Shown piece by piece: positions 1 to 64,000 of a stretch of DNA of 64,000 bases. Within the stretch, counting starts at the first letter, position 1. Each line of letters opens with the position of its first letter. The notes beneath the pieces were generated by a model. The model searched no databases and was not told the DNA's origin. It saw only the letters and a list, made by a program, of their open reading frames with translations. The stretch comes from Dehalococcoidia bacterium (GTDB lineage Bacteria > Chloroflexota > Dehalococcoidia > Lucifugimonadales > UBA3495): contig JAJDTP010000016.1 in the NCBI GenBank assembly GCA_022827095.1, positions 1 through 64,000 of the forward strand, in the 5' to 3' direction. The position numbers and the translations under genes were made by a program.

Positions 1-2
1 TG

Positions 3-893
3 TTGGCGTACCACGACGCCGGTTTCACCACGTGGGACCTGGCCGACCACTACGGTCCGGCTGAGGACTTCATCGGGGAGTTTCGACGGCGACTTGCGAA
101 TGCGCGGGGAGCGGATGCGCTTGCGGATATGCAGGCGTTCACCAAGTGGGTGCCGCGCCCGGGGCCGATGACGCGGCAGATCGTCGAGAACAACGTGGAC
201 ATATCGCTGCGGCGCATGGGCGTCGAGCGTCTCGACCTGCTGCAATTCCACTGGTGGGAGTACCGTGACAAGCGCTACCTCGATGCGCTGGAACAGCTGG
301 CGACCTTGCGCGATGAGGGCAAGATCCACCGCGTCGCCCTGACCAACTTCGACACCGAACGCCTGCGGGAGATCGCCGACCACGGCATCCGCGTGGTGTC
401 CAACCAGGTGCAGTACTCGTTGATCGACCGCCGGCCGGAAGTGCAGATGTCAGCAGTATGCGACGAGCAGCGGGTCTGGCTGCTGCCCTACGGCGTCCTC
501 TGCGGCGGCCTGCTCTCGGATCGCTATCTGGGCCAGCCCGAGCCTGGCCCGGCCCAATTGAACACCGCCAGCCTGCGCAAGTACAAGCAGATGATCGACG
601 CCTGGGGCGGCTGGCCGCTTTTCCAGAAGCTTCTTTCGGTGTTGCGAAGCATCGCCGACAAGCATGGCGTGAGCATCGCCAACGTTGCCGAGCGTTACAT
701 CCTGGAGAAGCCGGCCGTCGCGGGGGTGATCATCGGCGCCCGTCTCGGCGTCGCCGAGCACATCGCCGAAAACGCTCGGCTGTTCAGCTTCCAGTTGGAT
801 GCCGATGACAATCAGGCCATCGAAGCCGTGCTGGCCGATGCCCGCGACTTGTACCGGATCATCGGCGACTGCGGCGGCGAGTACCGCCGCTAG
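3..893 (+). CDS. Aldo/keto reductase, 5' end cut by window edge
   Basis: NAD(P)H-dependent oxidoreductase of the aldo/keto reductase superfamily, cytosolic. The catalytic tetrad is visible: Asp12 and Tyr17 in WDLADHYG, Lys48 in FTKWVP and His83 in LLQFHWW (numbered from the first visible codon). The C-terminal half carries the GVIIGAR cofactor-binding segment. The first visible in-frame start-like codon is a TTG at base 3, but the family normally has a further N-terminal beta-strand, so the true start lies upstream of the window. It is followed 40 bp later by an F420-type oxidoreductase on the same strand. The substrate cannot be predicted. Confidence 0.93.
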   Translation: MAYHDAGFTTWDLADHYGPAEDFIGEFRRRLANARGADALADMQAFTKWVPRPGPMTRQIVENNVDISLRRMGVERLDLLQFHWWEYRDKRYLDALEQLATLRDEGKIHRVALTNFDTERLREIADHGIRVVSNQVQYSLIDRRPEVQMSAVCDEQRVWLLPYGVLCGGLLSDRYLGQPEPGPAQLNTASLRKYKQMIDAWGGWPLFQKLLSVLRSIADKHGVSIANVAERYILEKPAVAGVIIGARLGVAEHIAENARLFSFQLDADDNQAIEAVLADARDLYRIIGDCGGEYRR

Positions 894-933
894 TCAAATC
901 CTGCCCATCCATGTAAAACTCATAGAGGTTCCA

Positions 934-1848
934 ATGCAAATCGGCGCAATCTTCCCCCAGACCGAAATCGGCCCCGACCCGACTGCCATCCGTGACTACG
1001 TCGAGGCCGTGGAGGGCATGGAGTTCGACTACCTGTTCATCGCCGACCACGTGCTGGGCGCGGACCCTGACCATCACGACCACGTGCGGGGCAGCTATTA
1101 CACCCACCACAGCGTGATCCACGAGTCGCTCACCACGCTGGCGTTCATCGCGGCCCTGACGACCAAGATACGCCTGATCACCGGCATCCTGATCCTGCCC
1201 CAGCGCCAGACCGCGTTGGTGGCCAAGCAGGCCGCCGAGATCGACGTGCTCAGCGGCGGACGGCTCACCCTGGGCATCGGCGTAGGCTGGAACCACGTGG
1301 AGTTCGAGGCTCTGGGCGAGGACTTCACCAACCGGGGCATTCGTTCCGAGGAGCAGATCGACCTGATGCGCGCCCTGTGGACGCAGGAAGTGGTCGACTT
1401 CGACGGCCGCTGGCACTCGGTGCGCGCCGCCGGAATCAAGCCGCTTCCGGTGCAGCGACCCATACCCGTTTGGTTCGGCGCGGGAGGCTCGGCCGGACCT
1501 GTGCCTCGGGACGTGGTAGTGCGTCGCATCGCCCGCATGGGCGACGGATGGTTCCCCAGCTTCCCGCCCGGCGACACCGCGAAAGCGGTGCTGGACAAGA
1601 TGCAGACCTACATCGCCGAGGCGGGCCGGCAACCCGCCGATGTGGGCCTCTCCGGACGCATCCGCATGCCCGACAAGTCTCCCGACGAATGGCTGGCCGA
1701 GGTGGAAGGCTGGCAATCGCTGGGCGGGACCCACGTCATGGCCGAAGCCCGACGCGGCCCACTGAGTTCGGTCGACCAGCACATCGAGGCGATGCGCCAG
1801 TTCCGCGAGGTAGTGCCGGTGGGTTGGGGAAAGGAGCAGGACAATTAG
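934..1848 (+). CDS. LLM-class F420-dependent oxidoreductase
   Basis: Luciferase-like (bacterial luciferase fold, TIM-barrel) oxidoreductase of about 304 aa, of the type that uses reduced or oxidised coenzyme F420 or FMN. The protein starts MQIGAIFPQTEIG, has the FDYLFIADHVLG segment near residue 35, and the typical SGGRLTLGIGVGWNHVEFEALG stretch around residue 105. The start chosen is the ATG at 934, preceded by AGAGGTT; the reading frame is open further upstream, but only as an out-of-frame overlap with the aldo/keto reductase. The neighbour upstream is also a redox enzyme, so a short catabolic operon is likely. The substrate is unknown. Confidence 0.92.
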   Translation: MQIGAIFPQTEIGPDPTAIRDYVEAVEGMEFDYLFIADHVLGADPDHHDHVRGSYYTHHSVIHESLTTLAFIAALTTKIRLITGILILPQRQTALVAKQAAEIDVLSGGRLTLGIGVGWNHVEFEALGEDFTNRGIRSEEQIDLMRALWTQEVVDFDGRWHSVRAAGIKPLPVQRPIPVWFGAGGSAGPVPRDVVVRRIARMGDGWFPSFPPGDTAKAVLDKMQTYIAEAGRQPADVGLSGRIRMPDKSPDEWLAEVEGWQSLGGTHVMAEARRGPLSSVDQHIEAMRQFREVVPVGWGKEQDN

Positions 1849-1920
1849 CCGGCTTCACCGGCTATACAAGGCGATCCCCAAACCGCCTCTGCGCGCTAAA
1901 GACTTGCCCCGTTCAGCGAT

Positions 1921-2298
1921 CTATTGCTCGGGCTGGTTCATCGGCTCTTGCAACAGGACCTCGGCGGGAATTCCCCAATGCTTGTGCAACGCACGGGCCA
2001 TCGGCATGGTGATGTCCATTTTGCCAGATAGCACTGCCACTGCCGCCTTTTGGCTCCCAACCAACGGGGCCAGATCGCCCGGCGTAAGCCCAAGCCTCTC
2101 CATGTGGGACTTTATGGCCCCGTGAACGCTCGGCAAGCCAACGTCGTCGCTTGGTTCCTCGTAGGCTTCCAGCAGATCGATCAGGTGGTCGCGCTCGTCA
2201 CGCTCCGGCGTCCCGACGGCGGCTCGAAGAATCTCCCCCAAACGTGCCAAAGCACGGTTGTAATCGTCTTCACTGTCGATACTGGAAATAAGAGCCAC
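1921..2298 (-). CDS. HigA-like helix-turn-helix antitoxin/regulator, no toxin next to it
   Basis: A 125-residue protein whose C-terminal half (about residues 62-120) resembles the XRE-type HTH of HigA antitoxins: IKSHMERLGLTPGDLAPLVG, then an AVLSGK recognition-helix segment and a WGIPAEVLL end. The N-terminal half is an acidic helical region as in HigA. The start is GTG at 2298 with AAGGTG six bases upstream. HigA genes normally follow higB, but the gene on its 5' side is a small membrane protein, so this looks like an orphan antitoxin or a plain regulator. It may act on its own promoter; no operator was identified. Confidence 0.8.
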   Translation of the reverse strand: MALISSIDSEDDYNRALARLGEILRAAVGTPERDERDHLIDLLEAYEEPSDDVGLPSVHGAIKSHMERLGLTPGDLAPLVGSQKAAVAVLSGKMDITMPMARALHKHWGIPAEVLLQEPMNQPEQ

Positions 2299-2372
2299 GA
2301 TTACACCTTCGAGGCATTGGTACGGTCATGTCCTGCATGCGTTCGTGTAACGCGAACGCGCATTGTTCCAGG

Positions 2373-2615
2373 CTACAAGTTTTCCGTCTCCAATGCACTG
2401 CTGCGCCGCGCCAAACCCACTCCGCCTACGAAGCCAAGCAAGGCACCTACCGCAGCCTTAACCGTCCAGTCTGCCAAAGCTGTCAACGTCTCTTGGACCG
2501 GAGTTGACTGGTGTCCACCCACCGCGGCCAACCATACAAGGGCGCTGCCAACCAAGATTATCAAGGCAAACAGCGCCGCTATCACCAGACCCACGACGAC
2601 AGCGCGGTCACTCAT
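2373..2615 (-). CDS. Small two-helix membrane protein
   Basis: An 80-residue protein with two clear hydrophobic segments (about residues 5-33 and 52-68), the second rich in Gly and Ala, and a short polar tail. Its ATG at 2615 overlaps the stop codon of the upstream small membrane protein in an ATGA arrangement, so the two are probably co-translated. No family was recognised. The partner relationship and the lack of catalytic residues would fit a small inner-membrane complex or a holin-like pair, but this is only a guess. Confidence 0.6.
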   Translation of the reverse strand: MSDRAVVVGLVIAALFALIILVGSALVWLAAVGGHQSTPVQETLTALADWTVKAAVGALLGFVGGVGLARRSSALETENL

Positions 2616-2788
2616 GCGCCGCCACGTCCAGACGGGTTGTTCGTGGCGACGTGGGTACCGGGCGAGGCCCCATGGGAACCCCTGCCACGGAAGAAAACCA
2701 CGTACAGCAGCGCCCCGACACTGCCCAGCAACATGAGCGCTCCCACCACCATCCCTATCGCCGCAAAGTACAGGATGAATGTTTCCAT
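2612..2788 (-). CDS. Small single-pass membrane protein
   Basis: A 58-residue protein with one transmembrane helix (about residues 3-27, METFILYFAAIGMVVGALML onward) and a basic, Gly/Ser-rich cytoplasmic tail. Two adjacent ATGs occur at 2791 and 2788; the second is preferred because AAGG lies seven bases upstream of it. The reading frame is open much further upstream, but that part overlaps the intergenic region and has no membrane-protein character. The stop overlaps the start of the next small membrane protein. Function unknown. Confidence 0.55.
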   Translation of the reverse strand: METFILYFAAIGMVVGALMLLGSVGALLYVVFFRGRGSHGASPGTHVATNNPSGRGGA

Positions 2789-2855
2789 CATTTTGCCTTG
2801 TGCACGGTCGTCTTCAGGCCGTCGTAACCTACGACTATTAAAGACGTGTGGAAAG

Positions 2856-3749
2856 CTACATTCTCGGGTCCGTCGCCGCTTCGTGCTGCTCGTCGGCGTG
2901 ATATGAGGAGCGCACCAGCGGGCCGGAGGCAACGTGCTTGAAGCCCATGGCCTCCCCGGCTTCCCGCAGTTCCTCGAACTCGGCGGGGGTGTAGAAACGG
3001 TCGATGCGGATGTGCTTGATCGACGGGCGGAGGTATTGACCGATGGTGAGCAGGTCGCAGTTCACGTCGCGCAGGTCGGCCATGGTCTGCTTCACTTCGT
3101 CTACTGTCTCCCCCATGCCGACGATGATGCCCGACTTGGTGGGCATCTCGGGATCCAGGTCCTTGACGCGGCGCAATAGCTCCAGCGACTGCCTGTAGTC
3201 CCCCTTGGGGCGCACCCGCCGGAACACGCGCTCCACCGACTCGATGTTGTGGTTCAAGACCTGCGGCTGCGCGGCAACTACCTTGGCCAGGGCATCGTCA
3301 TTGCCGTCGAAATCGGGGATCAGCACTTCCACCCGGCAGTCGGGTACGGCGGCGCGGACCTGCTTGATGCAGGCCGAGAAGATGCCGGCCCCGCCGTCGG
3401 CAAGGTCGTCGCGGTTGACCGAGGTGATCACGCAGTACTTCAGGCCCATGCGCTTGACGGTGGATGCCAACCGGAAGGGTTCGCCCAGGTCCAGTGTGCC
3501 GGGCCGACCGGTGGTGACGGCGCAGTAAGCGCAGGCCCGGGTGCAGATATCGCCCAGGATCATGAAGGTGGCAGCCGACCGCTCCCAGCACTCGCCGATG
3601 TTCGGGCAGTGGGCTTCCTCGCACACCGTGTGCAACTGGCTGTCCCGCATGAGCTGTTTCAGCTCGATGTAGCGCGGACCGCCAGGCATTCGCACCTTCA
3701 GCCAGTCGGGCAAGCGCGGACGCAATGGTGTTTCGGTCTGTGTCGTCAT
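2856..3749 (-). CDS. lipA: Lipoyl synthase
   Basis: Radical SAM enzyme that inserts two sulfur atoms into octanoyl groups on lipoyl carrier proteins such as E2 subunits or GcvH. Both iron-sulfur motifs are complete: the auxiliary cluster motif CEEAHCPNIGEC (Cys43, Cys48, Cys54) and the radical SAM motif CTRACAYC (Cys69, Cys73, Cys76). The conserved RSSYHA with its sulfur-cluster serine is near the C terminus. The start is the ATG at 3749 (MTTQTETPLRP) with GGAG upstream; the frame extends 24 codons further but lacks a better site. Length, 297 aa, is normal. It lies 13 bp downstream of gmk and no lipB is visible. Confidence 0.97.
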   Translation of the reverse strand: MTTQTETPLRPRLPDWLKVRMPGGPRYIELKQLMRDSQLHTVCEEAHCPNIGECWERSAATFMILGDICTRACAYCAVTTGRPGTLDLGEPFRLASTVKRMGLKYCVITSVNRDDLADGGAGIFSACIKQVRAAVPDCRVEVLIPDFDGNDDALAKVVAAQPQVLNHNIESVERVFRRVRPKGDYRQSLELLRRVKDLDPEMPTKSGIIVGMGETVDEVKQTMADLRDVNCDLLTIGQYLRPSIKHIRIDRFYTPAEFEELREAGEAMGFKHVASGPLVRSSYHADEQHEAATDPRM

Positions 3750-3762
3750 TCTGTTCTCCGGC

Positions 3763-4416
3763 CTATAGGAACTGAACCAGACGTGGATTAACCCGGCACT
3801 TTTCGGCGGCAATGATGGCATCCACTTCCCGCACCGTCGTGTCGAGCTGCCCGTTGCGGTTTACCACGCGGTAGTCAAATTCGCCAATGCGCCCCAACTC
3901 GGTGGTGGCTTCATCCAGGCGCCGACGCATTTCGGCTTCATCCTCGGTACCCCGACCGGATAGGCGGTTCCCCAGTTCTTCCAGGCTGGCGGGCATGACA
4001 AAGATAGAGAGAGCCTCAGGTGCGATCTGGCGGATGGTGGCGGCGCCTTGCACGTCTATTCCCAGTATAACGTCTTTGCCGGCTATCAGCGGGTCGCGCA
4101 CCTGCTGGCGGGGCACGCCGTACCAGCGGTCATAGACCTGGGCTGATTCGAGCAGCTCGTCCCGCTCGCGCATTCGGAGAAACGTTTCCACGTCCAGAAA
4201 GATATAGTCCTTGCCGTCCACCTCACCCGAGCGCCTGGGACGGGTAGTAGCCGTTACGGCGAAATGCCAGGGTCGTTCCAGTTGGCGCAGGCCCGACACC
4301 ACCGAACTCTTGCCCGACGCCGACGGGCCGGATATCACCACCAGCATCGGCGGAGCCGGGCTGGCCTGGGGCAGCTCGGACGAGCCAACCATCGCCGGTC
4401 TATTCGCCGTCGCCAA
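3763..4416 (-). CDS. gmk: Guanylate kinase
   Basis: Phosphorylates GMP to GDP with ATP in the cytosol. The P-loop GPSASGKSS is at about residues 30-38, followed by TTRPRRSGEVDGKDYIF (GMP-binding) and the lid and RRRLDEA segments. The N terminus carries about 23 extra residues before the MLVVISGPSASGK core, so the true start could be the ATG at 4392 or 4347 instead of 4416; the 4416 start overlaps the 3' end of aroA by 17 bp. It lies in a minus-strand run tyrA, aroA, gmk, lipA, which is likely an operon of housekeeping genes. Confidence 0.95.
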   Translation of the reverse strand: MATANRPAMVGSSELPQASPAPPMLVVISGPSASGKSSVVSGLRQLERPWHFAVTATTRPRRSGEVDGKDYIFLDVETFLRMRERDELLESAQVYDRWYGVPRQQVRDPLIAGKDVILGIDVQGAATIRQIAPEALSIFVMPASLEELGNRLSGRGTEDEAEMRRRLDEATTELGRIGEFDYRVVNRNGQLDTTVREVDAIIAAEKCRVNPRLVQFL

Positions 4417-5698
4417 CCAGACTGGCGAGATGCTCCCAGAATACGGGGTAGGATACCGAGGCGTCCTCTGCCCCGTGGACGGTCGTCTCGCCTGATGCCG
4501 CCAGGCCGGCTACTGCCATGGCCATCGCCAAGCGATGGTCACCGTGACTCTCGACTTCGGCCCCGGTGAGGCGGCCTACCCCGCGGATGACCATGCCGTC
4601 TTCCCGCGGATCCAGGCTGCCACCCAGGCGGGTTAGCTCCGACACCGTGGTGGCGATCCGATCCGACTCCTTGACCCTAAGCTCGGCGGCATCTCGTATG
4701 ATCGTATCGCCCTCGGCGAAGCAGGCGGCCACGGCCAGCACCGGCAACTCGTCGATCATGATGGGGATGATCTCGCCGCCCAGGTCGATGCCCTTGAGGG
4801 TTGCCGAAGACGCCACCACGTCGGCGACGGGTTCCCCGCCCTCAATCCGCTCGTTCTCCAAACGCAGGGAGTCGCCCGCGCCCATCATCTGCAGGGCGTC
4901 GATGATGCCGGCGCGGCTGGGGTTGAGGCCCACGCTGGTGATGGTCACCCGGGCGTTGGGGTGGATCAGGCCGGCCACCATCCAAAAGGCTGCGGACGAG
5001 ATGTCGCCGGGAACCGCCACATCCACAGCCCGCAACTCGGCGGGATGCAGGGTCAGCGCCAGTCCATCGGTCTCGACCCTGGCGCCCATGGCGGACATCA
5101 TGCGCTCAGTGTGATCCCGGGACAGCGCCGGCTGATGCAGCACGGTAGGACCAGACGCCGCGAGTCCGGCCAGCATCAGGCACGACTTGACCTGTGCGCT
5201 GGCCACGGGCATTTCGTACTCGATGGAGCGCAGGCTTCCGCCCCTTATGGCCAGCGGAGCCAGGGTGTTCCCATTGCGGCCCATGATGGACGCGCCCATC
5301 TGCTGCAGGGGTTGGACGATGCGGCCCATGGGGCGGGTGCGCAGCGATCCGTCTCCCGATAGCACCGAGAGGAAGTCCTGGCTGGCCAGCAGGCCGGAAA
5401 GCAGCCGCATGGAGGTGCCGCTGTTGCCGGCGTCCAGCAGGTCGGCCGGCTCGTCCAGGTTGGCGCCGGGACCAGAGACGCGAAAACTGCCGGGTTCGCC
5501 GAGTGCGTCGATAGACACGCCCATGGCGCGGAGGCATGCTGCGGTGGAACGCACGTCTGCGCCATCGGAAATACCGGTGACGGTCGCAGTCCCGTTGGCG
5601 ATGGCGTTGAGGATCAACGAACGGTGGGACACTGACTTGTCGCCGGGCACGGCCAGGGAGCCGGCCAGGCGTTCGGGGCTGCGAATGATCTGTTCCAC
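4400..5698 (-). CDS. aroA: 3-phosphoshikimate 1-carboxyvinyltransferase (EPSP synthase)
   Basis: Shikimate-pathway enzyme joining phosphoenolpyruvate to shikimate-3-phosphate. The protein is 432 aa, normal for the family. Recognisable segments are PGDKSVSHR near residue 18 (with the substrate-binding Lys-Ser), LDAGNSGTSMRLLSG near residue 87 and LRVKESDRI near residue 343. The N-terminal MEQIIRSPERL supports the ATG at 5698, which has GGAGG nearby upstream. It is preceded by tyrA and followed by gmk on the same strand, so it feeds the same aromatic amino acid branch as tyrA and, elsewhere in this window, trpE and trpG. Confidence 0.96.
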   Translation of the reverse strand: MEQIIRSPERLAGSLAVPGDKSVSHRSLILNAIANGTATVTGISDGADVRSTAACLRAMGVSIDALGEPGSFRVSGPGANLDEPADLLDAGNSGTSMRLLSGLLASQDFLSVLSGDGSLRTRPMGRIVQPLQQMGASIMGRNGNTLAPLAIRGGSLRSIEYEMPVASAQVKSCLMLAGLAASGPTVLHQPALSRDHTERMMSAMGARVETDGLALTLHPAELRAVDVAVPGDISSAAFWMVAGLIHPNARVTITSVGLNPSRAGIIDALQMMGAGDSLRLENERIEGGEPVADVVASSATLKGIDLGGEIIPIMIDELPVLAVAACFAEGDTIIRDAAELRVKESDRIATTVSELTRLGGSLDPREDGMVIRGVGRLTGAEVESHGDHRLAMAMAVAGLAASGETTVHGAEDASVSYPVFWEHLASLVGDGE

Positions 5699-5714
5699 CT
5701 GCGTTCCTCCGGTT

Positions 5715-5745
5715 TTTCTGACATCGATGGACAGGATTTATAGGA
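5715..5745. repeat. Half copy of family C inverted-repeat element
   Basis: The stretch around GACATCGATGGACAGGAT matches one end of the longer family C elements at 15945-16077 and 60963-61066. Only one arm is present here, between aroA and tyrA, so it is either a decayed copy or a single repeat unit. Confidence 0.5.
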
Positions 5746-5824
5746 TGTTGCCGACCCGGTGACCGTCGGTTCCGGCGAGAGCAGGAATACGGCCGGACGA
5801 AACAGGGTTCGAAACGCTACCTGG

Positions 5825-6871
5825 TCAGCGACGGTTGCCGGAGTCGCGGTCGTTGCCGCGGCGGTCATTAGGCGGCCCCCCCGTCATCATGCGGCGGGCG
5901 CGGTCAGCGAAACCGCCCAGGAACATCTGGCCCATGGACTGGCTGAACGTCGGGTATTCGGGGGTGTTTTCCAGCTCGCGGGCGCGAGGATTGACCTCCC
6001 CGGCCATCCACTTGTTGCGAGCCAGACGCGCGTCCTCAAAAAGAGTACCGACGGCGTCGGTGTCGGGTGGTTCGCCGTCGGTATCCAGGATCTTACGGTA
6101 TTCGTAGAGCTCCCGTATAAACGCGTCGATCCAGGCGACGATGGGCTGGGCGTTGCTGACGCAGATGTCCCGGTGCATCACCGGGTCGCCCGAGGCGAGT
6201 CGGGTGATGTCACGGTAGCCGGAGGAGGCGAGCTGGCCGATATCGGACCAGTTGGCCGACTTGCTGGTGCAGCCAACCAGGGCGGTGGACAGGACAAAGG
6301 GCAGGTGGCTCACCGCGGCGACAAAGCTGTCGTGCTCGTCCACGCTGATGAAGTAGGGCACACCGCCCACGGCCTCGGCCAGGGTGGATATCTCGCCGAC
6401 GGCGCGCTCGCTGGCCCGGGGGCTGGGTATGACGCAGTAGGGCTTGCCGGCGAAAAGGGTGCCGTCGGCGTTCTCGGGACCGGGCGTTTCCCGGCCGGCC
6501 ATGGGGTGACCGCCCACGAAGTCCACCGAGTCGGGCAGAAATTCGTCGGCCCATTCGAGGACTTGGGTCTTGGTGCTGCCCACGTCGGTGACGACGCAGC
6601 CCTCGGGCAGGTAGTCGGCCATGCCTTCCAGGAGATCACGCATGGCCAGCACCGGCGTTGCCAGGACGATGATGTCGGCTTCGGCGATGGCGTTGCCCAG
6701 CCGGCCTTCCACACGGTCGAACGCATCGCGTTTTTGAGCGCCGGAGCGGACCGCGCTATCGGCGTCGGTCCCAACCACCGTGAGGTTGCGCAGGCTGGAT
6801 GCGCGAAGGGCCAGGCCCAGGGATGTGCCGATGAGTCCGGTGCCGATTACGGTAACTTGCGCCACGAGCAC
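5825..6871 (-). CDS. tyrA: Prephenate dehydrogenase
   Basis: Oxidative decarboxylation of prephenate to 4-hydroxyphenylpyruvate in tyrosine synthesis. The dinucleotide-binding motif GTGLIGTSLG begins near residue 10, the VTDVGSTK segment is near residue 94 and the HPMAGRE active-site motif near residue 121. The C terminus ends in a low-complexity Arg/Asn tail (NDRRGNDRDSGNRR) not typical of the family. The start is GTG at 6871, with a second in-frame GTG two codons later; GGCGG lies upstream. No chorismate mutase domain is fused. It is the first gene of the minus-strand aro run. Confidence 0.94.
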   Translation of the reverse strand: MLVAQVTVIGTGLIGTSLGLALRASSLRNLTVVGTDADSAVRSGAQKRDAFDRVEGRLGNAIAEADIIVLATPVLAMRDLLEGMADYLPEGCVVTDVGSTKTQVLEWADEFLPDSVDFVGGHPMAGRETPGPENADGTLFAGKPYCVIPSPRASERAVGEISTLAEAVGGVPYFISVDEHDSFVAAVSHLPFVLSTALVGCTSKSANWSDIGQLASSGYRDITRLASGDPVMHRDICVSNAQPIVAWIDAFIRELYEYRKILDTDGEPPDTDAVGTLFEDARLARNKWMAGEVNPRARELENTPEYPTFSQSMGQMFLGGFADRARRMMTGGPPNDRRGNDRDSGNRR

Positions 6872-7021
6872 GTCCGCCTAAGGAAGGTTGGGGTAAGTGT
6901 ACAACATCCATAGTGGCTGGTAAAACGCTGCGCCGGGCGCGGCAAACCCGTGAACAAACCGGTCGCCCGCGCGATTGGGGAACGCGAACGGGCGGGTGTA
7001 TCATTCGGGGCCTGTGAAAGC

Positions 7022-8227
7022 ATGTGGAACTGGGCTGCATCCCTCCGCACCAAGGACTTTCGCCTGCTCTGGGCATCGACGGCCTTCTACTCGTTGGCCA
7101 CAGGGATGGAGCAGGTCTCCGTGGGCTGGCTCATCTACGAGCTCACCGGCTCTGAGTTCATGGTGGGCGTCGCAGCGGCCGCCCGGATGCTGCCCTTTTT
7201 CGTTCTGGGCATGTTGTCCGGAGCCATCGCGGACCGGTGGTCGCGACGGGCCCTGCTGCGGGTCGGGACTCTGGCGGCTTCGGCGGTCGCCCTGCTGATG
7301 GGGTTGATGCTGCTCCAGGGCTTTGTCAACGTCTGGGCATTGATTGCCCTGGTGACCGCCCTCGGCAGCATGCTGGCGTTCACCATCACCATCCGGCAGG
7401 CATTCACCTACGACATCGTGGGATCCGGCCTGGCGCTCAACGGACTGGCCCTGGCCGCCATGGCGATGCAGGGCGGCGGTATCATCGGGTCCCTGGTGTC
7501 TGGCGCCATGATCGACCTGGTTGGCCCGGGTTGGCAATTCATCGCGTCCGCCGCTTTCTACGCGGCCTCTGCCGGCGCCACCCTGCTGATCGACAACGAG
7601 GGGCGTTCACTGCGCGCGTCGTCGGAATCGGTCCTGGCCAACTTGACGAGTTACGCCCGGCTGGTGCGCGAGTATCCCATTCTGTTGATGCTCATGTTCC
7701 TCACCGCAACCACCGAGGTGTTGGGCTTCACCCACATGACCCTGTTTCCGGTATTCGCCAAGGACGTGCTGCACGTGGGGCCGACGGGGCTGGGCGTAAT
7801 GACCGCCGGGCGCCAGGCGGGAGGGCTGCTGGGACTGTGGATCCTGGCCGGCCTGGGCACCACCAGGAAAAAGGGGTGGCTGACGCTGGCGACGGCCCTG
7901 GGGTTCGGCGTCGGTCTGATGGCCTTCTCGCTGTCGGTGAACATCTACACCTTCATGGCGGTACTGCTGTTCGTCAACGCGTGCGCCATGGCCGTGGACA
8001 CGCTGTACAAGACCTTGATGCAGGACCTGGTGCCCGACGAGGAGCGGGGCCGCGCCATGGGTTCCTGGGTTCTCAGTGTTGGCTTTGCTCCGGTGGGTCA
8101 CGTTGGCATTGGCGCGTTGGCCGGGTTCGTCGGCGCTCCGAGGGCGCTGCTCATCAACGGCGCGGCCCTCGTGGCCATCAACGTCGCCGCCATGCTGGGC
8201 GCACCTCGCATACGGCGCATGGAGTGA
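7022..8227 (+). CDS. MFS transporter, drug or siderophore efflux type
   Basis: About 401 aa with 12 hydrophobic segments in a typical major facilitator pattern. The first helix follows MWNWAASLRTKDFRLLWAS, and the signature ADRWSRRALLR loop between helices 2 and 3 is clear. It resembles EntS-like exporters by general layout. The ATG at 7022 is preferred because the family begins just before this first helix; an upstream in-frame ATG at 6950 would add 24 polar residues. It stands immediately 5' of the twin small-protein genes, so it could export them or their products, but nothing except position supports that. Confidence 0.87.
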   Translation: MWNWAASLRTKDFRLLWASTAFYSLATGMEQVSVGWLIYELTGSEFMVGVAAAARMLPFFVLGMLSGAIADRWSRRALLRVGTLAASAVALLMGLMLLQGFVNVWALIALVTALGSMLAFTITIRQAFTYDIVGSGLALNGLALAAMAMQGGGIIGSLVSGAMIDLVGPGWQFIASAAFYAASAGATLLIDNEGRSLRASSESVLANLTSYARLVREYPILLMLMFLTATTEVLGFTHMTLFPVFAKDVLHVGPTGLGVMTAGRQAGGLLGLWILAGLGTTRKKGWLTLATALGFGVGLMAFSLSVNIYTFMAVLLFVNACAMAVDTLYKTLMQDLVPDEERGRAMGSWVLSVGFAPVGHVGIGALAGFVGAPRALLINGAALVAINVAAMLGAPRIRRME

Positions 8228-8261
8228 CAGTAAAGGGCGCCAGATCCCTCGCCCGTACCCA

Positions 8262-8360
8262 TTTTGTCATCGCGAGGAGCGCAGCGACGTGGCGATCTCG
8301 TTCCCGCAGCGGCGTCCGTTTCCCTGACGAGATTGCCGCGCTGCGCTCGCAATGACAAAA
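8262..8360. repeat. Family A inverted-repeat element, copy 1 (short form)
   Basis: Imperfect inverted repeat with ends TTTTGTCATCGCGAG and CTCGCAATGACAAAA enclosing about 70 bp. It shares the CATTGCGAG and CAATCTCGT/ACGAGATTGCC core with copies at 8783, 18775, 34534 and 39867. It has no coding capacity and looks like a MITE-like or palindromic intergenic element. It ends 38 bp upstream of the first small-protein promoter. Confidence 0.8.
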
Positions 8361-8398
8361 GCCACTATGAAAGGTACTGAGACTTTATCCTTTGAGGG

Positions 8399-8431
8399 TT
8401 GACAGCGGCGTTATCGCTGATTATGATAACG
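8399..8431 (+). promoter_or_regulatory. Sigma-70-type promoter with dyad, for small protein 1
   Basis: TTGACA at 8399-8404 is separated by exactly 17 bp from TATGAT at 8422-8427, a near-consensus promoter. The inverted repeat CGTTATC (8409-8415) and GATAACG (8425-8431) with a 9-bp gap overlaps the -10 box and is a possible repressor operator. The start codon of the small-protein gene is at 8484. Confidence 0.8.
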
Positions 8432-8483
8432 AAAATTCCAGTTTGCAATGTGGAAGCGACACCGATACAGGAGGCTAGGAGCG

Positions 8484-8705
8484 ATGGTTACCCTCAACGA
8501 ACGTCTAGTCACCGTGGATCAAGAGAAAGTCACCGGGTTGTTGACCGAGCAAGTGGAACGGGATCTGGCTGAAGCATTGACCGAGTTTGGGGCCCACAAG
8601 GAAGAAATCGCGCCGGAGCGCGCCTGCCGCATCTCCCCGCCGACCCTGGTGTACGGCGTGCCTATGGCCGGAGTGCGGTACTACAGCTTCGCGCCGGAGA
8701 CGTGA
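8484..8705 (+). CDS. Small paralogous protein 1 with conserved YGVPMAGVRYYSF end
   Basis: A 73-residue protein of unrecognised family. The start is the ATG at 8484 with AGGAGG nine bases upstream. The N-terminal two thirds are acidic and helical (GLLTEQVERDLAEALTEFG), and the C terminus is YGVPMAGVRYYSFAPET. It aligns with the gene at 9035: both share an NE(R/K)L start region, VERD(L/M)A in the middle and YG(V/I)PMAGVRYYSF near the end, the last being the best conserved. This leader-plus-conserved-tail layout recalls RiPP precursor peptides, but no modifying enzyme is adjacent. Alternatives are a small ribosome-, polymerase- or enzyme-binding protein. It has its own promoter and terminator. 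Confidence 0.85.
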   Translation: MVTLNERLVTVDQEKVTGLLTEQVERDLAEALTEFGAHKEEIAPERACRISPPTLVYGVPMAGVRYYSFAPET

Positions 8706-8738
8706 AGCGGCAGGGCGAGAAAGCGCGGTGATGCGCTC

Positions 8739-8760
8739 GGGGCGGCCAACCGGTCGCCCC
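8739..8760 (+). terminator. Hairpin terminator of small protein 1
   Basis: GGGGCGGCC, loop AACC, GGTCGCCCC: a nine-pair stem with one G-T pair, followed by TCGACTTTTA. The hairpin after the second small-protein gene uses nearly the same sequence, which suggests the two complete transcription units are duplicates. Confidence 0.75.
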
Positions 8761-8782
8761 TCGACTTTTAACCCTCATCGCA

Positions 8783-8938
8783 GTGAGTGTTCATAATCCA
8801 GGAGGTTGTCATTGCGAGGCGCCTGCGCCGCGGCAATCTCGACACCGTAGCGGCAATGCCTGCCCCAAAGGAATCCCCTACGCCAACGAGATTGCCGCGC
8901 TTCGCTCGCAATGCCACCCTCAAGTCTGAACAGTTACG
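8783..8938. repeat. Family A inverted-repeat element, copy 2 (long form)
   Basis: About 155 bp with outer ends AGTGTTCA and TGAACAGTTACG and inner ends TTGTCATTGCGAGG and GCTCGCAATGCCAC. It fills most of the gap between the two small-protein genes and ends 14 bp before the -35 box of the second promoter. Like the other copies it has no open frame of its own. Confidence 0.8.
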
Positions 8939-8952
8939 CATCGCAATATCAT

Positions 8953-8994
8953 TTGACAATCTCCGATTAATCATATATGATACGTCTCGTATCA
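8953..8994 (+). promoter_or_regulatory. Sigma-70-type promoter with dyad, for small protein 2
   Basis: TTGACA at 8953-8958, 17-bp spacer, TATGAT at 8976-8981: the same two hexamers and spacing as the promoter at 8399. A dyad TGATACG-TCT-CGTATCA at 8978-8994 overlaps the -10 box and the expected start point, and could be an operator. The intervening bases are different from those of the first promoter, so the matching hexamers are not just recent duplication. Confidence 0.8.
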
Positions 8995-9034
8995 AGTGAT
9001 GTGCAGATAGCATGAACCAAGGAGGTACGCAACG

Positions 9035-9250
9035 ATGGTTGTCACCAACGAAAAGCTCCTCACCAACGACGAAACCCAGGCTCAGACTGGGTTGCTGGTG
9101 GACCGGGTGGAACGGGACATGGCCGACGTGCTGAATGAGCACGGATCCACCAGGTCGGAGGACAAGCGAGAGGCCCGGGTCTTCAGCTTCGGCTACGGTA
9201 TCCCGATGGCCGGCGTTCGCTACTACTCCTTCACGGAGGAGCAGCGGTAA
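9035..9250 (+). CDS. Small paralogous protein 2 with conserved YGIPMAGVRYYSF end
   Basis: A 71-residue paralogue of the protein at 8484, start ATG with AAGGAGG nine bases upstream. It reads TGLLVDRVERDMADVLNEHG in the middle and FGYGIPMAGVRYYSFTEEQR at the end. The middle segment between the helix and the tail is variable in length and sequence, whereas the tail is nearly invariant. No signal peptide, membrane helix or cysteine is present (the paralogue has one Cys). The gene has its own near-consensus promoter and a ten-pair terminator, suggesting abundant, independently controlled expression. Function unknown; RiPP precursor-like or small regulatory protein. Confidence 0.85.
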   Translation: MVVTNEKLLTNDETQAQTGLLVDRVERDMADVLNEHGSTRSEDKREARVFSFGYGIPMAGVRYYSFTEEQR

Positions 9251-9282
9251 AGCGCGGGGCTAACTCCCCAAAGCCAAACACC

Positions 9283-9304
9283 GGGGCGACCGAACGGTCG
9301 CCCC
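9283..9304 (+). terminator. Hairpin terminator of small protein 2
   Basis: GGGGCGACCG and CGGTCGCCCC form a perfect inverted repeat around AA, followed by TCGTCGTTTCATCTTT. It nearly matches the terminator at 8739-8760. Confidence 0.8.
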
Positions 9305-9347
9305 TCGTCGTTTCATCTTTCCGGGACGGGGGCTCACCTCGTCCCTT

Positions 9348-10574
9348 TCAGTTGTCTCCCCTGTACCCGCGGTTGCGGATCTCCTCTTCCATGTGGGCCC
9401 GGATGCCGATCAGGGCGGCCGCCCCTTCTCCCACCGCAGCGGCAACCTGCTTGGTGCTGCCGGCCCGGGCGTCGCCCGCGGCAAAAACCCCGTGACGACT
9501 GGTCTCCATGCCCGTATCCGTCACAATGAACCCCCGCTGGTCCAGTTCTACGGTGTCCGACAGGAAACCCGTGTTGGGATCGAGCCCGATAAAGACGAAC
9601 ACGCCGGCCGGATGCAGCTCCTCCTGCTGACCGGTGGTCAGGTCTTCAACCAGCACTGAGGCAAGCTTGCCATTTCCCCGAAACTCCCGGACCGCAGTGT
9701 TCAGACGGATATCCATCTGCGGGTGGGCCGCTGCCTTGTCCTGCAGGATCTGGCTGGCCCGCAGCCGCTCGCCCCTTTCCAGAACGGTAACGTGGGAGGC
9801 GAACCGGGTGAGGAACAGGCCCTCCTCGACGCCGCTGTTGCCACCGCCTACCACCAGCGTTTCCATGTCGCGGTAGAACGGCCCGTCGCAGGTCGCGCAG
9901 AAGTGGACGCCGGCCCCGATGAAGTCCTCCTCGCCCGGCACGCTCAGCCGGCGATACCGGGTTCCCGGGGTAAGCAGCAGAGCCGATGCGCGGTACTCCT
10001 GGCCGGAGTCGGTGGTGACGGTGCGCACTCCACCATCTTCGGCGTCGGAATCCACCGACGCCACGGTTTGGGCGACCAGGATTTCCACGCCGAAACGCTC
10101 GGCCTGCCCGCGCATGCGGTCGGCTAGCTCAGCGCCCGTAATCCCCTCAGCGAACCCAGGATAGTTGTCGATACGCTCCGTCGAACCGGCCTGGCCGCCG
10201 ACTCCGCCACGCTCGATGATCAGGGTATCCATGCCCTCACGGGCCGCGTAGATGGCGGCGGTCAGACCGGCCGGGCCGCCACCGACGATGATCAGGTCGT
10301 AGTAGGAGCGGCTGGCCTGCGGGTTGATGCCAAGACGCGCCGCCAGCTCGGCGTTGGACGGCTCGACCAGGATCGGCCCGCCGTCATCGAAAACGATGGT
10401 GGGAATGATCTGACGGCCATCGTTCAGCTGGCGAACGGTTTCCTGGGCTTCAGGCTCATGCTCGATGTCCACCCAGCGATAGGGTATGCGGTGCTCCGCA
10501 AGGAACTGCTTGGAGCGACGGCAGTCGGGGCACCACAGGGCGCCGTACACGGTCATGCCGGGGGATTGCGTCAT
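9348..10574 (-). CDS. Glutaredoxin-thioredoxin reductase fusion
   Basis: Flavoprotein disulfide reductase of about 408 aa. Residues 7-82 form a glutaredoxin-like domain with the CPDC active site (Cys15, Cys18). Residues 92-400 form a thioredoxin reductase: FAD motif VGGGPAG (97-103), redox centre CATC (Cys226, Cys229), NADPH motif GGGNSG (243-248) and the C-terminal FAD segment GDARAGSTKQ. The enzyme should pass electrons from NADPH to its own glutaredoxin domain and on to cellular disulfides or peroxidases. The start could also be the ATG six codons in. It is convergent with the twin small-protein genes. Confidence 0.94.
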   Translation of the reverse strand: MTQSPGMTVYGALWCPDCRRSKQFLAEHRIPYRWVDIEHEPEAQETVRQLNDGRQIIPTIVFDDGGPILVEPSNAELAARLGINPQASRSYYDLIIVGGGPAGLTAAIYAAREGMDTLIIERGGVGGQAGSTERIDNYPGFAEGITGAELADRMRGQAERFGVEILVAQTVASVDSDAEDGGVRTVTTDSGQEYRASALLLTPGTRYRRLSVPGEEDFIGAGVHFCATCDGPFYRDMETLVVGGGNSGVEEGLFLTRFASHVTVLERGERLRASQILQDKAAAHPQMDIRLNTAVREFRGNGKLASVLVEDLTTGQQEELHPAGVFVFIGLDPNTGFLSDTVELDQRGFIVTDTGMETSRHGVFAAGDARAGSTKQVAAAVGEGAAALIGIRAHMEEEIRNRGYRGDN

Positions 10575-10701
10575 ATGCGCACCTCGCTTCGTATCGCCAG
10601 AGGACTATCGCCAATGGCGCGCGTTGAGGAAATTATGGTAGCCGGAGCGGGACCGTGGCTCTCTCTCAAAGGCGCACGGACGGGTGTTGGATTAGCGGAA
10701 A

Positions 10702-11130
10702 CTACTCAGGGTTATCTTCAGTATATGACGTGCCTTCAGGTTGGTCCTGTGGATGGTCCATACCTCGGCCAGGCCCTGCCGGCTTGATGCGCCACAGGTC
10801 ATCGGAAGACTTCAGGGTTTTGCGGAACTCATCCCAACCCGTCGGGTCGGAGTAAGGTGTGGGAGCTTCGCCACACCAGTAGGCAAGCAGGCCGGGGGGC
10901 AATTTTTTCCTCAGTTCTTCGGTTATGCGCCCCGGATGCTCGCTGGTTAGGGTACGACGGGCCGTTTCCTCGGCGCGCTTCTTTTTTTCTTCAAAGTTGG
11001 GATCTGGGAGAATATTGTAGCCCTCCAGGGATTCCGAAAACTCCCGCTCGTATTCATCCAGGTCGTCCGGGAAAGGCCAGTAGTCATCGGGGTCAGGGAG
11101 GTTGGATTTGTCATTATTATCGCCGTCCAT
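10702..11130 (-). CDS. Acidic protein downstream of BrnT-like toxin, possible antitoxin
   Basis: A 142-residue charged protein starting MDGDNNDKSNLPDPDDYWPF, with a basic stretch EEKKKRAEETARRTLTSEH and a C-terminal tail rich in Gly, Pro and Asp. SD GGAGG lies six bases before the ATG. It follows the BrnT-like gene by 12 bp on the same strand, the position of brnA in BrnTA systems, but the usual BrnA ribbon-helix-helix end (a Y/W-Q-T-R-I/M-N motif) is not obvious. The weak KLPPGLLAYW segment could be a degenerate version. Treated as a possible divergent antitoxin. Confidence 0.6.
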   Translation of the reverse strand: MDGDNNDKSNLPDPDDYWPFPDDLDEYEREFSESLEGYNILPDPNFEEKKKRAEETARRTLTSEHPGRITEELRKKLPPGLLAYWCGEAPTPYSDPTGWDEFRKTLKSSDDLWRIKPAGPGRGMDHPQDQPEGTSYTEDNPE

Positions 11131-11142
11131 CGTCGCCTCCGT

Positions 11143-11412
11143 TCAGCGCAAGTATTGTCGTGTGTACTTCCGACTGGGGTACACGGTCATCAGGGTTTCA
11201 ACGTCATCCATGCGGTAAAAAGGAACTTCATACGCATATCCCCCGATGCCGATGATGTACAGGCGCTCTTCAGGATGCTGCACCTGGTTGGGGTGAAGTA
11301 TGTCGGCCAGAAACCCGCCATGTTGCAAATGATACACCACGTCGTTGAAGGACAGCCCTCTGTTGCGTCGCAGCCATTCGTTCTTCGCGTCGTCCCAAAC
11401 GTACTCTGGCAT
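11143..11412 (-). CDS. BrnT-like ribonuclease toxin
   Basis: An 89-residue protein, MPEYVWDDAKNEWLRRNRGL onward, matching the BrnT/DUF497 pattern of F.WD..K...N...HG.SF.DV.........D. An RxxxIG element (ERLYIIGIGGYAYEVPFY) and a final YPSRKYTRQY follow, as in BrnT proteins, which are RelE-fold ribonucleases. The start is the ATG at 11412; the same frame runs on upstream, out of frame, inside the CoA-transferase gene. The downstream gene at 10702 is the expected antitoxin position. The substitution HG to NRG in the signature is unusual. Confidence 0.72.
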   Translation of the reverse strand: MPEYVWDDAKNEWLRRNRGLSFNDVVYHLQHGGFLADILHPNQVQHPEERLYIIGIGGYAYEVPFYRMDDVETLMTVYPSRKYTRQYLR

Positions 11413-11419
11413 AAACGGA

Positions 11420-12700
11420 CTACAGCACCCCCTCCCGGCGCCACTGTTCGATTTCATCCGACCCGAAGCCCAACTCCGCCAGCACCTCCTCGGTATGCTC
11501 GCCCAGCGCGGGAAGGTCACCCGGCTCCAGGGGCGTTGCGGTGAAGGTGGCCGGAGGGCCGGCCATGCGCACGGTGCCCAGGTCGCGGTGGTGCACGTCG
11601 ATGGCCAGGTTGTTGGCCTCCACCTGGGGGTGTTCGAACAGATCTTCGACGAAGCGCACCGGACCCGCGGGGACCCCGGCGGCATCCAGCAGGTCCAGCC
11701 ATTCGCCGTTGGTTTTGGCGCGGAAAATCTCCTCGGCGTCGGCCATGAGTTGGGCTCCGAAATCGGCAGCCTCCTGCGAGCGCTGATCGTAGCCATCCTC
11801 GAAGCGGATATCGCGGAGTCCGACCACGTCCAGCATCTTGCGACGCAGGCCGTCGTTCAGGCATCCCACCACGATCATGCCGTCCGCCGTTTGGTAGAAC
11901 CGGTAGTAGATATTGCCCGGAGATTGGAAATGCTGGGCCTCGTAGACTTTCAGCAGGTCGGGGTACGGAGTTCCCGCGGCCCACATGGCGTTCACCGACT
12001 CCATGATCTCCGCATGCGGCGCCTTGTCGATGCCGTCGATGCGGACGAAGCGCATACCCAGCATCAGCAGGCCGGTGCCGAGCAGCGATGCCTCCAGCTT
12101 TTGTCCCCGACCCTGCTCACCTGCAGGAGCGCCGCGCTCACGGGCGAACAACGCCCCGCAAACGGCCCAGGCCTGGGCGAGTCCGCAGGCGGTATCCACC
12201 AGCGGGCTGGCCACGATCTGCTGCGGCACGCCGTTTACGACCTTGCCCTCAGCCGTGGCGATGCCTGACATGCCCTGGATGATGATGTCGTAGCCGGGCC
12301 GGTAGGAGTCGGGCCCCTCGTGTCCAAAAGCCGATCCCTCGCAGTAGATGATGGACGGGTTGATGGCGGCCAGGGTCTCGTAGTCGATGCCAAATCGACC
12401 GGCCACGTCGGGCCGGTTGTTGGCCAGGATCACGTCGGCCTGCTCGGTCAGGCGGCGCACCACGTCGGCGGCCTCGGGCCTGGTCAGGTTCAGCGTCATG
12501 GAACGCTTGCCCCGGTTGTAGGCCATGAAGGGCCGGCCGTCGGTGGGCAGCACGGCCTGGGCGTAGCGCCACAGGTCGCCCCAGGGCGGCTCCACCTTGA
12601 TCACGTTGGCGCCCATGTCGGCCAGCAACATGCCGGCTGTGGGCGTGGCAATCATGGTGGAGAACTCGACAACGTTGATGCCTTCAAGAGGGCCGGCCAT
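11420..12700 (-). CDS. CaiB/BaiF family CoA-transferase
   Basis: Class III CoA-transferase, 426 aa, expected to move CoA between an acyl donor and a carboxylic acid. It starts MAGPLEGINVVEFSTMIATP with CGGAG eight bases before the ATG at 12700. Typical segments are LLADMGANVIKVEPPWGD, AYNRGKRSMTLNL and YDIIIQGMSGIA. By eye, the position equal to Asp169 of formyl-CoA transferase, in the motif SMQDAV, reads SLLGTG here, so the nucleophilic Asp is missing. It may be an inactive or altered family member. Its 3' end abuts the BrnT-like gene. Confidence 0.9.
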   Translation of the reverse strand: MAGPLEGINVVEFSTMIATPTAGMLLADMGANVIKVEPPWGDLWRYAQAVLPTDGRPFMAYNRGKRSMTLNLTRPEAADVVRRLTEQADVILANNRPDVAGRFGIDYETLAAINPSIIYCEGSAFGHEGPDSYRPGYDIIIQGMSGIATAEGKVVNGVPQQIVASPLVDTACGLAQAWAVCGALFARERGAPAGEQGRGQKLEASLLGTGLLMLGMRFVRIDGIDKAPHAEIMESVNAMWAAGTPYPDLLKVYEAQHFQSPGNIYYRFYQTADGMIVVGCLNDGLRRKMLDVVGLRDIRFEDGYDQRSQEAADFGAQLMADAEEIFRAKTNGEWLDLLDAAGVPAGPVRFVEDLFEHPQVEANNLAIDVHHRDLGTVRMAGPPATFTATPLEPGDLPALGEHTEEVLAELGFGSDEIEQWRREGVL

Positions 12701-12735
12701 GGCGTCGCTCCGGGCGGTGCAAAGTCGTCGGGCGA

Positions 12736-14079
12736 TTATAGCAAAGCGGGGCCGGCCAGCCGGAACCGCTCCGGACCCAGCGCCAGCGCGTCGGCGGGAA
12801 TCATGGCAGCCAACTGCGATGGCCTGTAATCTCCGGACGTACCCTCTTCGTCCAACCACGAAAGTGACGCCACTGCACGTTCGGCAGCAACTCCCTTGGC
12901 CTGCACCAGGACGCGGAAATCGCCCAATCCGCCCGGTCGAACCAGGTGAGTCAGCCCGGTCAGCCAATCGCGGGAGGCGTCGGGCTGGGGCGCAAACGGT
13001 TCGGCCAGCGCGTCAGGCAGCGTCCCTTCAGTGTCGACCGGGATTGTGATCCAGCCGCTGCCCGTTCCCGCGGGCGGTGCGGCGTTGCGCCGTATGGTCT
13101 GCACGCCGAGACGCGTCAGAAGCCCCCCTTGGGATAACTCCCCCACGGTGCTCAGCCCGGCCCGCTCCCCGGCGAGACGAACCGACGTGAAGTCGACCTG
13201 GGCCGTGATGTCCTGCCGCCCCGTATCCACCAGGGGCGTATCGGTTTGCCGGTGGGAACGGTAGGTGACCAGCGTGCCGTGGGGTCGTTGCGCCGGGTCG
13301 TAGAGATCCACCGCGCTGCGGCCGTAGTCGATAGTGATGACGAACCCCGTATCCAGCGTCGACGCCACCGACGCGGCCCAGTCGTCGAGCAGCAGGCAGA
13401 TTTCGGCGGTCTGCCCGTCCGCAAGGGTAACTCCTAAGTCGGCCAGGCGCTGCTCCAGCTCCGGAGTTGAAGCGTCGCCGGCGACTTCCATCAACTGCCC
13501 CTCGTAGCCGTCCGCGACGTCGGACTCGATGGCAACGTAGAGCTCGCGGAGCGTGCCGCGCTCCTTGCGCACCCGGTGCACCGGCAGGGCGTCCAGCAGC
13601 TCGTTGGAGATCACGCAGCCCGTGACTTTACGGAACGGCAGTTGCAGAGCGTCGCCTGCAACTCGGTCCGATGCCAAGCCACGGTCGTTGGCGCTGCCCA
13701 GGGCACGGTCAACCGCAACGTACCGCAGCGATCCGGGAAAACCTTCGGGAAGATGGCTGGCGGCGTTGCATATGTCGCGCCCCAGCAGGCTGTTACCGGC
13801 CCCGGGTTCGATCACGAAGAACGGGTCAGGCTGATCCAGAAGGCGCCAGAACCGGAACAGCTGCACGGCCAGCAGCGCGCCGAAGGCAGGATGCACCTGC
13901 GGGCTCGTGTAGTAATCGCTGCCGGCGCCGTTGCGGGTGTAGTACCCGCCGGTTCCGTACAGGGACCGCGCCATGTATTCGGCGAAGGTGATGGGGCCGT
14001 GGCGGGCAATGCGGCGGCGAATGGCCCGTTCTGCGACGGTGGGGACGCTCATGGGATCGAAACCAGACAAGACACGCAT
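12736..14079 (-). CDS. SAM-dependent methyltransferase, MidA/NDUFAF7 family (paralogue 1)
   Basis: About 447 aa, DUF185 family. The first half reads GPITFAEYMARSLYGTGGYY, a YYTSPQVHPAFGALLA segment and VIEPGAGNSLLGRDI (SAM-binding Gly-rich loop), followed by the NELLDALPVHR motif. Characterised eukaryotic members methylate an arginine of a complex I subunit; whether this bacterial one does is unknown. The start may be ATG at 14079 or 14052; the perfect 22-bp palindrome at 14081 lies directly upstream of the first. A second, diverged paralogue is at 21346-22521. It follows the CoA-transferase with opposite order, 35 bp apart on the same strand. Confidence 0.88.
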   Translation of the reverse strand: MRVLSGFDPMSVPTVAERAIRRRIARHGPITFAEYMARSLYGTGGYYTRNGAGSDYYTSPQVHPAFGALLAVQLFRFWRLLDQPDPFFVIEPGAGNSLLGRDICNAASHLPEGFPGSLRYVAVDRALGSANDRGLASDRVAGDALQLPFRKVTGCVISNELLDALPVHRVRKERGTLRELYVAIESDVADGYEGQLMEVAGDASTPELEQRLADLGVTLADGQTAEICLLLDDWAASVASTLDTGFVITIDYGRSAVDLYDPAQRPHGTLVTYRSHRQTDTPLVDTGRQDITAQVDFTSVRLAGERAGLSTVGELSQGGLLTRLGVQTIRRNAAPPAGTGSGWITIPVDTEGTLPDALAEPFAPQPDASRDWLTGLTHLVRPGGLGDFRVLVQAKGVAAERAVASLSWLDEEGTSGDYRPSQLAAMIPADALALGPERFRLAGPALL

Positions 14080-14080
14080 A

Positions 14081-14102
14081 AGGGCGAATGATCATTCGCC
14101 CT
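14081..14102. promoter_or_regulatory. Perfect 22-bp palindrome
   Basis: AGGGCGAATGA is followed at once by its exact reverse complement, TCATTCGCCCT, with no loop. It lies between the MidA-like gene and the hypothetical gene at 14127. It may be an operator for a dimeric regulator, or a bidirectional terminator lacking a T run. Confidence 0.6.
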
Positions 14103-14126
14103 CGCACAGGTCAGGTGTTCCAGGTG

Positions 14127-14483
14127 TTAACGGTACATCGGCTTGAAGAAACTGTGCAGGAAGTTGTTGCGGTGGGCCCACGAATGAGCCCGCTTGAGCA
14201 CGGAATCAGGTATCGGCTCGGACCGGCGATGGGTGATGCGCAGGGTTTCGTAGTCGGACAACTCCGGCGGCGCGTCGGCGGTATAGAGCAGTTCGCACCC
14301 CTCACCTTCAGCGAAAAGTTTCAGACTGTCGAAGCCCTTCACCCGCCGGCCTGGGGTCTGATAGACGTAGAACTCGACACTCCCGACCAATTCGTCGAAG
14401 TGGTCGTTGCCGTTGCCGCGTCCGCCGCCCTGGCGAAGCTGATCGCGGCCGATTCCATAACTGCTCAAGCGTCTGCGTTGCAT
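14127..14483 (-). CDS. Hypothetical protein
   Basis: A 118-residue basic protein, start ATG at 14483 with a weak GGTGG upstream. It has a Gly/Asn-rich segment (QGGGRGNGNDHFDEL) at about residue 18, a hydrophobic FYVYQTP stretch, and ends HSWAHRNNFLHSFFKPMYR. No family was recognised. It follows the gene at 14531 by 47 bp on the same strand, so the two may form a small operon. The role is unknown. Confidence 0.5.
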   Translation of the reverse strand: MQRRRLSSYGIGRDQLRQGGGRGNGNDHFDELVGSVEFYVYQTPGRRVKGFDSLKLFAEGEGCELLYTADAPPELSDYETLRITHRRSEPIPDSVLKRAHSWAHRNNFLHSFFKPMYR

Positions 14484-14530
14484 GTAGACACCACCGGGTT
14501 GGTTGCTTAACGTACACCCCGAAAGTGCGA

Positions 14531-14845
14531 TCAGCCTTCCCGCAGCAGGGCCGGCTTGATGATGCCGTTCCAGGGGTCGTCAGGGTCGCGGCGGCGCACG
14601 GCATCCACCAAGTCGGCGGCCGCATTGCCGTGAAGCAGCCTGAGGTCTTCGATAGTCTGGCGTCCGGCAAGCTTGATTATCGCTTCGCGCAGGGCCTCCA
14701 CGTAGGGAACGACGTCACGAGAGGCGGACAGGCTTTCGTGGCGTATCCTGACGTTTTCCAACTGCTCGACCCAGTCGATTTGGCGTTCCACCTGATCGAA
14801 GGGGTCATCCTCCGGATCCGGAGTTGGGGACATGGTCGTGGTCAT
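14531..14845 (-). CDS. Hypothetical acidic helical protein
   Basis: A 104-residue protein, mostly helical and acidic, with a predicted helix VERQIDWVEQLENVRIRHES and a second helix YVEALREAIIKLAG. The ATG at 14845 is well supported by GGGAGGTC upstream, and a second ATG is four codons in. No domain was recognised. It is the upstream member of a two-gene minus-strand pair with the 118-aa protein at 14127. Confidence 0.55.
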   Translation of the reverse strand: MTTTMSPTPDPEDDPFDQVERQIDWVEQLENVRIRHESLSASRDVVPYVEALREAIIKLAGRQTIEDLRLLHGNAAADLVDAVRRRDPDDPWNGIIKPALLREG

Positions 14846-14884
14846 GACCGGGACCTCCCTGTTATCGGAGTTGCGGTTCTGTCG

Positions 14885-15796
14885 TTATGGATAGATGGCC
14901 CAGCCGACCCGGTCGGTGCTGGCGTGGAAGAAATGGCCATCGGTTGAGGTTACAAAGATGTCGGTGAGATCCGGTCCACCGAAGCACACGTTGGTGGGAC
15001 GGGTCGCCGCGACGGGATGGGTCTCGATCACCCGCCCGGTGGGCGAAAAGACGTACAGCATCGGACCGGGCCCCCCCGTAGGCCAGCCGGCGGTGGCGAT
15101 GATGTTGCCGTCGGCGTCAAGGCACATGCCGTCGATTCCCCGGTGCACCCGGTTGGCGTCGCGTCCGAAAGTGTGCAGTGTGGTGTAGGTTCCCAGGGTG
15201 CCGTCGGCGTTGATGGGGTAGGCGCGAAGCTCACGGTCGATATCGATCCGGTCGCTGTTGCTTTCCGCCACATACAGGGTGTTGCCGTCGGGTGATACCA
15301 GGATGCCGTTGGGCATGGTGGTGTCGTAGGTGGATCGGACGGTCCGGTAGGAACCGTCGGCCTGGGGCACGGCGCACAGCACGGAGCGGTTGTCCAGTTG
15401 CTCGACCTCGTGAGGATCGATGTTGCCGGTGTTCCAGGGGTTGGTGAACCAGATGCGGCCCTGGACGTCGATGGCTAAGTCGTTGGGAGTGTTCAGCGGT
15501 ACCCCGTCAAGATTATCCGCGACGGTGACCATACTGCCATCAGGATCGAAGCGGACGATCGCCCGACCATTCTGGCAGCAGCCAAAAAGCCGGCCCTGGG
15601 CATCGAAAGCCAGCCCGTTGGTGCGATTGGTGTTTTCACGGTAAACGGAGAAATCTCCTGACTTTGGGTTATAGGCATATATTCTGCTGGCATGAATGTG
15701 TGTGAAAAGTATTACTTCTCCGTTCCATGCCGGCCCTTCGGTGATGCCACCCGGGGGGTCTTCAAAGCGATTGAGGAGGCTGAAACGCCAAGACAT
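14885..15796 (-). CDS. SMP-30/gluconolactonase/LRE family protein
   Basis: Six-bladed beta-propeller, about 303 aa, of the lactonase family that hydrolyses sugar lactones or related esters using a divalent metal. Recognisable blades include TEGPAWNGEVILFTHI, NTNRTNGLAFDAQGRLFGC, NTPNDLAIDVQGRIWFTNPW (conserved ND metal ligand), MPNGILVSPDGNTLYVAES (conserved NG) and HRGIDGMCLDADGNIIAT (conserved GxDG). No signal peptide is present. The ATG at 15796, preceded by AAGGAG at nine bases, is chosen over a TTG that abuts that SD. A role in catabolism of sugar acids is likely but not specified. Confidence 0.92.
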   Translation of the reverse strand: MSWRFSLLNRFEDPPGGITEGPAWNGEVILFTHIHASRIYAYNPKSGDFSVYRENTNRTNGLAFDAQGRLFGCCQNGRAIVRFDPDGSMVTVADNLDGVPLNTPNDLAIDVQGRIWFTNPWNTGNIDPHEVEQLDNRSVLCAVPQADGSYRTVRSTYDTTMPNGILVSPDGNTLYVAESNSDRIDIDRELRAYPINADGTLGTYTTLHTFGRDANRVHRGIDGMCLDADGNIIATAGWPTGGPGPMLYVFSPTGRVIETHPVAATRPTNVCFGGPDLTDIFVTSTDGHFFHASTDRVGWAIYP

Positions 15797-15944
15797 AATG
15801 GACAACTCCTTGAATCCGTCGCGAAAGGAATTGTGAATGGACCGCGACGGCGCTGCCGCTGGCCGATTGTAGCAGGCGACCCCCGGCCCGGCAACGGCGG
15901 GTCGGCCTCGCGCGTACCCGCTTTTGACGAGGATGGGGGTAGTT
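15797..15944. other. Intergenic DNA, nothing recognised
   Basis: The 489-bp gap between the divergent SMP-30 and CoA-transferase genes begins here. This part shows no clear frame, hairpin or repeat beyond a short CGCGTACCCGCTTTTGACGAGG motif near 15914 that is also found next to family A and B elements at 8249, 26366 and 63250. Confidence 0.4.
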
Positions 15945-16077
15945 TACATCGATGCATAGGATGGACAGGATTTGATTGATTATTCGGAACGTCCCTCCGC
16001 CTGGGACAGATCCACAAATGGAGTGGCGTGCCGGCGTTGCCGGCATCCTATTCATCCTGTTCATCGATGTAAAACAT
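15945..16077. repeat. Family C inverted-repeat element
   Basis: Ends TTTACATCGATG and CATCGATGTAAA enclose about 110 bp. Inner arms carry AGGATGGACAGGATTTG and ATCCTATTCATCCTGTTC. A related element is at 60963-61066 and a half copy at 5715. The remaining intergenic sequence up to the next start (16078-16285) shows only a weak promoter-like TTGACG near 16107. Confidence 0.75.
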
Positions 16078-16285
16078 AAAGCGGGAGCGCCGTTGCGGTC
16101 GCGCAAGGTTGACGCGCATATTCGGCGGACTGCATACTCACTCGCGCCGGCTCGCTCGGGCTGCGAACTCAACAATCACCGGCTGCGGCTCTCCTGCCGA
16201 CCCGCTGGGACTCCAGTTGTGTACAACGTGACGGGCCGTAATCTTGGCACATCGTAAACCATTCGGCCGAACCGGGAGGTGAATC

Positions 16286-18754
16286 GTGGCTGGACCATGC
16301 ACAGGCCTGACCGTCCTGGACTTCTCGCTGGGGATGCCAGGAGCCCTCTGCACCCTGGTGTTGGCTGACTACGGGGCTGAGGTGATCAAAGTCGAGCCTC
16401 CCGGCGGCGACCCGTTCCGCTATCAGCCGGCCTGGATTTCGTGGAACCGCGGCAAGAAGGGCGTCGTGCTCGATCTCAGTACCGAGGAGGGCCGCGAGCA
16501 GGCCGTCCGGTTGGTCGCCGAGGCCGATGTCCTCGTCGAGTCGTTCCGTCCTGGAGACATGGCGGACTGGGGCCTGGATTATGATGCGCTGTCCCAGCGC
16601 CATCCTGGGCTGGTGTACTGCTCCATCACCGGCTTCGGACAAAAGGGCCCCCTCCGCCGGGTGAAAGGATACGAGGGGGTCGTCGCGGCCAAGGCCGGCC
16701 GCATGCTCAATCTTGAGGGCCAGCCCAACCGCGACGGCCCGGTTTACTCGGCGGTACATACCGGCAGTTGGCACGCCAGCCAGGCGGCGGTGCGCGGCAT
16801 CCTGGGCGCCCTGCGCGTGCGGGACCTGTCCGGGCGCGGGCAGTGGGTCCAGACCAGCATCGTCCAGGCCCTGGCCTCGCCCCACGACAACAACGTCGGC
16901 GACGGTGGGCTGGTGAACATGCAGCTCCGGCGGCTGGACCCGGAGCGGTTTCCCGCCAGACCCCGCGGCCGCGGCCTCTCGTCCATCGGATACGTTCCCG
17001 TCCGCACCAGCGAGGGCGCATGGCTCCAGCACGCCAACCAGCGAGTGCCGCACATCCAGGGGCATCTCCGGGCCATTGGCCTGGGCGACCTGCTTGAAGA
17101 CGAACGCTTCGCCCGGGTTCCCGCCCTCAATTTTGAGAACCAGGAACTCCTGCGTCGGGAGATACTGGAGAAGCAGGCTGAGAAGACCGCCGACGAATGG
17201 ATGGAGATTTATCTCGAGGACGGCAACATCGCCGCCGAGCCCTATCGCACCAGCGTCCAGGCGATGGATCACCCCGCCGTGGTCGCCAACGGCACGGTGG
17301 TCACCATCGATGATCCCCGCGTGGGCCCCATGCGAACTCTGGCCCCGCTGGTCGACCTGAAAGAGACTCCCGGCGAACCCAGCGGGCCCGCCCCCGACGT
17401 GGGTCAGCACAACGCCGCAGTGCTGGAACGCCTCGGGAACTCCGCGTCCGGCGCGGACGCTTCGTCCGGCGCAAACGGCGCCGCCGCTCCTGACCACCCG
17501 CTGGCGGGGATCACCGTCCTCGATCTGGCGACCATCCAGGCCGGACCTTACGGCGCGGCGCTCCTGGCTGATCTGGGCGCAAGGGTCATCAAGGTCGACG
17601 CCACCGACCGTCGGTTGGACGAGGGCCGGCGTTCCACCTCGGTGGCAATCGCCGACGCCCGCACCTACGCCGGCAAGGAAGGCATCCAGATCGACCTTCA
17701 AACCCCCGAGGGCAAGGAGATCATCCACAAGCTCATTGCCCAGGCCGACGTCCTATCGCACAACTTCCGCCTCGGCGTTCCCGAGCGTCTCACTATCGAC
17801 TGGGAAACCTGCCGGAAGATCAACCCCCGCCTGATCCACGTGTGGATGGCTTCCTACGGTGAGCACGGGCCCCACGCGCGCCGGCCGGGGGCCCACCCTA
17901 TCCCGGGGGCAATCATGGGCGGAGCCATGCGGCAGATGGGCCGGGGCATGCCCCCACCACCGGAACAGGTCATGGATGTTGAGGAGACGGTTGAGGCCAC
18001 TCGCTGGCTCATGAAATCCAACTGGGGCCCGGACCAGAACACCTCGCCGGCGGTGGCCACGGCGGTGCTGCTGGCCCTGCGGGCGCGAGAAACCACCGGC
18101 ATGGGCCAGCCCGTCGAACTCACCATGCTCAACGCCAACGCCTGGACCAACGCCGACGAGTATTACGACCACAAAAACCGTCCTCCCATCGCCATGCCCG
18201 ACGAGGATATCCACGGGCTTCATGCCCTCTACCGTCTCTACCGATGCCGGGAAGGCTGGGTTTTCCTGGGCTGCCTGTTCCAGGACGAATGGGAGGCTTT
18301 CTGCCGGGCCGTGGATCGAGAGGAGCTCCTCGCGGATGGCCGCTTCTCCACCGGGGAGGCGCGCCAAGCCAACGACGATACCCTGGTTGCCGAGATTTCG
18401 GCGATCTTCGCCCGGCGCGCCGCCGCCGAGTGGGAGGAGCTACTGACCGCTGCGGACGTTGGCTGCGTCCAGGCTGACGAAGCCGTGGAGGGAGATTTTT
18501 ACGCCGACCATCCCCACGCCCGGGCGAATGATCTCAGCGTCGAGGTCGAGCACCCGCACGTCGGCAAGTATCGCCGCTACGGCGGGTTGGTCGAGTTTTC
18601 CCTCACCCCCGGTGTCTACCGGACCTCCATTCAGGTCGGGCAGCACACCAGGCCCCTGCTGCGGGAACTCGGGTATGACGACCCGGAGATCGAAGACCTC
18701 GGCGCACGCGGCGTAGTCCAGTGGGCGGACACTTCCGTGGGCGGGGAACCGTAG
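16286..18754 (+). CDS. Tandem CaiB/BaiF CoA-transferase fusion
   Basis: An 822-residue protein made of two class III CoA-transferase domains (about 1-385 and 405-810), joined by an Ala/Gly/Ser linker. Domain 1 begins AGPCTGLTVLDFSLGMPGAL and contains LADYGAEVIKVEPPGGDPF; domain 2 begins LAGITVLDLATIQAGPYGAA and contains LADLGARVIKVDAT. At the nucleophilic Asp position of the family (SMQDAV in formyl-CoA transferase) domain 1 has SIVQAL and domain 2 has TMLNAN, so both lack it. Start is GTG with GGGAGGTG upstream. Class III enzymes interlock as dimers, so a fused pair could form a pseudo-dimer; function is unproven. Confidence 0.92.
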   Translation: MAGPCTGLTVLDFSLGMPGALCTLVLADYGAEVIKVEPPGGDPFRYQPAWISWNRGKKGVVLDLSTEEGREQAVRLVAEADVLVESFRPGDMADWGLDYDALSQRHPGLVYCSITGFGQKGPLRRVKGYEGVVAAKAGRMLNLEGQPNRDGPVYSAVHTGSWHASQAAVRGILGALRVRDLSGRGQWVQTSIVQALASPHDNNVGDGGLVNMQLRRLDPERFPARPRGRGLSSIGYVPVRTSEGAWLQHANQRVPHIQGHLRAIGLGDLLEDERFARVPALNFENQELLRREILEKQAEKTADEWMEIYLEDGNIAAEPYRTSVQAMDHPAVVANGTVVTIDDPRVGPMRTLAPLVDLKETPGEPSGPAPDVGQHNAAVLERLGNSASGADASSGANGAAAPDHPLAGITVLDLATIQAGPYGAALLADLGARVIKVDATDRRLDEGRRSTSVAIADARTYAGKEGIQIDLQTPEGKEIIHKLIAQADVLSHNFRLGVPERLTIDWETCRKINPRLIHVWMASYGEHGPHARRPGAHPIPGAIMGGAMRQMGRGMPPPPEQVMDVEETVEATRWLMKSNWGPDQNTSPAVATAVLLALRARETTGMGQPVELTMLNANAWTNADEYYDHKNRPPIAMPDEDIHGLHALYRLYRCREGWVFLGCLFQDEWEAFCRAVDREELLADGRFSTGEARQANDDTLVAEISAIFARRAAAEWEELLTAADVGCVQADEAVEGDFYADHPHARANDLSVEVEHPHVGKYRRYGGLVEFSLTPGVYRTSIQVGQHTRPLLRELGYDDPEIEDLGARGVVQWADTSVGGEP

Positions 18755-18774
18755 GAAATAGCGCAAAGGAAGGC

Positions 18775-18929
18775 AACTGTTCAAAGTTGGAGAAGTGTCA
18801 TTGCGAGCGCAGCGCGGCAATCTCGTTGGCGCAGGAGAGACCTTCAGTGCAGGCGTTGCTGCTACAGCGACGAGATTGCCACGGCGCAAGCGCCTCGCAA
18901 TGACAACCCCGGGGTGCTGAACACTTACG
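18775..18929. repeat. Family A inverted-repeat element, copy 3
   Basis: Outer ends AACTGTTCA and TGAACACTTACG, inner ends GTGTCATTGCGAGCG and CGCTCGCAATGACAA-like arms. The left arm runs CATTGCGAGCGCAGCGCGG and the right arm reads GCGCAAGCGCCTCGCAATG. The right end overlaps the 5' flank of the HAD gene. Confidence 0.8.
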
Positions 18930-18943
18930 AAGGAAGGCAATAC

Positions 18944-19303
18944 TTGGCAGTACTGGTAAGTTTCGACATCGATGGAACGCTGGAAGCCGGGGACCCGCCC
19001 GGGCCGGTAACCATGAGCATGGTCCGCAAGGCCCAGGCCCACGGATGCATCATCGGCAGTTCATCGGACCGCCCGCTGCCGGTCCAGCAGTCCATCTGGG
19101 ATCGGCACCGTATCGAGGTGAGTTTTATCTCGCACAAGCAGGACCTTCCCGACGTCAAGTCGCGCTTTCCGGCCGATGAGTACTACCATATCGGCGATAC
19201 CGAGATGGATCAGCAAATGGCGCGAGAAGCGGGCTTCCATTTCATCTGGATGGATGCCGGCCATACCGAACCGTGGATCAACAACGGGACCGGCCAGGGT
19301 TAG
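18944..19303 (+). CDS. HAD-like hydrolase
   Basis: About 119 aa of HAD-superfamily fold. Motif I is FDIDGTL (nucleophile Asp8, acid Asp10), motif II is the Ser in GSSSDR, and the later acidic motif is GDTEMDQQMA. No cap domain is present, so it is a small phosphatase of the C0 type. The TTG at 18944, preceded by GGAAGG, is preferred over an upstream GTG at 18914 that lies in the family A element. Length is short for a phosphoglycolate phosphatase. The substrate is unknown. Confidence 0.72.
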   Translation: MAVLVSFDIDGTLEAGDPPGPVTMSMVRKAQAHGCIIGSSSDRPLPVQQSIWDRHRIEVSFISHKQDLPDVKSRFPADEYYHIGDTEMDQQMAREAGFHFIWMDAGHTEPWINNGTGQG

Positions 19304-19421
19304 GCGCACGATATCGACTCGCAAATATCTATGGTCAAATGGGTCGCTTTGCATATAATCCGCGCAGACGATGCCGCCAACGGCAATGCGCGGGGCGCGC
19401 GACCCGCAGGAGGGGAGAACC

Positions 19422-19850
19422 ATGTCGACGATTCCAGGGCTGGAGAGACCCGGTCCGGTGCCCAATGATCTGACCGGGCCCTTCTGGGATGCCTGCAACG
19501 AGCGGCGTCTGGTCTTGCAGAATTGCACCGTCTGCCAGCGGATGCACTATCCGCCGACCCAGAGGTGCGACCAGTGCGGCTCGGCCGACAACTTCGAGTG
19601 GAAAGAGGTTGAAGGCAAAGGTCACATCGACGTTTACATGGTGATCCGCGACTCCCGCATCCGCGGCTTCCGGTCGGCGCAGCCCATCAACTTCGCGGTG
19701 ATCACCCTGGACGAGGACCCGGGCATCAACTTCCTGTCCAATCTGCCGGGCACGCCGCCGGGCGAGGTGCCCGTTGGCGCTCCGGTGGAGTTGATATTCG
19801 AGGAAACGAGTACCGGCCAGTTGGTCCACGAGTGGCGGGTGGTCACCTAG
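19422..19850 (+). CDS. Zn-ribbon OB-fold protein (DUF35)
   Basis: A 142-residue protein of the DUF35/ACAC family. A rubredoxin-like zinc ribbon is formed by CTVC and CDQC (about residues 35-57), followed by an OB-fold ending in LVHEWRVVT. Such proteins work with thiolase-fold enzymes: in cholesterol side-chain degradation the DUF35 partner with Ltp2 forms a retro-aldolase. Here it lies 58 bp before a thiolase-fold gene, matching that pairing. The ATG at 19422 has AGGAGGGGAG upstream; the frame extends 17 codons further without a site. Confidence 0.9.
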   Translation: MSTIPGLERPGPVPNDLTGPFWDACNERRLVLQNCTVCQRMHYPPTQRCDQCGSADNFEWKEVEGKGHIDVYMVIRDSRIRGFRSAQPINFAVITLDEDPGINFLSNLPGTPPGEVPVGAPVELIFEETSTGQLVHEWRVVT

Positions 19851-19908
19851 ACCGGTCGGGTCTCGACGGAATACCGATACCAGTGCGCAAGGCGCAAGGG
19901 GGGCTGAT

Positions 19909-21204
19909 ATGGTTAGCGACAGGAGTTGGATGCGACTTCAGGAAGGGACGGGGCTCTGGGAGCACCGCGGCAAAGTTGCCGTGGTCGGTTGGGGACAGTC
20001 CCACATCGACCGGCGCTGGGACGGCGTGACGCTGGACCGGAGCTGCGGCGGCCTGACCAAAGAGGCCTGCCTGAAGGCAATCGCCGATGCCGGTCTGTCT
20101 CTGGATGACATCGACGGTCTGATCACCAGCCCGGAGACCCGAGCCGAGCAGACCTGGGCGCCGCGCCCGTACTTTGATCCGCCCTACGACACCGAGGACG
20201 GCCTGACCTACGCGTCGGCGGAATGGATCGAGCGGGAGTTGGGGCTTAAGAACATACAGTATCGGGTGTCCGATGCGCCCTACATCGGCCCGATGATGGG
20301 CCAGGCTGCCCAGGCGGTGGGCGACGGCCGGTGCGAGACCGCCCTGGTTTGGTACCCGATGGTCAACCTCGCCGGCCGGTACGGGCACAACAATCCCGCG
20401 AACAACAGCGAGGAGGCGCCCGGGCCCAGCGCGTTCACCCTGCCGTGGGGTTACCAGAGCGGCGCCATGTTCAACAACCTGGTGATCTTCCAGCAGTACT
20501 GCAAGAAGTACGGTACATCCCACGACGGGCTGGCCGATCTCTGCCTGAACCTGCGCCGCAACGGCCTGATGACTCCCTGGAGCTACTACGCGCTGCACGA
20601 GCCCTACCAGCTCACCCGAGAGGACTACCTGAACGGCCGCGTGATCGAGGAACCGCTGGTGATCTACGACTGCGACCGGCCGGTCAACACCTGCGCCGCC
20701 TTCATCTTCACCACCGCCGAACGCGCCAAGGACCTGAGGCAGAAGCCCATTTACGTCCTGAACCACGCCCAGACCGGCGGCCGGGGCCGGAGCACCATGT
20801 CGACTCTGGAGGAGCACCAGGAGGCGGTGGCCAGCCTGGCCCGGAGGATGTGGGAGGGTTCGGGTCTCGGACCCGATGACGTCGACGTCTTCAACCCCTA
20901 CGACGGCTACCTCACGTTCACGCAACAGTTCCTGGAGGGATTCCAGTGGCACGGCGTCAAGTTGGGCGAGGCGCACGACTTCTACGCCGACGACATAAGG
21001 GTCGAGGGTCCGCACCCCTTCATGTCCAGCGGCGGTAACAACGGAACTGGCCGGACTCGCGCCTGTCTCTTCTCGGACAGTCTCGAGCAACTCCGCGGGA
21101 CGGCGGGCCCACGGCAGGTGACGGTGCGAGCCGAGACCGCCCTGGCCGGTTGCAACACGCCCGACAGCAACGGCTTCATCATGTTCAGCAAGTCGCCGGA
21201 CTAG
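19909..21204 (+). CDS. Thiolase-fold lipid-transfer/aldolase-like protein
   Basis: A 431-residue thiolase superfamily protein. The N-terminal VAVVGWGQSHI start is typical, as is DIDGLITSPETR. The usual thiolase nucleophilic Cys region is replaced by DAPYIGPMMGQAAQ, and the C-terminal end of the fold carries FNPYDGYLTFTQQ and SSGGNNGTGRTRA, without the canonical GGHPxGATG. This pattern fits non-thiolase members such as Ltp2-type aldolases, whose catalysis relies on tyrosines. It lies directly after a DUF35 zinc-ribbon gene. Likely role: cleavage of a beta-hydroxyacyl-CoA in side-chain degradation; this is inference. Confidence 0.85.
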   Translation: MVSDRSWMRLQEGTGLWEHRGKVAVVGWGQSHIDRRWDGVTLDRSCGGLTKEACLKAIADAGLSLDDIDGLITSPETRAEQTWAPRPYFDPPYDTEDGLTYASAEWIERELGLKNIQYRVSDAPYIGPMMGQAAQAVGDGRCETALVWYPMVNLAGRYGHNNPANNSEEAPGPSAFTLPWGYQSGAMFNNLVIFQQYCKKYGTSHDGLADLCLNLRRNGLMTPWSYYALHEPYQLTREDYLNGRVIEEPLVIYDCDRPVNTCAAFIFTTAERAKDLRQKPIYVLNHAQTGGRGRSTMSTLEEHQEAVASLARRMWEGSGLGPDDVDVFNPYDGYLTFTQQFLEGFQWHGVKLGEAHDFYADDIRVEGPHPFMSSGGNNGTGRTRACLFSDSLEQLRGTAGPRQVTVRAETALAGCNTPDSNGFIMFSKSPD

Positions 21205-21231
21205 AACTCGTCCGAGCGTAGCAAATTCATC

Positions 21232-21276
21232 GCCCGGCGGCTTGTATCTGAACTACGACAAATCGCCGGGCTTTTT
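21232..21276 (+). terminator. Hairpin terminator after thiolase-fold gene
   Basis: GCCCGGCG and CGCCGGGC arms separated by 24 bases, followed by TTTTT. It could serve the plus-strand operon 19422-21204, although the loop is long. Confidence 0.5.
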
Positions 21277-21345
21277 CATGCCTGCTCGCCAATGGGCGGA
21301 CAGTGAACGATGCCCCACGCGCAAGCGGGTCGTTTGATCTGCGGC

Positions 21346-22521
21346 TCAGCTGTGCGCGCCACGAAACCCCGTTAGCTCAACACCGGGCTCAACCCCCTTG
21401 GCCTGCGCCAGCACTTTGAAGTCGCCGTATTCGTCCGGGTCCACCAGCGTCATCATTGCGATGCGGCTCAGTTCGGCGCGGGCGGCGGACAGGCCCGGCG
21501 TCTCCATGCCGTCCAGAAACTCGTTGAAGCCAATGTTCGCCAGGAACCGGCGCTGCAGGGAGTAGCCCACGGTTTCCAGTCCGTCCCGCTCACCCAGCCG
21601 CATGAGCGACGTGAAATCCACCTGGCAGGTGATGTCCTGCTGCCCGATATCCTGGTATGGGTCGTCGCTGATGGCGTGTCGGTTGAAACACACCAGCGTA
21701 CCCCGCGCGTTCTGAGGCGAATACAGATCGGCAGCCAGTTCGCCGTAGTCAATGGTGAGAACAAACCCGCGTTCCAGGGCTTCGCAGACCTGGTCGATCC
21801 AGTCCTCCATCGCCAGGTTCACCTCGCCCCGATATCCTTCCGGCAGTGACAGGCCCAGGCCGCCCAGCCGGGCTTCAAGGCGTGGCGTTGATGGTTCATC
21901 CAGGACTTCGACGAATTTTGCCCCAGCCGTGGTGACGAAGATCTCTTTGACTTGCCCGTTCTCGATGGCGAACCGGTGCACCGGAAAGTTGTCGATCAGC
22001 TCGTTGCAGAGGATGCAACCCAAAATGTTTCGGAACGCCCCAACTCCTTCAGCCCTGACGCGCCGGATTGCCGGCGCCGGGTCGTGACCGCTCGGAGATA
22101 CCGGATCCGCCGGCCCGTCTGGCCAATCGAAGGCATGGTTGGTCGATTGAACCAATCCGGGCTCGTAGTCCGCCGCCACGTAGCGGATCGACTTGGAGAA
22201 CCGGGGCGTCGTGCGCCGGCACGCGTCCATGATGGATCTGGCCAGCGATCCGTCACCGGAACCGACCTCGATCACGTAGAAAACCGCCGGCTCGCCCAGG
22301 ATCTGCCACATCTGCTCCAGTTGCCGCACGATCAGGGCGCCGAAAAGCGGGTGGGTCGTGGCGGAAGTCCCGAAATGTGCGCTGATCCGGTCGCCCCGCG
22401 CTGAGTATAACCCTCCTCGCGGCGAGTACAGGCAGGTTTCCATGAACCGGGCGAATGTGATCCGCCCGTCCCTGCGGATCAGGTCCCTGATCTGCTGCTC
22501 AACCGCTGATTCCAACGTCAT
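21346..22521 (-). CDS. SAM-dependent methyltransferase, MidA/NDUFAF7 family (paralogue 2)
   Basis: 391 aa. Matches paralogue 1 at 12736 in order and motifs: GRITFARFMETCLYSPRGGLY, then THPLFGALIVRQL, VIEVGSGDGSLARSI (SAM loop), CNELIDNFPVHRF and FVLTIDYGELAADLY. Length is closer to the family norm than paralogue 1. The start at 22521 (MTLESAVEQQIRDLI) is well placed with respect to the first helix. It is divergently oriented with respect to the giant BNR protein. Function by family: possible protein-arginine methylation of a complex I subunit, unproven in bacteria of this type. Confidence 0.9.
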   Translation of the reverse strand: MTLESAVEQQIRDLIRRDGRITFARFMETCLYSPRGGLYSARGDRISAHFGTSATTHPLFGALIVRQLEQMWQILGEPAVFYVIEVGSGDGSLARSIMDACRRTTPRFSKSIRYVAADYEPGLVQSTNHAFDWPDGPADPVSPSGHDPAPAIRRVRAEGVGAFRNILGCILCNELIDNFPVHRFAIENGQVKEIFVTTAGAKFVEVLDEPSTPRLEARLGGLGLSLPEGYRGEVNLAMEDWIDQVCEALERGFVLTIDYGELAADLYSPQNARGTLVCFNRHAISDDPYQDIGQQDITCQVDFTSLMRLGERDGLETVGYSLQRRFLANIGFNEFLDGMETPGLSAARAELSRIAMMTLVDPDEYGDFKVLAQAKGVEPGVELTGFRGAHS

Positions 22522-22679
22522 CTCCCCGAACGGCTAACTTTCCTGGACCTTTTGGCACAAGTGTCCCCTCGACACGCCTCGGTGCGCAAGGGGATAATCG
22601 CCCCTTGGCGGGCATCCGTCGGGACGATGAAGCAACAGGACCAGCCAGGGGGTGCAGACCCTGAGCGGGAGGTGCGACG

Positions 22680-25600
22680 ATGACGACCAGCGAAACGCGG
22701 CAGGCCCAGGCCCAGGCCCCCTACGTCCCCCAGGAGCTACTCGGCGCCGTACGCTGGCGCTGCATCGGCCCGCCCCGGGGCGGCCGGGTGGTGGCGGTGG
22801 CCGGCGATCCGGTCAACCCCATGGTCTTCTACTTCGGCGCGTGCGCCGGCGGGGTGTGGAAGACCACCGACGGCGGCACCTACTGGGACAACGTGTCCGA
22901 CGGTTTCTTCAACACCGCAGCGGTGGGCGCCATCGCCGTCGCGCCCTCCGACCCCAACGTGATCTACGCCGGCATGGGCGAGGCGTGCATCCGCGGCGAC
23001 GTGACCTACGGCGACGGGGTGTACCGGTCCACGGACGGCGGGCAGACCTGGACCAACGTTGGCTTGTCCGACACCCGGCACATCGGCCGGGTGCGGGTGC
23101 ATCCCACCAACCCCGACCTGGTGTACGTGGCGGCGCTGGGACACGCCTACGGCCCCAACGACGAGCGGGGCGTGTTTCGTTCCAAGGACGGTGGGAATAC
23201 CTGGGAGAACGTGCTGTTCCGCAGCGAGGACGCCGGCGCAATCGATCTGTCAATGGACCCCAACAACCCGCGCATCCTCTACACCTCCATCTGGGAGACC
23301 CGGCGGACGCCCTGGAGCCTCATCAGTGGCGGGCCGGGGAGCGGCATCTTCAAGTCCGTTGACGGGGGCGACACCTGGACGGAGATCACCGATAACCCCG
23401 GCCTGCCCGGCGGCCTCAAGGGACGCATCGGCGTCGCCGTTTCCCCCGCCAAATCGGGCCGGGTCTGGGCCACCATCGAGGCCGAAGACTGCGGAGTGTA
23501 CCGTTCCGACGACGGGGGCGACACCTGGGAACTGGTCAGCGACGAACGCGACTTGCAGGGCCGTCCCTGGTACTACCAGCACATCTTCGCCGACCCCCAG
23601 GACGCGGACACCGTATGGATCCTCAACTACCAGTGCTGGAAGTCCGTGGACGGCGGGCGCAACTTCAGCCGCGTCACCACGCCCCACGGCGACGATCACG
23701 ACCTCTGGATCGACCCCAACAACCCCCTGCGGATGATCGAGGGCAACGATGGGGGCGCGTGTGTCAGCTTCAACGGCGGCGAGACCTGGTCCAGCATCTA
23801 TAACCAGCTCACCGCACAGTTCTACCACCTGACCACGGACAACCGCTTTCCTCATCGGGTGTACGGAACCCAGCAGGACAACACCGCCATCAGCGTGCCG
23901 TCCCGCACCCACAAGGGCGCCATCCCCTGGGGCGACTGCTATGTTGTAGGCAACTCCGAAAGCGGCTACATCGCCCTGCATCCGTATGATCCCGACACGG
24001 TGATCTCCGGCGCCATCGGAAGTTCCGCCGGCGGCGGCGGAAACATGTTGCACTACGACCACGCCACCGGACAGGTGCGGATCATCACGGTATGGCCGGA
24101 GCTCTACACCGGCTGGGGCGCAAAGGACATGCGGTACCGCTTCCAGTGGACCTACCCCATCATGTTCTCGCCCCACGACCCGCAGACCCTGTACGTGGCC
24201 GGCAACGTGGCGTTCCGCAGCACGGATCTGGGCAGCAGCTGGGAAGCCATCAGCCCGGACCTGACCCGTCATGACCCTTCCACACTGGAACCCTCCGGCG
24301 GCCCCATCACCAAGGACACCTCCGGCGCCGAGGTCTACGCGACCATCTTCGCTTTTGTGGAATCTCCCCACCAGCAGGGTGTCTTCTGGGCTGGCTCCGA
24401 TGACGGGCTGGTGCATATTTCCCGCGACGGCGGCGTTACGTGGGACGCGATCACGCCGGATGGCATGCTGGAGTGGACGCTCATCTGCATGATCGAGGTT
24501 TCTCCTCACGACCCGGCCACGGCTTACATTGCGGCCACCCGCTACAAGCTCGACGACACCCGCCCGATGCTCTACCGGACCACCGATTACGGCCAGACCT
24601 GGACATCGATAACCGCCGGCCTGCCCGAGGATGACTACACCCGCGTGGTGCGGGAAGACCCCACCCGCCCGGGCCTGCTCTACGCCGGCACCGAGACGGG
24701 AGCTTACGTGTCATTCAACCAGGGGGATTCCTGGCAGCCCTTGCGGGCCAACCTGCCCGTGGTTCCGGTGTACGACCTGACGATCAAGGACGACAACCTG
24801 ATCGCCGCCACCCACGGGCGCTCCTTCTGGATCCTGGACGACCTGACCCAATTGCGCCAACTCGCGCCAGCCCTGGCCGACCAGCCTATCGTCCTGTTGC
24901 AACCCCGTGACACCTACCGGGTCCGGTCGCCCTTCCGAGACCGGAAGCCGAGCCCCGGCAAGATGTACCGCGCCGGCCTGGGCGCCGACGTGACCTATAG
25001 CGAGTCGCTGGGGCCGGCGGGCCAGACCGTTCGCAAGATGTGGGACGCCGGGGAAAACCCGCCCGACGGCGCGATGATCCACTACTGCCTGCAGGAAGCG
25101 CCCGACGAGCTGACCATCACCATCCTCGACGAGGCCGGGGAGGTCATCCAGAGCTTCTCCAGCAAACCACCGGAAGCCGGCGCGGATACCGCGGAACCTC
25201 GGCCGCCGGCCCAGCCCGGCATGAACCGCTTCGTGTGGAACCTGCGCTACCCGGACGCCCGCAAGGTGCCCGAGGACAAGACCACCGAGGACGCGGTTAT
25301 CGGCCCCTTGGCGTCGCCCGGCGAGTACCAGGTGTCGTTGCGGGTCGGCGACGATGTCCAGAACCAGACCTTCCGCATAGTCAAGGACCCCCGCGTGGGG
25401 GCCACTCAGGAAGATTTCGACGCCCAGTTCAAGTTCCTGATCGAGATCCGCGACAAGGTGTCGGAGACCCACGACGGCATCAACCAACTGCGCCGGGTCC
25501 GCCAGCAGGTGGACCAGTGGGTCAATCGCGCCGAGGGGCATCCCTCAGCGGAAGCGGTGGGAGATGCGGCCGCGTCGGTGAAGGAGAAATTGGGTCAGAT

Positions 25601-25865
25601 CGAAGAGCAGCTTATCCAGTCAGCGTACCGGGGCGCCCGGGACCGGCTGAACCTGCCGGCGCGACTCAACCGCAAGCTGGCGGAAGTCACCGCCGTGGTG
25701 GCCGCTGCCGATTTCGCGCCACCGCAACAGGCGTACCAGGTCTTCGACTACCTCTGCGGCGAGATTGACCAACAGTTGACGTCGCTGCAGCAGGTCATCG
25801 ATGAAGACGTGACCCAGTTCGCCAACCTGGTGCGTGACCTGGACATACCGACCATCGCAACGTAA
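22680..25865 (+). CDS. Giant BNR/Asp-box beta-propeller protein
   Basis: A 1061-residue protein with many Asp-box repeats of the form S.DGG.TW (KTTDGGTYW, RSTDGGQTW, RSKDGGNTW, KSVDGGDTW, RSDDGGDTW and others), forming one or two beta-propellers over residues about 20-750. Residues 750-850 hold a beta-rich domain, and 900-1050 a helical region with QVDQWVNRAEGH-like helices. It resembles the sortilin/VPS10-type glycosyl hydrolase-annotated family. No signal peptide or membrane anchor is visible after the ATG at 22680, so location is unclear. Catalytic residues for hydrolysis were not identified. A nine-pair hairpin at 25866-25887 follows the stop. Confidence 0.9.
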   Translation: MTTSETRQAQAQAPYVPQELLGAVRWRCIGPPRGGRVVAVAGDPVNPMVFYFGACAGGVWKTTDGGTYWDNVSDGFFNTAAVGAIAVAPSDPNVIYAGMGEACIRGDVTYGDGVYRSTDGGQTWTNVGLSDTRHIGRVRVHPTNPDLVYVAALGHAYGPNDERGVFRSKDGGNTWENVLFRSEDAGAIDLSMDPNNPRILYTSIWETRRTPWSLISGGPGSGIFKSVDGGDTWTEITDNPGLPGGLKGRIGVAVSPAKSGRVWATIEAEDCGVYRSDDGGDTWELVSDERDLQGRPWYYQHIFADPQDADTVWILNYQCWKSVDGGRNFSRVTTPHGDDHDLWIDPNNPLRMIEGNDGGACVSFNGGETWSSIYNQLTAQFYHLTTDNRFPHRVYGTQQDNTAISVPSRTHKGAIPWGDCYVVGNSESGYIALHPYDPDTVISGAIGSSAGGGGNMLHYDHATGQVRIITVWPELYTGWGAKDMRYRFQWTYPIMFSPHDPQTLYVAGNVAFRSTDLGSSWEAISPDLTRHDPSTLEPSGGPITKDTSGAEVYATIFAFVESPHQQGVFWAGSDDGLVHISRDGGVTWDAITPDGMLEWTLICMIEVSPHDPATAYIAATRYKLDDTRPMLYRTTDYGQTWTSITAGLPEDDYTRVVREDPTRPGLLYAGTETGAYVSFNQGDSWQPLRANLPVVPVYDLTIKDDNLIAATHGRSFWILDDLTQLRQLAPALADQPIVLLQPRDTYRVRSPFRDRKPSPGKMYRAGLGADVTYSESLGPAGQTVRKMWDAGENPPDGAMIHYCLQEAPDELTITILDEAGEVIQSFSSKPPEAGADTAEPRPPAQPGMNRFVWNLRYPDARKVPEDKTTEDAVIGPLASPGEYQVSLRVGDDVQNQTFRIVKDPRVGATQEDFDAQFKFLIEIRDKVSETHDGINQLRRVRQQVDQWVNRAEGHPSAEAVGDAAASVKEKLGQIEEQLIQSAYRGARDRLNLPARLNRKLAEVTAVVAAADFAPPQQAYQVFDYLCGEIDQQLTSLQQVIDEDVTQFANLVRDLDIPTIAT

Positions 25866-25887
25866 GCGGGCGGACCGTTCCGCCCGC
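25866..25887 (+). terminator. GC-rich hairpin after BNR gene
   Basis: GCGGGCGGA, loop CCGT, TCCGCCCGC: nine-pair stem directly after the stop codon. No T run follows, so it may be a weak terminator or an mRNA-stabilising hairpin. Confidence 0.5.
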
Positions 25888-25939
25888 GGCTGGTGCTCAC
25901 GCCGCCCGTTGCCGGAAAGGCGACGAGTGGCGTGGACAA

Positions 25940-26272
25940 TCAGTCCTCCAGCAGGATGTAGACTGCGCCCGACGGGGACAGGTCGTGGTGCGAGTGTCCT
26001 TTGCCGGTGACATCCTCCATCAGCCGGATATCCCCGGCTCGGAGTACCCGTTTGGAACCGTCGCTGGCCCCGATCTCGACCTCGCCGGAAAGGTGAATGA
26101 TCAGACGGCGTTCCGGCAGGGGATGAAAGTCCATCTGCCGCGACCCGTCAAATTCCTGGACACGCACTTCGGAAACGTTGATCAGCGCCCCCAATTCGGG
26201 GTGTTCCTCCAGGTTCAGGTCCTCGATGTGGCTCTCGCCGTCGGCGTCCGAGAATACCCTGTAAATCGCCAT
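25940..26272 (-). CDS. Cupin-domain protein
   Basis: A 110-residue single-domain cupin. The core reads FHPLPERRLIIHLSGEVEIG (first cupin motif, with a metal-ligand His replaced by R in the usual G(X)5HXH position) and LRAGDIRLMEDVTGKGHSH (second motif). The substrate is unknown; similar small cupins act as ligand-binding proteins or enzymes such as ectoine or sugar isomerases. It lies alone between the BNR gene and the family B repeat, convergent with the former. Confidence 0.8.
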   Translation of the reverse strand: MAIYRVFSDADGESHIEDLNLEEHPELGALINVSEVRVQEFDGSRQMDFHPLPERRLIIHLSGEVEIGASDGSKRVLRAGDIRLMEDVTGKGHSHHDLSPSGAVYILLED

Positions 26273-26388
26273 TTTGCCCCCTGAGTGATCGTCGATGTTT
26301 CGTTCCTCGCACTCGCCAGTCTAGCATTGCTGAAGTCGTCGCCGCGCGGACGTCTGACCTCACGCTACCCGGTTTGCGGCTAGGAAAC

Positions 26389-26506
26389 GTCAGAAGCAGG
26401 ATTTACCGGATTTCCGGATTTTATGATTGGTCAGGATTGGGAGATCTCCATCACCGAACGGTCCCAATCCTGACAATCCCTAAATCTTGAAAATCCTGCT
26501 TCTGAC
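26389..26506. repeat. Family B inverted-repeat element, copy 1
   Basis: Terminal repeats GTCAGAAGCAGGATTT and the reverse AAATCCTGCTTCTGAC enclose about 85 bp. The left flank TACCCGGTTTGCGG and the right flank GATTTACGAAAGGGGGTA are shared with copy 3 at 63274, in the same orientation, whereas the interior is in the opposite orientation. It abuts the moeA gene and may donate its ribosome-binding site. Confidence 0.85.
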
Positions 26507-26565
26507 GATTTACGAAAGGGGGTATTTTGACAATCCCAACGCGGATAGTTAGCATCGCATCCACA

Positions 26566-27807
26566 ATGCCGGAATTCTTCAACGTGTTGCCTCCTCAGGA
26601 GGCGTTGGCGTTGCTCCTGGATCTCCTTCCGGAGCGACCAGCGACAGGGGCCGGCGTGGTGGAAACCGTCGACGCGTTGGGAAGGGTCGTTGCCGCGGAG
26701 ATTCCGGCAACGGAATCACTCCCCGCCTTTCCCCGCTCCACCATGGACGGCTACAGCGTGCGCGCGGCCGACACCTACGGAGCCAGCGATGGGTTGCCGG
26801 CTTGGTTCACGCTGGTGGGCGAGGTGCCCATGGGATGCGCACCTGACGTCAGCCTGGAAGTTGGCGAGGCGGTGGTGGCCTACACCGGCGGGATGCTGGC
26901 CGGAAACGCCGATGCCGTGGTCATGGTGGAGCATACCCAGGCCATTGACGCCCACACCATCGAGGTGATGCGGCCGGTGGCTCCCGGCGAGAACGTGGCC
27001 CAGCCGGGCGAGGATGTCGGGGCGGACGAAATGGTGTTGCCGGCCGGACACGTGATCCGACCCCAGGACGTCGGCGCGCTGCTCGCGTTGGGCATTGAAC
27101 AGATCAAGGTGTCCGCGCGCCCTCGTGTCGGCATCCTGTCCATGGGCGATGAGGTGGTTCATCCCGGCGCGACTCCCGGCCCGGGACAGGTGCGGGACAT
27201 CAACACGTACACGGTCGCGGGGCAGGTTGCCGCCGCCGGCGGGACTGCGGTTCCCCTGGGTCTGGTGGGCGACGATTACGAGGAGCAACTGGTTGCCGCG
27301 CGGCAGGGATTGGCTCAATCCGACATGCTGGTGCTGTCGGCGGGCAGTTCGGTAAGCGCCCGCGACCGGACGGTGGATATCGTCGCCGAGCTTGGCGAAC
27401 CCGGGCCCTTGGTGCACGGATTGGCGCTGCGGCCCGGAAAGCCGGCCATCGTGGGCCTGTGTGACGGCAAGCCGGTAATCGGGTTGCCCGGCAACCCGGT
27501 GTCTGCCATGGTGGTAAGCAGCCTCCTGTTGCGGCCGACGGTGTACCGCCTCATGGGCTGCGTCCATCCGCCCCCGCCGGTGGAACGGGCGGCAATTCTG
27601 GCGCAGGACATCCCATCGGCCGCCGGGCGCGAAGACTACGTGCCGGTGCGCTTGGTGGGCGGCCGCAACGGGATGGTGAAAGCCCATCCGGTGTGGGGCA
27701 AGAGCGGCTTTATCTTCACGTTGGTCCGGGCGGACGGGTTGGTGAGGGTGCCGGCGGACGCGGGCGGCATCTATGCCGGTGAGTCGGTTCAGGTACGGGA
27801 GTTGTGA
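26566..27807 (+). CDS. moeA: Molybdopterin molybdenumtransferase MoeA
   Basis: Inserts molybdenum into adenylylated molybdopterin. Motifs: FPRSTMDGYSVRAAD at about residue 55, VVAYTGGMLAGNADAVV, PGEDV, GDEVV (LSMGDEVV), and GLPGNPVSAMV. The ATG at 26566 (MPEFFNVLPPQEAL) matches the normal N-terminal start; the frame also opens at a TTG at 26527 right after the family B repeat, where AAGGGGG could act as a SD. It is 4 bp upstream of a second MoeA-like gene that carries an extra domain. The two likely act together in cofactor assembly. Confidence 0.93.
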   Translation: MPEFFNVLPPQEALALLLDLLPERPATGAGVVETVDALGRVVAAEIPATESLPAFPRSTMDGYSVRAADTYGASDGLPAWFTLVGEVPMGCAPDVSLEVGEAVVAYTGGMLAGNADAVVMVEHTQAIDAHTIEVMRPVAPGENVAQPGEDVGADEMVLPAGHVIRPQDVGALLALGIEQIKVSARPRVGILSMGDEVVHPGATPGPGQVRDINTYTVAGQVAAAGGTAVPLGLVGDDYEEQLVAARQGLAQSDMLVLSAGSSVSARDRTVDIVAELGEPGPLVHGLALRPGKPAIVGLCDGKPVIGLPGNPVSAMVVSSLLLRPTVYRLMGCVHPPPPVERAAILAQDIPSAAGREDYVPVRLVGGRNGMVKAHPVWGKSGFIFTLVRADGLVRVPADAGGIYAGESVQVREL

Positions 27808-27811
27808 TCCG

Positions 27812-29773
27812 ATGGAGGACCTGACACCGCACCGGTCACACCGTCGCTACTTCCTGCAGGACATACCCCTGGAAGAAGCGACGGCCCGCTGGTTCGACGC
27901 CCTGAGCGAGGTAAGCGCTCTGGTCCCAATGCCCGGCGAGGATGAGCCGCTGACTGCCCCCGACATCGTAGGCCGGGTCACCGCCTGGCCGGTGTGGGCC
28001 GTTGCGTCGTCGCCGCACTACGATGCTGCGGCCATGGACGGCATTGCCGTGCGTGCGGCCGACACCGTCGGAGCCACCGAGACACGGCCGACGGCTTTGG
28101 CGGTAGGCAGCCAGGCCGTGTGGGTCGATACCGGCGACCCCATGCCGGTGGGAACGGATGCCGTGGTGATGATCGAGCACGTGCAGCGCGACAATGGCGA
28201 TCCCGCTACGGTGCGGGTGTCCGATCCCGTCGCCCCGTGGCAGCACGTCCGGCCGTTGGGCGAAGACATCGTGGCCACCGAGCTGGTCCTGCCGGAAAAC
28301 CATCGCATCACCCCAGCCGACCTGGGAGCCTGCGCTGCCGCCGGCCTCACCATGGTTCCGGTGCGTCGCCGTCCCCGGGTGACGATAATTCCCACCGGGG
28401 ATGAACTGGCTCCCATCGGCGCGCCGCGAAAGCCGGGCGACATACCGGAGTTCAACTCACTGATCCTCGCCGCCCTGGTCCGTCAATGGGGTGGCGAGCC
28501 CATGGTGTGCGACCCGGTGCCGGACGACTTCGAGGCCATCCGAGAGGCCGTTTCCTCGGGCCTGGCATCGTCGGACGTGGTTGCCATCAACGCCGGTTCC
28601 TCCGCCGGCGACGCCGACCACACCGCCTCGGTGATCGAATCGCTGGGCAGCCTGCAGGTGCATGGCATCGCCGTTCGGCCCGGGCATCCGGTGGCGCTGG
28701 GCGTGGCAAACGACAAGCCGGTTATGGGGTTGCCCGGCTACCCCGTATCGGCGGCCCTGACCGCGGAACTGCTGTTGATGCCGCTGCTGGAACGGTTGCT
28801 GGGGTCGTCTATGCCCGCGCGCCGCCGGATCCGCGCGAACATCACCCGCAAGGTCGCGTCGCCCACCGGCGAGGACGAGTTCCTGCGTGTTGCGGTGGGA
28901 CGGGTTGGCAGCAAGATGATCGCGACCCCGGTGCAGCGGGGCGCCGGCGTGGTCATGTCCCTGGTCCGCGCCGACGGAATCGTGCGGATCCCCAGGCACG
29001 CCGAGGGAATGGACGCCGGCGCCGAGGTGGAGGTGGAACTGCTCCGCCCGCTGGAGGAGGTGCAGAACACCATCGTCGCCATCGGCAGCCACGACCTGGC
29101 GCTGGACCTCATGCGCAGCTTCCTGCGGCGTGGTCATCCCTCGGTCAACCTGGCGTCGGCCCACGTGGGCAGCCTCGGCGGGCTGCTGGCGTTGCGGCGA
29201 GGGGAGGCCCACGTCTCCGGTTGCCACTTGCTGGACACCGAGACCGGTGAGTACAACACGTCCTACGTCCGCCGCTACCTGCCGGATACGCCCGTCGCCA
29301 TCGTTCGCCTGGTGGGACGCACCCAGGGCCTGATGACCGCGCCCGGGAACCCGTTGCACATCGCGAGCCTTGAAGACCTGCTGCGACCCGAGGTCAGGTT
29401 TGTCAACCGCCAGCGGGGTTCGGGCACCCGGGTGCTACTGGATTACCGTCTCCAGCAGATGGGTGCGGCGCCCGACGCTATTACCGGCTACCAGCGCGAG
29501 GAATACAGCCACCTTGCGGTGGCGGCGGCGGTGTCCGGTGGATCGGCCGACGCCGGTTTGGGCGTCCTTTCCGCAGCCCGCGCCCTGGAACTGGAATTCG
29601 TTCCCCTGTTGAATGAGGAGTACGATTTGGTCATCCCCGTGGAACACTACGAAAGCGGTCACCTCCAACCCATGCTCGATTTGCTCAATGCTCCCGATTT
29701 CAGGCAGGCGGTTGATGCCCTGGGCGGTTACGATGTCTCGCGCATGGGCGAACTTCGGACGATGCAGCCATGA
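27812..29773 (+). CDS. MoeA fused to a periplasmic-binding-protein-like domain
   Basis: A 653-residue protein. Residues 1-420 repeat the MoeA fold: HYDAAAMDGIAVRAADT, VDTGDPMPVGTDAVV, TGDELA and GLPGYPVSAALT. Residues 430-640 are a PBP/LysR-substrate-like domain beginning NTIVAIGSHDLALDLMRSFL with LLDTETGEYN, VNRQRGSGTRVLLDYRL and LAVAAAVSGGSADAGLGV. Such fusions are known in archaea and Chloroflexota and probably sense or deliver molybdate/tungstate or couple specific targets. Start ATG 27812, four bases after the stop of moeA. The next gene overlaps its stop (29770). Confidence 0.92.
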   Translation: MEDLTPHRSHRRYFLQDIPLEEATARWFDALSEVSALVPMPGEDEPLTAPDIVGRVTAWPVWAVASSPHYDAAAMDGIAVRAADTVGATETRPTALAVGSQAVWVDTGDPMPVGTDAVVMIEHVQRDNGDPATVRVSDPVAPWQHVRPLGEDIVATELVLPENHRITPADLGACAAAGLTMVPVRRRPRVTIIPTGDELAPIGAPRKPGDIPEFNSLILAALVRQWGGEPMVCDPVPDDFEAIREAVSSGLASSDVVAINAGSSAGDADHTASVIESLGSLQVHGIAVRPGHPVALGVANDKPVMGLPGYPVSAALTAELLLMPLLERLLGSSMPARRRIRANITRKVASPTGEDEFLRVAVGRVGSKMIATPVQRGAGVVMSLVRADGIVRIPRHAEGMDAGAEVEVELLRPLEEVQNTIVAIGSHDLALDLMRSFLRRGHPSVNLASAHVGSLGGLLALRRGEAHVSGCHLLDTETGEYNTSYVRRYLPDTPVAIVRLVGRTQGLMTAPGNPLHIASLEDLLRPEVRFVNRQRGSGTRVLLDYRLQQMGAAPDAITGYQREEYSHLAVAAAVSGGSADAGLGVLSAARALELEFVPLLNEEYDLVIPVEHYESGHLQPMLDLLNAPDFRQAVDALGGYDVSRMGELRTMQP

Positions 29774-30297
29774 CCGGCCCTCATAACCAGCGCATAGCCC
29801 GTCGCGTTGCCGAGCTGGACGCTCAACTCGGGGCCAGCGGCGGCGACCATCCGGAAACCCTGCGCGCTCAGCACCGCCTGGCCCACGCCTACCGCGCCGC
29901 CCGTCGGTTCGACGAGGCGCTGCGCTGGTTTGACCTGGCCGCCGAGGGCGGCGCGCGGGTGCACGGGCCGGATCACCTCGAAACGCTGCGCTACCGGAGC
30001 AGCCTGGCCAATTGTCACTACGCCGCCGGGCACACCGACCTGGCCATCGAGATGTTCGCTGCGTTGTTTGAGGCCCGCCGCGCTGCGTTGGGCGAGAACC
30101 ACGCCGATACCCTGCGCAGCCGGGGGAGCTTGGCCAACGCGCTGCAAGCGGTCGGTCGGCACGACGAAGCTGCCACGCTGCACCTGCGAAACGCCGGCGA
30201 CCGCGCCGAGACCCTGGGTCGCCAGCACCCGTCCACCGAGGCCAGCCTCCGCAATCTCGCCCGGGCCACGCGGGACGCCGGCGCGGATACGGCCTGA
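29770..30297 (+). CDS. TPR protein
   Basis: A 175-residue protein of kinesin-light-chain-type tetratricopeptide repeats: the blocks HPETLRAQHRLAHAYRAARRFDEALRWFD, a matching HLETLRYRSSLANCHYAAGHTDLAIEMF and HADTLRSRGSLANALQAVGRHDEAATLH. Its ATG overlaps the stop of the MoeA-PBP gene by four bases, so the two are likely co-translated. It probably acts as a scaffold for protein contacts. Also overlapped at its end by three bases before the next gene, an MFS transporter. Confidence 0.88.
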   Translation: MTGPHNQRIARRVAELDAQLGASGGDHPETLRAQHRLAHAYRAARRFDEALRWFDLAAEGGARVHGPDHLETLRYRSSLANCHYAAGHTDLAIEMFAALFEARRAALGENHADTLRSRGSLANALQAVGRHDEAATLHLRNAGDRAETLGRQHPSTEASLRNLARATRDAGADTA

Positions 30298-30299
30298 CC

Positions 30300-31628
30300 T
30301 TGGCCGCCAGGGAAGCAGCCAGCGGATTATCCGATCCCCAGCGACCGGGTTCCGAAGCCACCACGTCGCCGCGGGCGTGGTCCGTGCTCCTCCTGAACCG
30401 GACCCACCAAAGCACGGTGGTGCTGTCCTCCTACGGCCTCGGGTTGTTTCTCCCCTTTGTGCAGGCGGACCTGGATCTCAGCTACCTGGAGATAGGTATT
30501 TTGCAAGCCGTCTGGTGGGGCACGCCGGCAGTACTGCTGGTGCCCTTCAGCCTGCTTTTCGCCCGGTTCAACCCCAACCGCCGGGTGTTGGCTGCGTTGG
30601 CGCTCATAACGCCCTGCCTGCTCAGCCAGGGCCTGGCCACCGGCTTCTGGACCCTGTTGGCGTCCCGTTTCCTGACAGTGCTGGTCCACGCTTCGATGTC
30701 CCCGGCGCGGCCGCTGCTTTTGCGCTGGTGGGCCGCGCCTCGTCAGTACTCCCAGGTGTCGTCCATCGGCCTGTCCATGCACTCCACCTTCATGGCGGCG
30801 GCACTGACCTTCGGGCCAATCATCATCGTGGTGCTGGACAGCTGGCGCCTGGCCTACTTCGTTCAGGGCGCCATCATGGCTGCGCACCTGTTGGTATGGG
30901 CCGCGCTCACCTGGGGTGCGAGGGAGTCCGCCCAGGGCCCGGAGGATGCGGTTGGACCCGCGTCACCGCAGGACGGTCCTGAAGAGACCGCCGTGGAAGA
31001 GCCAAACACCAGGCCGCCGCTGATCCGCTCGTTGGTCTCCTATCCGCACGCCTGGCTGCTGGGAGTGGTCATGCTGTGGCTGTCGGCGTCGTGGACGACG
31101 ATCCTGACTTTCCTGCCCACCATCCTGGAGCAGCACCGGGGCATCGCGATCACATCGGGCAGCGTGCTGTTCGGGTTCCTGTACTACGTCCTGATACCGG
31201 GGGCGTTGGCGGGAAGCTGGATTTTCAATCACATCACCAACCGGCGGTTGATGGTGCTGCTGCCGGCTGCGCTTAACTTGGTCGCCACGGTGGGCGCGGT
31301 TTTGTCTGGCAACGTGGTGATCGCTGCGCTGGCCCTGACTGGGTTGGGGATTGCCTGGGTGTTCGTCCCGGCCATGGAAATACTGCCCTTCGAGTTTCGA
31401 AACATCCGGACGCGAGAGGTGTCGGTGCTATCTGGGTTGGTGCAGACCTTCGGCGCGGTGGGTTTCGGCGCCGGCCCGGTGATCGCCGGAGCGTTGGCCC
31501 AGATGTCCGGGTCCCTGGTCAACGGAGTGCTGGCCGTGGCCCTGATGACCGCCCTGGCCGTGGTCGCGGCGGCGCTGCTGCCCCGCAGCTTTGGCAGTGA
31601 GACGCCGCCCCGCAGCAACCGAGCTTGA
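30300..31628 (+). CDS. MFS transporter
   Basis: About 442 aa, 12 predicted helices split by a long, acidic central loop (about residues 205-240). The N-terminal half contains ARFNPNRRVLAALALITP (RxxR loop motif) and SPARPLLLRWWAAP; the C-terminal half contains GIAWVFVPAMEILPFE. The start given is a TTG at 30300 immediately after the TPR gene; a later start near MAAREAA cannot be excluded. It might import or export a substrate connected to the molybdoenzyme locus, but the family does not define it. Confidence 0.82.
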   Translation: MAAREAASGLSDPQRPGSEATTSPRAWSVLLLNRTHQSTVVLSSYGLGLFLPFVQADLDLSYLEIGILQAVWWGTPAVLLVPFSLLFARFNPNRRVLAALALITPCLLSQGLATGFWTLLASRFLTVLVHASMSPARPLLLRWWAAPRQYSQVSSIGLSMHSTFMAAALTFGPIIIVVLDSWRLAYFVQGAIMAAHLLVWAALTWGARESAQGPEDAVGPASPQDGPEETAVEEPNTRPPLIRSLVSYPHAWLLGVVMLWLSASWTTILTFLPTILEQHRGIAITSGSVLFGFLYYVLIPGALAGSWIFNHITNRRLMVLLPAALNLVATVGAVLSGNVVIAALALTGLGIAWVFVPAMEILPFEFRNIRTREVSVLSGLVQTFGAVGFGAGPVIAGALAQMSGSLVNGVLAVALMTALAVVAAALLPRSFGSETPPRSNRA

Positions 31629-31663
31629 GATGTTTGTGATGATATACGATTGGAGGCAGAGAA

Positions 31664-32302
31664 ATGACCACGCCCTTCACGGACGACGAAATTGACCCAC
31701 TTGGCGAACGGTTACGGCGGGGCATTACCGATACCGACCGGACGAGATTCGGCGGATACAGAAGGGTATTAAACCGGCTCAGGTTCGATCTGGAGACGGA
31801 GTTGCGAGCTTTGTTTCCGAATGCCGAAACAGGTTCCCGCACCAAGCGAGTTGAAACAGTAGCGGCAAAGTTGCAGCGGCGTCCTGACCTGACCCTGTCT
31901 CAAGTGACCGACTTGGCGGGCTGCCGCATCATCGTATCCGGCAGGGCTGAGCAGCAGGCTGTGGTTGCACGGTTACTGACAACCTACGATGTCCAGCAAG
32001 TTGACGACAAGAGCGACAGCCCCAAGTTCGGGTATCGAGCGGTCCACTTCGACATTCGCTATCGGGGCCAGCTTATGGAAATCCAGGTACAGACGCGCAA
32101 CCAGAACCTCTGGCAGATGGTTTCCGAGTTGGCGGCGGGGTACGATATTCCCATCAAGTACGGCGGTGGTCTGCCGGAAGTCAACAGCGCGTTGCAAGAC
32201 TTGTCGGAACTAGCCTGGCGGTGTGATTTGGAAGGTACTGAATTGCCCGAAACTGACATCGACCAAGCGAGGGATGTGATAATATCGGCCCATTCGGGGT
32301 AA
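31664..32302 (+). CDS. Short RelA/SpoT-domain alarmone synthetase-like protein
   Basis: A 212-residue protein with only a (p)ppGpp synthetase-type fold. Motifs: SRTKRVETVAAKL (about 58-70), DLAGCRIIV (D83 region), FGYRAVHFDI (Y124, H128), and MEIQVQTRNQNLW (E139, Q141). No HD hydrolase, TGS or ACT domain. Such small synthetases include toxic ones (toxSAS) paired with antitoxins and SAS housekeeping forms. It is followed 30 bp later by a small protein with a very strong SD, consistent with a two-gene unit. Start ATG at 31664 follows GGAGG. The alternative is a ribosome-independent stress synthetase. Confidence 0.85.
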   Translation: MTTPFTDDEIDPLGERLRRGITDTDRTRFGGYRRVLNRLRFDLETELRALFPNAETGSRTKRVETVAAKLQRRPDLTLSQVTDLAGCRIIVSGRAEQQAVVARLLTTYDVQQVDDKSDSPKFGYRAVHFDIRYRGQLMEIQVQTRNQNLWQMVSELAAGYDIPIKYGGGLPEVNSALQDLSELAWRCDLEGTELPETDIDQARDVIISAHSG

Positions 32303-32332
32303 CCGGGATTGGCCAGAAGCAGGAGGATAATG

Positions 32333-32686
32333 ATGAGCCTGAATTTTCTGGTTGAGCACGACCGGCACGGTAAGGTTCCTACCAGGATCACGGTGTACGA
32401 AAACATTGATGATGCTGAAGAGCGCCTCTACAAGCTGGACATTGATCAGTTGGACGAGCTCAACGCCTGCCTGAAAGCAGGCAAGCCGGTCCGCATGGAG
32501 TATGTCGTCTTGGGCGGCGCATCCGTGGAATCCATCAAACAGACCCACGCCCGCTATTTCTGGGGCGACTATGAAGTGCTGACCCCCACGGAAATTTGTT
32601 ACGGTGCCAGTTGGCGAGACAATCTTCCTCAGACTACGATACAAAACGTTGACCGTACCGAGGCCTCCCCGGTTACCGGTGCATGA
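32333..32686 (+). CDS. Hypothetical partner of the RelA/SpoT protein
   Basis: A 117-residue protein starting MSLNFLVEHDRHGKVPTRIT; ATG at 32333 with AGGAGG six bases upstream, an overlapping ATG at 32330 being too close. No family was recognised. It is mixed alpha/beta and contains VYENIDDAEERLYKLDIDQLDELN and a conserved-looking RYFWGDYEVLTPTEICY. It sits between the RelA/SpoT-like gene and a CoxE-like gene that overlaps its stop by four bases, so it could belong to either. If the RelA-like protein is toxic this would be its antitoxin candidate. Confidence 0.6.
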   Translation: MSLNFLVEHDRHGKVPTRITVYENIDDAEERLYKLDIDQLDELNACLKAGKPVRMEYVVLGGASVESIKQTHARYFWGDYEVLTPTEICYGASWRDNLPQTTIQNVDRTEASPVTGA

Positions 32687-34071
32687 CCACCGGCGTCAGC
32701 GTCAACCTGCACACCGCGCCGGCCGACGCTGGCGACGGGACGATCCTGTCCAACCTCCTGATGTTCGGCGAGGTGCTCCGCCGCCTGGGGTTGGACGTGG
32801 GTTCCGGCAACATGCTCGACCTGGTGCGCGCCACCGAGTTCGTGCCCATCGGCGGCAACCGCAACGACTTCCGGCTGGCCGCCCGTGCCCTGCTGGTGCA
32901 CCGTCGCAGCGACCTGGAACTCTTCGACGAGGCTTTCCAGGTTTTCTGGAGGCGGCCGGCCCACGGCCGCAGCATGCGCGACCTGCGCTCCATGGGCGAA
33001 GAACGCCGCTACCGCACGCCCCGGGTCATGCCTCACCGCGAGGACACTTCCGACGGGCCTCCGGGCGACGACCCTGATGACGCCGGAGACCGGCAGCCCG
33101 TGGTGGACCTCCAGCGGTCCTTCAGCGCCCGGGAGGTGCTGCGGCAGCGCGATTTCGCCGACTACACCCCTGCCGAGGTCGCCGCGGCGCGCGTCCTGAT
33201 GGCCGAATTGCAGTGGGATCTGGGCCGCCGTCGCACCCGCCGTCTCACTTGGGGCGCCGGACGCGACGTGGACCTGAGGCGCACCATGCGCCGCAGCCTG
33301 TCCTACGGCGGCGAGATGCTGGACATCGCCCATCGCCGGCGCAAAACCAAGCCTCGCCCCCTGGCGCTGATCTGCGACGTCAGCGGCTCCATGGAGCGTT
33401 ACACCCGCATGTTGCTCCACTTCGTGCACACTGTCGCCGTCAGCGGGCAGCAGTTGGAGGCCTTCCTGTTCGCCACTCGCCTGACCCGCATCACCCGCCA
33501 CCTGGAACACCGCGGCGTCGATCGCGCCGTATCCGAGGTAGCGCGGGCCGTGCCCGACTGGGCCGGCGGCACCCGCATCGGCGAGGCGATCAAGGCGTTC
33601 AACTACCGCTGGGCGCGGCGCGTCCTGCGCGGCGGCGCGGTGGTCCTGGTCATATCCGACGGGTGGGACCGGGGAGATCCGGACCTGCTGTCCCGCGAGA
33701 TGGCCCGTCTGCAGCGCAGTTGCCACCGCCTCATCTGGCTCAACCCGCTCCTCGGGTCGCCGGGCTACGAGCCGTTGACCCGTGGGATGCAGGCCGCGCT
33801 TCCCTACATCGATGACTTTCTGCCCGCGCACAACCTGCACAGCCTGCAGGAACTGGCGATGCACCTGAACCGGCTGACGTTGCGCCGCGCCCCTCCTACG
33901 GTGCGACGACGATCAGCTTCACATGGCGCCGAGGAGACCGGCGCAGATGCAAGTACCACCCACGATGGCGGCGCGGCTGCCCGTTCCAAGCGCGAACTCA
34001 ACCCGGCGTTGGCGCCGACTTTCCGGCATCCGCTGTGGGGTCACCCGAACATACCGGGCGGAGGCGGCTAG
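32683..34071 (+). CDS. CoxE-like VWA domain protein
   Basis: A 462-residue protein with an N-terminal helical region, an Asp/Gly-rich linker, and a C-terminal VWA domain (about 220-390) with the metal-ion motif CDVSGSMERY. The family (VWA/CoxE-like) assists assembly of molybdenum-containing CO dehydrogenases and related enzymes, working with an MoxR ATPase that is not seen here. Its presence near two MoeA genes suggests maturation of a molybdoenzyme encoded elsewhere. The start overlaps the previous stop (ATGA). The stop codon is shared in part with the convergent gene at 34068: the CTAG overlap contains both stops. Confidence 0.88.
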   Translation: MTTGVSVNLHTAPADAGDGTILSNLLMFGEVLRRLGLDVGSGNMLDLVRATEFVPIGGNRNDFRLAARALLVHRRSDLELFDEAFQVFWRRPAHGRSMRDLRSMGEERRYRTPRVMPHREDTSDGPPGDDPDDAGDRQPVVDLQRSFSAREVLRQRDFADYTPAEVAAARVLMAELQWDLGRRRTRRLTWGAGRDVDLRRTMRRSLSYGGEMLDIAHRRRKTKPRPLALICDVSGSMERYTRMLLHFVHTVAVSGQQLEAFLFATRLTRITRHLEHRGVDRAVSEVARAVPDWAGGTRIGEAIKAFNYRWARRVLRGGAVVLVISDGWDRGDPDLLSREMARLQRSCHRLIWLNPLLGSPGYEPLTRGMQAALPYIDDFLPAHNLHSLQELAMHLNRLTLRRAPPTVRRRSASHGAEETGADASTTHDGGAAARSKRELNPALAPTFRHPLWGHPNIPGGGG

Positions 34072-34448
34072 CCCGCCTGGCCCGGCGCGATTTCGTTGTA
34101 CAGGCTGGCCAGCGTGGTCGCCAGCGCGTGGGGCCGCTCTTCGTATTCCGGAGCGGGGTACCACTCGTAGTCGAAGCTGCGCACGATGTTGCCCTCGATG
34201 CTGGTGCGCAGGTTGGACACGATGACTCGGAAACCCAAGGCGTGGGACGCCTGCTCGGCCAGTTGCTCCAGCACGATGTTGGGGCAATCGAAAATCACCA
34301 TGAACCCGCCCTGTCGCTGGCCGTCGGTCACCCGCGCCCGGAACACCTTGCCGAACAGGTCGACGTCCACGATGGTATAGCGGCGTTCGGCGGCGCCGTG
34401 GTCGGGCCACCCGATATAGATGTCGCTCCCGACGTTCCAGTGGTGCAT
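34068..34448 (-). CDS. Hypothetical protein
   Basis: About 126 aa starting MHHWNVGSDIYIGWPDHGAA. A start at 34448, eight bases after GGGGAG, is preferred to one 24 codons upstream (34520). It holds VDVDLFGKVFRARVTDGQRQ and VIFDCPNIVLEQLAEQASH. No family was recognised. The stop codon overlaps that of the CoxE-like gene on the other strand. Function unknown. Confidence 0.5.
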   Translation of the reverse strand: MHHWNVGSDIYIGWPDHGAAERRYTIVDVDLFGKVFRARVTDGQRQGGFMVIFDCPNIVLEQLAEQASHALGFRVIVSNLRTSIEGNIVRSFDYEWYPAPEYEERPHALATTLASLYNEIAPGQAG

Positions 34449-34533
34449 GAACGGATCTCCCCGCATCTGATGGGTAGAGCAGATGCGCAAGATCGTACCG
34501 GCGGCATAAAACCGATGCAAGGTTCAATGCGTA

Positions 34534-34692
34534 TAACTGTTCCGACTTGCGGGAAAAGTGTCATTGCGAGCCCAGCGCGGCAATCTCGTCAGCGTAGGGA
34601 GGCCTTTGGCGCAGACGTTGTTGCTACGGCGTCGAGATTGCCACGGCGCAAGCGCCTCGCAATCACAACCTCCCGAGTTCTGAACAGTTACG
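34534..34692. repeat. Family A inverted-repeat element, copy 4
   Basis: About 159 bp with outer ends TAACTGTTC and GAACAGTTACG and inner ends GTGTCATTGCGAGC and GCGCCTCGCAATCACA. The best-preserved long form. It lies 5' of the S49 peptidase gene; the remaining bases between it and the start show TAGGATAT at 34731-34738 as a possible -10 box. Confidence 0.8.
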
Positions 34693-34748
34693 TGTCGACG
34701 GGCCGCTGTGTGAGCCGCGCGCGCCTGTGGTAGGATATTTGCCCTATC

Positions 34749-35744
34749 GTGGAAACACTGAACAAATTGCTAAGAGCTCTCACCAGTTGGTACGTCGCCG
34801 GTCCGGCGGCCGTAATCCTCGGCCTCGTGATCGGCGGGGTGATATTCTTTTTCGTCGCTCCGGGCAAGCCTTCGGTTGGCGTGATCAACATCCCGTTCAC
34901 CGTGATCGACGGAAACTCCGCCTTCGTCATTGGCCGGCACCTCGACTACGCCATGCAGGACGACTCGATCAAAGCGGTGGTGATCTCCCTCTCCAGCCCG
35001 GGCGGAGGGGCGTCCTCCAGCGAGCGTCTGTACATCCATACCCGGCGTCTCCGCGACGAAAAACCCGTGGTCATCGTGATGAACGGCCTGGTTGCCAGCG
35101 GTGGCTACATGATGTCCATGGCCAGCAACTACATCTACGCTCAGCCGTCGTCGTTGGTCGGCAACGTCGGGGTCGTCGGAATATCCGGCGGGACGCTGCC
35201 GCCGATTTTGCCCGAAATCATCACGACCACCGGCCCTCACAAGCTGACCGGCGGGTCGAGGCAACATTGGGTCGAGCTGATCGACCGTTTGAAGGAAGGA
35301 TTCGCCCAAATGGTGATCAGCGAACGCGGTGACCGGCTGAGGATGACCAAAGAGGAGCTGCTGGAAGGGAGCATCTACTCTGGGTCGCAGGCGGTGTCGC
35401 TGGGCATGGTCGATGCCATCGGCGTAACCGGCGACGGGGTCGAAAAGGCCGCCGAGTTGGCGGGTATCGGACGGTACAGCATTACCGACGTGAACGCCAA
35501 GGTCTTCGAGAAATACGGATGGCGCGTGCAGCTCTCCTACGTGCCGCCGGGGGAGGTAACGGCGGATGACGCCGACGACCCCGCCGCGTCTCATTCGGAT
35601 CGGGACGGCGCAGCCTCTGAGGATCAGTACAGGCAACCCTTGATGGGAGCCCTGGGTCAGGAACAGGTGAACCCACTTTCGAACCTCCCGATTGAGGTCG
35701 GGCAGCCGAATATCTACTACCTGTATGCGGGCTATGGCCACTAA
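34749..35744 (+). CDS. S49 family (SppA-like) membrane serine peptidase
   Basis: A 331-residue protein anchored by one N-terminal helix (about residues 14-36). The crotonase-fold peptidase has the nucleophile Ser117 in VASGGYMMSMAS and the general base Lys165 in TTTGPHKLTGG, as in SppA of signal-peptide peptidases, including the segments VVISLSSPGGG and SLVGNVGVVGIS. An acidic tail follows. Start GTG at 34749. It overlaps the next gene, for a predicted membrane protein, by about ten bases. Likely cleaves residual peptides in the membrane; operon with a DUF4350-like protein and a lipoprotein. Confidence 0.9.
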   Translation: METLNKLLRALTSWYVAGPAAVILGLVIGGVIFFFVAPGKPSVGVINIPFTVIDGNSAFVIGRHLDYAMQDDSIKAVVISLSSPGGGASSSERLYIHTRRLRDEKPVVIVMNGLVASGGYMMSMASNYIYAQPSSLVGNVGVVGISGGTLPPILPEIITTTGPHKLTGGSRQHWVELIDRLKEGFAQMVISERGDRLRMTKEELLEGSIYSGSQAVSLGMVDAIGVTGDGVEKAAELAGIGRYSITDVNAKVFEKYGWRVQLSYVPPGEVTADDADDPAASHSDRDGAASEDQYRQPLMGALGQEQVNPLSNLPIEVGQPNIYYLYAGYGH

Positions 35745-37062
35745 GCTCGCGGGGATACTGATCCTCCTGGTGGTTTTTGTCGGCGTGGCATTCGCCGCGG
35801 CCTACCTGGTTTTCTATCGCGGCAACTACGCCGGCCCGCCACGGGTGGACATCGACTACGTGTCCCATGCTGTCGCCAGCGCCAACGACGGGACGCAATG
35901 GACCCCGTCGGTCGGTGAGCGCTCGGGCGGCCTGGTGCTGCTTGATACCCTCCACAGCAACGGTTTCTCCTCGCGAGAGATACTGACGCTGCGCACCCGC
36001 GTGGTAGCCCAGGGATACGACCTGGAGTTGCTCGGCAACTTTTCCAGGTCATCGGAAGCGGACCGGCGCGCTCAGTACACTGAGCGACTGCGCGAGGCGG
36101 ACAGCCTCATCGTCATAACGCCTTTGGTCGCCTATTCCGCCGGCGAGGTTGACGCAATAGAGAATTTCGTGCGCAAGGGCGGCAAGCTGGTGATGGTTTC
36201 CGACCCCGGCCGACGGGACCAGATGAACACCCTGGCCCAGCGATTTGGCGTGCAGTTCCGGCCGGACTACCTGTACAACCAGGTCGAGAACGACCACAAC
36301 TTCCAGAACATATTCGTGCGCGACTTCCAGCCGGACGAGTTAACCGTCGGCTTGGATACCGTCGTGCTGTTTACCGCCGGGTCGATCACTTCGTCCGGGC
36401 CCGGCTTGGCCGTCGTGGACGCCCGCACCGAGTCGGCGGTGGCGGAAAACAATGGTGATCTCTACGTGATGGCGCGGGCCGCCGACCGGAACGTCCTGGC
36501 GATCTCCGATTTCACTTTCATGATACCGCCGCACGACTCGACGGCCGACAACGACCGGTTGCTATCGAACATAATCGACTTCGCCACGACCAGCGACCGC
36601 GTTTTCGACCTGGCCGACTTCCCTCACTTCTATCAGACCGGACCCGATGACGGCGTCCAGATCCTGCTCGGGCAACCTGAGCTGCTGGGCAGCGCCGCCA
36701 ACCTGAAGAGCGGGCTGGAGGAATATGGTATCTCCGCGGACATCCAGGGAACCGAAGACGTGAGTCGCGATACCGTGTTCCTGGGTTTGCACGACGATGC
36801 GTTGCAGGTGCGGCAGTACCTCCAGGCGGCGGGAGTTCGGGTCGACGATACGGTGGGAATGCCATCCGGCCTCGAACTTGACCGGGCCGGCACGACGCTC
36901 ACCGTGCTGGACCGCGAAGGGGGGCGGCACGTGCTGATATTGCTGGCCGACACCCCGACGGCCTTGAACGGGGCGGTGTCGGCACTGCTGAGCGGCGGGT
37001 TCAGGTCTGATCTCGTTAGCGAAGTAATCGGAGTAAGCATTGCAGCGGGAGCGAGTAAGTAG
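35734..37062 (+). CDS. Membrane protein with DUF4350-like domain
   Basis: About 442 aa. An N-terminal helix (MATKLAGILILLVVFVGVAF) precedes a large extracytoplasmic domain: DYVSHAVASANDG, GGLVLLDTLHSNGFS, and ADSLIVITPLVAYSAGEVDAI with FVRKGGKLVMVSDPG. This resembles the GATase/GldG-like DUF4350 domain. A second part (residues about 320-440) is a Rossmann-like repeat that ends in ALLSGGFRSDLVSEVIG. The ATG at 35734 overlaps the S49 gene end; an ATG at 35725 is possible. Presumed function: unknown extracytoplasmic component of the peptidase operon. Confidence 0.75.
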   Translation: MATKLAGILILLVVFVGVAFAAAYLVFYRGNYAGPPRVDIDYVSHAVASANDGTQWTPSVGERSGGLVLLDTLHSNGFSSREILTLRTRVVAQGYDLELLGNFSRSSEADRRAQYTERLREADSLIVITPLVAYSAGEVDAIENFVRKGGKLVMVSDPGRRDQMNTLAQRFGVQFRPDYLYNQVENDHNFQNIFVRDFQPDELTVGLDTVVLFTAGSITSSGPGLAVVDARTESAVAENNGDLYVMARAADRNVLAISDFTFMIPPHDSTADNDRLLSNIIDFATTSDRVFDLADFPHFYQTGPDDGVQILLGQPELLGSAANLKSGLEEYGISADIQGTEDVSRDTVFLGLHDDALQVRQYLQAAGVRVDDTVGMPSGLELDRAGTTLTVLDREGGRHVLILLADTPTALNGAVSALLSGGFRSDLVSEVIGVSIAAGASK

Positions 37063-37065
37063 TTC

Positions 37066-38448
37066 ATGAAAACCATACCCAAACGGCTGACCCTGCTCGT
37101 TCCGGCGCTTGCATTGTTCGCGATGATCGCCTGCACCACTCCGGCGGCTCAGGAACCGGAGGCTTCTCCTCCCAGCGTCGCGCCGGAGACCATGACCACG
37201 CGGACGCCCGCGATGGAACCTCCCCCGCTCGCCGATTTCAACGAACAGCGGCAGAGCATCAATGAAGCCTGGGACCTGGTGCACGACGACTTTGACCAGT
37301 GGCGCGCCGACCTGACCATGTGCCATCCCACCGCGATGACCGAGGCCCTGAGCGGGTTTGCCGTCGATTTCAACGACGTCACCGAAGCGACGCGCGACCT
37401 GACCCGAACCAAGACCACCGGGGAGTTCGCCGACAAGCTGATTACGGCGGCGGAAGGTGAAGAAACTGCCTTCCGGCAACTACGCGACCGCTGGCAGCCT
37501 GGCAACGTCTCCCTGTTCGAAAACGTCGAAATCCAGCGCAACCTGGCGTCCCAGGCGCAGCGGGAGGCAAAGGATATGGCCCTGGAACTGCGGGCGACAT
37601 TGGAAGAGACCGCAGACCCGGAAGAAATTTCCGCGTTTACCGAGGTGTTTGAAGCCATTGTGAAGGACTGGGAGGAGGTCCACGCGGAGTATGACAAGCT
37701 GGGCGACGGGGCCAATGACGCAGAAGTTTCCGACGTTATCGATGGCCTCAAGGCGCTGACCAAAAAGATGGAGGCAATTGCCGCTGCCGTTGACGAATTG
37801 CCGTCCCTCAAGGGCGGGAAGGACGCGATCAAGACGCTGGAAAAGGCGGCTCAAGCCGAGGTGGATGCGTTCAGCGCCGCCGCCGAGAGTTCAACCGGGG
37901 AAGAAGAAAAGGAAGAGAAAGAAGGGGAGGATACGGACGAGGACGCTGCCAAGCTGCCCGATTTCAAGGACATCGACGCCAGCATCAAGGCCAGCGAGGA
38001 AGCTTTGGAGGCTCTGTCGGACGTGGTCGACGATCTATCCGTCGAGGACACCGCCGACGCGCTGAACGACATCACCCTGTTCGAGCTCGAGTATGACCGC
38101 CTCATGCAAACCTGGGACCGGTTTCACTCTGACTACAACTCCTGGCGGGCCGACGATGGCGGATGTGACCGGATCGAGGTTCTGGAATCGCTGACCGAGT
38201 TCAGCGCCAACGTGGACGCCGTGGGCGACAGCGTGCGCAGTCTCCCCAAGTCCGGCTACCTGGAGCCCGTCCATCGTCTGCTGGTAGCGGCAATCGAAGG
38301 CGAAGAGCAAGCCTTCCGGAGCCTGCGTGACACCTGGCAGCCGTTCACCCTCGACGCCCTCCGCGCCGTCGACCGGGCGCGCATCATGAGCGACACCCGC
38401 CGCAGCGACGCGGACATCATCATCGTGGAGTTGGAAAACCGCTTCTAG
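37066..38448 (+). CDS. Lipoprotein with internal duplication
   Basis: A 460-residue lipoprotein: basic n-region, hydrophobic stretch and lipobox with Cys23 (LFAMIAC), so exported and lipid-anchored. Residues about 69-160 and 349-440 are a repeat: WDLVHDDFDQWRADL with WDRFHSDYNSWRADD, and AAEGEETAFRQLRDRWQP with AAIEGEEQAFRSLRDTWQP. The two copies flank a helical, Glu-rich region (EEKEEKEGEDTDEDA). Each repeat has a single conserved Cys after the WRAD motif. It is the last gene of the S49 operon, three bases after the membrane protein. Function unknown. Confidence 0.85.
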   Translation: MKTIPKRLTLLVPALALFAMIACTTPAAQEPEASPPSVAPETMTTRTPAMEPPPLADFNEQRQSINEAWDLVHDDFDQWRADLTMCHPTAMTEALSGFAVDFNDVTEATRDLTRTKTTGEFADKLITAAEGEETAFRQLRDRWQPGNVSLFENVEIQRNLASQAQREAKDMALELRATLEETADPEEISAFTEVFEAIVKDWEEVHAEYDKLGDGANDAEVSDVIDGLKALTKKMEAIAAAVDELPSLKGGKDAIKTLEKAAQAEVDAFSAAAESSTGEEEKEEKEGEDTDEDAAKLPDFKDIDASIKASEEALEALSDVVDDLSVEDTADALNDITLFELEYDRLMQTWDRFHSDYNSWRADDGGCDRIEVLESLTEFSANVDAVGDSVRSLPKSGYLEPVHRLLVAAIEGEEQAFRSLRDTWQPFTLDALRAVDRARIMSDTRRSDADIIIVELENRF

Positions 38449-38487
38449 CATTCCGGCCGCGGCGCTAAACTCCCAAGGTCCACCATT

Positions 38488-38518
38488 GGGCGGCGATCTC
38501 CGTTGCGGAGCGCCGCCC
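38488..38518 (+). terminator. Hairpin terminator of the S49/lipoprotein operon
   Basis: Outer stem GGGCGGCG/CGCCGCCC and inner stem CTCCG/CGGAG around TTG, followed by TCGTTTC. The overall stem is 13 pairs with two unpaired bases. Confidence 0.7.
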
Positions 38519-38570
38519 TCGTTTCTATCGTATTGCTGCTCACAGTTTGCTCTTCCTTGCCGCACCAAAC

Positions 38571-38666
38571 CGTCATACCGGCGAAAGCCGGTATCCAGAA
38601 ACTCTTACAGTGACGAACTTGACCTGAGTTGTACGGCTTTGGATCCCTACTTCCGCAGGAATGACG
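38571..38666. repeat. Family D inverted-repeat element
   Basis: Ends CGTCATACCGGCGAAAGCCG and the reverse CTTCCGCAGGAATGACG enclose about 60 bp; imperfect arms. A half copy is at 41012-41040. The rest of the gap to 38794 has only a TATAAT at 38757-38762 as possible promoter of the oxidoreductase. Confidence 0.7.
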
Positions 38667-38794
38667 ATTCCCAAGCAACAATGGCCACCGGCACGGAGCA
38701 GCAACTCCAGGGGCTAGAGCCGACCTGACCGTCAGGGTAAGCAAATCACTCGGTGCTATAATCCCCGAACTCCCACTGCTGTTACGGTGCGACC

Positions 38795-39850
38795 ATGCGC
38801 TTCGGCCATTTTTTCTACCCCATGAAATTCGACGATTCCCGCGACGACGTGGAGATCCAGGAATGCCTCGATGAAGCGGTTTTGGTCGAAGAGCTGGGGT
38901 ACGACGCCATCTGGTTCGCCGAGCACTATTTCACCGGGGAGTGCGTGTACGGCGACCCGCTGGTATTCGCCGGTGCGGTAGCGGTGAAAACCAGCCGGGT
39001 GCTGCTGGGCTTCGGCATCATCGAGCTACCGTTGCACAACCCCGTCCGCGTGGCGATGCAGACCGCGCTGCTGGACAACCTCAGCCACGGCCGGCTGGTG
39101 GTGGGAACCGCCAAGGGCTCCAACTACAACGCCTTCGAGTACACCGGTTTCGGAACCGACCCGGCACTGGGTGCGGCCCAGATGGAGGAAGCCGAGGAGT
39201 TGATGGTCACTGCGTGGACGCAGGATGACGTCCATTTCCAGGGCGAGCACTACCAGGTCGCATTCCCATCGGTGCGTCCCCGGCCGTACCAGAAACCCCA
39301 TCCCCCGCTGGCACGGGCGTGCATCAACCGCGAGTCGATCATCGAGATGGCCCGGATCGGCCGTCCCATCCTGCTGCGCGGCCGCTCCATCAACAGCACC
39401 GCTGCCGACATCGCCCTCTACCGCGACACCATGGCCGAGGCGGGATTCGACGAGGACGCAATCGAAAGCAACTTGGAGCAGATCTGGGTCTGGCGCGAGA
39501 TCCACGTCGCGGAAACCGACGCCCAGGCCATGGACGAATTCCTGCCGGCCAACCTGGCGGCCTACACCACCATCCAGGGCTACCGGGAACGGTGGAACCC
39601 GAAGGAATTCCCCATGTCCTACCAACCGCCGCCCATTCAGAAAGACTCCTACGGGGAGCGGCCCGATCCTGATGCGCCGGAAAACCTCGTGGGCAGCCCG
39701 CGGCGGGTCGCCGAGCAGTTGGACGAGATGCGTCGACTGGGCATCCGCAACCTGATGCTCACCAATCGCGGGCTCATGTCAGCAGAAGCGACCCACCGCT
39801 CGATCAAACTCCTCGCCGAGCACGTCATGCCCAAGTTCCGCAACGCCTGA
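38795..39850 (+). CDS. LLM-class flavin-dependent oxidoreductase
   Basis: 351 aa, luciferase-like monooxygenase fold. Motifs: MRFGHFFYPMKF start, LGYDAIWFAEHYF, LLGFGIIELPLHNPVRVAMQTALLDNLSHGRLVVGTAKGSN. It resembles flavin/FMNH2-using monooxygenases such as alkanal or limonene types. Start ATG at 38795. No obvious partner: stands alone between repeats, with a TATAAT 33 bases upstream. The substrate is unknown, but several similar enzymes in the window point to use of diverse organics. Confidence 0.9.
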   Translation: MRFGHFFYPMKFDDSRDDVEIQECLDEAVLVEELGYDAIWFAEHYFTGECVYGDPLVFAGAVAVKTSRVLLGFGIIELPLHNPVRVAMQTALLDNLSHGRLVVGTAKGSNYNAFEYTGFGTDPALGAAQMEEAEELMVTAWTQDDVHFQGEHYQVAFPSVRPRPYQKPHPPLARACINRESIIEMARIGRPILLRGRSINSTAADIALYRDTMAEAGFDEDAIESNLEQIWVWREIHVAETDAQAMDEFLPANLAAYTTIQGYRERWNPKEFPMSYQPPPIQKDSYGERPDPDAPENLVGSPRRVAEQLDEMRRLGIRNLMLTNRGLMSAEATHRSIKLLAEHVMPKFRNA

Positions 39851-39866
39851 ACCGTTGTTCCCCGCG

Positions 39867-39945
39867 GTGTCATTGCGAGCGGAGCGCGGCAATCTCGTCC
39901 GGTCGGCCTTGTGTCTTTGCGAGCGCAGCGTGGCAATCTCGTCGG
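39867..39945. repeat. Two direct half copies of family A element
   Basis: Two left arms in direct orientation: GTCATTGCGAGCGGAGCGCG at 39869 and a matching CTTTGCGAGCGCAGCG at 39911, each followed by GCAATCTCGTC. No right arm is present, so the copy is truncated or tandemly duplicated. Confidence 0.7.
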
Positions 39946-40003
39946 GTAAGTGGAGCCCTTCGATAACAGACCAACCGAACCCGCCTCGATTGGGAGGACA
40001 GCA

Positions 40004-40393
40004 ATGGAAAAGACCAGGAACAATCATCCGGACATCGCGCCGTCAGGCCCGACCTTCAGCCGCAGCGTGAAAGTGGGCAACCTGCTGTTCGTCGCCGGCT
40101 GTACGGCTCGCGGCACCGATGCCCAGGGCAAGTCGATGATGGAGCAGACGAGGGTGACGCTGGACCGGGTCGCGCGCATCGTGCAGGCCGAGGGCGGGCA
40201 ACCGTCGGACATCGTGAAAATCACCACCTTCGTTACCAGCGTCCCCGCCTGGCAGGAAGGGCGCGAAACGCAGGAAGCGCTGTGGGCGGAGTTCTTCGGG
40301 GGCGCCTACCCGGCGAACACCCTGGTGGAGATCACCGCCCTGGCCGAGCCCGGCCTGGACGTCGAGATCGAGGCCATCGCGGAGATCAGCTAA
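40004..40393 (+). CDS. RidA family protein
   Basis: A 129-residue YjgF/RidA-like deaminase. Motifs: FSRSVKVGNLLFVAGCTAR near residue 20, GGQPSDIVKITTFVTSVPAW, PANTLVEITALAEPGLDVEIEAIA at the end. RidA proteins hydrolyse reactive enamine/imine intermediates to ketoacids. The conserved Arg normally near residue 105 of RidA is not visible; a Thr/Leu substitution at VEITALA suggests a subfamily without canonical activity. Start at 40004 (GGGAGG upstream) in preference to an earlier in-frame ATG. It lies at the edge of the trp-containing minus-strand cluster. Confidence 0.88.
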   Translation: MEKTRNNHPDIAPSGPTFSRSVKVGNLLFVAGCTARGTDAQGKSMMEQTRVTLDRVARIVQAEGGQPSDIVKITTFVTSVPAWQEGRETQEALWAEFFGGAYPANTLVEITALAEPGLDVEIEAIAEIS

Positions 40394-40413
40394 CGCAGTT
40401 GCCGGTCCGCCGT

Positions 40414-41001
40414 TCAGGCCGGGCGGTGGAACTCCTCCACCTGCTGCAGGTAATTGCGCAGCAGGTCGTGTCCTACCGTGGTCAGGATCGACTCCGGGTG
40501 GAACTGCACGCCCTCCACGGGTAGCTCCTTGTGGCGCACGCCCATAATCAGCCCGTTGTCGGTCCAGGCGGTGACCTCCAGGAAATCGGGAACAGTTTCG
40601 GGGTAGATGACCAGGCTGTGGTAGCGGATGCCCTCAAACGGGTTGGGCAGGCCCGCGAACACTCCCTTGCCATCGTGGTGGATCATCGAGGTCTTGCCGT
40701 GGCGGATCTCGCCGGCCCGGTCCACCGTTGCGCCGTAGGCATCGCCGATGCACTGGTGGCCCAAGCAGACGCCCAGCACCGGCAACTTTTCGCCAAAGTG
40801 CCGGATAACGTTGTTGGATATCCCGGCTTCGCGGGGCGTGCAGGGTCCCGGGGACACCACGATGCCCTCGGGCTGCATATCCTCGATGTCCTCGATGGTG
40901 GTCTTGTCGTTGCGGACCACCTCAACCTCGGCGCCCAGCTCGCACAGGTACTGGTAAAGGTTGTAGGTGAAACTGTCGTAATTGTCGATTAGCAGCAGCA
41001 T
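40414..41001 (-). CDS. trpG: Anthranilate synthase component II (glutamine amidotransferase)
   Basis: 195 aa, class I glutamine amidotransferase giving ammonia for anthranilate or p-aminobenzoate synthesis. Triad: Cys79 in LGVCLGHQ, His168 and Glu170 in QFHPES. It starts MLLLIDNYDSFTYNLYQYL. Could equally act as PabA for folate. It is on the same strand as trpE but about 1.6 kb away, with a VOC protein and a toxin-like pair in between. No T-box was seen 5' of it; the family D half repeat is directly upstream. Confidence 0.94.
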   Translation of the reverse strand: MLLLIDNYDSFTYNLYQYLCELGAEVEVVRNDKTTIEDIEDMQPEGIVVSPGPCTPREAGISNNVIRHFGEKLPVLGVCLGHQCIGDAYGATVDRAGEIRHGKTSMIHHDGKGVFAGLPNPFEGIRYHSLVIYPETVPDFLEVTAWTDNGLIMGVRHKELPVEGVQFHPESILTTVGHDLLRNYLQQVEEFHRPA

Positions 41002-41011
41002 ATCTCAGCTC

Positions 41012-41040
41012 TCTGGATTCCGGCTTTCGCCGGAATGACG
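41012..41040. repeat. Half copy of family D element
   Basis: TCTGGATTCCGGCTTTCGCC followed by GGAATGACG, one arm of the element at 38571-38666, directly upstream of trpG. Confidence 0.6.
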
Positions 41041-41047
41041 GTTTAGG

Positions 41048-41488
41048 TCAGTATAGCTCCACCAGTTCCAGCCAGTTCCCGTCCGGGTCCTGGCAGTAGG
41101 ACGCCTTGCGCACCATGTTGCCGGCGTCGTCGTACATCGGCACCGGCGGTGTGGGGTAGCTGAGGCCCCGGTTGCGGGTGTTCTCGTAGAACGCGTCGAT
41201 GTCCTCGACGTAGAACGCCAAATGGGCGGCGCGCACGTCGTTCTTGTCGAAATCGGCGTACCCGCCCTCGGGGTTCATGTACTGGATCAGCTCCAGCTGG
41301 TGCCCGTCGCCCATGTCAAAGAACGCGCCCTTGATGTGAGTGTCGGGGAACCCCAGCAGGGTGGTTGGGAACTCACCGGTCCGCTCAGTGCGCATGGTCA
41401 GGGTTAGCCCCAGCACGTCGGAGTAGAACGCGACGGCGGCCTCCAGGTCTTTGACGATAAAGCCGGTGTGGAAGAAAGATTTGAGCAT
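41048..41488 (-). CDS. VOC family (glyoxalase-like) protein
   Basis: A 146-residue vicinal-oxygen-chelate protein. It reads FFHTGFIVKDLEAAVAFYSDVLGL near the N terminus, and AHLAFYVEDIDAFYENTRNRG in the second half, ending SYCQDPDGNWLELVELY with the metal ligand Glu. Candidate roles: lactoylglutathione lyase-like or ring-cleavage dioxygenase-like. ATG at 41488 with GGAG eight bases upstream is preferred to a GTG 15 codons earlier. It lies between trpG and the TPR gene. Confidence 0.88.
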   Translation of the reverse strand: MLKSFFHTGFIVKDLEAAVAFYSDVLGLTLTMRTERTGEFPTTLLGFPDTHIKGAFFDMGDGHQLELIQYMNPEGGYADFDKNDVRAAHLAFYVEDIDAFYENTRNRGLSYPTPPVPMYDDAGNMVRKASYCQDPDGNWLELVELY

Positions 41489-41586
41489 TGTGAGTCTCCG
41501 AGTTTGTTTTGCACGGACGGGCAGTATAGACACGCAAACGGCCAGCCAATGGTACAGCTGGCCGTTGGGAATTGATGCGTTTTACA

Positions 41587-42222
41587 CTAGGACTCAACCC
41601 GAACCGCGTTCAGGTTATGCACTGCGGCGCCATTGAGTTGCAGCGTCATCGCCTCTTGGTAATCCGCTATGGCCCGGTCCTCTTCTCCCATCTGCGAATA
41701 GACGAGGCCCCTATTATTGTAAGCCGGCGCCAGCGTGGGAGAGAGGCGCAGCGCGTTGTCAAAGTCCCTGAGGGCGCTTTCGTAATCACCCAGATGGAAA
41801 TGCGTCAAGCCACGCCCGTTGTAAGCAAGAGCAAAACCGGGTTCCAAACGCAGAGCGTCGTCGAAGTCCGCCAAAGCCAGCGCGTAGTCGGCCCGACTGT
41901 CGTGCGCTAGGCCACGGTTCACCAGACACTCGAACAAGTCGGGATCAAGGGCTAAAGCGGCATCAAAATCTGATATGGCGCGAACGTAGTCCGATTCGTG
42001 CGCATACGCGAGACCTCGGTTGCTGTAGGCAGTGGAGTTATCCGGGTCCAATGCCAAAGCCTCGCTGAAATCTGCAATCGCTTGACGGTACGCGCTATCC
42101 CGCAAGTGGCGCAAACCGCGCTGATTGCACGACTCGGCCGCAATCAGCGCGTCGGAGCCTTGCAACACCCTTTCCCGGCTTTCCGCGGACAAGCTGGCAA
42201 TCTTCTGATCCAACGTAGTCAT
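41587..42222 (-). CDS. TPR protein in antitoxin position after RelE-like gene
   Basis: A 211-residue protein made almost entirely of TPR units of type YRQAIADFSEALALDPDNSTAYSNRGLA; at least five are visible, in SYRQAI/ADFDAAL/ALDPDL style. ATG at 42222 is one base after the stop of the RelE/HigB-like toxin, with AAGGAG inside that gene as SD, so translation is probably coupled. No DNA-binding motif is seen, which is unusual for a type II antitoxin position. It may be a chaperone-like antitoxin, or an unrelated protein downstream. Confidence 0.82.
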   Translation of the reverse strand: MTTLDQKIASLSAESRERVLQGSDALIAAESCNQRGLRHLRDSAYRQAIADFSEALALDPDNSTAYSNRGLAYAHESDYVRAISDFDAALALDPDLFECLVNRGLAHDSRADYALALADFDDALRLEPGFALAYNGRGLTHFHLGDYESALRDFDNALRLSPTLAPAYNNRGLVYSQMGEEDRAIADYQEAMTLQLNGAAVHNLNAVRVES

Positions 42223-42223
42223 A

Positions 42224-42589
42224 TTACCCGGCTCCTTCTCGATGCAAGCGGGCGGCGTGTTGGGCATATCGTTGATCCGCCTTCTCCACCAACTGGCGGT
42301 AGAATCTCCGCTCACCGATACCGGACTTATCACCGGCCGCCAGGAGAACCGCATCCCGGTTGGCGTCAAAGGCGAAAGCCACTCTCCACACGCCCCCATC
42401 AGCGCTGAACCGCAGTTCTTTCATTCTGGGATACCTGGACAGTTGTAAGTTATCCACATTGGGACGTCCCAGCAACGGTCCTTGTGATTGCAACAATCGC
42501 GCTCTCTGCAAAAGCGCCTCCCGAACGGCTTCAGACAACGTATCGAATTCGGGTTCGAAGTCCGGATGAAATCGAACCACGAATTGCAT
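42224..42589 (-). CDS. RelE/HigB-like (Gp49-type) toxin
   Basis: A 121-residue protein of the RelE/ParE toxin superfamily resembling phage Gp49/HigB forms. Motifs: VRFHPDFEPEFDTL, GPLLGRPNVDNLQ, ELRFSADGGVWRVAFAFD (RVAFAFD strand) and a C-terminal AGDKSGIGERRFYRQLVEKADQRYAQH. Expected to cleave mRNA on ribosomes. It stands 52 bp downstream of trpE on the same strand. The gene directly downstream is a TPR protein rather than a helix-turn-helix antitoxin; the only HigA-like antitoxin in the window is 40 kb away at 1921. Confidence 0.86.
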   Translation of the reverse strand: MQFVVRFHPDFEPEFDTLSEAVREALLQRARLLQSQGPLLGRPNVDNLQLSRYPRMKELRFSADGGVWRVAFAFDANRDAVLLAAGDKSGIGERRFYRQLVEKADQRYAQHAARLHREGAG

Positions 42590-42640
42590 GGACGGATTAT
42601 GATTCTCGGCAGTTTCACTGTCAAGCGAGTGCGATAGCGG

Positions 42641-44101
42641 TTACACGGCCCCCTCGGCAACGTCGATAGCACGCATCATCGCGCCCGACTTGTGCCGGGT
42701 CTCCATGTATTCGTCCTCGGCCACGCTGTCGGCGACCACGCCGCCGCCGGCCTGGACATGCATCACGCCGTCCTTGAAGATGCCGGTGCGCAGGACCAGT
42801 GCGGTGTCCATGTTGCCGTTGTAACTGAAGTAGGCCACCGCGCCGCCGTAGGGCCCGCGCCGCTCCTGCTCGACCTCGGCGATGATCTCCATAGCGCGGA
42901 TCTTGGGCGCGCCGGACACCGTCCCGGCCGGGAAGCAGGCGCGCAGAGCGTCGTAGGGGGTCATCTCGGGCTTGAGCTGACCTTCCACGTGGGACACCAG
43001 GTGCATGACGTGGGAGAACCGCTCCACGTCCATGTACTGGGTGACGCTGACGGTGCCGGGAACGCTGACCCGGCCGATGTCGTTGCGGCCCAAGTCCAGC
43101 AGCATGATGTGTTCGGCCTGCTGTTTCTCGCTGCCCTTCAACTCCTCTTCAAGGGCGAGATCCTCGGCCGGCGTCTGGCCGCGCGGCCGCGTGCCGGCGA
43201 TGGGATGGGTGGAGACGGTGCCATCGTGCACCGTGGCCACCGTCTCGATGGCGGCCCCGACGATCTGGAACCCGTTGAGATCCAGGTAGTACATATACGG
43301 CGACGGGTTGCTACCGCGCAGGGCGCGATATACCTGGAAGGGGTGGGCGTCGGTGTGGCGGCTGAATCGCTGCGAGTTCACCACCTGTATGACGTCGCCG
43401 GCATAGATGTACTCAATGCACTTCTCGATGACAGCTTCGTATTCTGCCACGGTGAAGTTTGACTGCGTCCCGTCCCCGGCCGGTAGCGCGGGTGTCGCCA
43501 GCAGTTCCGGCGGGATTTCCAGCGGCCGGGAGAGACGGTCCACCATGCGCTCGATCTTGGCGGTGGCCGCGGCGTAGGCCTCCGCGATGTCGCCGTCGTC
43601 CAGCCGGGCGTGGCTGACCACCTTGATGTCGTGGCGCAGGTGGTCGAACACCAGCAGCGTGTCGGTGAACATGAAAACCGACTCGGGCAGGCCCTGCGGG
43701 TCCGCATCCGGCATGGGCACGCGTGGCTCGAAGTAGTGCACTGCATCGTAGGCGACGTAGCCGACGCCGCCCCCGTGGAATGGCGGCAGACCCTCCACGG
43801 GAATCAGCCGGAAGGTGTCCATTTCCCGCTGCACCAGGGTCAGCGGGTCCACCGCGCCCGAGGGCTGATCGGCGCCGGTGCTGAACACGTCGTAGGGCTC
43901 GGTGCCGATGAAGCTGTAGCGGCCGATGCGCTCGCCGCCGGCCACCGATTCCAGCAGGAACGAGTAGGGCGGACGCGCCACCTTCAGGTAGGCGGACACG
44001 GGGGTTTCCAGGTCGGCGTTGATGGTGCGGTAGACGGGGCAGATATTGCCCTGGCCGGCCAGCGCACGGACCTGATCGAGGCTGGGATAGTAGTTGCTCA
44101 T
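42641..44101 (-). CDS. trpE: Anthranilate synthase component I
   Basis: 486 aa. Converts chorismate to anthranilate with TrpG. N-terminal segment SFLLESVAGGERIGRYSFIG, C-terminal chorismate-binding domain with IAGTRPRGQTPAEDLALEEEL, DLGRNDIGRVS and the GTVSGAPKIRAMEII motif. The ATG at 44101 is taken as start (MSNYYPSLDQVRALAG); an ATG at 44137 is in the leader terminator. The gene is controlled by a T-box leader with a Trp specifier (44141-44385). On the 3' side is the RelE-like gene. Confidence 0.96.
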   Translation of the reverse strand: MSNYYPSLDQVRALAGQGNICPVYRTINADLETPVSAYLKVARPPYSFLLESVAGGERIGRYSFIGTEPYDVFSTGADQPSGAVDPLTLVQREMDTFRLIPVEGLPPFHGGGVGYVAYDAVHYFEPRVPMPDADPQGLPESVFMFTDTLLVFDHLRHDIKVVSHARLDDGDIAEAYAAATAKIERMVDRLSRPLEIPPELLATPALPAGDGTQSNFTVAEYEAVIEKCIEYIYAGDVIQVVNSQRFSRHTDAHPFQVYRALRGSNPSPYMYYLDLNGFQIVGAAIETVATVHDGTVSTHPIAGTRPRGQTPAEDLALEEELKGSEKQQAEHIMLLDLGRNDIGRVSVPGTVSVTQYMDVERFSHVMHLVSHVEGQLKPEMTPYDALRACFPAGTVSGAPKIRAMEIIAEVEQERRGPYGGAVAYFSYNGNMDTALVLRTGIFKDGVMHVQAGGGVVADSVAEDEYMETRHKSGAMMRAIDVAEGAV

Positions 44102-44140
44102 GTGATGATTTCCAACTGTGTTGGGCGGCAGCGGCAAAAG

Positions 44141-44385
44141 AAAAAGCCCGTCCCCTGCGGGACGAGCCTGTAGGCCGCGATGCCACCCTGCGTACGGTGT
44201 TCGGCGGGCGGATAACGCGGCCCAAACGGCCCGTCCTACTCAGCCCTGCAACCGGGTCAGGTTGCGGCCTTTCAACGGGCGGCTCCGGGGTCCATTCAAC
44301 GTCTGCGCCTGGCGCCGGTTCACAGCTAACCCGGCTCTCTGGGCCTCGCTGGACGCGTACTAATCCCCTTCACGGCAATTGGGTA
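44141..44385 (-). promoter_or_regulatory. T-box riboswitch, tRNA-Trp, transcriptional
   Basis: Reading on the minus strand: the AGAGAGCCGG motif and the following GCTGTGAACCGGC are T-box stem features; a GAATGGACCCCG segment contains the TGG specifier codon for tryptophan; the T-box core is AGGGTGGCATCGCGG (44175-44189); and a nine-pair terminator hairpin GCTCGTCCC/GGGACGGGC with loop GCAG (44146-44167) ends in TTTTTC. Uncharged tRNA-Trp should stabilise the antiterminator and allow trpE transcription. The 5' part lies at about 44372. Confidence 0.92.
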
Positions 44386-44403
44386 TTCGGATTTGCGAGG
44401 TTA

Positions 44404-44432
44404 ATTGTATGGCGGGTGGTGGAGGGCGTCAA
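44404..44432 (-). promoter_or_regulatory. Promoter of the trpE T-box transcript
   Basis: Reading on the minus strand: TTGACG (bases 44427-44432), 17-bp spacer, TACAAT (44404-44409). It lies just downstream of the GIY-YIG gene and about 20-30 bases before the T-box 5' end. Confidence 0.75.
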
Positions 44433-44440
44433 TGCGGAGT

Positions 44441-45139
44441 TCATTTCGCCACGTCAATCAAGTCTGCGAGGACATTCAGGAATTCGGAGGAGTAATCCTG
44501 GTTGACGTGGTCATTGTTCCATAGACCGGAGCGGCGGACGCGCTCCCTGGAAGAACGGAGACCGAGCCATTGTGGAGAAGGTGCGTCAATGGCGACGGAG
44601 TTGTAGCCGCTGAGCAGGGCGATAGCGTTGCGTTCGATATAACCGCGCTTGCTGTCCGGGCCGGGGGAATCCAGGATGGGCACGAAAAGGAACGGCATTG
44701 CGCCGATGTAGCGGCTGACCTTCATTTCCATGGGCCGCTCCGCTTCACTCACACCACGTGGAGCGGTATTGTCGCGTCCCCAAGTGTCAGTGCCTTTGGT
44801 CAGACCATCGCGGCGGATCATCGCTTCACCAACCAGTTTGCGAAACACTGAGCCGCGATGATTGCCGCCGGGCGGTTGCAGGGTTCCCTTGTGCTGCCTG
44901 AGACGGGACCACAGCGTCGTGTCGGCTTTTCCCTTTATCGCGTGAGTGCCTACGCGAACCACTCTGGGGCCGTTACCGCTGCCGGAACGATTCTCACCTG
45001 GTTCAAAGAAGAAATAAACACCCCGTTTCGGCCAATCCATTCTGCCGTCGCAATCGGCCAAGGTGCGCTTCCCGCCTATGCCCCGCTCCAACTCTTGTAG
45101 CAGAGTGTAAAACGTCAGGGTGTCTTTAACACGGCTCAT
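44441..45139 (-). CDS. GIY-YIG-like nuclease protein
   Basis: About 232 aa. The motif RGVYFFFEPGE and then RVVRVGTHAI form a GIY-YIG-type core, followed by TLWSRLRQHKG (arginine of the active site) and the GGNHRGSVFRKLVGEA segment, typical of a known bacterial uncharacterised GIY-YIG subgroup. Residues after 130 are a mixed region including RYIGAMPFLFVPILD and ERNAIALLSGY. The start is ATG at 45139, which overlaps the 3' end of the DUF6884 gene by 14 bases. It is the fourth gene of a tight minus-strand unit headed by Phd/PIN genes. Could act as DNA or RNA nuclease. Confidence 0.8.
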   Translation of the reverse strand: MSRVKDTLTFYTLLQELERGIGGKRTLADCDGRMDWPKRGVYFFFEPGENRSGSGNGPRVVRVGTHAIKGKADTTLWSRLRQHKGTLQPPGGNHRGSVFRKLVGEAMIRRDGLTKGTDTWGRDNTAPRGVSEAERPMEMKVSRYIGAMPFLFVPILDSPGPDSKRGYIERNAIALLSGYNSVAIDAPSPQWLGLRSSRERVRRSGLWNNDHVNQDYSSEFLNVLADLIDVAK

Positions 45140-45557
45140 TTTCAGATAACCACTGTAGTTGCTTGCCAATTGGAAGGCCCTGCATCGGAACCTGAACACT
45201 GGCAAAGCGGTTACGTAGCCAAGGTTCGATGTGTTTCCGGTAATGTGCGCCGGCAAAAATGACGACCTCGTCACCATCTGGCAGCGTCTGTTCCATTTGG
45301 CTCTGGACTTTTCGCGCCCAAGCGCGTCGCTCGGCAGCGCTCATATTGCTCAAGGTCTTTTCGTAAGGAGCCAGAACGTCGTCGGGGTGTACCAAACCAT
45401 GCTCTGCTGACAGGATGAACCAGGGTGGGCCGGACTTCAGCACGTAAGCGCGGGCCTTCTGGAACCACGGCGATATGTACAAATCGCGGGCCGGCGCACA
45501 GTACGTCGTTTTCTGCGAAACGCAGGAGACCAAGTAGATACGACGATCAGATGACAT
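45126..45557 (-). CDS. DUF6884-like protein
   Basis: About 143 aa with the DUF6884 signature: IYLVSCVSQKTTYCAPARDLYISPWFQKARAYV, then PPWFILSAEHGLVHPDDVLAPYEKTL and EVVIFAGAHYRKHI. The catalytic role of the family is unknown; the Ser/Cys, His and conserved Arg suggest a small-molecule or nucleotide-binding enzyme. ATG at 45557 is taken; an in-frame TTG at 45572 overlaps the PIN stop by four bases. The 3' end overlaps the GIY-YIG gene start. It is the third gene of a putative Phd-PIN-DUF6884-GIY-YIG unit. Confidence 0.82.
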   Translation of the reverse strand: MSSDRRIYLVSCVSQKTTYCAPARDLYISPWFQKARAYVLKSGPPWFILSAEHGLVHPDDVLAPYEKTLSNMSAAERRAWARKVQSQMEQTLPDGDEVVIFAGAHYRKHIEPWLRNRFASVQVPMQGLPIGKQLQWLSENEPC

Positions 45558-45568
45558 ATTGCTTTCGT

Positions 45569-45967
45569 TCAACGGTGCGCCGGGAAACGGTTGAGGGCGC
45601 CGGTCCAGTCCAGGATGCTACGGTCATCCGTTATCAGTTGGTGTCCCTCCTGGGCGGTGGCGATGATGATGCGGTCGGCAGGGTCATCGTGGAAATCAGG
45701 TAAGCTTACGGAGCGGGCGGCAATTGCGCCGTCAACCGGGATTTCAATGAGTCCGGCGGCGAGGAGGCTTTGACGCCACTGCATGGCGGTGACGTCTAAC
45801 GTGAGGCGGTTTTTGGACAGAAGCAGGGCTACTTCCCAGACGGAGATGGCGGAGAAAGCGGCATCGCCTCGTCGTTTGGCCCTTTCGATTCTGGCGCTTG
45901 CTTCCCTACCCAGCCTGGAGTTCGATTCCATATACCAGATCAGGGTGTGAGTGTCCGGTAGTATCAA
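45569..45967 (-). CDS. PIN-domain (VapC-like) toxin
   Basis: A 132-residue PIN ribonuclease. Acidic active-site residues: Asp5 (LPDTHTLIWY), Glu45 (SVWEVALLL), Asp98 (DDPADRIIIATA) and Asp114/115 (LITDDRS). Start TTG at 45967 overlaps the antitoxin stop by four bases (TTGA). PIN toxins of this type cleave tRNA or rRNA. It is downstream of a Phd-like antitoxin gene and upstream of DUF6884 and GIY-YIG genes. Confidence 0.92.
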   Translation of the reverse strand: MILPDTHTLIWYMESNSRLGREASARIERAKRRGDAAFSAISVWEVALLLSKNRLTLDVTAMQWRQSLLAAGLIEIPVDGAIAARSVSLPDFHDDPADRIIIATAQEGHQLITDDRSILDWTGALNRFPAHR

Positions 45968-46281
45968 GCAGGACGCTCTTCATCTTGGCCAGTATATGGA
46001 CCGTACCACTCCTCATCCTGGTCGGTGCGCAAGGCGTACCATTCCGGTGGCAGCGGGGATACGATGTCGCCGTGAATCTGCACACGACCCTTGAGTGAAC
46101 CTCGGAGAGGATCGTGTACTTCCTGGTATCGGGTAATTTGAACTACGGGCTCATCTCCGTCGAAGATGATCACCTCTCCGTCACACTCAACAAGGTCCGC
46201 GATGATTTCGAGGCACTGCTCTTTGAACTCTGCGGTAGTGCAGGTGTGGTAAATCCGTTGAGGTTTGGCGGGCTCAGTCAT
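45964..46281 (-). CDS. Phd/YefM-like antitoxin
   Basis: A 105-residue protein. The N-terminal half reads TTAEFKEQCLEIIADLVECDGEVIIFDGDEPVVQITRYQ, the Phd/YefM fold pattern (DNA-binding), while the C-terminal half is acidic and probably binds the PIN toxin. Start ATG at 46281 with GGAGGGAAA upstream. It heads a four-gene unit with PIN, DUF6884 and GIY-YIG genes, overlapping the second by four bases. Autorepression is likely by analogy. Confidence 0.86.
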   Translation of the reverse strand: MTEPAKPQRIYHTCTTAEFKEQCLEIIADLVECDGEVIIFDGDEPVVQITRYQEVHDPLRGSLKGRVQIHGDIVSPLPPEWYALRTDQDEEWYGPYTGQDEERPA

Positions 46282-46339
46282 TTTCCCTCCGTCAGGTCAG
46301 CCCGCGGCAGGATGCGACGGACTGGATGTATCGAGCATA

Positions 46340-47308
46340 TCACGGCGTCAGCAGTATCTTCCCCGTGGTTTCCCGCCCCTCCAGGCGGCGGTGGGCCTCG
46401 GGGGCTTCGGCCAGGGGCAGGTTGAGGGTGACCTTGAGCCTGACCTCGCCCGACTGAACCCAATCCAGGCATTCCTCTGCCCGTTGCAGCAATTCCTCAC
46501 GCGTGGCGGTGTAGTCGCCCAGGCTGGGGCGAGTCAGGAACAGCGACCCATTGCGCAGCATTCCGGAGTCCACCGGACCGACGGGCCCGCCGGCCTGACC
46601 ATAGAGGGCCATGCAGCCTCGGCGACCCAAAACCCGCAGGCCCTTCTCGAAGGTGGTCGCGCCCACCGCGTCGTAGATGATCTTGACGCCCTGGCCGTCG
46701 GTCATCCGCCGTATCTCCTCCTCGAAGTCCTGTCGCGTGTAGAGGATGACGTCGTCGGCGCCGGCGTTGCTGGCCAGCGCGGCCTTGTCGTCGGTGGAAA
46801 CGGTGGTGTACACGTGGAGGCCCATGCGCTTCAGCATCTGGATAAGCAGCAGGCCCATCCCGCCGGCGCCGGCGTGAACCAGCGCGCTCTGGCCGGCCTG
46901 CAGCGGCACGATATCGTTGACCAGGAAGTGGGCGGTCATGCACTGGAGCAGTGTGGCCGCCCCCGTCTCGAAGTCCATGGCGTCGGGGATGCGAACCAGG
47001 AGCCACGCCGGGACGGCCTGCTGCTCGGCGTAGGATCCCGTGTGCATGGCGTAGGCGACCCGGTCCCCCACGCTGACCTCGGTGACACCGTCCCCTACGG
47101 CGATAACCTCGCCTGATGCTTCGCGGCCGGGCGTCCACGGGAATGCCGCCGGCGGGTTGGTGCCCTTCCGGCTGGACACGTCGGTGTAGTTGACGCCGAT
47201 GTTGCGGATGGCAACCACCGCTTCGCCGGGACCGGCGGTGGGTTCAGGCATGTCCTCGTATTTCAGTACGTCGGGTCCGCCGACTTCGTAGGCGCGTATG
47301 CCTTTCAT
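46340..47308 (-). CDS. Quinone oxidoreductase (zeta-crystallin-like MDR)
   Basis: 322 aa, medium-chain dehydrogenase/reductase without zinc ligands. Motifs: VAIRNIGVNYTDVSSRKGT near residue 33, TPGREASGEVIAVGDGV and NADPH-binding HAGAGGMGLLLIQMLK. Reduces quinones or alpha,beta-unsaturated carbonyls with NADPH. The ATG at 47308 follows GGAGG; the longer open frame from 47668 has no family match. Five bases upstream is the stop of the PrpD-like gene, so the two form an operon. Confidence 0.92.
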   Translation of the reverse strand: MKGIRAYEVGGPDVLKYEDMPEPTAGPGEAVVAIRNIGVNYTDVSSRKGTNPPAAFPWTPGREASGEVIAVGDGVTEVSVGDRVAYAMHTGSYAEQQAVPAWLLVRIPDAMDFETGAATLLQCMTAHFLVNDIVPLQAGQSALVHAGAGGMGLLLIQMLKRMGLHVYTTVSTDDKAALASNAGADDVILYTRQDFEEEIRRMTDGQGVKIIYDAVGATTFEKGLRVLGRRGCMALYGQAGGPVGPVDSGMLRNGSLFLTRPSLGDYTATREELLQRAEECLDWVQSGEVRLKVTLNLPLAEAPEAHRRLEGRETTGKILLTP

Positions 47309-47313
47309 GGTCC

Positions 47314-48618
47314 TTAACCTCCAAGTACGGATGCCATTCCGGTAACGTTGTCGATGTCGAGGATGCCGCGGAAACTGCTGACCGCTTCGTCGATGTGGTC
47401 GGCCGGCAGGATGTAGCGGGTGCAGTAGAGGAATTTCGCGTCCAGCTCCTCCGGGTCCAGCGGCATGGCCGGTGAGCCCCGGGGGTGGTCGATGCGGTGG
47501 CGCAGGGTGCGCCCGTCGGTCAGCGATATCGCCACCTCGGCCGGGTTGAGGGCCAACGGAGAATCCGGCAGGGTGGCCTCGACGGATATGCGTTCCATCA
47601 TGGCCCGGACGCCCTGGTCCCGAACTGCCGGTTCGGAAAAGAAATTGATCAGCGGAGCTCCATGGCACAGGGTCGCGGCGGCGATGAACCCGATGGACCT
47701 GCGCGCCTGCCAGCCGTTGGCGGGAAGGACGTTGGGCAGTTGCTCGGTGGTGTCTGCGGTCACTCCGATGTGTACGGAAGAGACCTCGGATGGACCGAAC
47801 CGATGCAGCTGTGCCAGGCCGAGAATGGCGTCGATCACGCTGTGGCTCGCCGCATGGCAGGGATACAAACGGATGGTGACCCCTGGATCCTCCAGCCGCC
47901 AGTGGACGCCCAGGTCAGCAAGCCCCGCCGTTCCAGACGTCGGGCAGGAGCATGTCCCATCAATTCCGGCCTCGGCGCTCAGCGCCGCGATCACGCCGTG
48001 CATGGCGGCTCTGCCCTGGGCCATGGCGGCCGCGCCGGCGGAGCCGTGCCCGCTGCCGCCGTTCGCTGAATCAACCGCCAGCCCCACCGCGTTGGCCAGG
48101 CCTTCAGCGTCCAATCCCAGCAGCATCGACGATGCCACTGCCGCCCCCACCGCGCCAGCCGAACCGCGCGTCGCCTCAGCCGTGCTGATGCGTGCGGCGA
48201 TCTCGCATCCGGCGGCAAATGCCGAAAGCACGTCCCGCCCGGAGTACCCGTGCATCTCGCCCAACGCCATCACGGGCGGAAACACGGCTGCGGTGACGTG
48301 CGCTCCGGCTTCGACGGCGTTGTCGTCGTAGTCCAGCAGCCGCACCAGGGTGCCGTTCACCAGCGACGCATATACCGGCGAGGTACGCATGCCCATGCCG
48401 ATGATGGTGCTGCGGCCGTTGCCGCCCATCTCCCGCACGACACGCGCCAGCGCAACGCCATCGGGATGCGCCGCCCCCGCCAGAGCGGCGCCGGCGGCGT
48501 TGAGCATCATCTCGCGGCACAACTCGGCTACGGCCGGCGGCACCGCAACGCCCGACTGAGCGACGCCGGCGGCGAACTCGGCAATCAGTTTTATGGGTTC
48601 TGTTTCTGTGCGATTCAT
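47314..48618 (-). CDS. MmgE/PrpD family protein
   Basis: 434 aa, 2-methylcitrate dehydratase/cis-aconitate decarboxylase-like fold. Segments: AALAGAAHPDGVALARVV, LVRLLDYDDNAVEAGAHVTAAVFPPVMALGE, and SCPTSGTAGLADLG. Start ATG at 48618 (MNRTETEPIKLIAEF); the frame runs upstream to 48693. Acts on an aconitate-like carboxylic acid, substrate unknown. It is divergent from hicA and partnered with the quinone oxidoreductase-like gene downstream. Confidence 0.9.
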   Translation of the reverse strand: MNRTETEPIKLIAEFAAGVAQSGVAVPPAVAELCREMMLNAAGAALAGAAHPDGVALARVVREMGGNGRSTIIGMGMRTSPVYASLVNGTLVRLLDYDDNAVEAGAHVTAAVFPPVMALGEMHGYSGRDVLSAFAAGCEIAARISTAEATRGSAGAVGAAVASSMLLGLDAEGLANAVGLAVDSANGGSGHGSAGAAAMAQGRAAMHGVIAALSAEAGIDGTCSCPTSGTAGLADLGVHWRLEDPGVTIRLYPCHAASHSVIDAILGLAQLHRFGPSEVSSVHIGVTADTTEQLPNVLPANGWQARRSIGFIAAATLCHGAPLINFFSEPAVRDQGVRAMMERISVEATLPDSPLALNPAEVAISLTDGRTLRHRIDHPRGSPAMPLDPEELDAKFLYCTRYILPADHIDEAVSSFRGILDIDNVTGMASVLGG

Positions 48619-48680
48619 GGCAAGGCAAGGATACCGACGGCCGCCCCATGACGCAACGCGGATACGAAAAGGGCGCGGTG

Positions 48681-48686
48681 TATAAT
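48681..48686 (+). promoter_or_regulatory. -10 box TATAAT of leaderless hicA transcript
   Basis: TATAAT lies seven bases before the hicA ATG, which would be at about +1, so the message would be leaderless or have a very short 5' end. No convincing -35 hexamer is present. Confidence 0.5.
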
Positions 48687-48692
48687 GCGCCA

Positions 48693-48901
48693 ATGCACAG
48701 CAGGGAAGTGATACGACGGTTGCGGGAGGACGGTTGGTACGTTCACCACATCACCGGATCGTTGGCTCCCATCATCAAATGAAACATCCCGATAAGCCAG
48801 GCACCACCACAGTAACCCATCCGCAGCAAGACGTCCCAATAGGAACCTTGCTGAACATTGAAAAGCAGTCTGGCGTGAGGCTGCGAGGGCAAAGGCGGTA
48901 G
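48693..48901 (+). pseudogene. hicA toxin gene with frameshift
   Basis: The frame from ATG 48693 begins MHSREVIRRLREDGWYVHH ITG, like the N-terminal half of HicA, but then hits a stop at about 48779. Continuing in another frame, the sequence gives GSHHQMKHPDKPGTTT, then a HPQQDVPIGTLLNIEKQ stretch up to the stop at 48901, the rest of HicA with its conserved GSHHQ and catalytic His. The break lies at about 48756-48770, where an imperfect duplication of GGATC-type bases gives eight extra bases. So the toxin is inactive unless a frameshift restores it. Followed two bases later by hicB. Confidence 0.8.
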
Positions 48902-48903
48902 CA

Positions 48904-49653
48904 ATGGACCGAACCTACTTGGCCTTCATACACAAAGATCCAGACAGCAGTTTCGGGGTGACATTCCCCGATTTCCCTGGCTGTACATCCGGGGGCGACA
49001 CTTTTGAAGACGCCCGCAAGATGGCGTGTGAAGCGCTCGCGCTGCACTTGGAAGGGATAGCCGCCGATGAGGAGCAAATCCCTCTACCCTGCTCCCCGGA
49101 TGCAGCGTTGGCCCACGAAGATGCCGGCTACGCCACCGCCCTGATTGTTGTGGAAGCGCTGCCGGAACGTACCGAGGAGGAAGCACAGGCGGAGTTTGAA
49201 GCATTCCTGGCCTCGGACGAATACCAGGAGATCTACGGTACTCCTCTTACGGAAGAGGAATTGCATAATCTGTACGAGTCTCCGGAGGATCCGCCTCAAT
49301 CCAGCATCTCACTCAAACCTGTACCCGACACCGGCGCGGCACGGACGTACGCCGCACTGGTCCGCCAAAACTCCGATGACGGTTTCATTGCCAGTTTCCC
49401 TGACCTCCCCGGTTGTACCGCCGCCGGCGGAGCCCTTGAGGAAGCATGTGAGGTGGCACGGGAAGCCCTGGCGGTGCACCTGGAGGGGTTGGCAGCGCGT
49501 GGCGATCCTGTAGCCGTACCGAGCCCCGCCAACGTGATATGGGATCATGTAAACGCCGCGGATGCTGTTGCGCTGATCGTTGTGGAGGCGGTGTCTGAGC
49601 GAACGGACGAAAAGAGACGATCAGCATTTGAGGCCGTTTCGACGACAACCTGA
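48904..49653 (+). CDS. Double-domain HicB antitoxin
   Basis: A 249-residue protein holding two HicB-like domains. The first (1-75) reads YLAFIHKDPDSSFGVTFPDFPGCTSGGDTFEDARKMACEALALHL; the second (about 145-225) reads YAALVRQNSDDGFIASFPDLPGCTAAGGALEEACEVAREALAVHL. The linker is acidic. Normal HicB is 90-140 aa with one such domain plus a DNA-binding tail, which is absent here. Start ATG 48904, two bases after the hicA stop. It could still bind free HicA of other loci or have a regulatory role. Confidence 0.9.
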   Translation: MDRTYLAFIHKDPDSSFGVTFPDFPGCTSGGDTFEDARKMACEALALHLEGIAADEEQIPLPCSPDAALAHEDAGYATALIVVEALPERTEEEAQAEFEAFLASDEYQEIYGTPLTEEELHNLYESPEDPPQSSISLKPVPDTGAARTYAALVRQNSDDGFIASFPDLPGCTAAGGALEEACEVAREALAVHLEGLAARGDPVAVPSPANVIWDHVNAADAVALIVVEAVSERTDEKRRSAFEAVSTTT

Positions 49654-49670
49654 GAATCTTCACGGTCACC

Positions 49671-50966
49671 ATGCCGGAAAACGATCTCACCACCGGGTAC
49701 GGAGCAACACCAATGACCACGCCAAACAACAGTAGTTCCAACTCGGTGGAATCGCAGCAGTACGACGTGGCCATCGTGGGTGGCGGCATCATCGGGCTGT
49801 CCACGGCCATGCAGTTGCTGGAACGCTCGCCGGACCTGAATGTGGCGGTGATCGAGAAAGAGGATCAGCTGGCACAGCACCAGACCGGCCACAACAGCGG
49901 CGTCATCCACTCCGGCATCTACTACCGGCCCGGCTCCTGGAAATCGCGGTTTTGCGTGGGCGGCAAGGACCGCCTCATCCGGTTCTGCGACGAAAACGAG
50001 ATCGAGTACGACCCGTGCGGCAAGGTGATCGTGGCGACCCATGAGAGCGAGTTGGGCCGGCTCGATGACCTGTACGAGCGCGGCGTCGCCAACGGCGTCC
50101 CCGACCTGGAGATGGTCGGGCCGGAACGGCTCAGGGAGATCGAACCCCACACCACTGGCGTTCGCGCGCTGTGGGCCCCGCACACCGGCATCGTTGATTA
50201 CGTGCGGGTGGCCAACGCCTACGCGGGCAAATTCCAGTCGGCGGGAGGGGATATCTTCACCGGCGCTGCCGTAATCCGGTCCCGCCAGACCAGCTCCGGC
50301 ACCGCCCTGGAGACCCAGCGGGGCGCCGTTCAGGCGCGGCACGTCATCAACTGCGGGGGTCTGTACGCGGACAAGCTGGCAAGGATGATGGGCGAGGAAA
50401 CCGACGTGCGCATCATCCCCTTCCGCGGGGAGTACTACAAGCTGACCCAGGCCAGCGAAGACCTGGTGAAGGGCCTGATCTATCCGGTGCCCGACCCCAG
50501 GTTCCCCTTCCTGGGCGTGCACTACACGCGAAATATCCACGGCTACGTAGAGGCCGGCCCCAACGCGGTGCTGGCGTGGGCGCGGGAGGGCTACCGCAAG
50601 AGCAACATCAGCGTTGGAGAGACCGCCGGCGCACTCACCTTCCCAGGCTTCTGGAAGATGACGGCGCGGCACTGGAAGACGGGCATGCAGGAAATGCACC
50701 GGTCCTACAGCAAGTCTGTTTTCGTCAACGATCTCAAGAAGCTGATCCCCGAAATCCGCGCCGAGCACCTGGAGCCAGGCGGAAGCGGCGTGCGGGCGCA
50801 GGCCGTTTCCACGTCCGGCGCGATCCTGGATGACTTCCACATTCTGCGGGGCCAGCGGGCGCTGCACGTGCTGAACGCGCCGTCACCGGGCGCAACCTCG
50901 TCGCTGGCCATCGGCGAATACCTGACCGACATGGCAGTTGAGGACTTCGGATTAGCGGTTCGCTGA
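49671..50966 (+). CDS. lhgO: L-2-hydroxyglutarate oxidase-like FAD enzyme
   Basis: 431 aa. FAD-binding VAIVGGGIIGLSTAMQLLE near residue 33, HQTGHNSGVIHSGIYYRPGS (typical of the family), HVINCGGLYADKLARM and the C-terminal GSGVRAQAV. It converts L-2-hydroxyglutarate to 2-oxoglutarate, probably feeding quinone. The N terminus carries about 25 extra residues, so a start at the ATG 49713 is equally likely. Stands between hicB and purA on the same strand. Confidence 0.9.
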   Translation: MPENDLTTGYGATPMTTPNNSSSNSVESQQYDVAIVGGGIIGLSTAMQLLERSPDLNVAVIEKEDQLAQHQTGHNSGVIHSGIYYRPGSWKSRFCVGGKDRLIRFCDENEIEYDPCGKVIVATHESELGRLDDLYERGVANGVPDLEMVGPERLREIEPHTTGVRALWAPHTGIVDYVRVANAYAGKFQSAGGDIFTGAAVIRSRQTSSGTALETQRGAVQARHVINCGGLYADKLARMMGEETDVRIIPFRGEYYKLTQASEDLVKGLIYPVPDPRFPFLGVHYTRNIHGYVEAGPNAVLAWAREGYRKSNISVGETAGALTFPGFWKMTARHWKTGMQEMHRSYSKSVFVNDLKKLIPEIRAEHLEPGGSGVRAQAVSTSGAILDDFHILRGQRALHVLNAPSPGATSSLAIGEYLTDMAVEDFGLAVR

Positions 50967-51135
50967 TCGTCGGACCAGCGCGCTTTCCAACGCGAGATCC
51001 GGGTCTCAGATCCGGATCAATCTTCGGCGGGCACAGGCGCCCGCCTCCGGAGCGGTCGGCCTGTTACCCCATACGGGTTTCTGCTATACTTGCCGCCTAG
51101 CCGACGAACGCCATCGCACACTAAGAGTCGTGCCG

Positions 51136-51167
51136 CCGCTGGCAAGAGCCAGCGGGGGCGATTTTTC
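51136..51167 (+). terminator. Hairpin with T run in purA leader
   Basis: CCGCTGGC-AAGA-GCCAGCGG, a perfect eight-pair stem, followed by GGGCGATTTTTC. It lies between a possible -10 box (TATACT near 51087) and the purA start at 51204, so it may be an attenuator for purA or the terminator of lhgO. Confidence 0.6.
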
Positions 51168-51203
51168 GGTTTAGCTTCTAAAACTATCCTGGAGTACAGA
51201 ACA

Positions 51204-52493
51204 ATGCCGGCTTATGCCGTAATCGGGGGACAGTGGGGCGACGAGGGTAAGGGTAAAGTTATCGATTACCTTGCCGGCCAATCCGATTGCGTGGTGCGGT
51301 ACGCCGGTGGGAACAACGCCGGACACACTGTCATCAACGAGCGTGGGCAATTCCAGCTCCACTTGGTGCCTTCCGGCATTTGCTGGCCGGGCATCACCGG
51401 CATCATCGGAAACGGCGTGGTCGTCAACCCCGAAGTGCTCCTGGGGGAAATTTCCGGCCTCGAGCAGCAGGGCATCGACACCAGCCTGCTGTTCGTCAGC
51501 GATCGCGCCCACGTCATCATGCCCTATCACATCCTGCTGGATGAGCTCCAGGAGAAGGCTCGCGGCCGCGGTGCCATCGGCACCACCGGACAGGGGATCG
51601 GCCCGGCTTACGTGGACAAGGCTTCCCGCGACGGCATCCGCGTTGGCGAACTGCTCGATACCACCGAGCAGCTGCCCGACCGGGTGCAGGCCGCCGTGGA
51701 GATGAAGAACCGGGTCATCACCGGCGTGTACGGTGGCGACCCCGTGGACGCGGACGAAATACTCGAACTTTGCCGTGAGTGGGGAGAGCGGCTGCGGCCA
51801 ATGGTCCGTCCCACCGAACAGCTGGTTCAACACCTGCTGGAACAGGGCAAGCGCGTGCTGCTGGAGGGTGCTCAGGGGACGCTGCTGGACGTCGACCACG
51901 GGTCGTATCCCTACGTAACGTCATCGTCACCATCCATCGGCGGCGCCATCACCGGCCTGGGCATAAACCCCCAGTCCATCGAGGGTGTTCTCGGCGTGTT
52001 CAAGGCCTATTCCACTCGCGTTGGCGGGGGGCCGATGCCCACCGAAATGCACGACCAGGCCGGCGAAGACCTGCGGGAGAAAGCCCACGAATACGGCACC
52101 ACCACGGGCCGGGCCCGCCGGGTAGGCTGGTTCGATTCCGTTGCCGCCCGCTACAGCCGCCAGATCAACGGCTTCACCGGAATTGTACTGACCCGTCTCG
52201 ACATCCTGGACGGCATGAAAGAGGTCAAAATCTGTGTCGGGTACCGTGCCGATGGTAAGGATCTGGACCGCTTCCCATCCGATACCGCCCTGCTGGAGCG
52301 CTGCGAACCCATATACGAAAAGATGTCGGGTTGGATGGAACCCACCGCCAGCGCGACACAAACGGAGCAGTTGCCCGCCAACGCCCTCGCATACGTGAAG
52401 CGAATCGAAGCTCTCGTTGGCTGCGATGCCCAGATCATTTCCACCGGCCCGAGTCGCGAAGAAACCATAGCGATTGAACAGATCATTCGGTAG
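51204..52493 (+). CDS. purA: Adenylosuccinate synthetase
   Basis: 429 aa. Makes adenylosuccinate from IMP and aspartate with GTP. Motifs: VIGGQWGDEGKGK near residue 6, GGNNAGHTVI, and the GTTGQGIGPAYVDKA segment; LTRLDILDG near the C-terminal third. Start ATG at 51204, GGAG upstream; the frame runs on to 51090 without coding character. Normal length. Downstream is a DoxX gene, about 85 bp away. Confidence 0.97.
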   Translation: MPAYAVIGGQWGDEGKGKVIDYLAGQSDCVVRYAGGNNAGHTVINERGQFQLHLVPSGICWPGITGIIGNGVVVNPEVLLGEISGLEQQGIDTSLLFVSDRAHVIMPYHILLDELQEKARGRGAIGTTGQGIGPAYVDKASRDGIRVGELLDTTEQLPDRVQAAVEMKNRVITGVYGGDPVDADEILELCREWGERLRPMVRPTEQLVQHLLEQGKRVLLEGAQGTLLDVDHGSYPYVTSSSPSIGGAITGLGINPQSIEGVLGVFKAYSTRVGGGPMPTEMHDQAGEDLREKAHEYGTTTGRARRVGWFDSVAARYSRQINGFTGIVLTRLDILDGMKEVKICVGYRADGKDLDRFPSDTALLERCEPIYEKMSGWMEPTASATQTEQLPANALAYVKRIEALVGCDAQIISTGPSREETIAIEQIIR

Positions 52494-52579
52494 CACATTT
52501 AACATTTTCGTAATAACATCGTTGTCGCAGCGTCGCCTGCCGGATGGGGGCGAAATAACTAGCTGCGGAGGAAAATGTT

Positions 52580-53047
52580 ATGGCCACAAATAACGCAACT
52601 CCGGCGGATACGTCCATCTTTGGCCGTATCTTCGTGCGGTTCACCGACGAGTTCTACCTCTTATTCAGGCTGATATTCGCCTTCCTTGTCTCCCTGCACG
52701 GGGCGCAGAAGGCATTCCAGATGTGGGGATTTCCACCGCCCGGCAGCGGGCCTCCCGACATCGTTTACGTCGCAGGTTGGATCGAGTTCATCTCGGCCCT
52801 CCTCATCGGCTTCGGTGTGCTGACTCGCCTCGGCGCCGGCGCTTTGTGCGTAACCATGGTGATTGCGTACTTCATGATGCACTTCCCCAATGGTATTGCC
52901 CCACACATCTTCCCGGCCGAGGGCGGTTTCACCGCTTCTGGTGGTGAGGTTTCTATCCTGTGGTTCGCCATCGCCGGCATCATTGGCATCATGGGCAGCC
53001 GGAAGTACGGGCTGGAACGCCTCATCCTCAAGAAAGAAATCCTGTAG
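52580..53047 (+). CDS. DoxX family membrane protein
   Basis: 155 aa with four hydrophobic segments. LLFRLIFAFLVSLHGAQKAFQMWG and the AGWIEFISALLIGFGVLTRLGA segment match DoxX. Proteins of the family act in thiosulfate:quinone oxidation or in redox stress complexes; no partner is near. SD GGAGG lies upstream of the ATG at 52580. Followed by a GC-rich hairpin (53083-53108) and a small gene. Confidence 0.9.
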   Translation: MATNNATPADTSIFGRIFVRFTDEFYLLFRLIFAFLVSLHGAQKAFQMWGFPPPGSGPPDIVYVAGWIEFISALLIGFGVLTRLGAGALCVTMVIAYFMMHFPNGIAPHIFPAEGGFTASGGEVSILWFAIAGIIGIMGSRKYGLERLILKKEIL

Positions 53048-53082
53048 CAACTCCACAGCATAGGACCAAACTCACACCGACC

Positions 53083-53108
53083 GCCCGGCGTCCCCCGCGA
53101 CGCCGGGC
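53083..53108 (+). terminator. Hairpin after doxX-like gene
   Basis: GCCCGGCGTC and GACGCCGGGC arms, ten pairs, loop CCCCGC. No T run; terminator or mRNA-stabilising stem. Confidence 0.5.
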
Positions 53109-53122
53109 AAAGAGTAGTCATC

Positions 53123-53353
53123 ATGCAGCAACAAGCAGCGCGTTTCGGTATCTATTTCAACTCCTCCCAGAATCAGGTGGTTCGGATCAACTCGCCCTAC
53201 TGGTTCCCGCCTGAACCGGACTGGCAGAAGGTCACCGGCGAGGTGAACGCCACTCTCCTGGACCTGCGGCGGATGATCGGGGAGCAGGGGCTGTCTTCAG
53301 ATCCCGACGGAGTGACCTGGACCACCCTGCCGTTGTTGGACGAAGACAACTAG
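53123..53353 (+). CDS. Small hypothetical protein
   Basis: 76 aa, MQQQAARFGIYFNSSQNQVV onward, with INSPYWFPPEPDWQKVTGEV and a C-terminal acidic tail. No family recognised. It precedes a predicted membrane protein by six bases; a two-gene operon with it is likely. Confidence 0.6.
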   Translation: MQQQAARFGIYFNSSQNQVVRINSPYWFPPEPDWQKVTGEVNATLLDLRRMIGEQGLSSDPDGVTWTTLPLLDEDN

Positions 53354-53359
53354 CCGGTT

Positions 53360-53884
53360 ATGGCCTCGGAGCCGCCGGGAGCCGTACCGGAACCGGTCCC
53401 CGAGACCGTTGCATATCCCCGCCCGCCCGGATGGCGTGGGCGGATGATGGCCGCCAACCCCGAACAGGCCCGCCGCTGGATGCGCTGGGCCTGGGTCTGC
53501 GGTCTGGTGTGGTGGGTGTGGACCATAGGGGTGCTGCTGGTGTGGATGGCGGCGCCAGCCCTGGCGGTGTCCGAAGTCGAGGGCAGCGCGCCGGCAATAC
53601 CGCCCGCAGATATCCTCATTTACTACGGCATCGAGGGTCTCGTATTGGCGCTGCTGGCTCTGGGAGTGATGCGCCGCTGGCGGCCGGCGGCCGTTCTGCT
53701 GGCCGTGGGCTTCGTTGTGTCCCGCGTCGTGCTGATCCTGCTTGGGCTGATAACCCTGGACAGCTTTCGAGACGCCATTTGGATCGTCATCTACGGCGGG
53801 CTGCTGTTTGCCTTCGTGAGGGGCGTGCAGGGCGCGTACAGCTATCACTGGTTCACTCGCCCGCCTTTACCGGATCAGCGATAG
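53360..53884 (+). CDS. Predicted membrane protein
   Basis: 174 aa with about four hydrophobic helices: WAWVCGLVWWVWTIGVLLVWMA, DILIYYGIEGLVLALLALGVM, VLLAVGFVVSRVVLILLGLITL and WIVIYGGLLFAFVRGVQGAY. N-terminal and inter-helix charge pattern (RWMRWAW, RRWRP) supports an inner-membrane protein. No family recognised. ATG at 53360, six bases after the small hypothetical gene. Confidence 0.72.
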   Translation: MASEPPGAVPEPVPETVAYPRPPGWRGRMMAANPEQARRWMRWAWVCGLVWWVWTIGVLLVWMAAPALAVSEVEGSAPAIPPADILIYYGIEGLVLALLALGVMRRWRPAAVLLAVGFVVSRVVLILLGLITLDSFRDAIWIVIYGGLLFAFVRGVQGAYSYHWFTRPPLPDQR

Positions 53885-53904
53885 ACGGCAGCGGTGGCAA
53901 TGAG

Positions 53905-53933
53905 ATGAGGGCGGGTTGATCACCCGCCCTCAT
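53905..53933. terminator. Bidirectional hairpin terminator
   Basis: ATGAGGGCGGGT and ACCCGCCCTCAT form a perfect 12-pair stem with a TGATC loop. It sits between the plus-strand membrane protein gene and the minus-strand oxidoreductase, whose 3' ends converge here. Confidence 0.7.
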
Positions 53934-53960
53934 GGCCAGCGATAATCTCCCGCGGAGACG

Positions 53961-55115
53961 TTAGCTGCCGTTGAACGCCGGCATGACGTCCTGCGCGAAC
54001 CGGGAGAGTTGGTCCTTGAAGACCTCCCGGGGCATGCCCATCACCGAGCCCAGGTTCACCCGCTCGACGCCAGGATATCGCGCCTCGTCTTCCTTGAGCG
54101 CATTGGCGATGTCGTCTGCCGAGCCGCAGAGCCACGCTCCGCTCTCCACCGCTTCTTCCAGCGTGGGAAGTTGCACGCCCCGACGCAGCCCCGGGTTGGC
54201 CACGGCGTCGATCTGGTTTTGCTCCAGGCGCATGAGGCCCAGCGGGGCGGCGAACTTCATGGCTTCCTCAAAGTAGGGCTTGGCCTCTTTCATGGCCTGC
54301 TCCCGGTTGGCGCCGATGAAGAAGCGGTAACCCAAAGCGATGTCCTCGCCCAGTTCCAGCTCCCGGCCGTATTTGGCGGCGGCTTGCTGGTACATCGTCA
54401 GCCGCTCGTGCCGGGCCGGTTCCGGCGTGTTGGCGACCATCGCCTTGATGCCGATGCGGGCCATGAAGTCCACACCCTTGGGGTTGCCGGACACCAGGGG
54501 CTGCCAGATGTCCACCGGCTGGCGCAGGGGGCGCGGCACCAGGCTCAGCTTCTCCAGGGTATAGCCGCGATAGGGCACCCTGGCCGGGATCTGGTAGTGC
54601 TTGCCCTCGTGGGAGAAGGCTTCCTCGTTGAAAGCCTTGACCATGACCTCAACCTGCTCCTCGAACAGTTCGCGGTTGGCGTCGCCGTCGAACATCGGTG
54701 AGCCAAAGGTCTCCACCTCGCGGGAGTGGTAGCCGCGGCCCACGCCGAAGATGATCCGCCCTCCCGAGAGGATGTCCGCCATGGCGAAGTCCTCCGCCAG
54801 TCGCAGCGGGTGCCACATTGGCGTGATGTTGAAGCCGCAGCCGTACTTCAGGCGCTGGGTGTTGCAGGCCAGGTACAGTCCCAGCATGATCAAGTTGGGG
54901 ATGCACTCGTACCCTTCCGGCTGGAAGTGGTGCTCGGCCATCCAGAACTCGTCGTAGCCGTTGTCCTCCAGGTGCCTGGAAATGTCCAGGGCCCAGTCGA
55001 AAACCTCGGCCAGTTGATCATTGGAGTACCAGCGGTCGTTGGCGGGCGTCCCCTCCAAACCCAGTTCGCTGTCGACCACGTGGCCGGCGTAGGATGCGCT
55101 AAAGCTTTTGAACAT
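53961..55115 (-). CDS. LLM-class flavin-dependent oxidoreductase
   Basis: 384 aa. Luciferase-like family with LEDNGYDEFWMAEHHFQPEG, the MADILSGGRIIFGVGRGYHSREVETFG segment and DIWQPLVSGNPKGVDFMARIG. Probably FMN/F420-dependent monooxygenase or dehydrogenase. Start ATG 55115 (MFKSFSASYAGHVVD). Similar to the enzyme at 38795 but more distant from the one at 934. It is convergent with the small membrane-protein pair. Confidence 0.9.
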   Translation of the reverse strand: MFKSFSASYAGHVVDSELGLEGTPANDRWYSNDQLAEVFDWALDISRHLEDNGYDEFWMAEHHFQPEGYECIPNLIMLGLYLACNTQRLKYGCGFNITPMWHPLRLAEDFAMADILSGGRIIFGVGRGYHSREVETFGSPMFDGDANRELFEEQVEVMVKAFNEEAFSHEGKHYQIPARVPYRGYTLEKLSLVPRPLRQPVDIWQPLVSGNPKGVDFMARIGIKAMVANTPEPARHERLTMYQQAAAKYGRELELGEDIALGYRFFIGANREQAMKEAKPYFEEAMKFAAPLGLMRLEQNQIDAVANPGLRRGVQLPTLEEAVESGAWLCGSADDIANALKEDEARYPGVERVNLGSVMGMPREVFKDQLSRFAQDVMPAFNGS

Positions 55116-55244
55116 GATTCGGTTCCCTCATTACGATTTTCTGAACGGGAAGGTTCGGCCATCAATTGTACTGCATTTCGTTGCATGGCAGAGGCCGCGG
55201 CCCGTGGTGCCAGTGCCTGTGCAAAGTCCATACCGGCGGCAACT

Positions 55245-55332
55245 GTCAGAAGCAGGGTTAGCCGGATTTTGAGATTTTCAGGATGTTCATAAATCCCGAA
55301 AATCCTCTAATCCTGGTAATCCTGCTTCTGAC
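55245..55332. repeat. Family B inverted-repeat element, copy 2 (short)
   Basis: Ends GTCAGAAGCAGGGTTA and CCTGCTTCTGAC, 88 bp, lacking the central ATCACCGAACGGT segment of copies 1 and 3. It lies in the 339-bp gap 55116-55454; the remaining bases show no gene. Confidence 0.75.
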
Positions 55333-55454
55333 AATGACTTTACACAAGACCTGTAGCTCGCAATGGCTTTGTTGACGCTCGCCGGCGGCCGGTGCTAATC
55401 TCGCGCCACGCTCACCGGCCAGCCCGGTGGGGTTGACACCGGAGGGAAAGTGAG

Positions 55455-56546
55455 ATGAAAGCAGCAGTTTTGCGCGAAGTTAATCAACCCGTAGTTGTTG
55501 AAGATGTGCAGGTCGATGCGCCAGCCCCGCGAGAAGTCCTGGTGCGAACCGGCGCGTCCGGCGTATGCCACAGCGACCTGCATTTTGTCGAGGGGCTATA
55601 CACCACGCCCATGCCCTGCATCCTGGGACACGAGGCCGCCGGAATCGTGGAAGCGGTGGGCGAGCAGGTTAGCTACGTCCAGCCGGGCGACTCGGTGATC
55701 TCGTGTCTGTCGGTGTTCTGCGGGACTTGCGAATTCTGCACCAGGGGGCAGCCTTACCTGTGCGACCGGACGGCGGTAACACGAAGGCGCGACGACCCGC
55801 CCCGGCTGCGCAAGGATGGCGAGGCCATCACCCAGTTCGCCCAGCTTGGTTCCTACGCGGCCGAGATGCTGGTCCACGAGAACGCGCTGGTCAAGGTGGA
55901 CGACGACATTCCGTTCCCGCAGCTGGCCCTCATCGGGTGCGGAGCTACCACTGGCCTGGGCGCGGTGCTGAACACCGCCCAGGTGGAGCCGGGAAGCACC
56001 GTGGCCGTGGTCGGCTGTGGCGGCATCGGCATTCACTGCGTGCAGGCGGCCGCGCTGGCCGGCGCCCTGCGCATCATCGCCATCGACACCACCGAGGACA
56101 AGCTGGGCCTGGCCCGCGAGTTCGGCGCCACCGACGTTATCGACGCCACGGCCGGCAACGTCGCGGAACGCATCATGGATCTCACCGACGGCGGCGTCGA
56201 CTATTCCTTCGAGGCCATCGGACTGAAACAGACCGCCGAGGACTGCTACAACATGCTACGTCCCGGCGGCGTCGCCACCATCATCGGCATGGTGCCTGAG
56301 GGCGTCAAGATCGAGCTGGACGCGGGCAACTTCCTGCGCCGCGGTCGGGCCATCCAGGGCTGCACCATGGGCTCCAACCGCTTCCGCACCGACATGCCCC
56401 GCTACATCGAGTTCTACAAGCAGGGCCGGCTGAAGCTCGACGAGCTGGTCACCCAGGAGCTGCCGCTGTCAGAGATCAACCGGGCCTTTGCCGACATGAA
56501 GGCCCAAAGCGTCCGCCGCAGCGTCATCACCGATTTCGATAACTAG
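55455..56546 (+). CDS. Zn-dependent alcohol dehydrogenase
   Basis: 363 aa, class III-like medium-chain dehydrogenase. Catalytic zinc ligands: Cys in GVCHSDLHF, His in LGHEAAG, and Cys in IGCGATTG. Structural zinc: four Cys in CGTCEFCTRGQPYLC. NAD-binding VVGCGGIGIHCVQAAAL. Acts on alcohols or on S-hydroxymethyl-thiols. Start ATG 55455 with GGAGGGAAAG upstream. A 12-pair hairpin terminator is at 56569. Confidence 0.94.
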   Translation: MKAAVLREVNQPVVVEDVQVDAPAPREVLVRTGASGVCHSDLHFVEGLYTTPMPCILGHEAAGIVEAVGEQVSYVQPGDSVISCLSVFCGTCEFCTRGQPYLCDRTAVTRRRDDPPRLRKDGEAITQFAQLGSYAAEMLVHENALVKVDDDIPFPQLALIGCGATTGLGAVLNTAQVEPGSTVAVVGCGGIGIHCVQAAALAGALRIIAIDTTEDKLGLAREFGATDVIDATAGNVAERIMDLTDGGVDYSFEAIGLKQTAEDCYNMLRPGGVATIIGMVPEGVKIELDAGNFLRRGRAIQGCTMGSNRFRTDMPRYIEFYKQGRLKLDELVTQELPLSEINRAFADMKAQSVRRSVITDFDN

Positions 56547-56568
56547 GCGACGCCCCAGTCCCTGGCGC

Positions 56569-56604
56569 ATGACGCCGGCGTTCCAATTCGAGCGCTGGCG
56601 TCAT
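56569..56604 (+). terminator. Hairpin terminator after alcohol dehydrogenase
   Basis: ATGACGCCGGCG and CGCTGGCGTCAT, 12 pairs with one G-T, 12-base loop, followed by CGTTTGTCTATTTTTC. Confidence 0.7.
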
Positions 56605-56636
56605 CGTTTGTCTATTTTTCGCCCGTGGGATATGGC

Positions 56637-57287
56637 ATGAGAGCTTACGTCTACGGCGACGAATCCAGCAATTTTGATTTCAGCGATCAGGAAGGAGCCA
56701 GCAGGTATTTCATCCTGACCACGGTGGTCGCAGCAGACCACGCTATCGAAGCGGACCTGATGGACCTGCGCCGTCAATTGGCGTGGTCAGGCGAACCGCT
56801 AGCCGGCGGTTTTCACGCCACCAACGACAAGCAGCGTGTCCGCGACCGGGTTTTCGCCGTCATGGCACGTCACGATTTTCGAGTGGACGCAACGATCCTG
56901 GAAAAGCGCAAGACGGATCCAGGAAGACGCTCGCAACCGAGGCTTTACAGCCTCGCTTGGTATCTCCACCTTACGGGACTGATCCCTGAGCTGGTGGCGG
57001 GACACGACGAATTGTTGCTGATAGCGGCATCAATTGGAGACCGCGATATGCGCTCGGAATTCCAGGCGACGGTTGAAAACATCGTAGATGCGCAATCTCC
57101 GCCAAGCAGTTTGGCTTCCACGATGTGGCCGTCTGCAACGGCGCCGTTGCTACAGGTCGCTGACTACTGCGCTTGGGCGATCCAGAGGAAATGGGAGCGT
57201 TCGGACACCCGAGCATACAACCTGGTCCGGCACAGAATCGTCTCGGAATTCGAGGTTTTCAGGGAAAGCGAACCAACCCGACCGTAA
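56637..57287 (+). CDS. DUF3800 protein
   Basis: About 216 aa with the DUF3800 pattern: AYVYGDESSNFDFSD, GASRYFILTTVVAADH, then a helical HATNDKQRVRDRVFAVMARHDF segment and LLQVADYCAWAIQRKWE. The fold is related to RNase H-like nucleases. In other genomes it is common in mobile and defence regions. ATG at 56637; a GTG four codons upstream is possible. Alone between the dehydrogenase and selB-like gene. Confidence 0.86.
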   Translation: MRAYVYGDESSNFDFSDQEGASRYFILTTVVAADHAIEADLMDLRRQLAWSGEPLAGGFHATNDKQRVRDRVFAVMARHDFRVDATILEKRKTDPGRRSQPRLYSLAWYLHLTGLIPELVAGHDELLLIAASIGDRDMRSEFQATVENIVDAQSPPSSLASTMWPSATAPLLQVADYCAWAIQRKWERSDTRAYNLVRHRIVSEFEVFRESEPTRP

Positions 57288-57377
57288 TGCAAAACGAGCC
57301 GGCTATCCGATTTTTGCCAGAGTGGTCAACTCTCATCGGAAGAAGCCCCGGGCCTCTTGTCACCGGCTCAACTATCT

Positions 57378-57392
57378 ATACTAGTCTAGTAT
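57378..57392. promoter_or_regulatory. 15-bp palindrome 5' of the SelB-like gene
   Basis: ATACTAG-T-CTAGTAT, a perfect inverted repeat with a single central base. It lies about 20 bp before a TATAAT at 57413-57418 that may be the promoter of the following gene, so it overlaps the -35 region and could be an operator. Confidence 0.55.
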
Positions 57393-57466
57393 CGACTGGC
57401 AGGAGCGTCAAGTATAATGCGCCCAGCCTCGTGAAGGGCAAATAGCGACGCTTTCGGATAGCCACC

Positions 57467-59332
57467 ATGTACGTAATCGGAACCGCCGGCCACGTTGACC
57501 ACGGCAAATCCACCCTGGTCAAGGCCCTCACCGACATTGACCCCGACCGCCTTCCCGAAGAGAAGGAACGGGAGATGACCGTCGACCTTGGCTTTGCCTG
57601 GATGACTTTGCCCAGCGGCCGGGAGGTCAGCATCGTCGACGTGCCCGGACACGAGCGGTTCATCAAGAACATGCTGGCCGGCGTCGGCGCCATCGACCTC
57701 GCCATGCTCATCGTCGCCGCCGACGAGAGCGTCATGCCCCAGACCCGTGAGCATCTGGCGATCCTCGACATCCTGCGTATCCGACGCGGCCTGGTAGTCA
57801 TCACCAAGGTTGACCTGGTCGACGAGGAGTTGGTGGAACTGGTCAAGGCGGAGGTTGAGGACACCCTGGTTGGCACCGCCTTCGAGGGTTGCCCCATGGC
57901 GCCGGTGTCCGCCTACACCGGCGAGGGCATCGACGACCTGAAGGCGATGATCGATGACATCCTGAACGACACCGAGACCCGCCGGGACCTGGGTCGCCCA
58001 CGCCTGCCCATCGATCGCTGCTTCACGGTGAGCGGGTTTGGGACCGTGATCACCGGCACGCTGATCGACGGCGCAGTGGCCGTGGGACAGCAGATCGAGC
58101 TGGCTCCTTCCGGTCGGCAGGCGCGGATTCGTGGGCTGCAGAGCCACAAGTCGCGTCTCGATGCCGCCGCTCCCGGCGTGCGGCTGGCCCTGAACCTGTC
58201 CGGTATCTCCCGCGACGACGTCATGCGCGGCGAGGTGCTCACCAACCCGGGCTGGCTGCGCCCCACCCGTCGCTTCGACGCCAACCTGCGCATGGTGAAG
58301 GGCGCGCCCCACGCGCTGAAACACAACGAGGGCGTGACCTTCCACCTGTTCACCAGCGAGACCACCGGCCGGGTCCGCCTCCTTGACGCCGACCGCCTCC
58401 AGCCCGGCAGTGAGGGGTGGGTCCAGGTCCTGCTCGACGAGCCGATGCCCATGGTCAAGGGCGATTTCTTCGTCCTCCGCTCCTCCGAGGATACCCTGGG
58501 CGGCGGACAGATCGCCGACCCCAACCCCCGCCGGCGGCACCGCCGTTTCGCTCCTGACGTACTGGAACGGCTTACCACTTTGGACGCCGGGGCCAGCGAG
58601 GACGTCATCCTCACCATCGCCGACCAGATGGGTCCGTGCGACCTCAGGACCCTTTCGCAACGCTCCAACATCTCTGAAGAAGAGATCCTTGAGCGCCTCG
58701 GCGTCTTGATCGAAGCGGAGGAGATCGTAGCCTTGGGCGAAATGGGCGCTCAGGGTGACGCGGTGGTCTATTCACGGCGTGGGTGGGACATTCTGCGCAA
58801 CCAGGCCCAGGTCGCGTTGCAGGCGTATCACAACCAGTACCCCCTGCGGCGGGGAGCGCCTCCGCAAGAATTGCGCAGCCGGCTGCGTGTTTCCCAGCCC
58901 GTGTACCTGCGTGCCGCCGCGAGGCTGGTCGATGAAGGGGCAATCGTCGACGACAGCGGCGTGGTGCGGACGCCGGACCATCGCGTGGAGCTCAACGACG
59001 GACAGCAATCGGAAATCGCCGATTACCTGGCCACCCTGGCCGCCGAGCCCTGGTCGCCACCCACCGACCGCCCGGTGGATCCGGAACTGCTGGCCCACCT
59101 CCAGGAACGGGGTGACGTGGTCAAGGTCAACGAGGCGGTGGTGTTCACCACGGCGGCCTACGAGGACATGGCCGGCCGCATCGTGGAACACCTCAACGCC
59201 AACGGCAGCGTGACTGTGGCCGACGCGCGCACCATTTTCGGCACCAGCCGCAAGTACGTCCTCCCTTTGTTGGAATACCTGGACCAGCAGCGCATCACCC
59301 GTCGCGTCGGCGACGAACGCGTGCTGCGGTAG
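57467..59332 (+). CDS. selB: SelB-like translation GTPase
   Basis: 621 aa. G1 motif [13 protein letters not shown] near residue 5, G3 DVPGHE, G4 as TKVD. Two OB-like domains follow, then four C-terminal winged helices (about 375-620) as in SelB, which bind SECIS RNA. The switch I segment reads EREMTVDLG where canonical SelB has RGITIDLG, so the usual Gly is Glu. Known role: deliver selenocysteinyl-tRNA. No selA, selD, tRNA-Sec or obvious UGA-Sec ORF is in the window. Start ATG 57467; downstream neighbour is a HEPN-like gene. Confidence 0.9.
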
Positions 59333-59353
59333 CACGGTATAAAGAGAGCCGTC

Positions 59354-59725
59354 ATGTTGACCGGGGAACATTCTCAAACGGCGCAAGATTTTCTGTCCGC
59401 TTCGGATTCGGAATTTGCCGCGGGCGACATTTTGCAGGGCGCCGAGAAACTGTGGGGCGCTGCCGCCCACGCCGTAATGGCCATTGCCCAACAGCGCGGG
59501 TGGCGTTTCGGCGATCATCGCGCGCTGCAGGCCGCCGCCAATCGCCTGGCCGATGAACTGCGCGAGCCGAGGCTGGCCGAACAATTCGGCCTCGCGCAGA
59601 AGTTTCACGCCAACTTCTACCATGACTTCATGCAAGATTACGAAATAGAACGCGACCGCCCTGCGGTCCATCTTTTCGTCAACCGCGTATTGTCGCTGCC
59701 CGAATTGCCGCCGGTCGGTTGCTAG
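59354..59725 (+). CDS. HEPN/PaREP1-like protein
   Basis: 123 aa, helical. The pattern FAAGDILQGAEKLWGAAAHAVMAIAQQRGW, HRALQAAANRLADELREPRLAEQF, then KFHANFYHDFMQDYEIERDR matches PaREP1/HEPN-type. HEPN proteins are often RNases or parts of toxin-antitoxin pairs. The canonical RxxxxH motif is not clearly present, so it may not be active. Its stop is adjacent to the nurA start with no gap, and it follows the selB-like gene by 21 bp. Confidence 0.72.
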   Translation: MLTGEHSQTAQDFLSASDSEFAAGDILQGAEKLWGAAAHAVMAIAQQRGWRFGDHRALQAAANRLADELREPRLAEQFGLAQKFHANFYHDFMQDYEIERDRPAVHLFVNRVLSLPELPPVGC

Positions 59726-60952
59726 ATGGCGTTGGACTTCGGCCAAACGGCCCGCCAGATGATGTCCGCCATGGGCAACCTGTCCACCACCGCGCGGTCG
59801 CGCCGGCAAAGGTTCGCCGACACCCTGGACCGCGCACTGGCGATAACCCCCGATGACGCTGCCCAGCGCACCGCGTCGGCGGCCAACCGCCCCTTCATCG
59901 CGGCGCGCACCGGACCCGAGGGGTTGCTCGATACCATCCCGCCTTCGCCAGCCCCACCCGATTGGACGGCGGTCTCCGTTGACGGCTCCCACATCGACGT
60001 GGACCGCCACCTGCCGCTGCGCTGCTACCTCATCAACCTGGGCGGATGTGCAATAACTTACGGCGCCAACCCCGATTGCCAGTTTTTCAGCGAACCCACC
60101 CTCGCCACTGGCGACGCCGACCTCTACCTGCGGCCCGACGACGGGTCCAACGCAGAAACGCCCGTCTCTGGCGCGCTGCTCGGCGCGCTGCGGACGGTGC
60201 GGGAGGTGGAGCGGATGGCCGACGCTGTTGAAGCAGCGCCTCCAACCATGCCTGTCCTGGCGCTCCTGGACGGCACCCTCGCCTTCTGGGACATCCAGCG
60301 CGGGAACTATCCCAGGTACGTGGTTGAAATCCTGGTGAATGGTCGCCTGCGCACCGCATTGGCCCGGCTACGCGAGGCTTCCCGCAGCCGTCGCCCTGTG
60401 GCCCTGGCTGCCTACACCTCGCGGCCTCAAACTACCGAGGTGGCCGGAGCCGTGCGCGCCTGCCTGTGCGTCAGCAACCCGGTGGAGTGCACCCGACGCT
60501 GCAGCGCCCGCCGCTCCGACCTGGCCCAGTGCGACAGCGCGGCCGGCTTCGACGACCGCGAATTGTTCGACGCCCTGCTGGAACCGGGCCACCGCTCGCC
60601 CCTCTACCAAACCGGCCGCCGCGCGTCGCATTTCGCTTTGGACCTGGCGGTGGGCGCCGAGTGGAGTCGGTTCTACTACGTGAACGGCGGCACCGAAGTC
60701 GCCCGCGTTGAGGTGCCCGACTGGGTCGCTGAGGACCCCGACCTGCTCGCGTTGAGCCACGCCATGCTGGCGAAACAGTGTGAACTCGGGCTGGGTTATC
60801 CCGTGGTAATCTCGGAAGCCCACGAGCAGGCCGTCGTGAGCGGACGCGACCGCGAGGAGTTCCGCAAGCTGACGCTCATGCTGATGGAGCAAAACGGGTT
60901 GCCGACCCCTGAATCGGCAAAGACCTTTTCGAAACGACTGCCCTGGGCGTGA
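59726..60952 (+). CDS. nurA: NurA domain nuclease
   Basis: 408 aa. The NurA fold, 5'-3' exonuclease that works with the HerA helicase in DNA-end resection. Metal-binding aspartates: Asp86 in VSVDGSHI and Asp182 in LLDGTLAFW. It reads FALDLAVGAEWSRFYYVN near the C-terminal part and PVVISEAHEQAVV at the end, with the conserved EAH motif. No herA is near. Starts directly after the HEPN-like gene. Alternatives: standalone NurA-like nuclease for another complex. Confidence 0.88.
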   Translation: MALDFGQTARQMMSAMGNLSTTARSRRQRFADTLDRALAITPDDAAQRTASAANRPFIAARTGPEGLLDTIPPSPAPPDWTAVSVDGSHIDVDRHLPLRCYLINLGGCAITYGANPDCQFFSEPTLATGDADLYLRPDDGSNAETPVSGALLGALRTVREVERMADAVEAAPPTMPVLALLDGTLAFWDIQRGNYPRYVVEILVNGRLRTALARLREASRSRRPVALAAYTSRPQTTEVAGAVRACLCVSNPVECTRRCSARRSDLAQCDSAAGFDDRELFDALLEPGHRSPLYQTGRRASHFALDLAVGAEWSRFYYVNGGTEVARVEVPDWVAEDPDLLALSHAMLAKQCELGLGYPVVISEAHEQAVVSGRDREEFRKLTLMLMEQNGLPTPESAKTFSKRLPWA

Positions 60953-60962
60953 ATTCGATCCT

Positions 60963-61066
60963 CTTACATCGATATACAGGATGAACCGGATTTATTGATT
61001 GAAAACGGCCGAGATGCCCTGTTTATGCCAAGTGCATCCTGTGTATCCTGTGCATCGATGTGAACC
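60963..61066. repeat. Family C inverted-repeat element
   Basis: Ends TTACATCGATATACAGGATG and GTATCCTGTGCATCGATGTG enclose about 65 bp. A homologue of the element at 15945. It fills the gap between nurA and the CinA-domain gene. Confidence 0.75.
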
Positions 61067-61083
61067 CGAATGGAGGTCTCTTT

Positions 61084-61569
61084 ATGGGCGAACTGCAAGA
61101 CTTGGCCGCGTCGGTTGCGGCTGTGCTAAAGGAACGCGGAGATACCCTAGCGGTATCGGAATCTTCGTGCGGCGGGTTGATTTCCGCCGCCCTCGTATCG
61201 ATCCCCGGCGCGTCCGACTACTACGTCGGCGGGTCGGTTGTGTACACGCGGGTGGCCCAGGCCGGTCTGTTGCAGGTGCCCGAGTCCGCCATGGAGGGCC
61301 ATCGCGCCAGCACGGAGTACTACGCTCTGCTCAACGCCCGCACGTCACGGGAACGGCTGGGGACGACCTGGGCCCTGGCCGAAACCGGCGCCAGCGGACC
61401 CACCGGCAACCGCTACGGCGACAACTACGGTCACGCCTGCTTCGGCGTCGCCGGCCCGGTGGAACGCTCCCAGACCCTGGAAACCGGCAGCCCCGACCGC
61501 GAGGCCAACATGTGGGAGTTCGCCCGAACCGCCCTGGCCCTGCTGGAGGACGCCCTGAAAGCGGCGTAG
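61084..61569 (+). CDS. CinA C-terminal domain protein (PncC-like amidase)
   Basis: 161 aa, only the CinA/NMN amidohydrolase domain. TLAVSESSCGGLISAALVSIPGASDYYVGGSVVYT at the start matches the family, with AETGASGPTGNRYG later. Known function: deamidation of nicotinamide mononucleotide. Start ATG 61084 with GGAGG; the 5' end overlaps the family C element by none. Downstream is a small coiled-coil membrane protein on the same strand. Confidence 0.9.
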   Translation: MGELQDLAASVAAVLKERGDTLAVSESSCGGLISAALVSIPGASDYYVGGSVVYTRVAQAGLLQVPESAMEGHRASTEYYALLNARTSRERLGTTWALAETGASGPTGNRYGDNYGHACFGVAGPVERSQTLETGSPDREANMWEFARTALALLEDALKAA

Positions 61570-61619
61570 TTCATGCGTTGCGTGTTAAAATGGCACTGGA
61601 GTCTCCATTGGAGTAACCG

Positions 61620-61964
61620 ATGATCGCACGCAACGCACAAACTATCGTCGCAATAGCAGCGATCCTGACCTTCCTGGTTATAGCGCTGGTGCCGGCCGCC
61701 AGTGGTCTCTATTGGCTGGTGCAACTCAACAGCAAAGTGGATTACCTTCAGGCCGAACTGGAGGACACTCAGGTGGAAATCCACGACATCCGCCAGGAAG
61801 TCCAGGACACTCGCCGGGAACTGCTGCTTGCCATTGAGCAGTCGGAAAATCGCATTCTTGACGCTCTGGTTAATCACTCCCACGACGAACGGGGCAACGC
61901 TATTTTCACCCGTCCGGTCCGGGCATCGGGCCAGCCAGGTACGCCGACAACTCCTCCGCGCTAG
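61620..61964 (+). CDS. Coiled-coil single-pass membrane protein
   Basis: 114 aa: one TM helix (IVAIAAILTFLVIALVPAAS, residues about 9-30), then a coiled coil (LNSKVDYLQAELEDTQVEIHDIRQEVQDTRRELLLAIEQSENRI). SD GGAG. Its last 59 bp overlap the 3' end of the convergent gluzincin-like gene (61906-61964). No family recognised. Confidence 0.6.
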   Translation: MIARNAQTIVAIAAILTFLVIALVPAASGLYWLVQLNSKVDYLQAELEDTQVEIHDIRQEVQDTRRELLLAIEQSENRILDALVNHSHDERGNAIFTRPVRASGQPGTPTTPPR

Positions 61965-63219
61965 TAAACTGGGCAGCGGTGCGTAGGAAATCGGCCAGGG
62001 TCGGGCTGCGCCGCCGTAGCTCTTCTATCTGCTGGCCAATCACGCTCACGCCGGCAGCGCCGGTATCCGCATACGTACCGTGGAAGGCGAAGTACGCCTG
62101 GTTCAGCTTGCGCAGCCGGTACCCGTGAGCCACGAATCGCTTGCGCCGCTCCTCCATGTACGCCTCGGCCTGATCCACCTCGCCGGCTGCCAGCAGCTCA
62201 TCGACGCGGATCCTGGTGGCGCGCATCTCTTCCTGGAAATCGAAGGGGGGCGGATCGTTGCCCGACTCGCTGCCCGCAGCCGGCGCATTGTGCAGATGCC
62301 CACCCGGCGAACCGGGGGCGTGCCGGTCCAGCCGCTCCCTCGCCAGTTCGCCGATCTCCCGGCCGGCTATATTGGCCACCGTCTCGTTCATCGCCGTCAC
62401 GTCCCCGCCCTGGAAATACCGGCGACCCAAGGGCCGGAACCACAGCCAGTGGTGCACCCACTCGTGGGCGGCAACCTCCAGGGCGAAATCCAGGCCCGCG
62501 TAGGGAATCGCAATGGACGGGTACAGCGCGATGCCCCCGGTGTTCACCACCACGGCTGAGAGGTCCGTTTGCTCTTCCACCTGAGATTCGATGCGGTCCC
62601 GTTCCTTGTTGGTCAGGCCCGTTTGCATGGTCACGTTGTCCTGTCGCACGATGCGGTCGCGCGGGGACGTGACCAGGATCGTCGGGGACCCGGACAAAAC
62701 GGTGTCCACCGGCGGGAACGGGCCGGTCACGGCCCAAAAGCCCAACGACTGCAGGCTTTCCGCTATGGCTGTTTCCAGGGTCTCTTCGACAGCCGGGCGC
62801 AGTTGGCCCTGGCGTTCCAGAAGTCGGTTCCGCTGTTCTCGCAGGGAAGAGACGTCGTCGAGAGCGGTTGTCATCCCTGCTTGCAGTTCCAGGAGTTGAC
62901 GTTCGATAGACCACAGCGATCGGCTGACCGCGAAAAATTCGTGCGCGTCTGCCACCCGTTGTTCACGTCCGAAATCCAATGGCAGGGTAGATGGTCTGTT
63001 TAGCAATCTTCTGATCCATTTGTCGGGCAGGTTGGCCAACTCCCATTCCGCCGTGCTGAACCGGTAGGGGGCGGCCGCGAAGGTCACCGCGCTCCGCTCA
63101 AAGCCCGCCATCGGGACGAGCGCCGCGCAGACGCAACACAGGACAACCACCCGCCAGTACGTCCGTGTCCAGGGCCCAAGGGGAGGCCGCTTCGTTGGAG
63201 TGGTTTCGTGGTGGTTCAT
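61906..63219 (-). CDS. Membrane-anchored gluzincin-like metallopeptidase
   Basis: 437 aa. One N-terminal membrane helix (VVVLCCVCAALVPMAGF) precedes a large exported part. Zinc motif HEWVH (His252, Glu253, His256) with the third ligand in NETVANIAG (Glu279 region), the gluzincin pattern. A helical segment follows (residues 330-410). The N-terminal part after the TM (residues 55-170) contains a coiled coil LWSIERQLLELQAG. Substrate unknown. Convergent, overlapping the coiled-coil gene by 59 bp. Confidence 0.82.
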   Translation of the reverse strand: MNHHETTPTKRPPLGPWTRTYWRVVVLCCVCAALVPMAGFERSAVTFAAAPYRFSTAEWELANLPDKWIRRLLNRPSTLPLDFGREQRVADAHEFFAVSRSLWSIERQLLELQAGMTTALDDVSSLREQRNRLLERQGQLRPAVEETLETAIAESLQSLGFWAVTGPFPPVDTVLSGSPTILVTSPRDRIVRQDNVTMQTGLTNKERDRIESQVEEQTDLSAVVVNTGGIALYPSIAIPYAGLDFALEVAAHEWVHHWLWFRPLGRRYFQGGDVTAMNETVANIAGREIGELARERLDRHAPGSPGGHLHNAPAAGSESGNDPPPFDFQEEMRATRIRVDELLAAGEVDQAEAYMEERRKRFVAHGYRLRKLNQAYFAFHGTYADTGAAGVSVIGQQIEELRRRSPTLADFLRTAAQFTSAEELSAYLAGPMPGPDG

Positions 63220-63273
63220 GGGTTTGCAACCGTGCGACGATCCTCACGCGTACCCAGTTTGCGGCGGGGAAAC

Positions 63274-63383
63274 GTCAGAAGCAGGATTTTCAAGATTTGA
63301 GGATTATCAGGATTGGAACCGTTCGGTGATGGAACTCTCCCAATCCTGCCCAATTATAAAATCCCGTAAATCCTGCTTCTGAC
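63274..63383. repeat. Family B inverted-repeat element, copy 3 (interior inverted)
   Basis: Same outer flanks (TACCCAGTTTGCGG and GATTTACGAAAGCGGGTA) as copy 1 at 26389, in the same orientation, but the 85-bp interior is its reverse complement (GGAACCGTTCGGTGATGGA here against TCCATCACCGAACGGTCCC there). It lies in the 267-bp gap 63220-63486. Confidence 0.85.
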
Positions 63384-63486
63384 GATTTACGAAAGCGGGT
63401 ACGCTTGAGTGCGCCGATCCAATAGCCCCGCTCCGATGGGAGTGCTAGAATACCTTGGTGTCCCATCCTCGTCCTGGAGCAAGCTC

Positions 63487-64000
63487 ATGAGCACCTCATC
63501 ATCGTCATCGCAACGCCGTAAGCGCGTTTATACCAAGTACGGCGACCAGGGCGAAACCAGTTTGCTCTACGGTGGCCGCGTCTCCAAGGCCAACCCGCAC
63601 ACCGAGGCCTACGGTATAACCGACGAGGCGGTCAGCCTCATGGGCCTCGCCCGCGCCCTCACCGACGACGACAAGGTCAAGAACATCCTGCGTGACCTGC
63701 AGCGCGAACTGTTCACCGTCGCCGCCGAGTTGGCCACCGACCCCGAGAAGTACGACCTGTTCCACCAGCACTTCACCCCCGTCACCGAGCAAATGGTGGA
63801 CAACCTGGAAGAGACCATCGACGAACTGGAAACGCATTTCCAGATGCCCCAGGTGTTCATCCTGCCCGGCGGCACGCCCTCATCGTCGGCCATGGACTCC
63901 GCCCGCACCGTGATCCGCACCGCCGAGCGCCGCGTGGTGGCACTGGCCGAGGTCGACGGCCTGACCAATCCGCTGATCCTCGCCTACCTGAACCGCCTGG
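63487..64000 (+). CDS. Cob(I)alamin adenosyltransferase, PduO type, 3' end cut by window edge
   Basis: 171 residues visible. Starts MSTSSSSSQRRKRVYTKYGD with SD GGAG eight bases before the ATG at 63487. Motifs: YTKYGDQGETSLLYGGRVSK (ATP-binding), AYGITDEAVSLMG, FILPGGTPSSSAMDSARTVIR and ERRVVALAEVDG, the MMAB/PduO-type adenosyltransferase, which makes adenosylcobalamin from cob(I)alamin and ATP. The frame runs off the window, so no stop is seen. The family end YLNRLSD begins just at base 63988. Confidence 0.95.
   Translation, partial: MSTSSSSSQRRKRVYTKYGDQGETSLLYGGRVSKANPHTEAYGITDEAVSLMGLARALTDDDKVKNILRDLQRELFTVAAELATDPEKYDLFHQHFTPVTEQMVDNLEETIDELETHFQMPQVFILPGGTPSSSAMDSARTVIRTAERRVVALAEVDGLTNPLILAYLNRL

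Follow-up and report, generated by a model that had tools for sequence, protein, structure and literature searches.

Small GVRYY-Tail Proteins of SAR202-Type Chloroflexota Appear to Be Stress Proteins and Not Precursors of Peptide Antibiotics

A gene pair in a 3.79-Mb SAR202-type Chloroflexota genome encodes two small proteins with a common GVRYY tail. They appear to be stress proteins and not precursors of peptide antibiotics, because many members of their family, among them the second of the pair, share the DNA switch of the heat-shock chaperone operon. The reading that we favor with moderate confidence, from sequence comparisons, is that they are HspR-controlled small cytoplasmic stress proteins, which would probably serve chaperone or protease systems via the tail acting as a docking motif. 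The family, made of undescribed proteins of 60–80 residues, has so far been found in one SAR202-type order only. This stress context consists of a putative HspR-type operator at the promoter of gene 2 and of chaperone genes beside its relatives. It was missed by the original prediction, which saw in the two proteins the shape of precursors of ribosomally synthesized, modified peptides (RiPPs) and held a regulatory or carrier protein to be equally possible; the latter alternative may still hold. The whole 64,000-nucleotide stretch analyzed here, termed the window, belongs to contig C26 of the source genome.

The Gene Pair and Its Control Elements

The two proteins, of 73 and 71 aa, are paralogs that share the tail YG[VI]PMAGVRYYSF and show 51% identity over the alignment returned by the search. 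Genes 1 and 2 write this tail in different codons, and its identity is thus not due to recent copying. The features of the pair are as follows.

8399..8427, + strand: gene 1 promoter, sigma-70-type TTGACA-N17-TATGAT; TTGACa...TTAtgATAA is kept in 14 gene-1 upstream regions
8409..8431, strand not applicable: dyad CGTTATC-N9-GATAACG over the gene 1 −10 box, imperfectly conserved, not an HspR box
8470..8474, + strand: gene 1 Shine–Dalgarno sequence
8484..8702, + strand: gene 1, 73-aa GVRYY-tail protein; stop codon 8703–8705
8652..8690, + strand: gene 1 conserved tail, YGVPMAGVRYYSF
8739..8760, + strand: hairpin 3' of gene 1, probable terminator with a weak T-tract
8953..8981, + strand: gene 2 promoter, sigma-70-type TTGACA-N17-TATGAT
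8977..8995, strand not applicable: putative HspR-type operator ATGATACGTCTCGTATCAA of HAIR geometry (dyad ATGATAC-N5-GTATCAA), overlapping the gene 2 −10 box; matrix score 19.1
9020..9025, + strand: gene 2 Shine–Dalgarno sequence
9035..9247, + strand: gene 2, 71-aa GVRYY-tail protein; stop codon 9248–9250
9194..9232, + strand: gene 2 conserved tail, YGIPMAGVRYYSF
9283..9304, + strand: hairpin 3' of gene 2, probable terminator with a weak T-tract
9348..10574, − strand: glutaredoxin–thioredoxin reductase fusion, convergent with the pair; kept in nine genus loci including the window

Both open reading frames with their shared tail, both promoters and both Shine–Dalgarno sequences are present as first described, and promoter-like sites numbered 5, against 0.5 expected in shuffles. 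Two other elements were described only partly correctly. The near-identical hairpin terminators do correspond to two hairpins, 84% identical across 32 nt, but their T-tracts are weak and a terminator scan flagged neither of them; likewise, a dyad covers each −10 box, but the two dyads are not one element, that of gene 2 being the HspR-type box. As for the repeat ("family A") thought to open a fixed repeat–promoter–gene–terminator unit, it is incidental to the pair: GAGATTGCCGCGCTNCGCTCGCAATG is a dispersed repeat with six copies in the window (8329–8354, 8888–8913, 18799–18824, 34562–34587, 39871–39896, and 39915–39940). No Rfam match to a structured RNA was obtained.

Distribution and Conservation of the Family

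The original prediction had made its case depend on conservation of the tail outside the source genome. The tail is indeed kept well beyond it: we found relatives in all 14 genus genomes, in 37 of the 50 family genomes (E ≤ 0.1) and in 51 of the 250 order genomes (E ≤ 0.05), the weakest of these matches being borderline. A search of 393 class genomes returned strong matches only from three genomes of the same order, the remainder being noise (E ≥ 0.004). The statement that the proteins belong to no recognized family agrees with our searches, in which no Pfam, NCBIfam or PADLOC profile matched; among 40 members, no Pfam domain, including the alpha-crystallin domain PF00011, exceeded its cut-off. 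Comparison with known structures was equally negative, as a PDB profile search gave nothing meaningful and Foldseek matched no known fold (best E 4.5). AlphaFold predicted a helix in both runs, with a pTM near 0.3, and folded the tail into a beta-hairpin at high confidence only when the window protein was placed first; this hairpin did not recur when a distant member took the first position, and we therefore make no claim about the fold. In our literature search, GVRYY turned up in unrelated papers only. A phage or mobile origin was considered and dropped, as the tail pattern has no match in 2.9 million viral contigs. In many metagenome-assembled genomes, the family genes lie within ~2 kb of contig ends (G004:C6, G005:C464, G006:C4, G009:C36, G013:C103, and G022:C7), an indication of repeats or strain variation there.

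Beyond the genus, conservation is restricted to a short helix region and to the tail, Px[AP]GVRYYx[FY], located at or near the C terminus, in which G, V, and the second Y are invariant in our alignments; the linker joining the helix to the tail is variable, and some members run 5–25 residues past the motif. For gene 1 of one clade, pairwise comparisons, whose counts are not independent events, gave 122 synonymous versus 0 nonsynonymous differences in the tail codons and 345 versus 325 in the rest of the gene; in the close clade, the corresponding figures were 18 versus 6 and 93 versus 90. These codon patterns indicate that the tail is under strong purifying selection as protein.

Such a tail might mainly be a degradation signal, in which case the family would consist of unstable stress proteins or sacrificial substrates, with an aromatic C terminus recognized by Lon, Clp or a related protease. 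All members have an aromatic motif C-terminally or close to the C-terminal end, which would suit this role, as would the scarcity of other conserved positions and the stress-linked control described below. However, conservation extends to the helix as well, the motif is followed by further residues in several members, and known aromatic degrons usually need less strict conservation than that of GVRYY with its invariant G, V, and Y. We therefore regard a degradation signal as improbable.

An HspR-Type Operator Upstream of Gene 2 and of Other Family Members

The dnaK operon is under repression by HspR, for which DnaK serves as corepressor, and heat shock lifts this repression (PMC10415612, PMC2687793); the HAIR operator of HspR reads CTTGAGT-N7-ACTCAAG (PMC7464140). 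The inverted repeat TTGACA-N7-TATCAA was initially seen upstream of several family genes and was then checked with an independent set, the hspR genes taken from 49 family genomes. In 29 of 30 loci, the region upstream of hspR contains TTGA-N11-TCAA, with TTGAYAC-N5-GTRTCAA as consensus. The hspR box of this lineage has the geometry of HAIR with altered arms. Known HspR regulons and the system described here are thus alike in the TTGA-N11-TCAA geometry and in the position of the box at the core promoter, as well as in the hspR–grpE–dnaK operon of the source genome and in the presence of hsp20 and clpB near relatives of the pair, whereas the arms differ (TTGAYAC/GTRTCAA instead of CTTGAGT/ACTCAAG). 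We found no paper combining HspR, HAIR, and Chloroflexi, and the HspR targets named in PMC2687793 are chaperone and protease genes plus a few others, none of them coding for a GVRYY-tail protein.

We trained an operator matrix on 28 of the hspR sites and used it to scan 723 kb, comprising the window and the loci L062–L101. At a score of at least 16, it detected 16 sites, each upstream of a family gene (all within ~330 bp); the scanned loci had been picked around family genes, these upstream stretches amount to ~2% of the sequence, and column-permuted matrices yielded a mean of 0.15 such sites with a maximum of 2. The distance from site to start codon is 57–105 bp in 14 of the 16 cases and ~320 bp in L062 and L066, and hspR is not adjacent in 12 of these high-scoring loci. 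Within the window, the box at 8977–8995, which covers the core promoter of gene 2, ranks first with 19.1, the runner-up reaching 6.4.

Genome-wide occurrences point in the same direction. The source genome (3.8 Mb) contains the pattern WTGAYAYNNNNNRTRTCAW in two places, the hspR–grpE–dnaK promoter (box TTGATAC-N5-GTGTCAA) and the promoter of gene 2. Across the 14 genus genomes, the exact pattern occurs one to three times per genome, 14 times at hspR, 8 times at gene 2 and 8 times at other places, the hspR of G013 being counted by inference from its box and neighboring sequence. The putative repressor in the source genome is a MerR-type HspR homolog encoded upstream of grpE and dnaK (G000:C20); its best NCBIfam matches are HspR models, at 94 bits, just below the curated cut-off of 105, and a second HspR, located in an hsp20–dnaJ–clpB cluster, exceeds the NCBIfam cut-off. 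A small zinc-ribbon protein (CPKCxGDL...CLQCG; L123:5626–5832) is encoded divergently from hspR under an HspR box in the source genome, and the same protein adjoins family genes in L070, L077, and L079.

Box-bearing family genes span three taxonomic families, and the boxes of the distant members L075 and L099 fully match the hspR consensus. The box is absent from about half of the members beyond the genus and from gene 1. Taken together, the operator sequences lend good support to the prediction that gene 2 and part of the family are under HspR-type control.

Control of gene 1 by HspR was rejected: no HAIR-type inverted repeat covers its core promoter, where the best site scores −7.0, and the other gene-1 copies score −9 to 7. 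Its promoter carries another conserved stretch, around TTAtgATAA-N2-AaaAT. The intergenic operator between hsp20 and dnaJ was also tried as the gene-1 element and rejected, the sequences being different.

Gene Neighborhoods and Alternative Readings

No single neighbor is conserved beside the family genes, although outside the genus the neighbors are of one kind, namely stress genes. An hspR homolog lies divergently, 82–160 bp upstream, in L065, L076, L080, and L097; it is a third HspR paralog, present in some genomes and apparently dedicated to the family gene. In six loci, the adjoining same-strand gene is hsp20; it precedes the family gene in L064, L074, L077, and L101, where dnaJ, the second hspR and clpB follow divergently, and comes after it in L076 and L080. 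These two opposite gene orders represent independent cases. Other loci have a universal stress protein (usp) gene upstream (L072, L079, L092, and L098) or the copper ATPase CopA directly downstream (L062 and L066), and Ni-SOD is found at L076 and L080. Members without an obvious stress neighbor include, for example, L069, L073, L078, L081, L093, and L094. As common descent accounts for the arrangement shared among several loci of one genus, independent cases are fewer than these counts. The two copper ATPase loci also contain a His-rich 63-aa open reading frame (MHIH...; L062:9401 on the minus strand and L066:8909), which separates the family gene from its HspR box.

The box of gene 2 could be read by another regulator, for instance one that responds to nitrogen-oxide, redox or metal stress; in that case, the family would be a general redox or metal stress protein outside the heat-shock regulon. 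The genus gene-2 boxes have TATCAA arms, whereas the genus hspR boxes mostly have TGTCAA arms, and an HspR-like box, TTGATAY-N5-RTATCAA, also lies just upstream of a multicopper oxidase in four genus genomes (L205, 2715; L206, 2614; L207, 2103; L209, 2128), an enzyme which we take, by eye from its sequence, to be NirK-like. It is because of these arms and oxidase boxes that a different reader is conceivable, and the thioredoxin reductase of the genus, CopA and Ni-SOD would fit it. On the other hand, the hspR boxes of other genera of the taxonomic family also hold one TATCAA arm and that of the source genome is TTGATAC-N5-GTGTCAA, the L075 and L099 boxes agree with hspR throughout, and hsp20, clpB, and hspR recur as neighbors. 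Another regulator appears rather unlikely.

The precursor reading of the original prediction fares worse. It would make the helix a leader and the GVRYY tail a core, which enzymes encoded elsewhere in the genome would modify and release, perhaps yielding an invariable cofactor-like product similar to PQQ or mycofactocin. The proteins are short, are conserved in a C-terminal block whose aromatic and Arg residues are invariant, and occur as dispersed copies; PqqA and MftA, precursors with fixed C-terminal cores, are also short and likewise have a conserved block, rich in Tyr and Gly, at the C terminus. Unlike these, the GVRYY-tail family has no maturation enzyme of the YcaO, RRE or SPASM classes that adjoins it or co-occurs with it in the genus, and its operator is of a stress type. 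No enzyme neighbor is conserved, and against a small gene present in 14 of 14 genus genomes, YcaO was detected in 0, RRE/PqqD in 1 (a weak match of 25 bits) and SPASM in 5, not including the source genome; the maturase search covered these three classes. G011, a 99%-complete genome in one contig, lacks YcaO, RRE and SPASM altogether. The MFS exporter gene upstream of the pair, which had been cited as context, is common only to the closest species and is an incidental neighbor. As the HspR operator and the chaperone neighbors also fit poorly with RiPP precursors, we consider this reading very improbable.

A Possible Role in Protein Quality Control

Given the published HspR/DnaK circuit and the position of the box, which covers the −10 element, we infer that gene 2 should switch on with dnaK. 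HspR, together with DnaK as in Streptomyces and mycobacteria, would repress gene 2 until unfolded proteins titrate DnaK away, and the gene 2 protein would then be made together with DnaK–GrpE and, in some relatives, with Hsp20. Gene 1, its paralog, would be under a different control. With less certainty, the tail may be a motif by which the protein docks to a chaperone or protease, in which case it would assist protein quality control as an accessory factor or adaptor. Since the tail is the sole part common to all members, and since these reside in different stress operons, the simplest explanation is a docking motif that they share for a common partner.

Hsp20 comes first among the candidate partners because its gene is adjacent in both gene orders. 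It is HspR-controlled in Deinococcus too (PMC2687793). The GVRYY-tail proteins are nevertheless distinct from Hsp20/alpha-crystallin proteins (PF00011), having no alpha-crystallin domain and half the length. A functional parallel may be drawn with the C-terminal tail of mycobacterial HspR, which contacts DnaK and is involved in protease threading (PMC10415612): both are hydrophobic conserved tails in an HspR/DnaK circuit, but no sequence relation was seen, and HspR has a DNA-binding domain that the GVRYY-tail family lacks. More tentatively, and as a possibility only, the family could represent a new tail-bearing accessory of the chaperone network, in which lineage-specific paralogs placed under different stress regulons (HspR, the hsp20 operon, Usp, and copper) would link the respective stress to Hsp20, DnaK or a protease by way of one GVRYY docking motif.

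A family devoid of annotation thereby gains a regulatory context in SAR202-type Chloroflexota, an abundant uncultured group, and the HspR operator of this lineage is defined. These proteins also provide a short motif with a possible docking function toward the chaperone machinery, and the motif, the operator, and the link to hsp20 are each directly testable.
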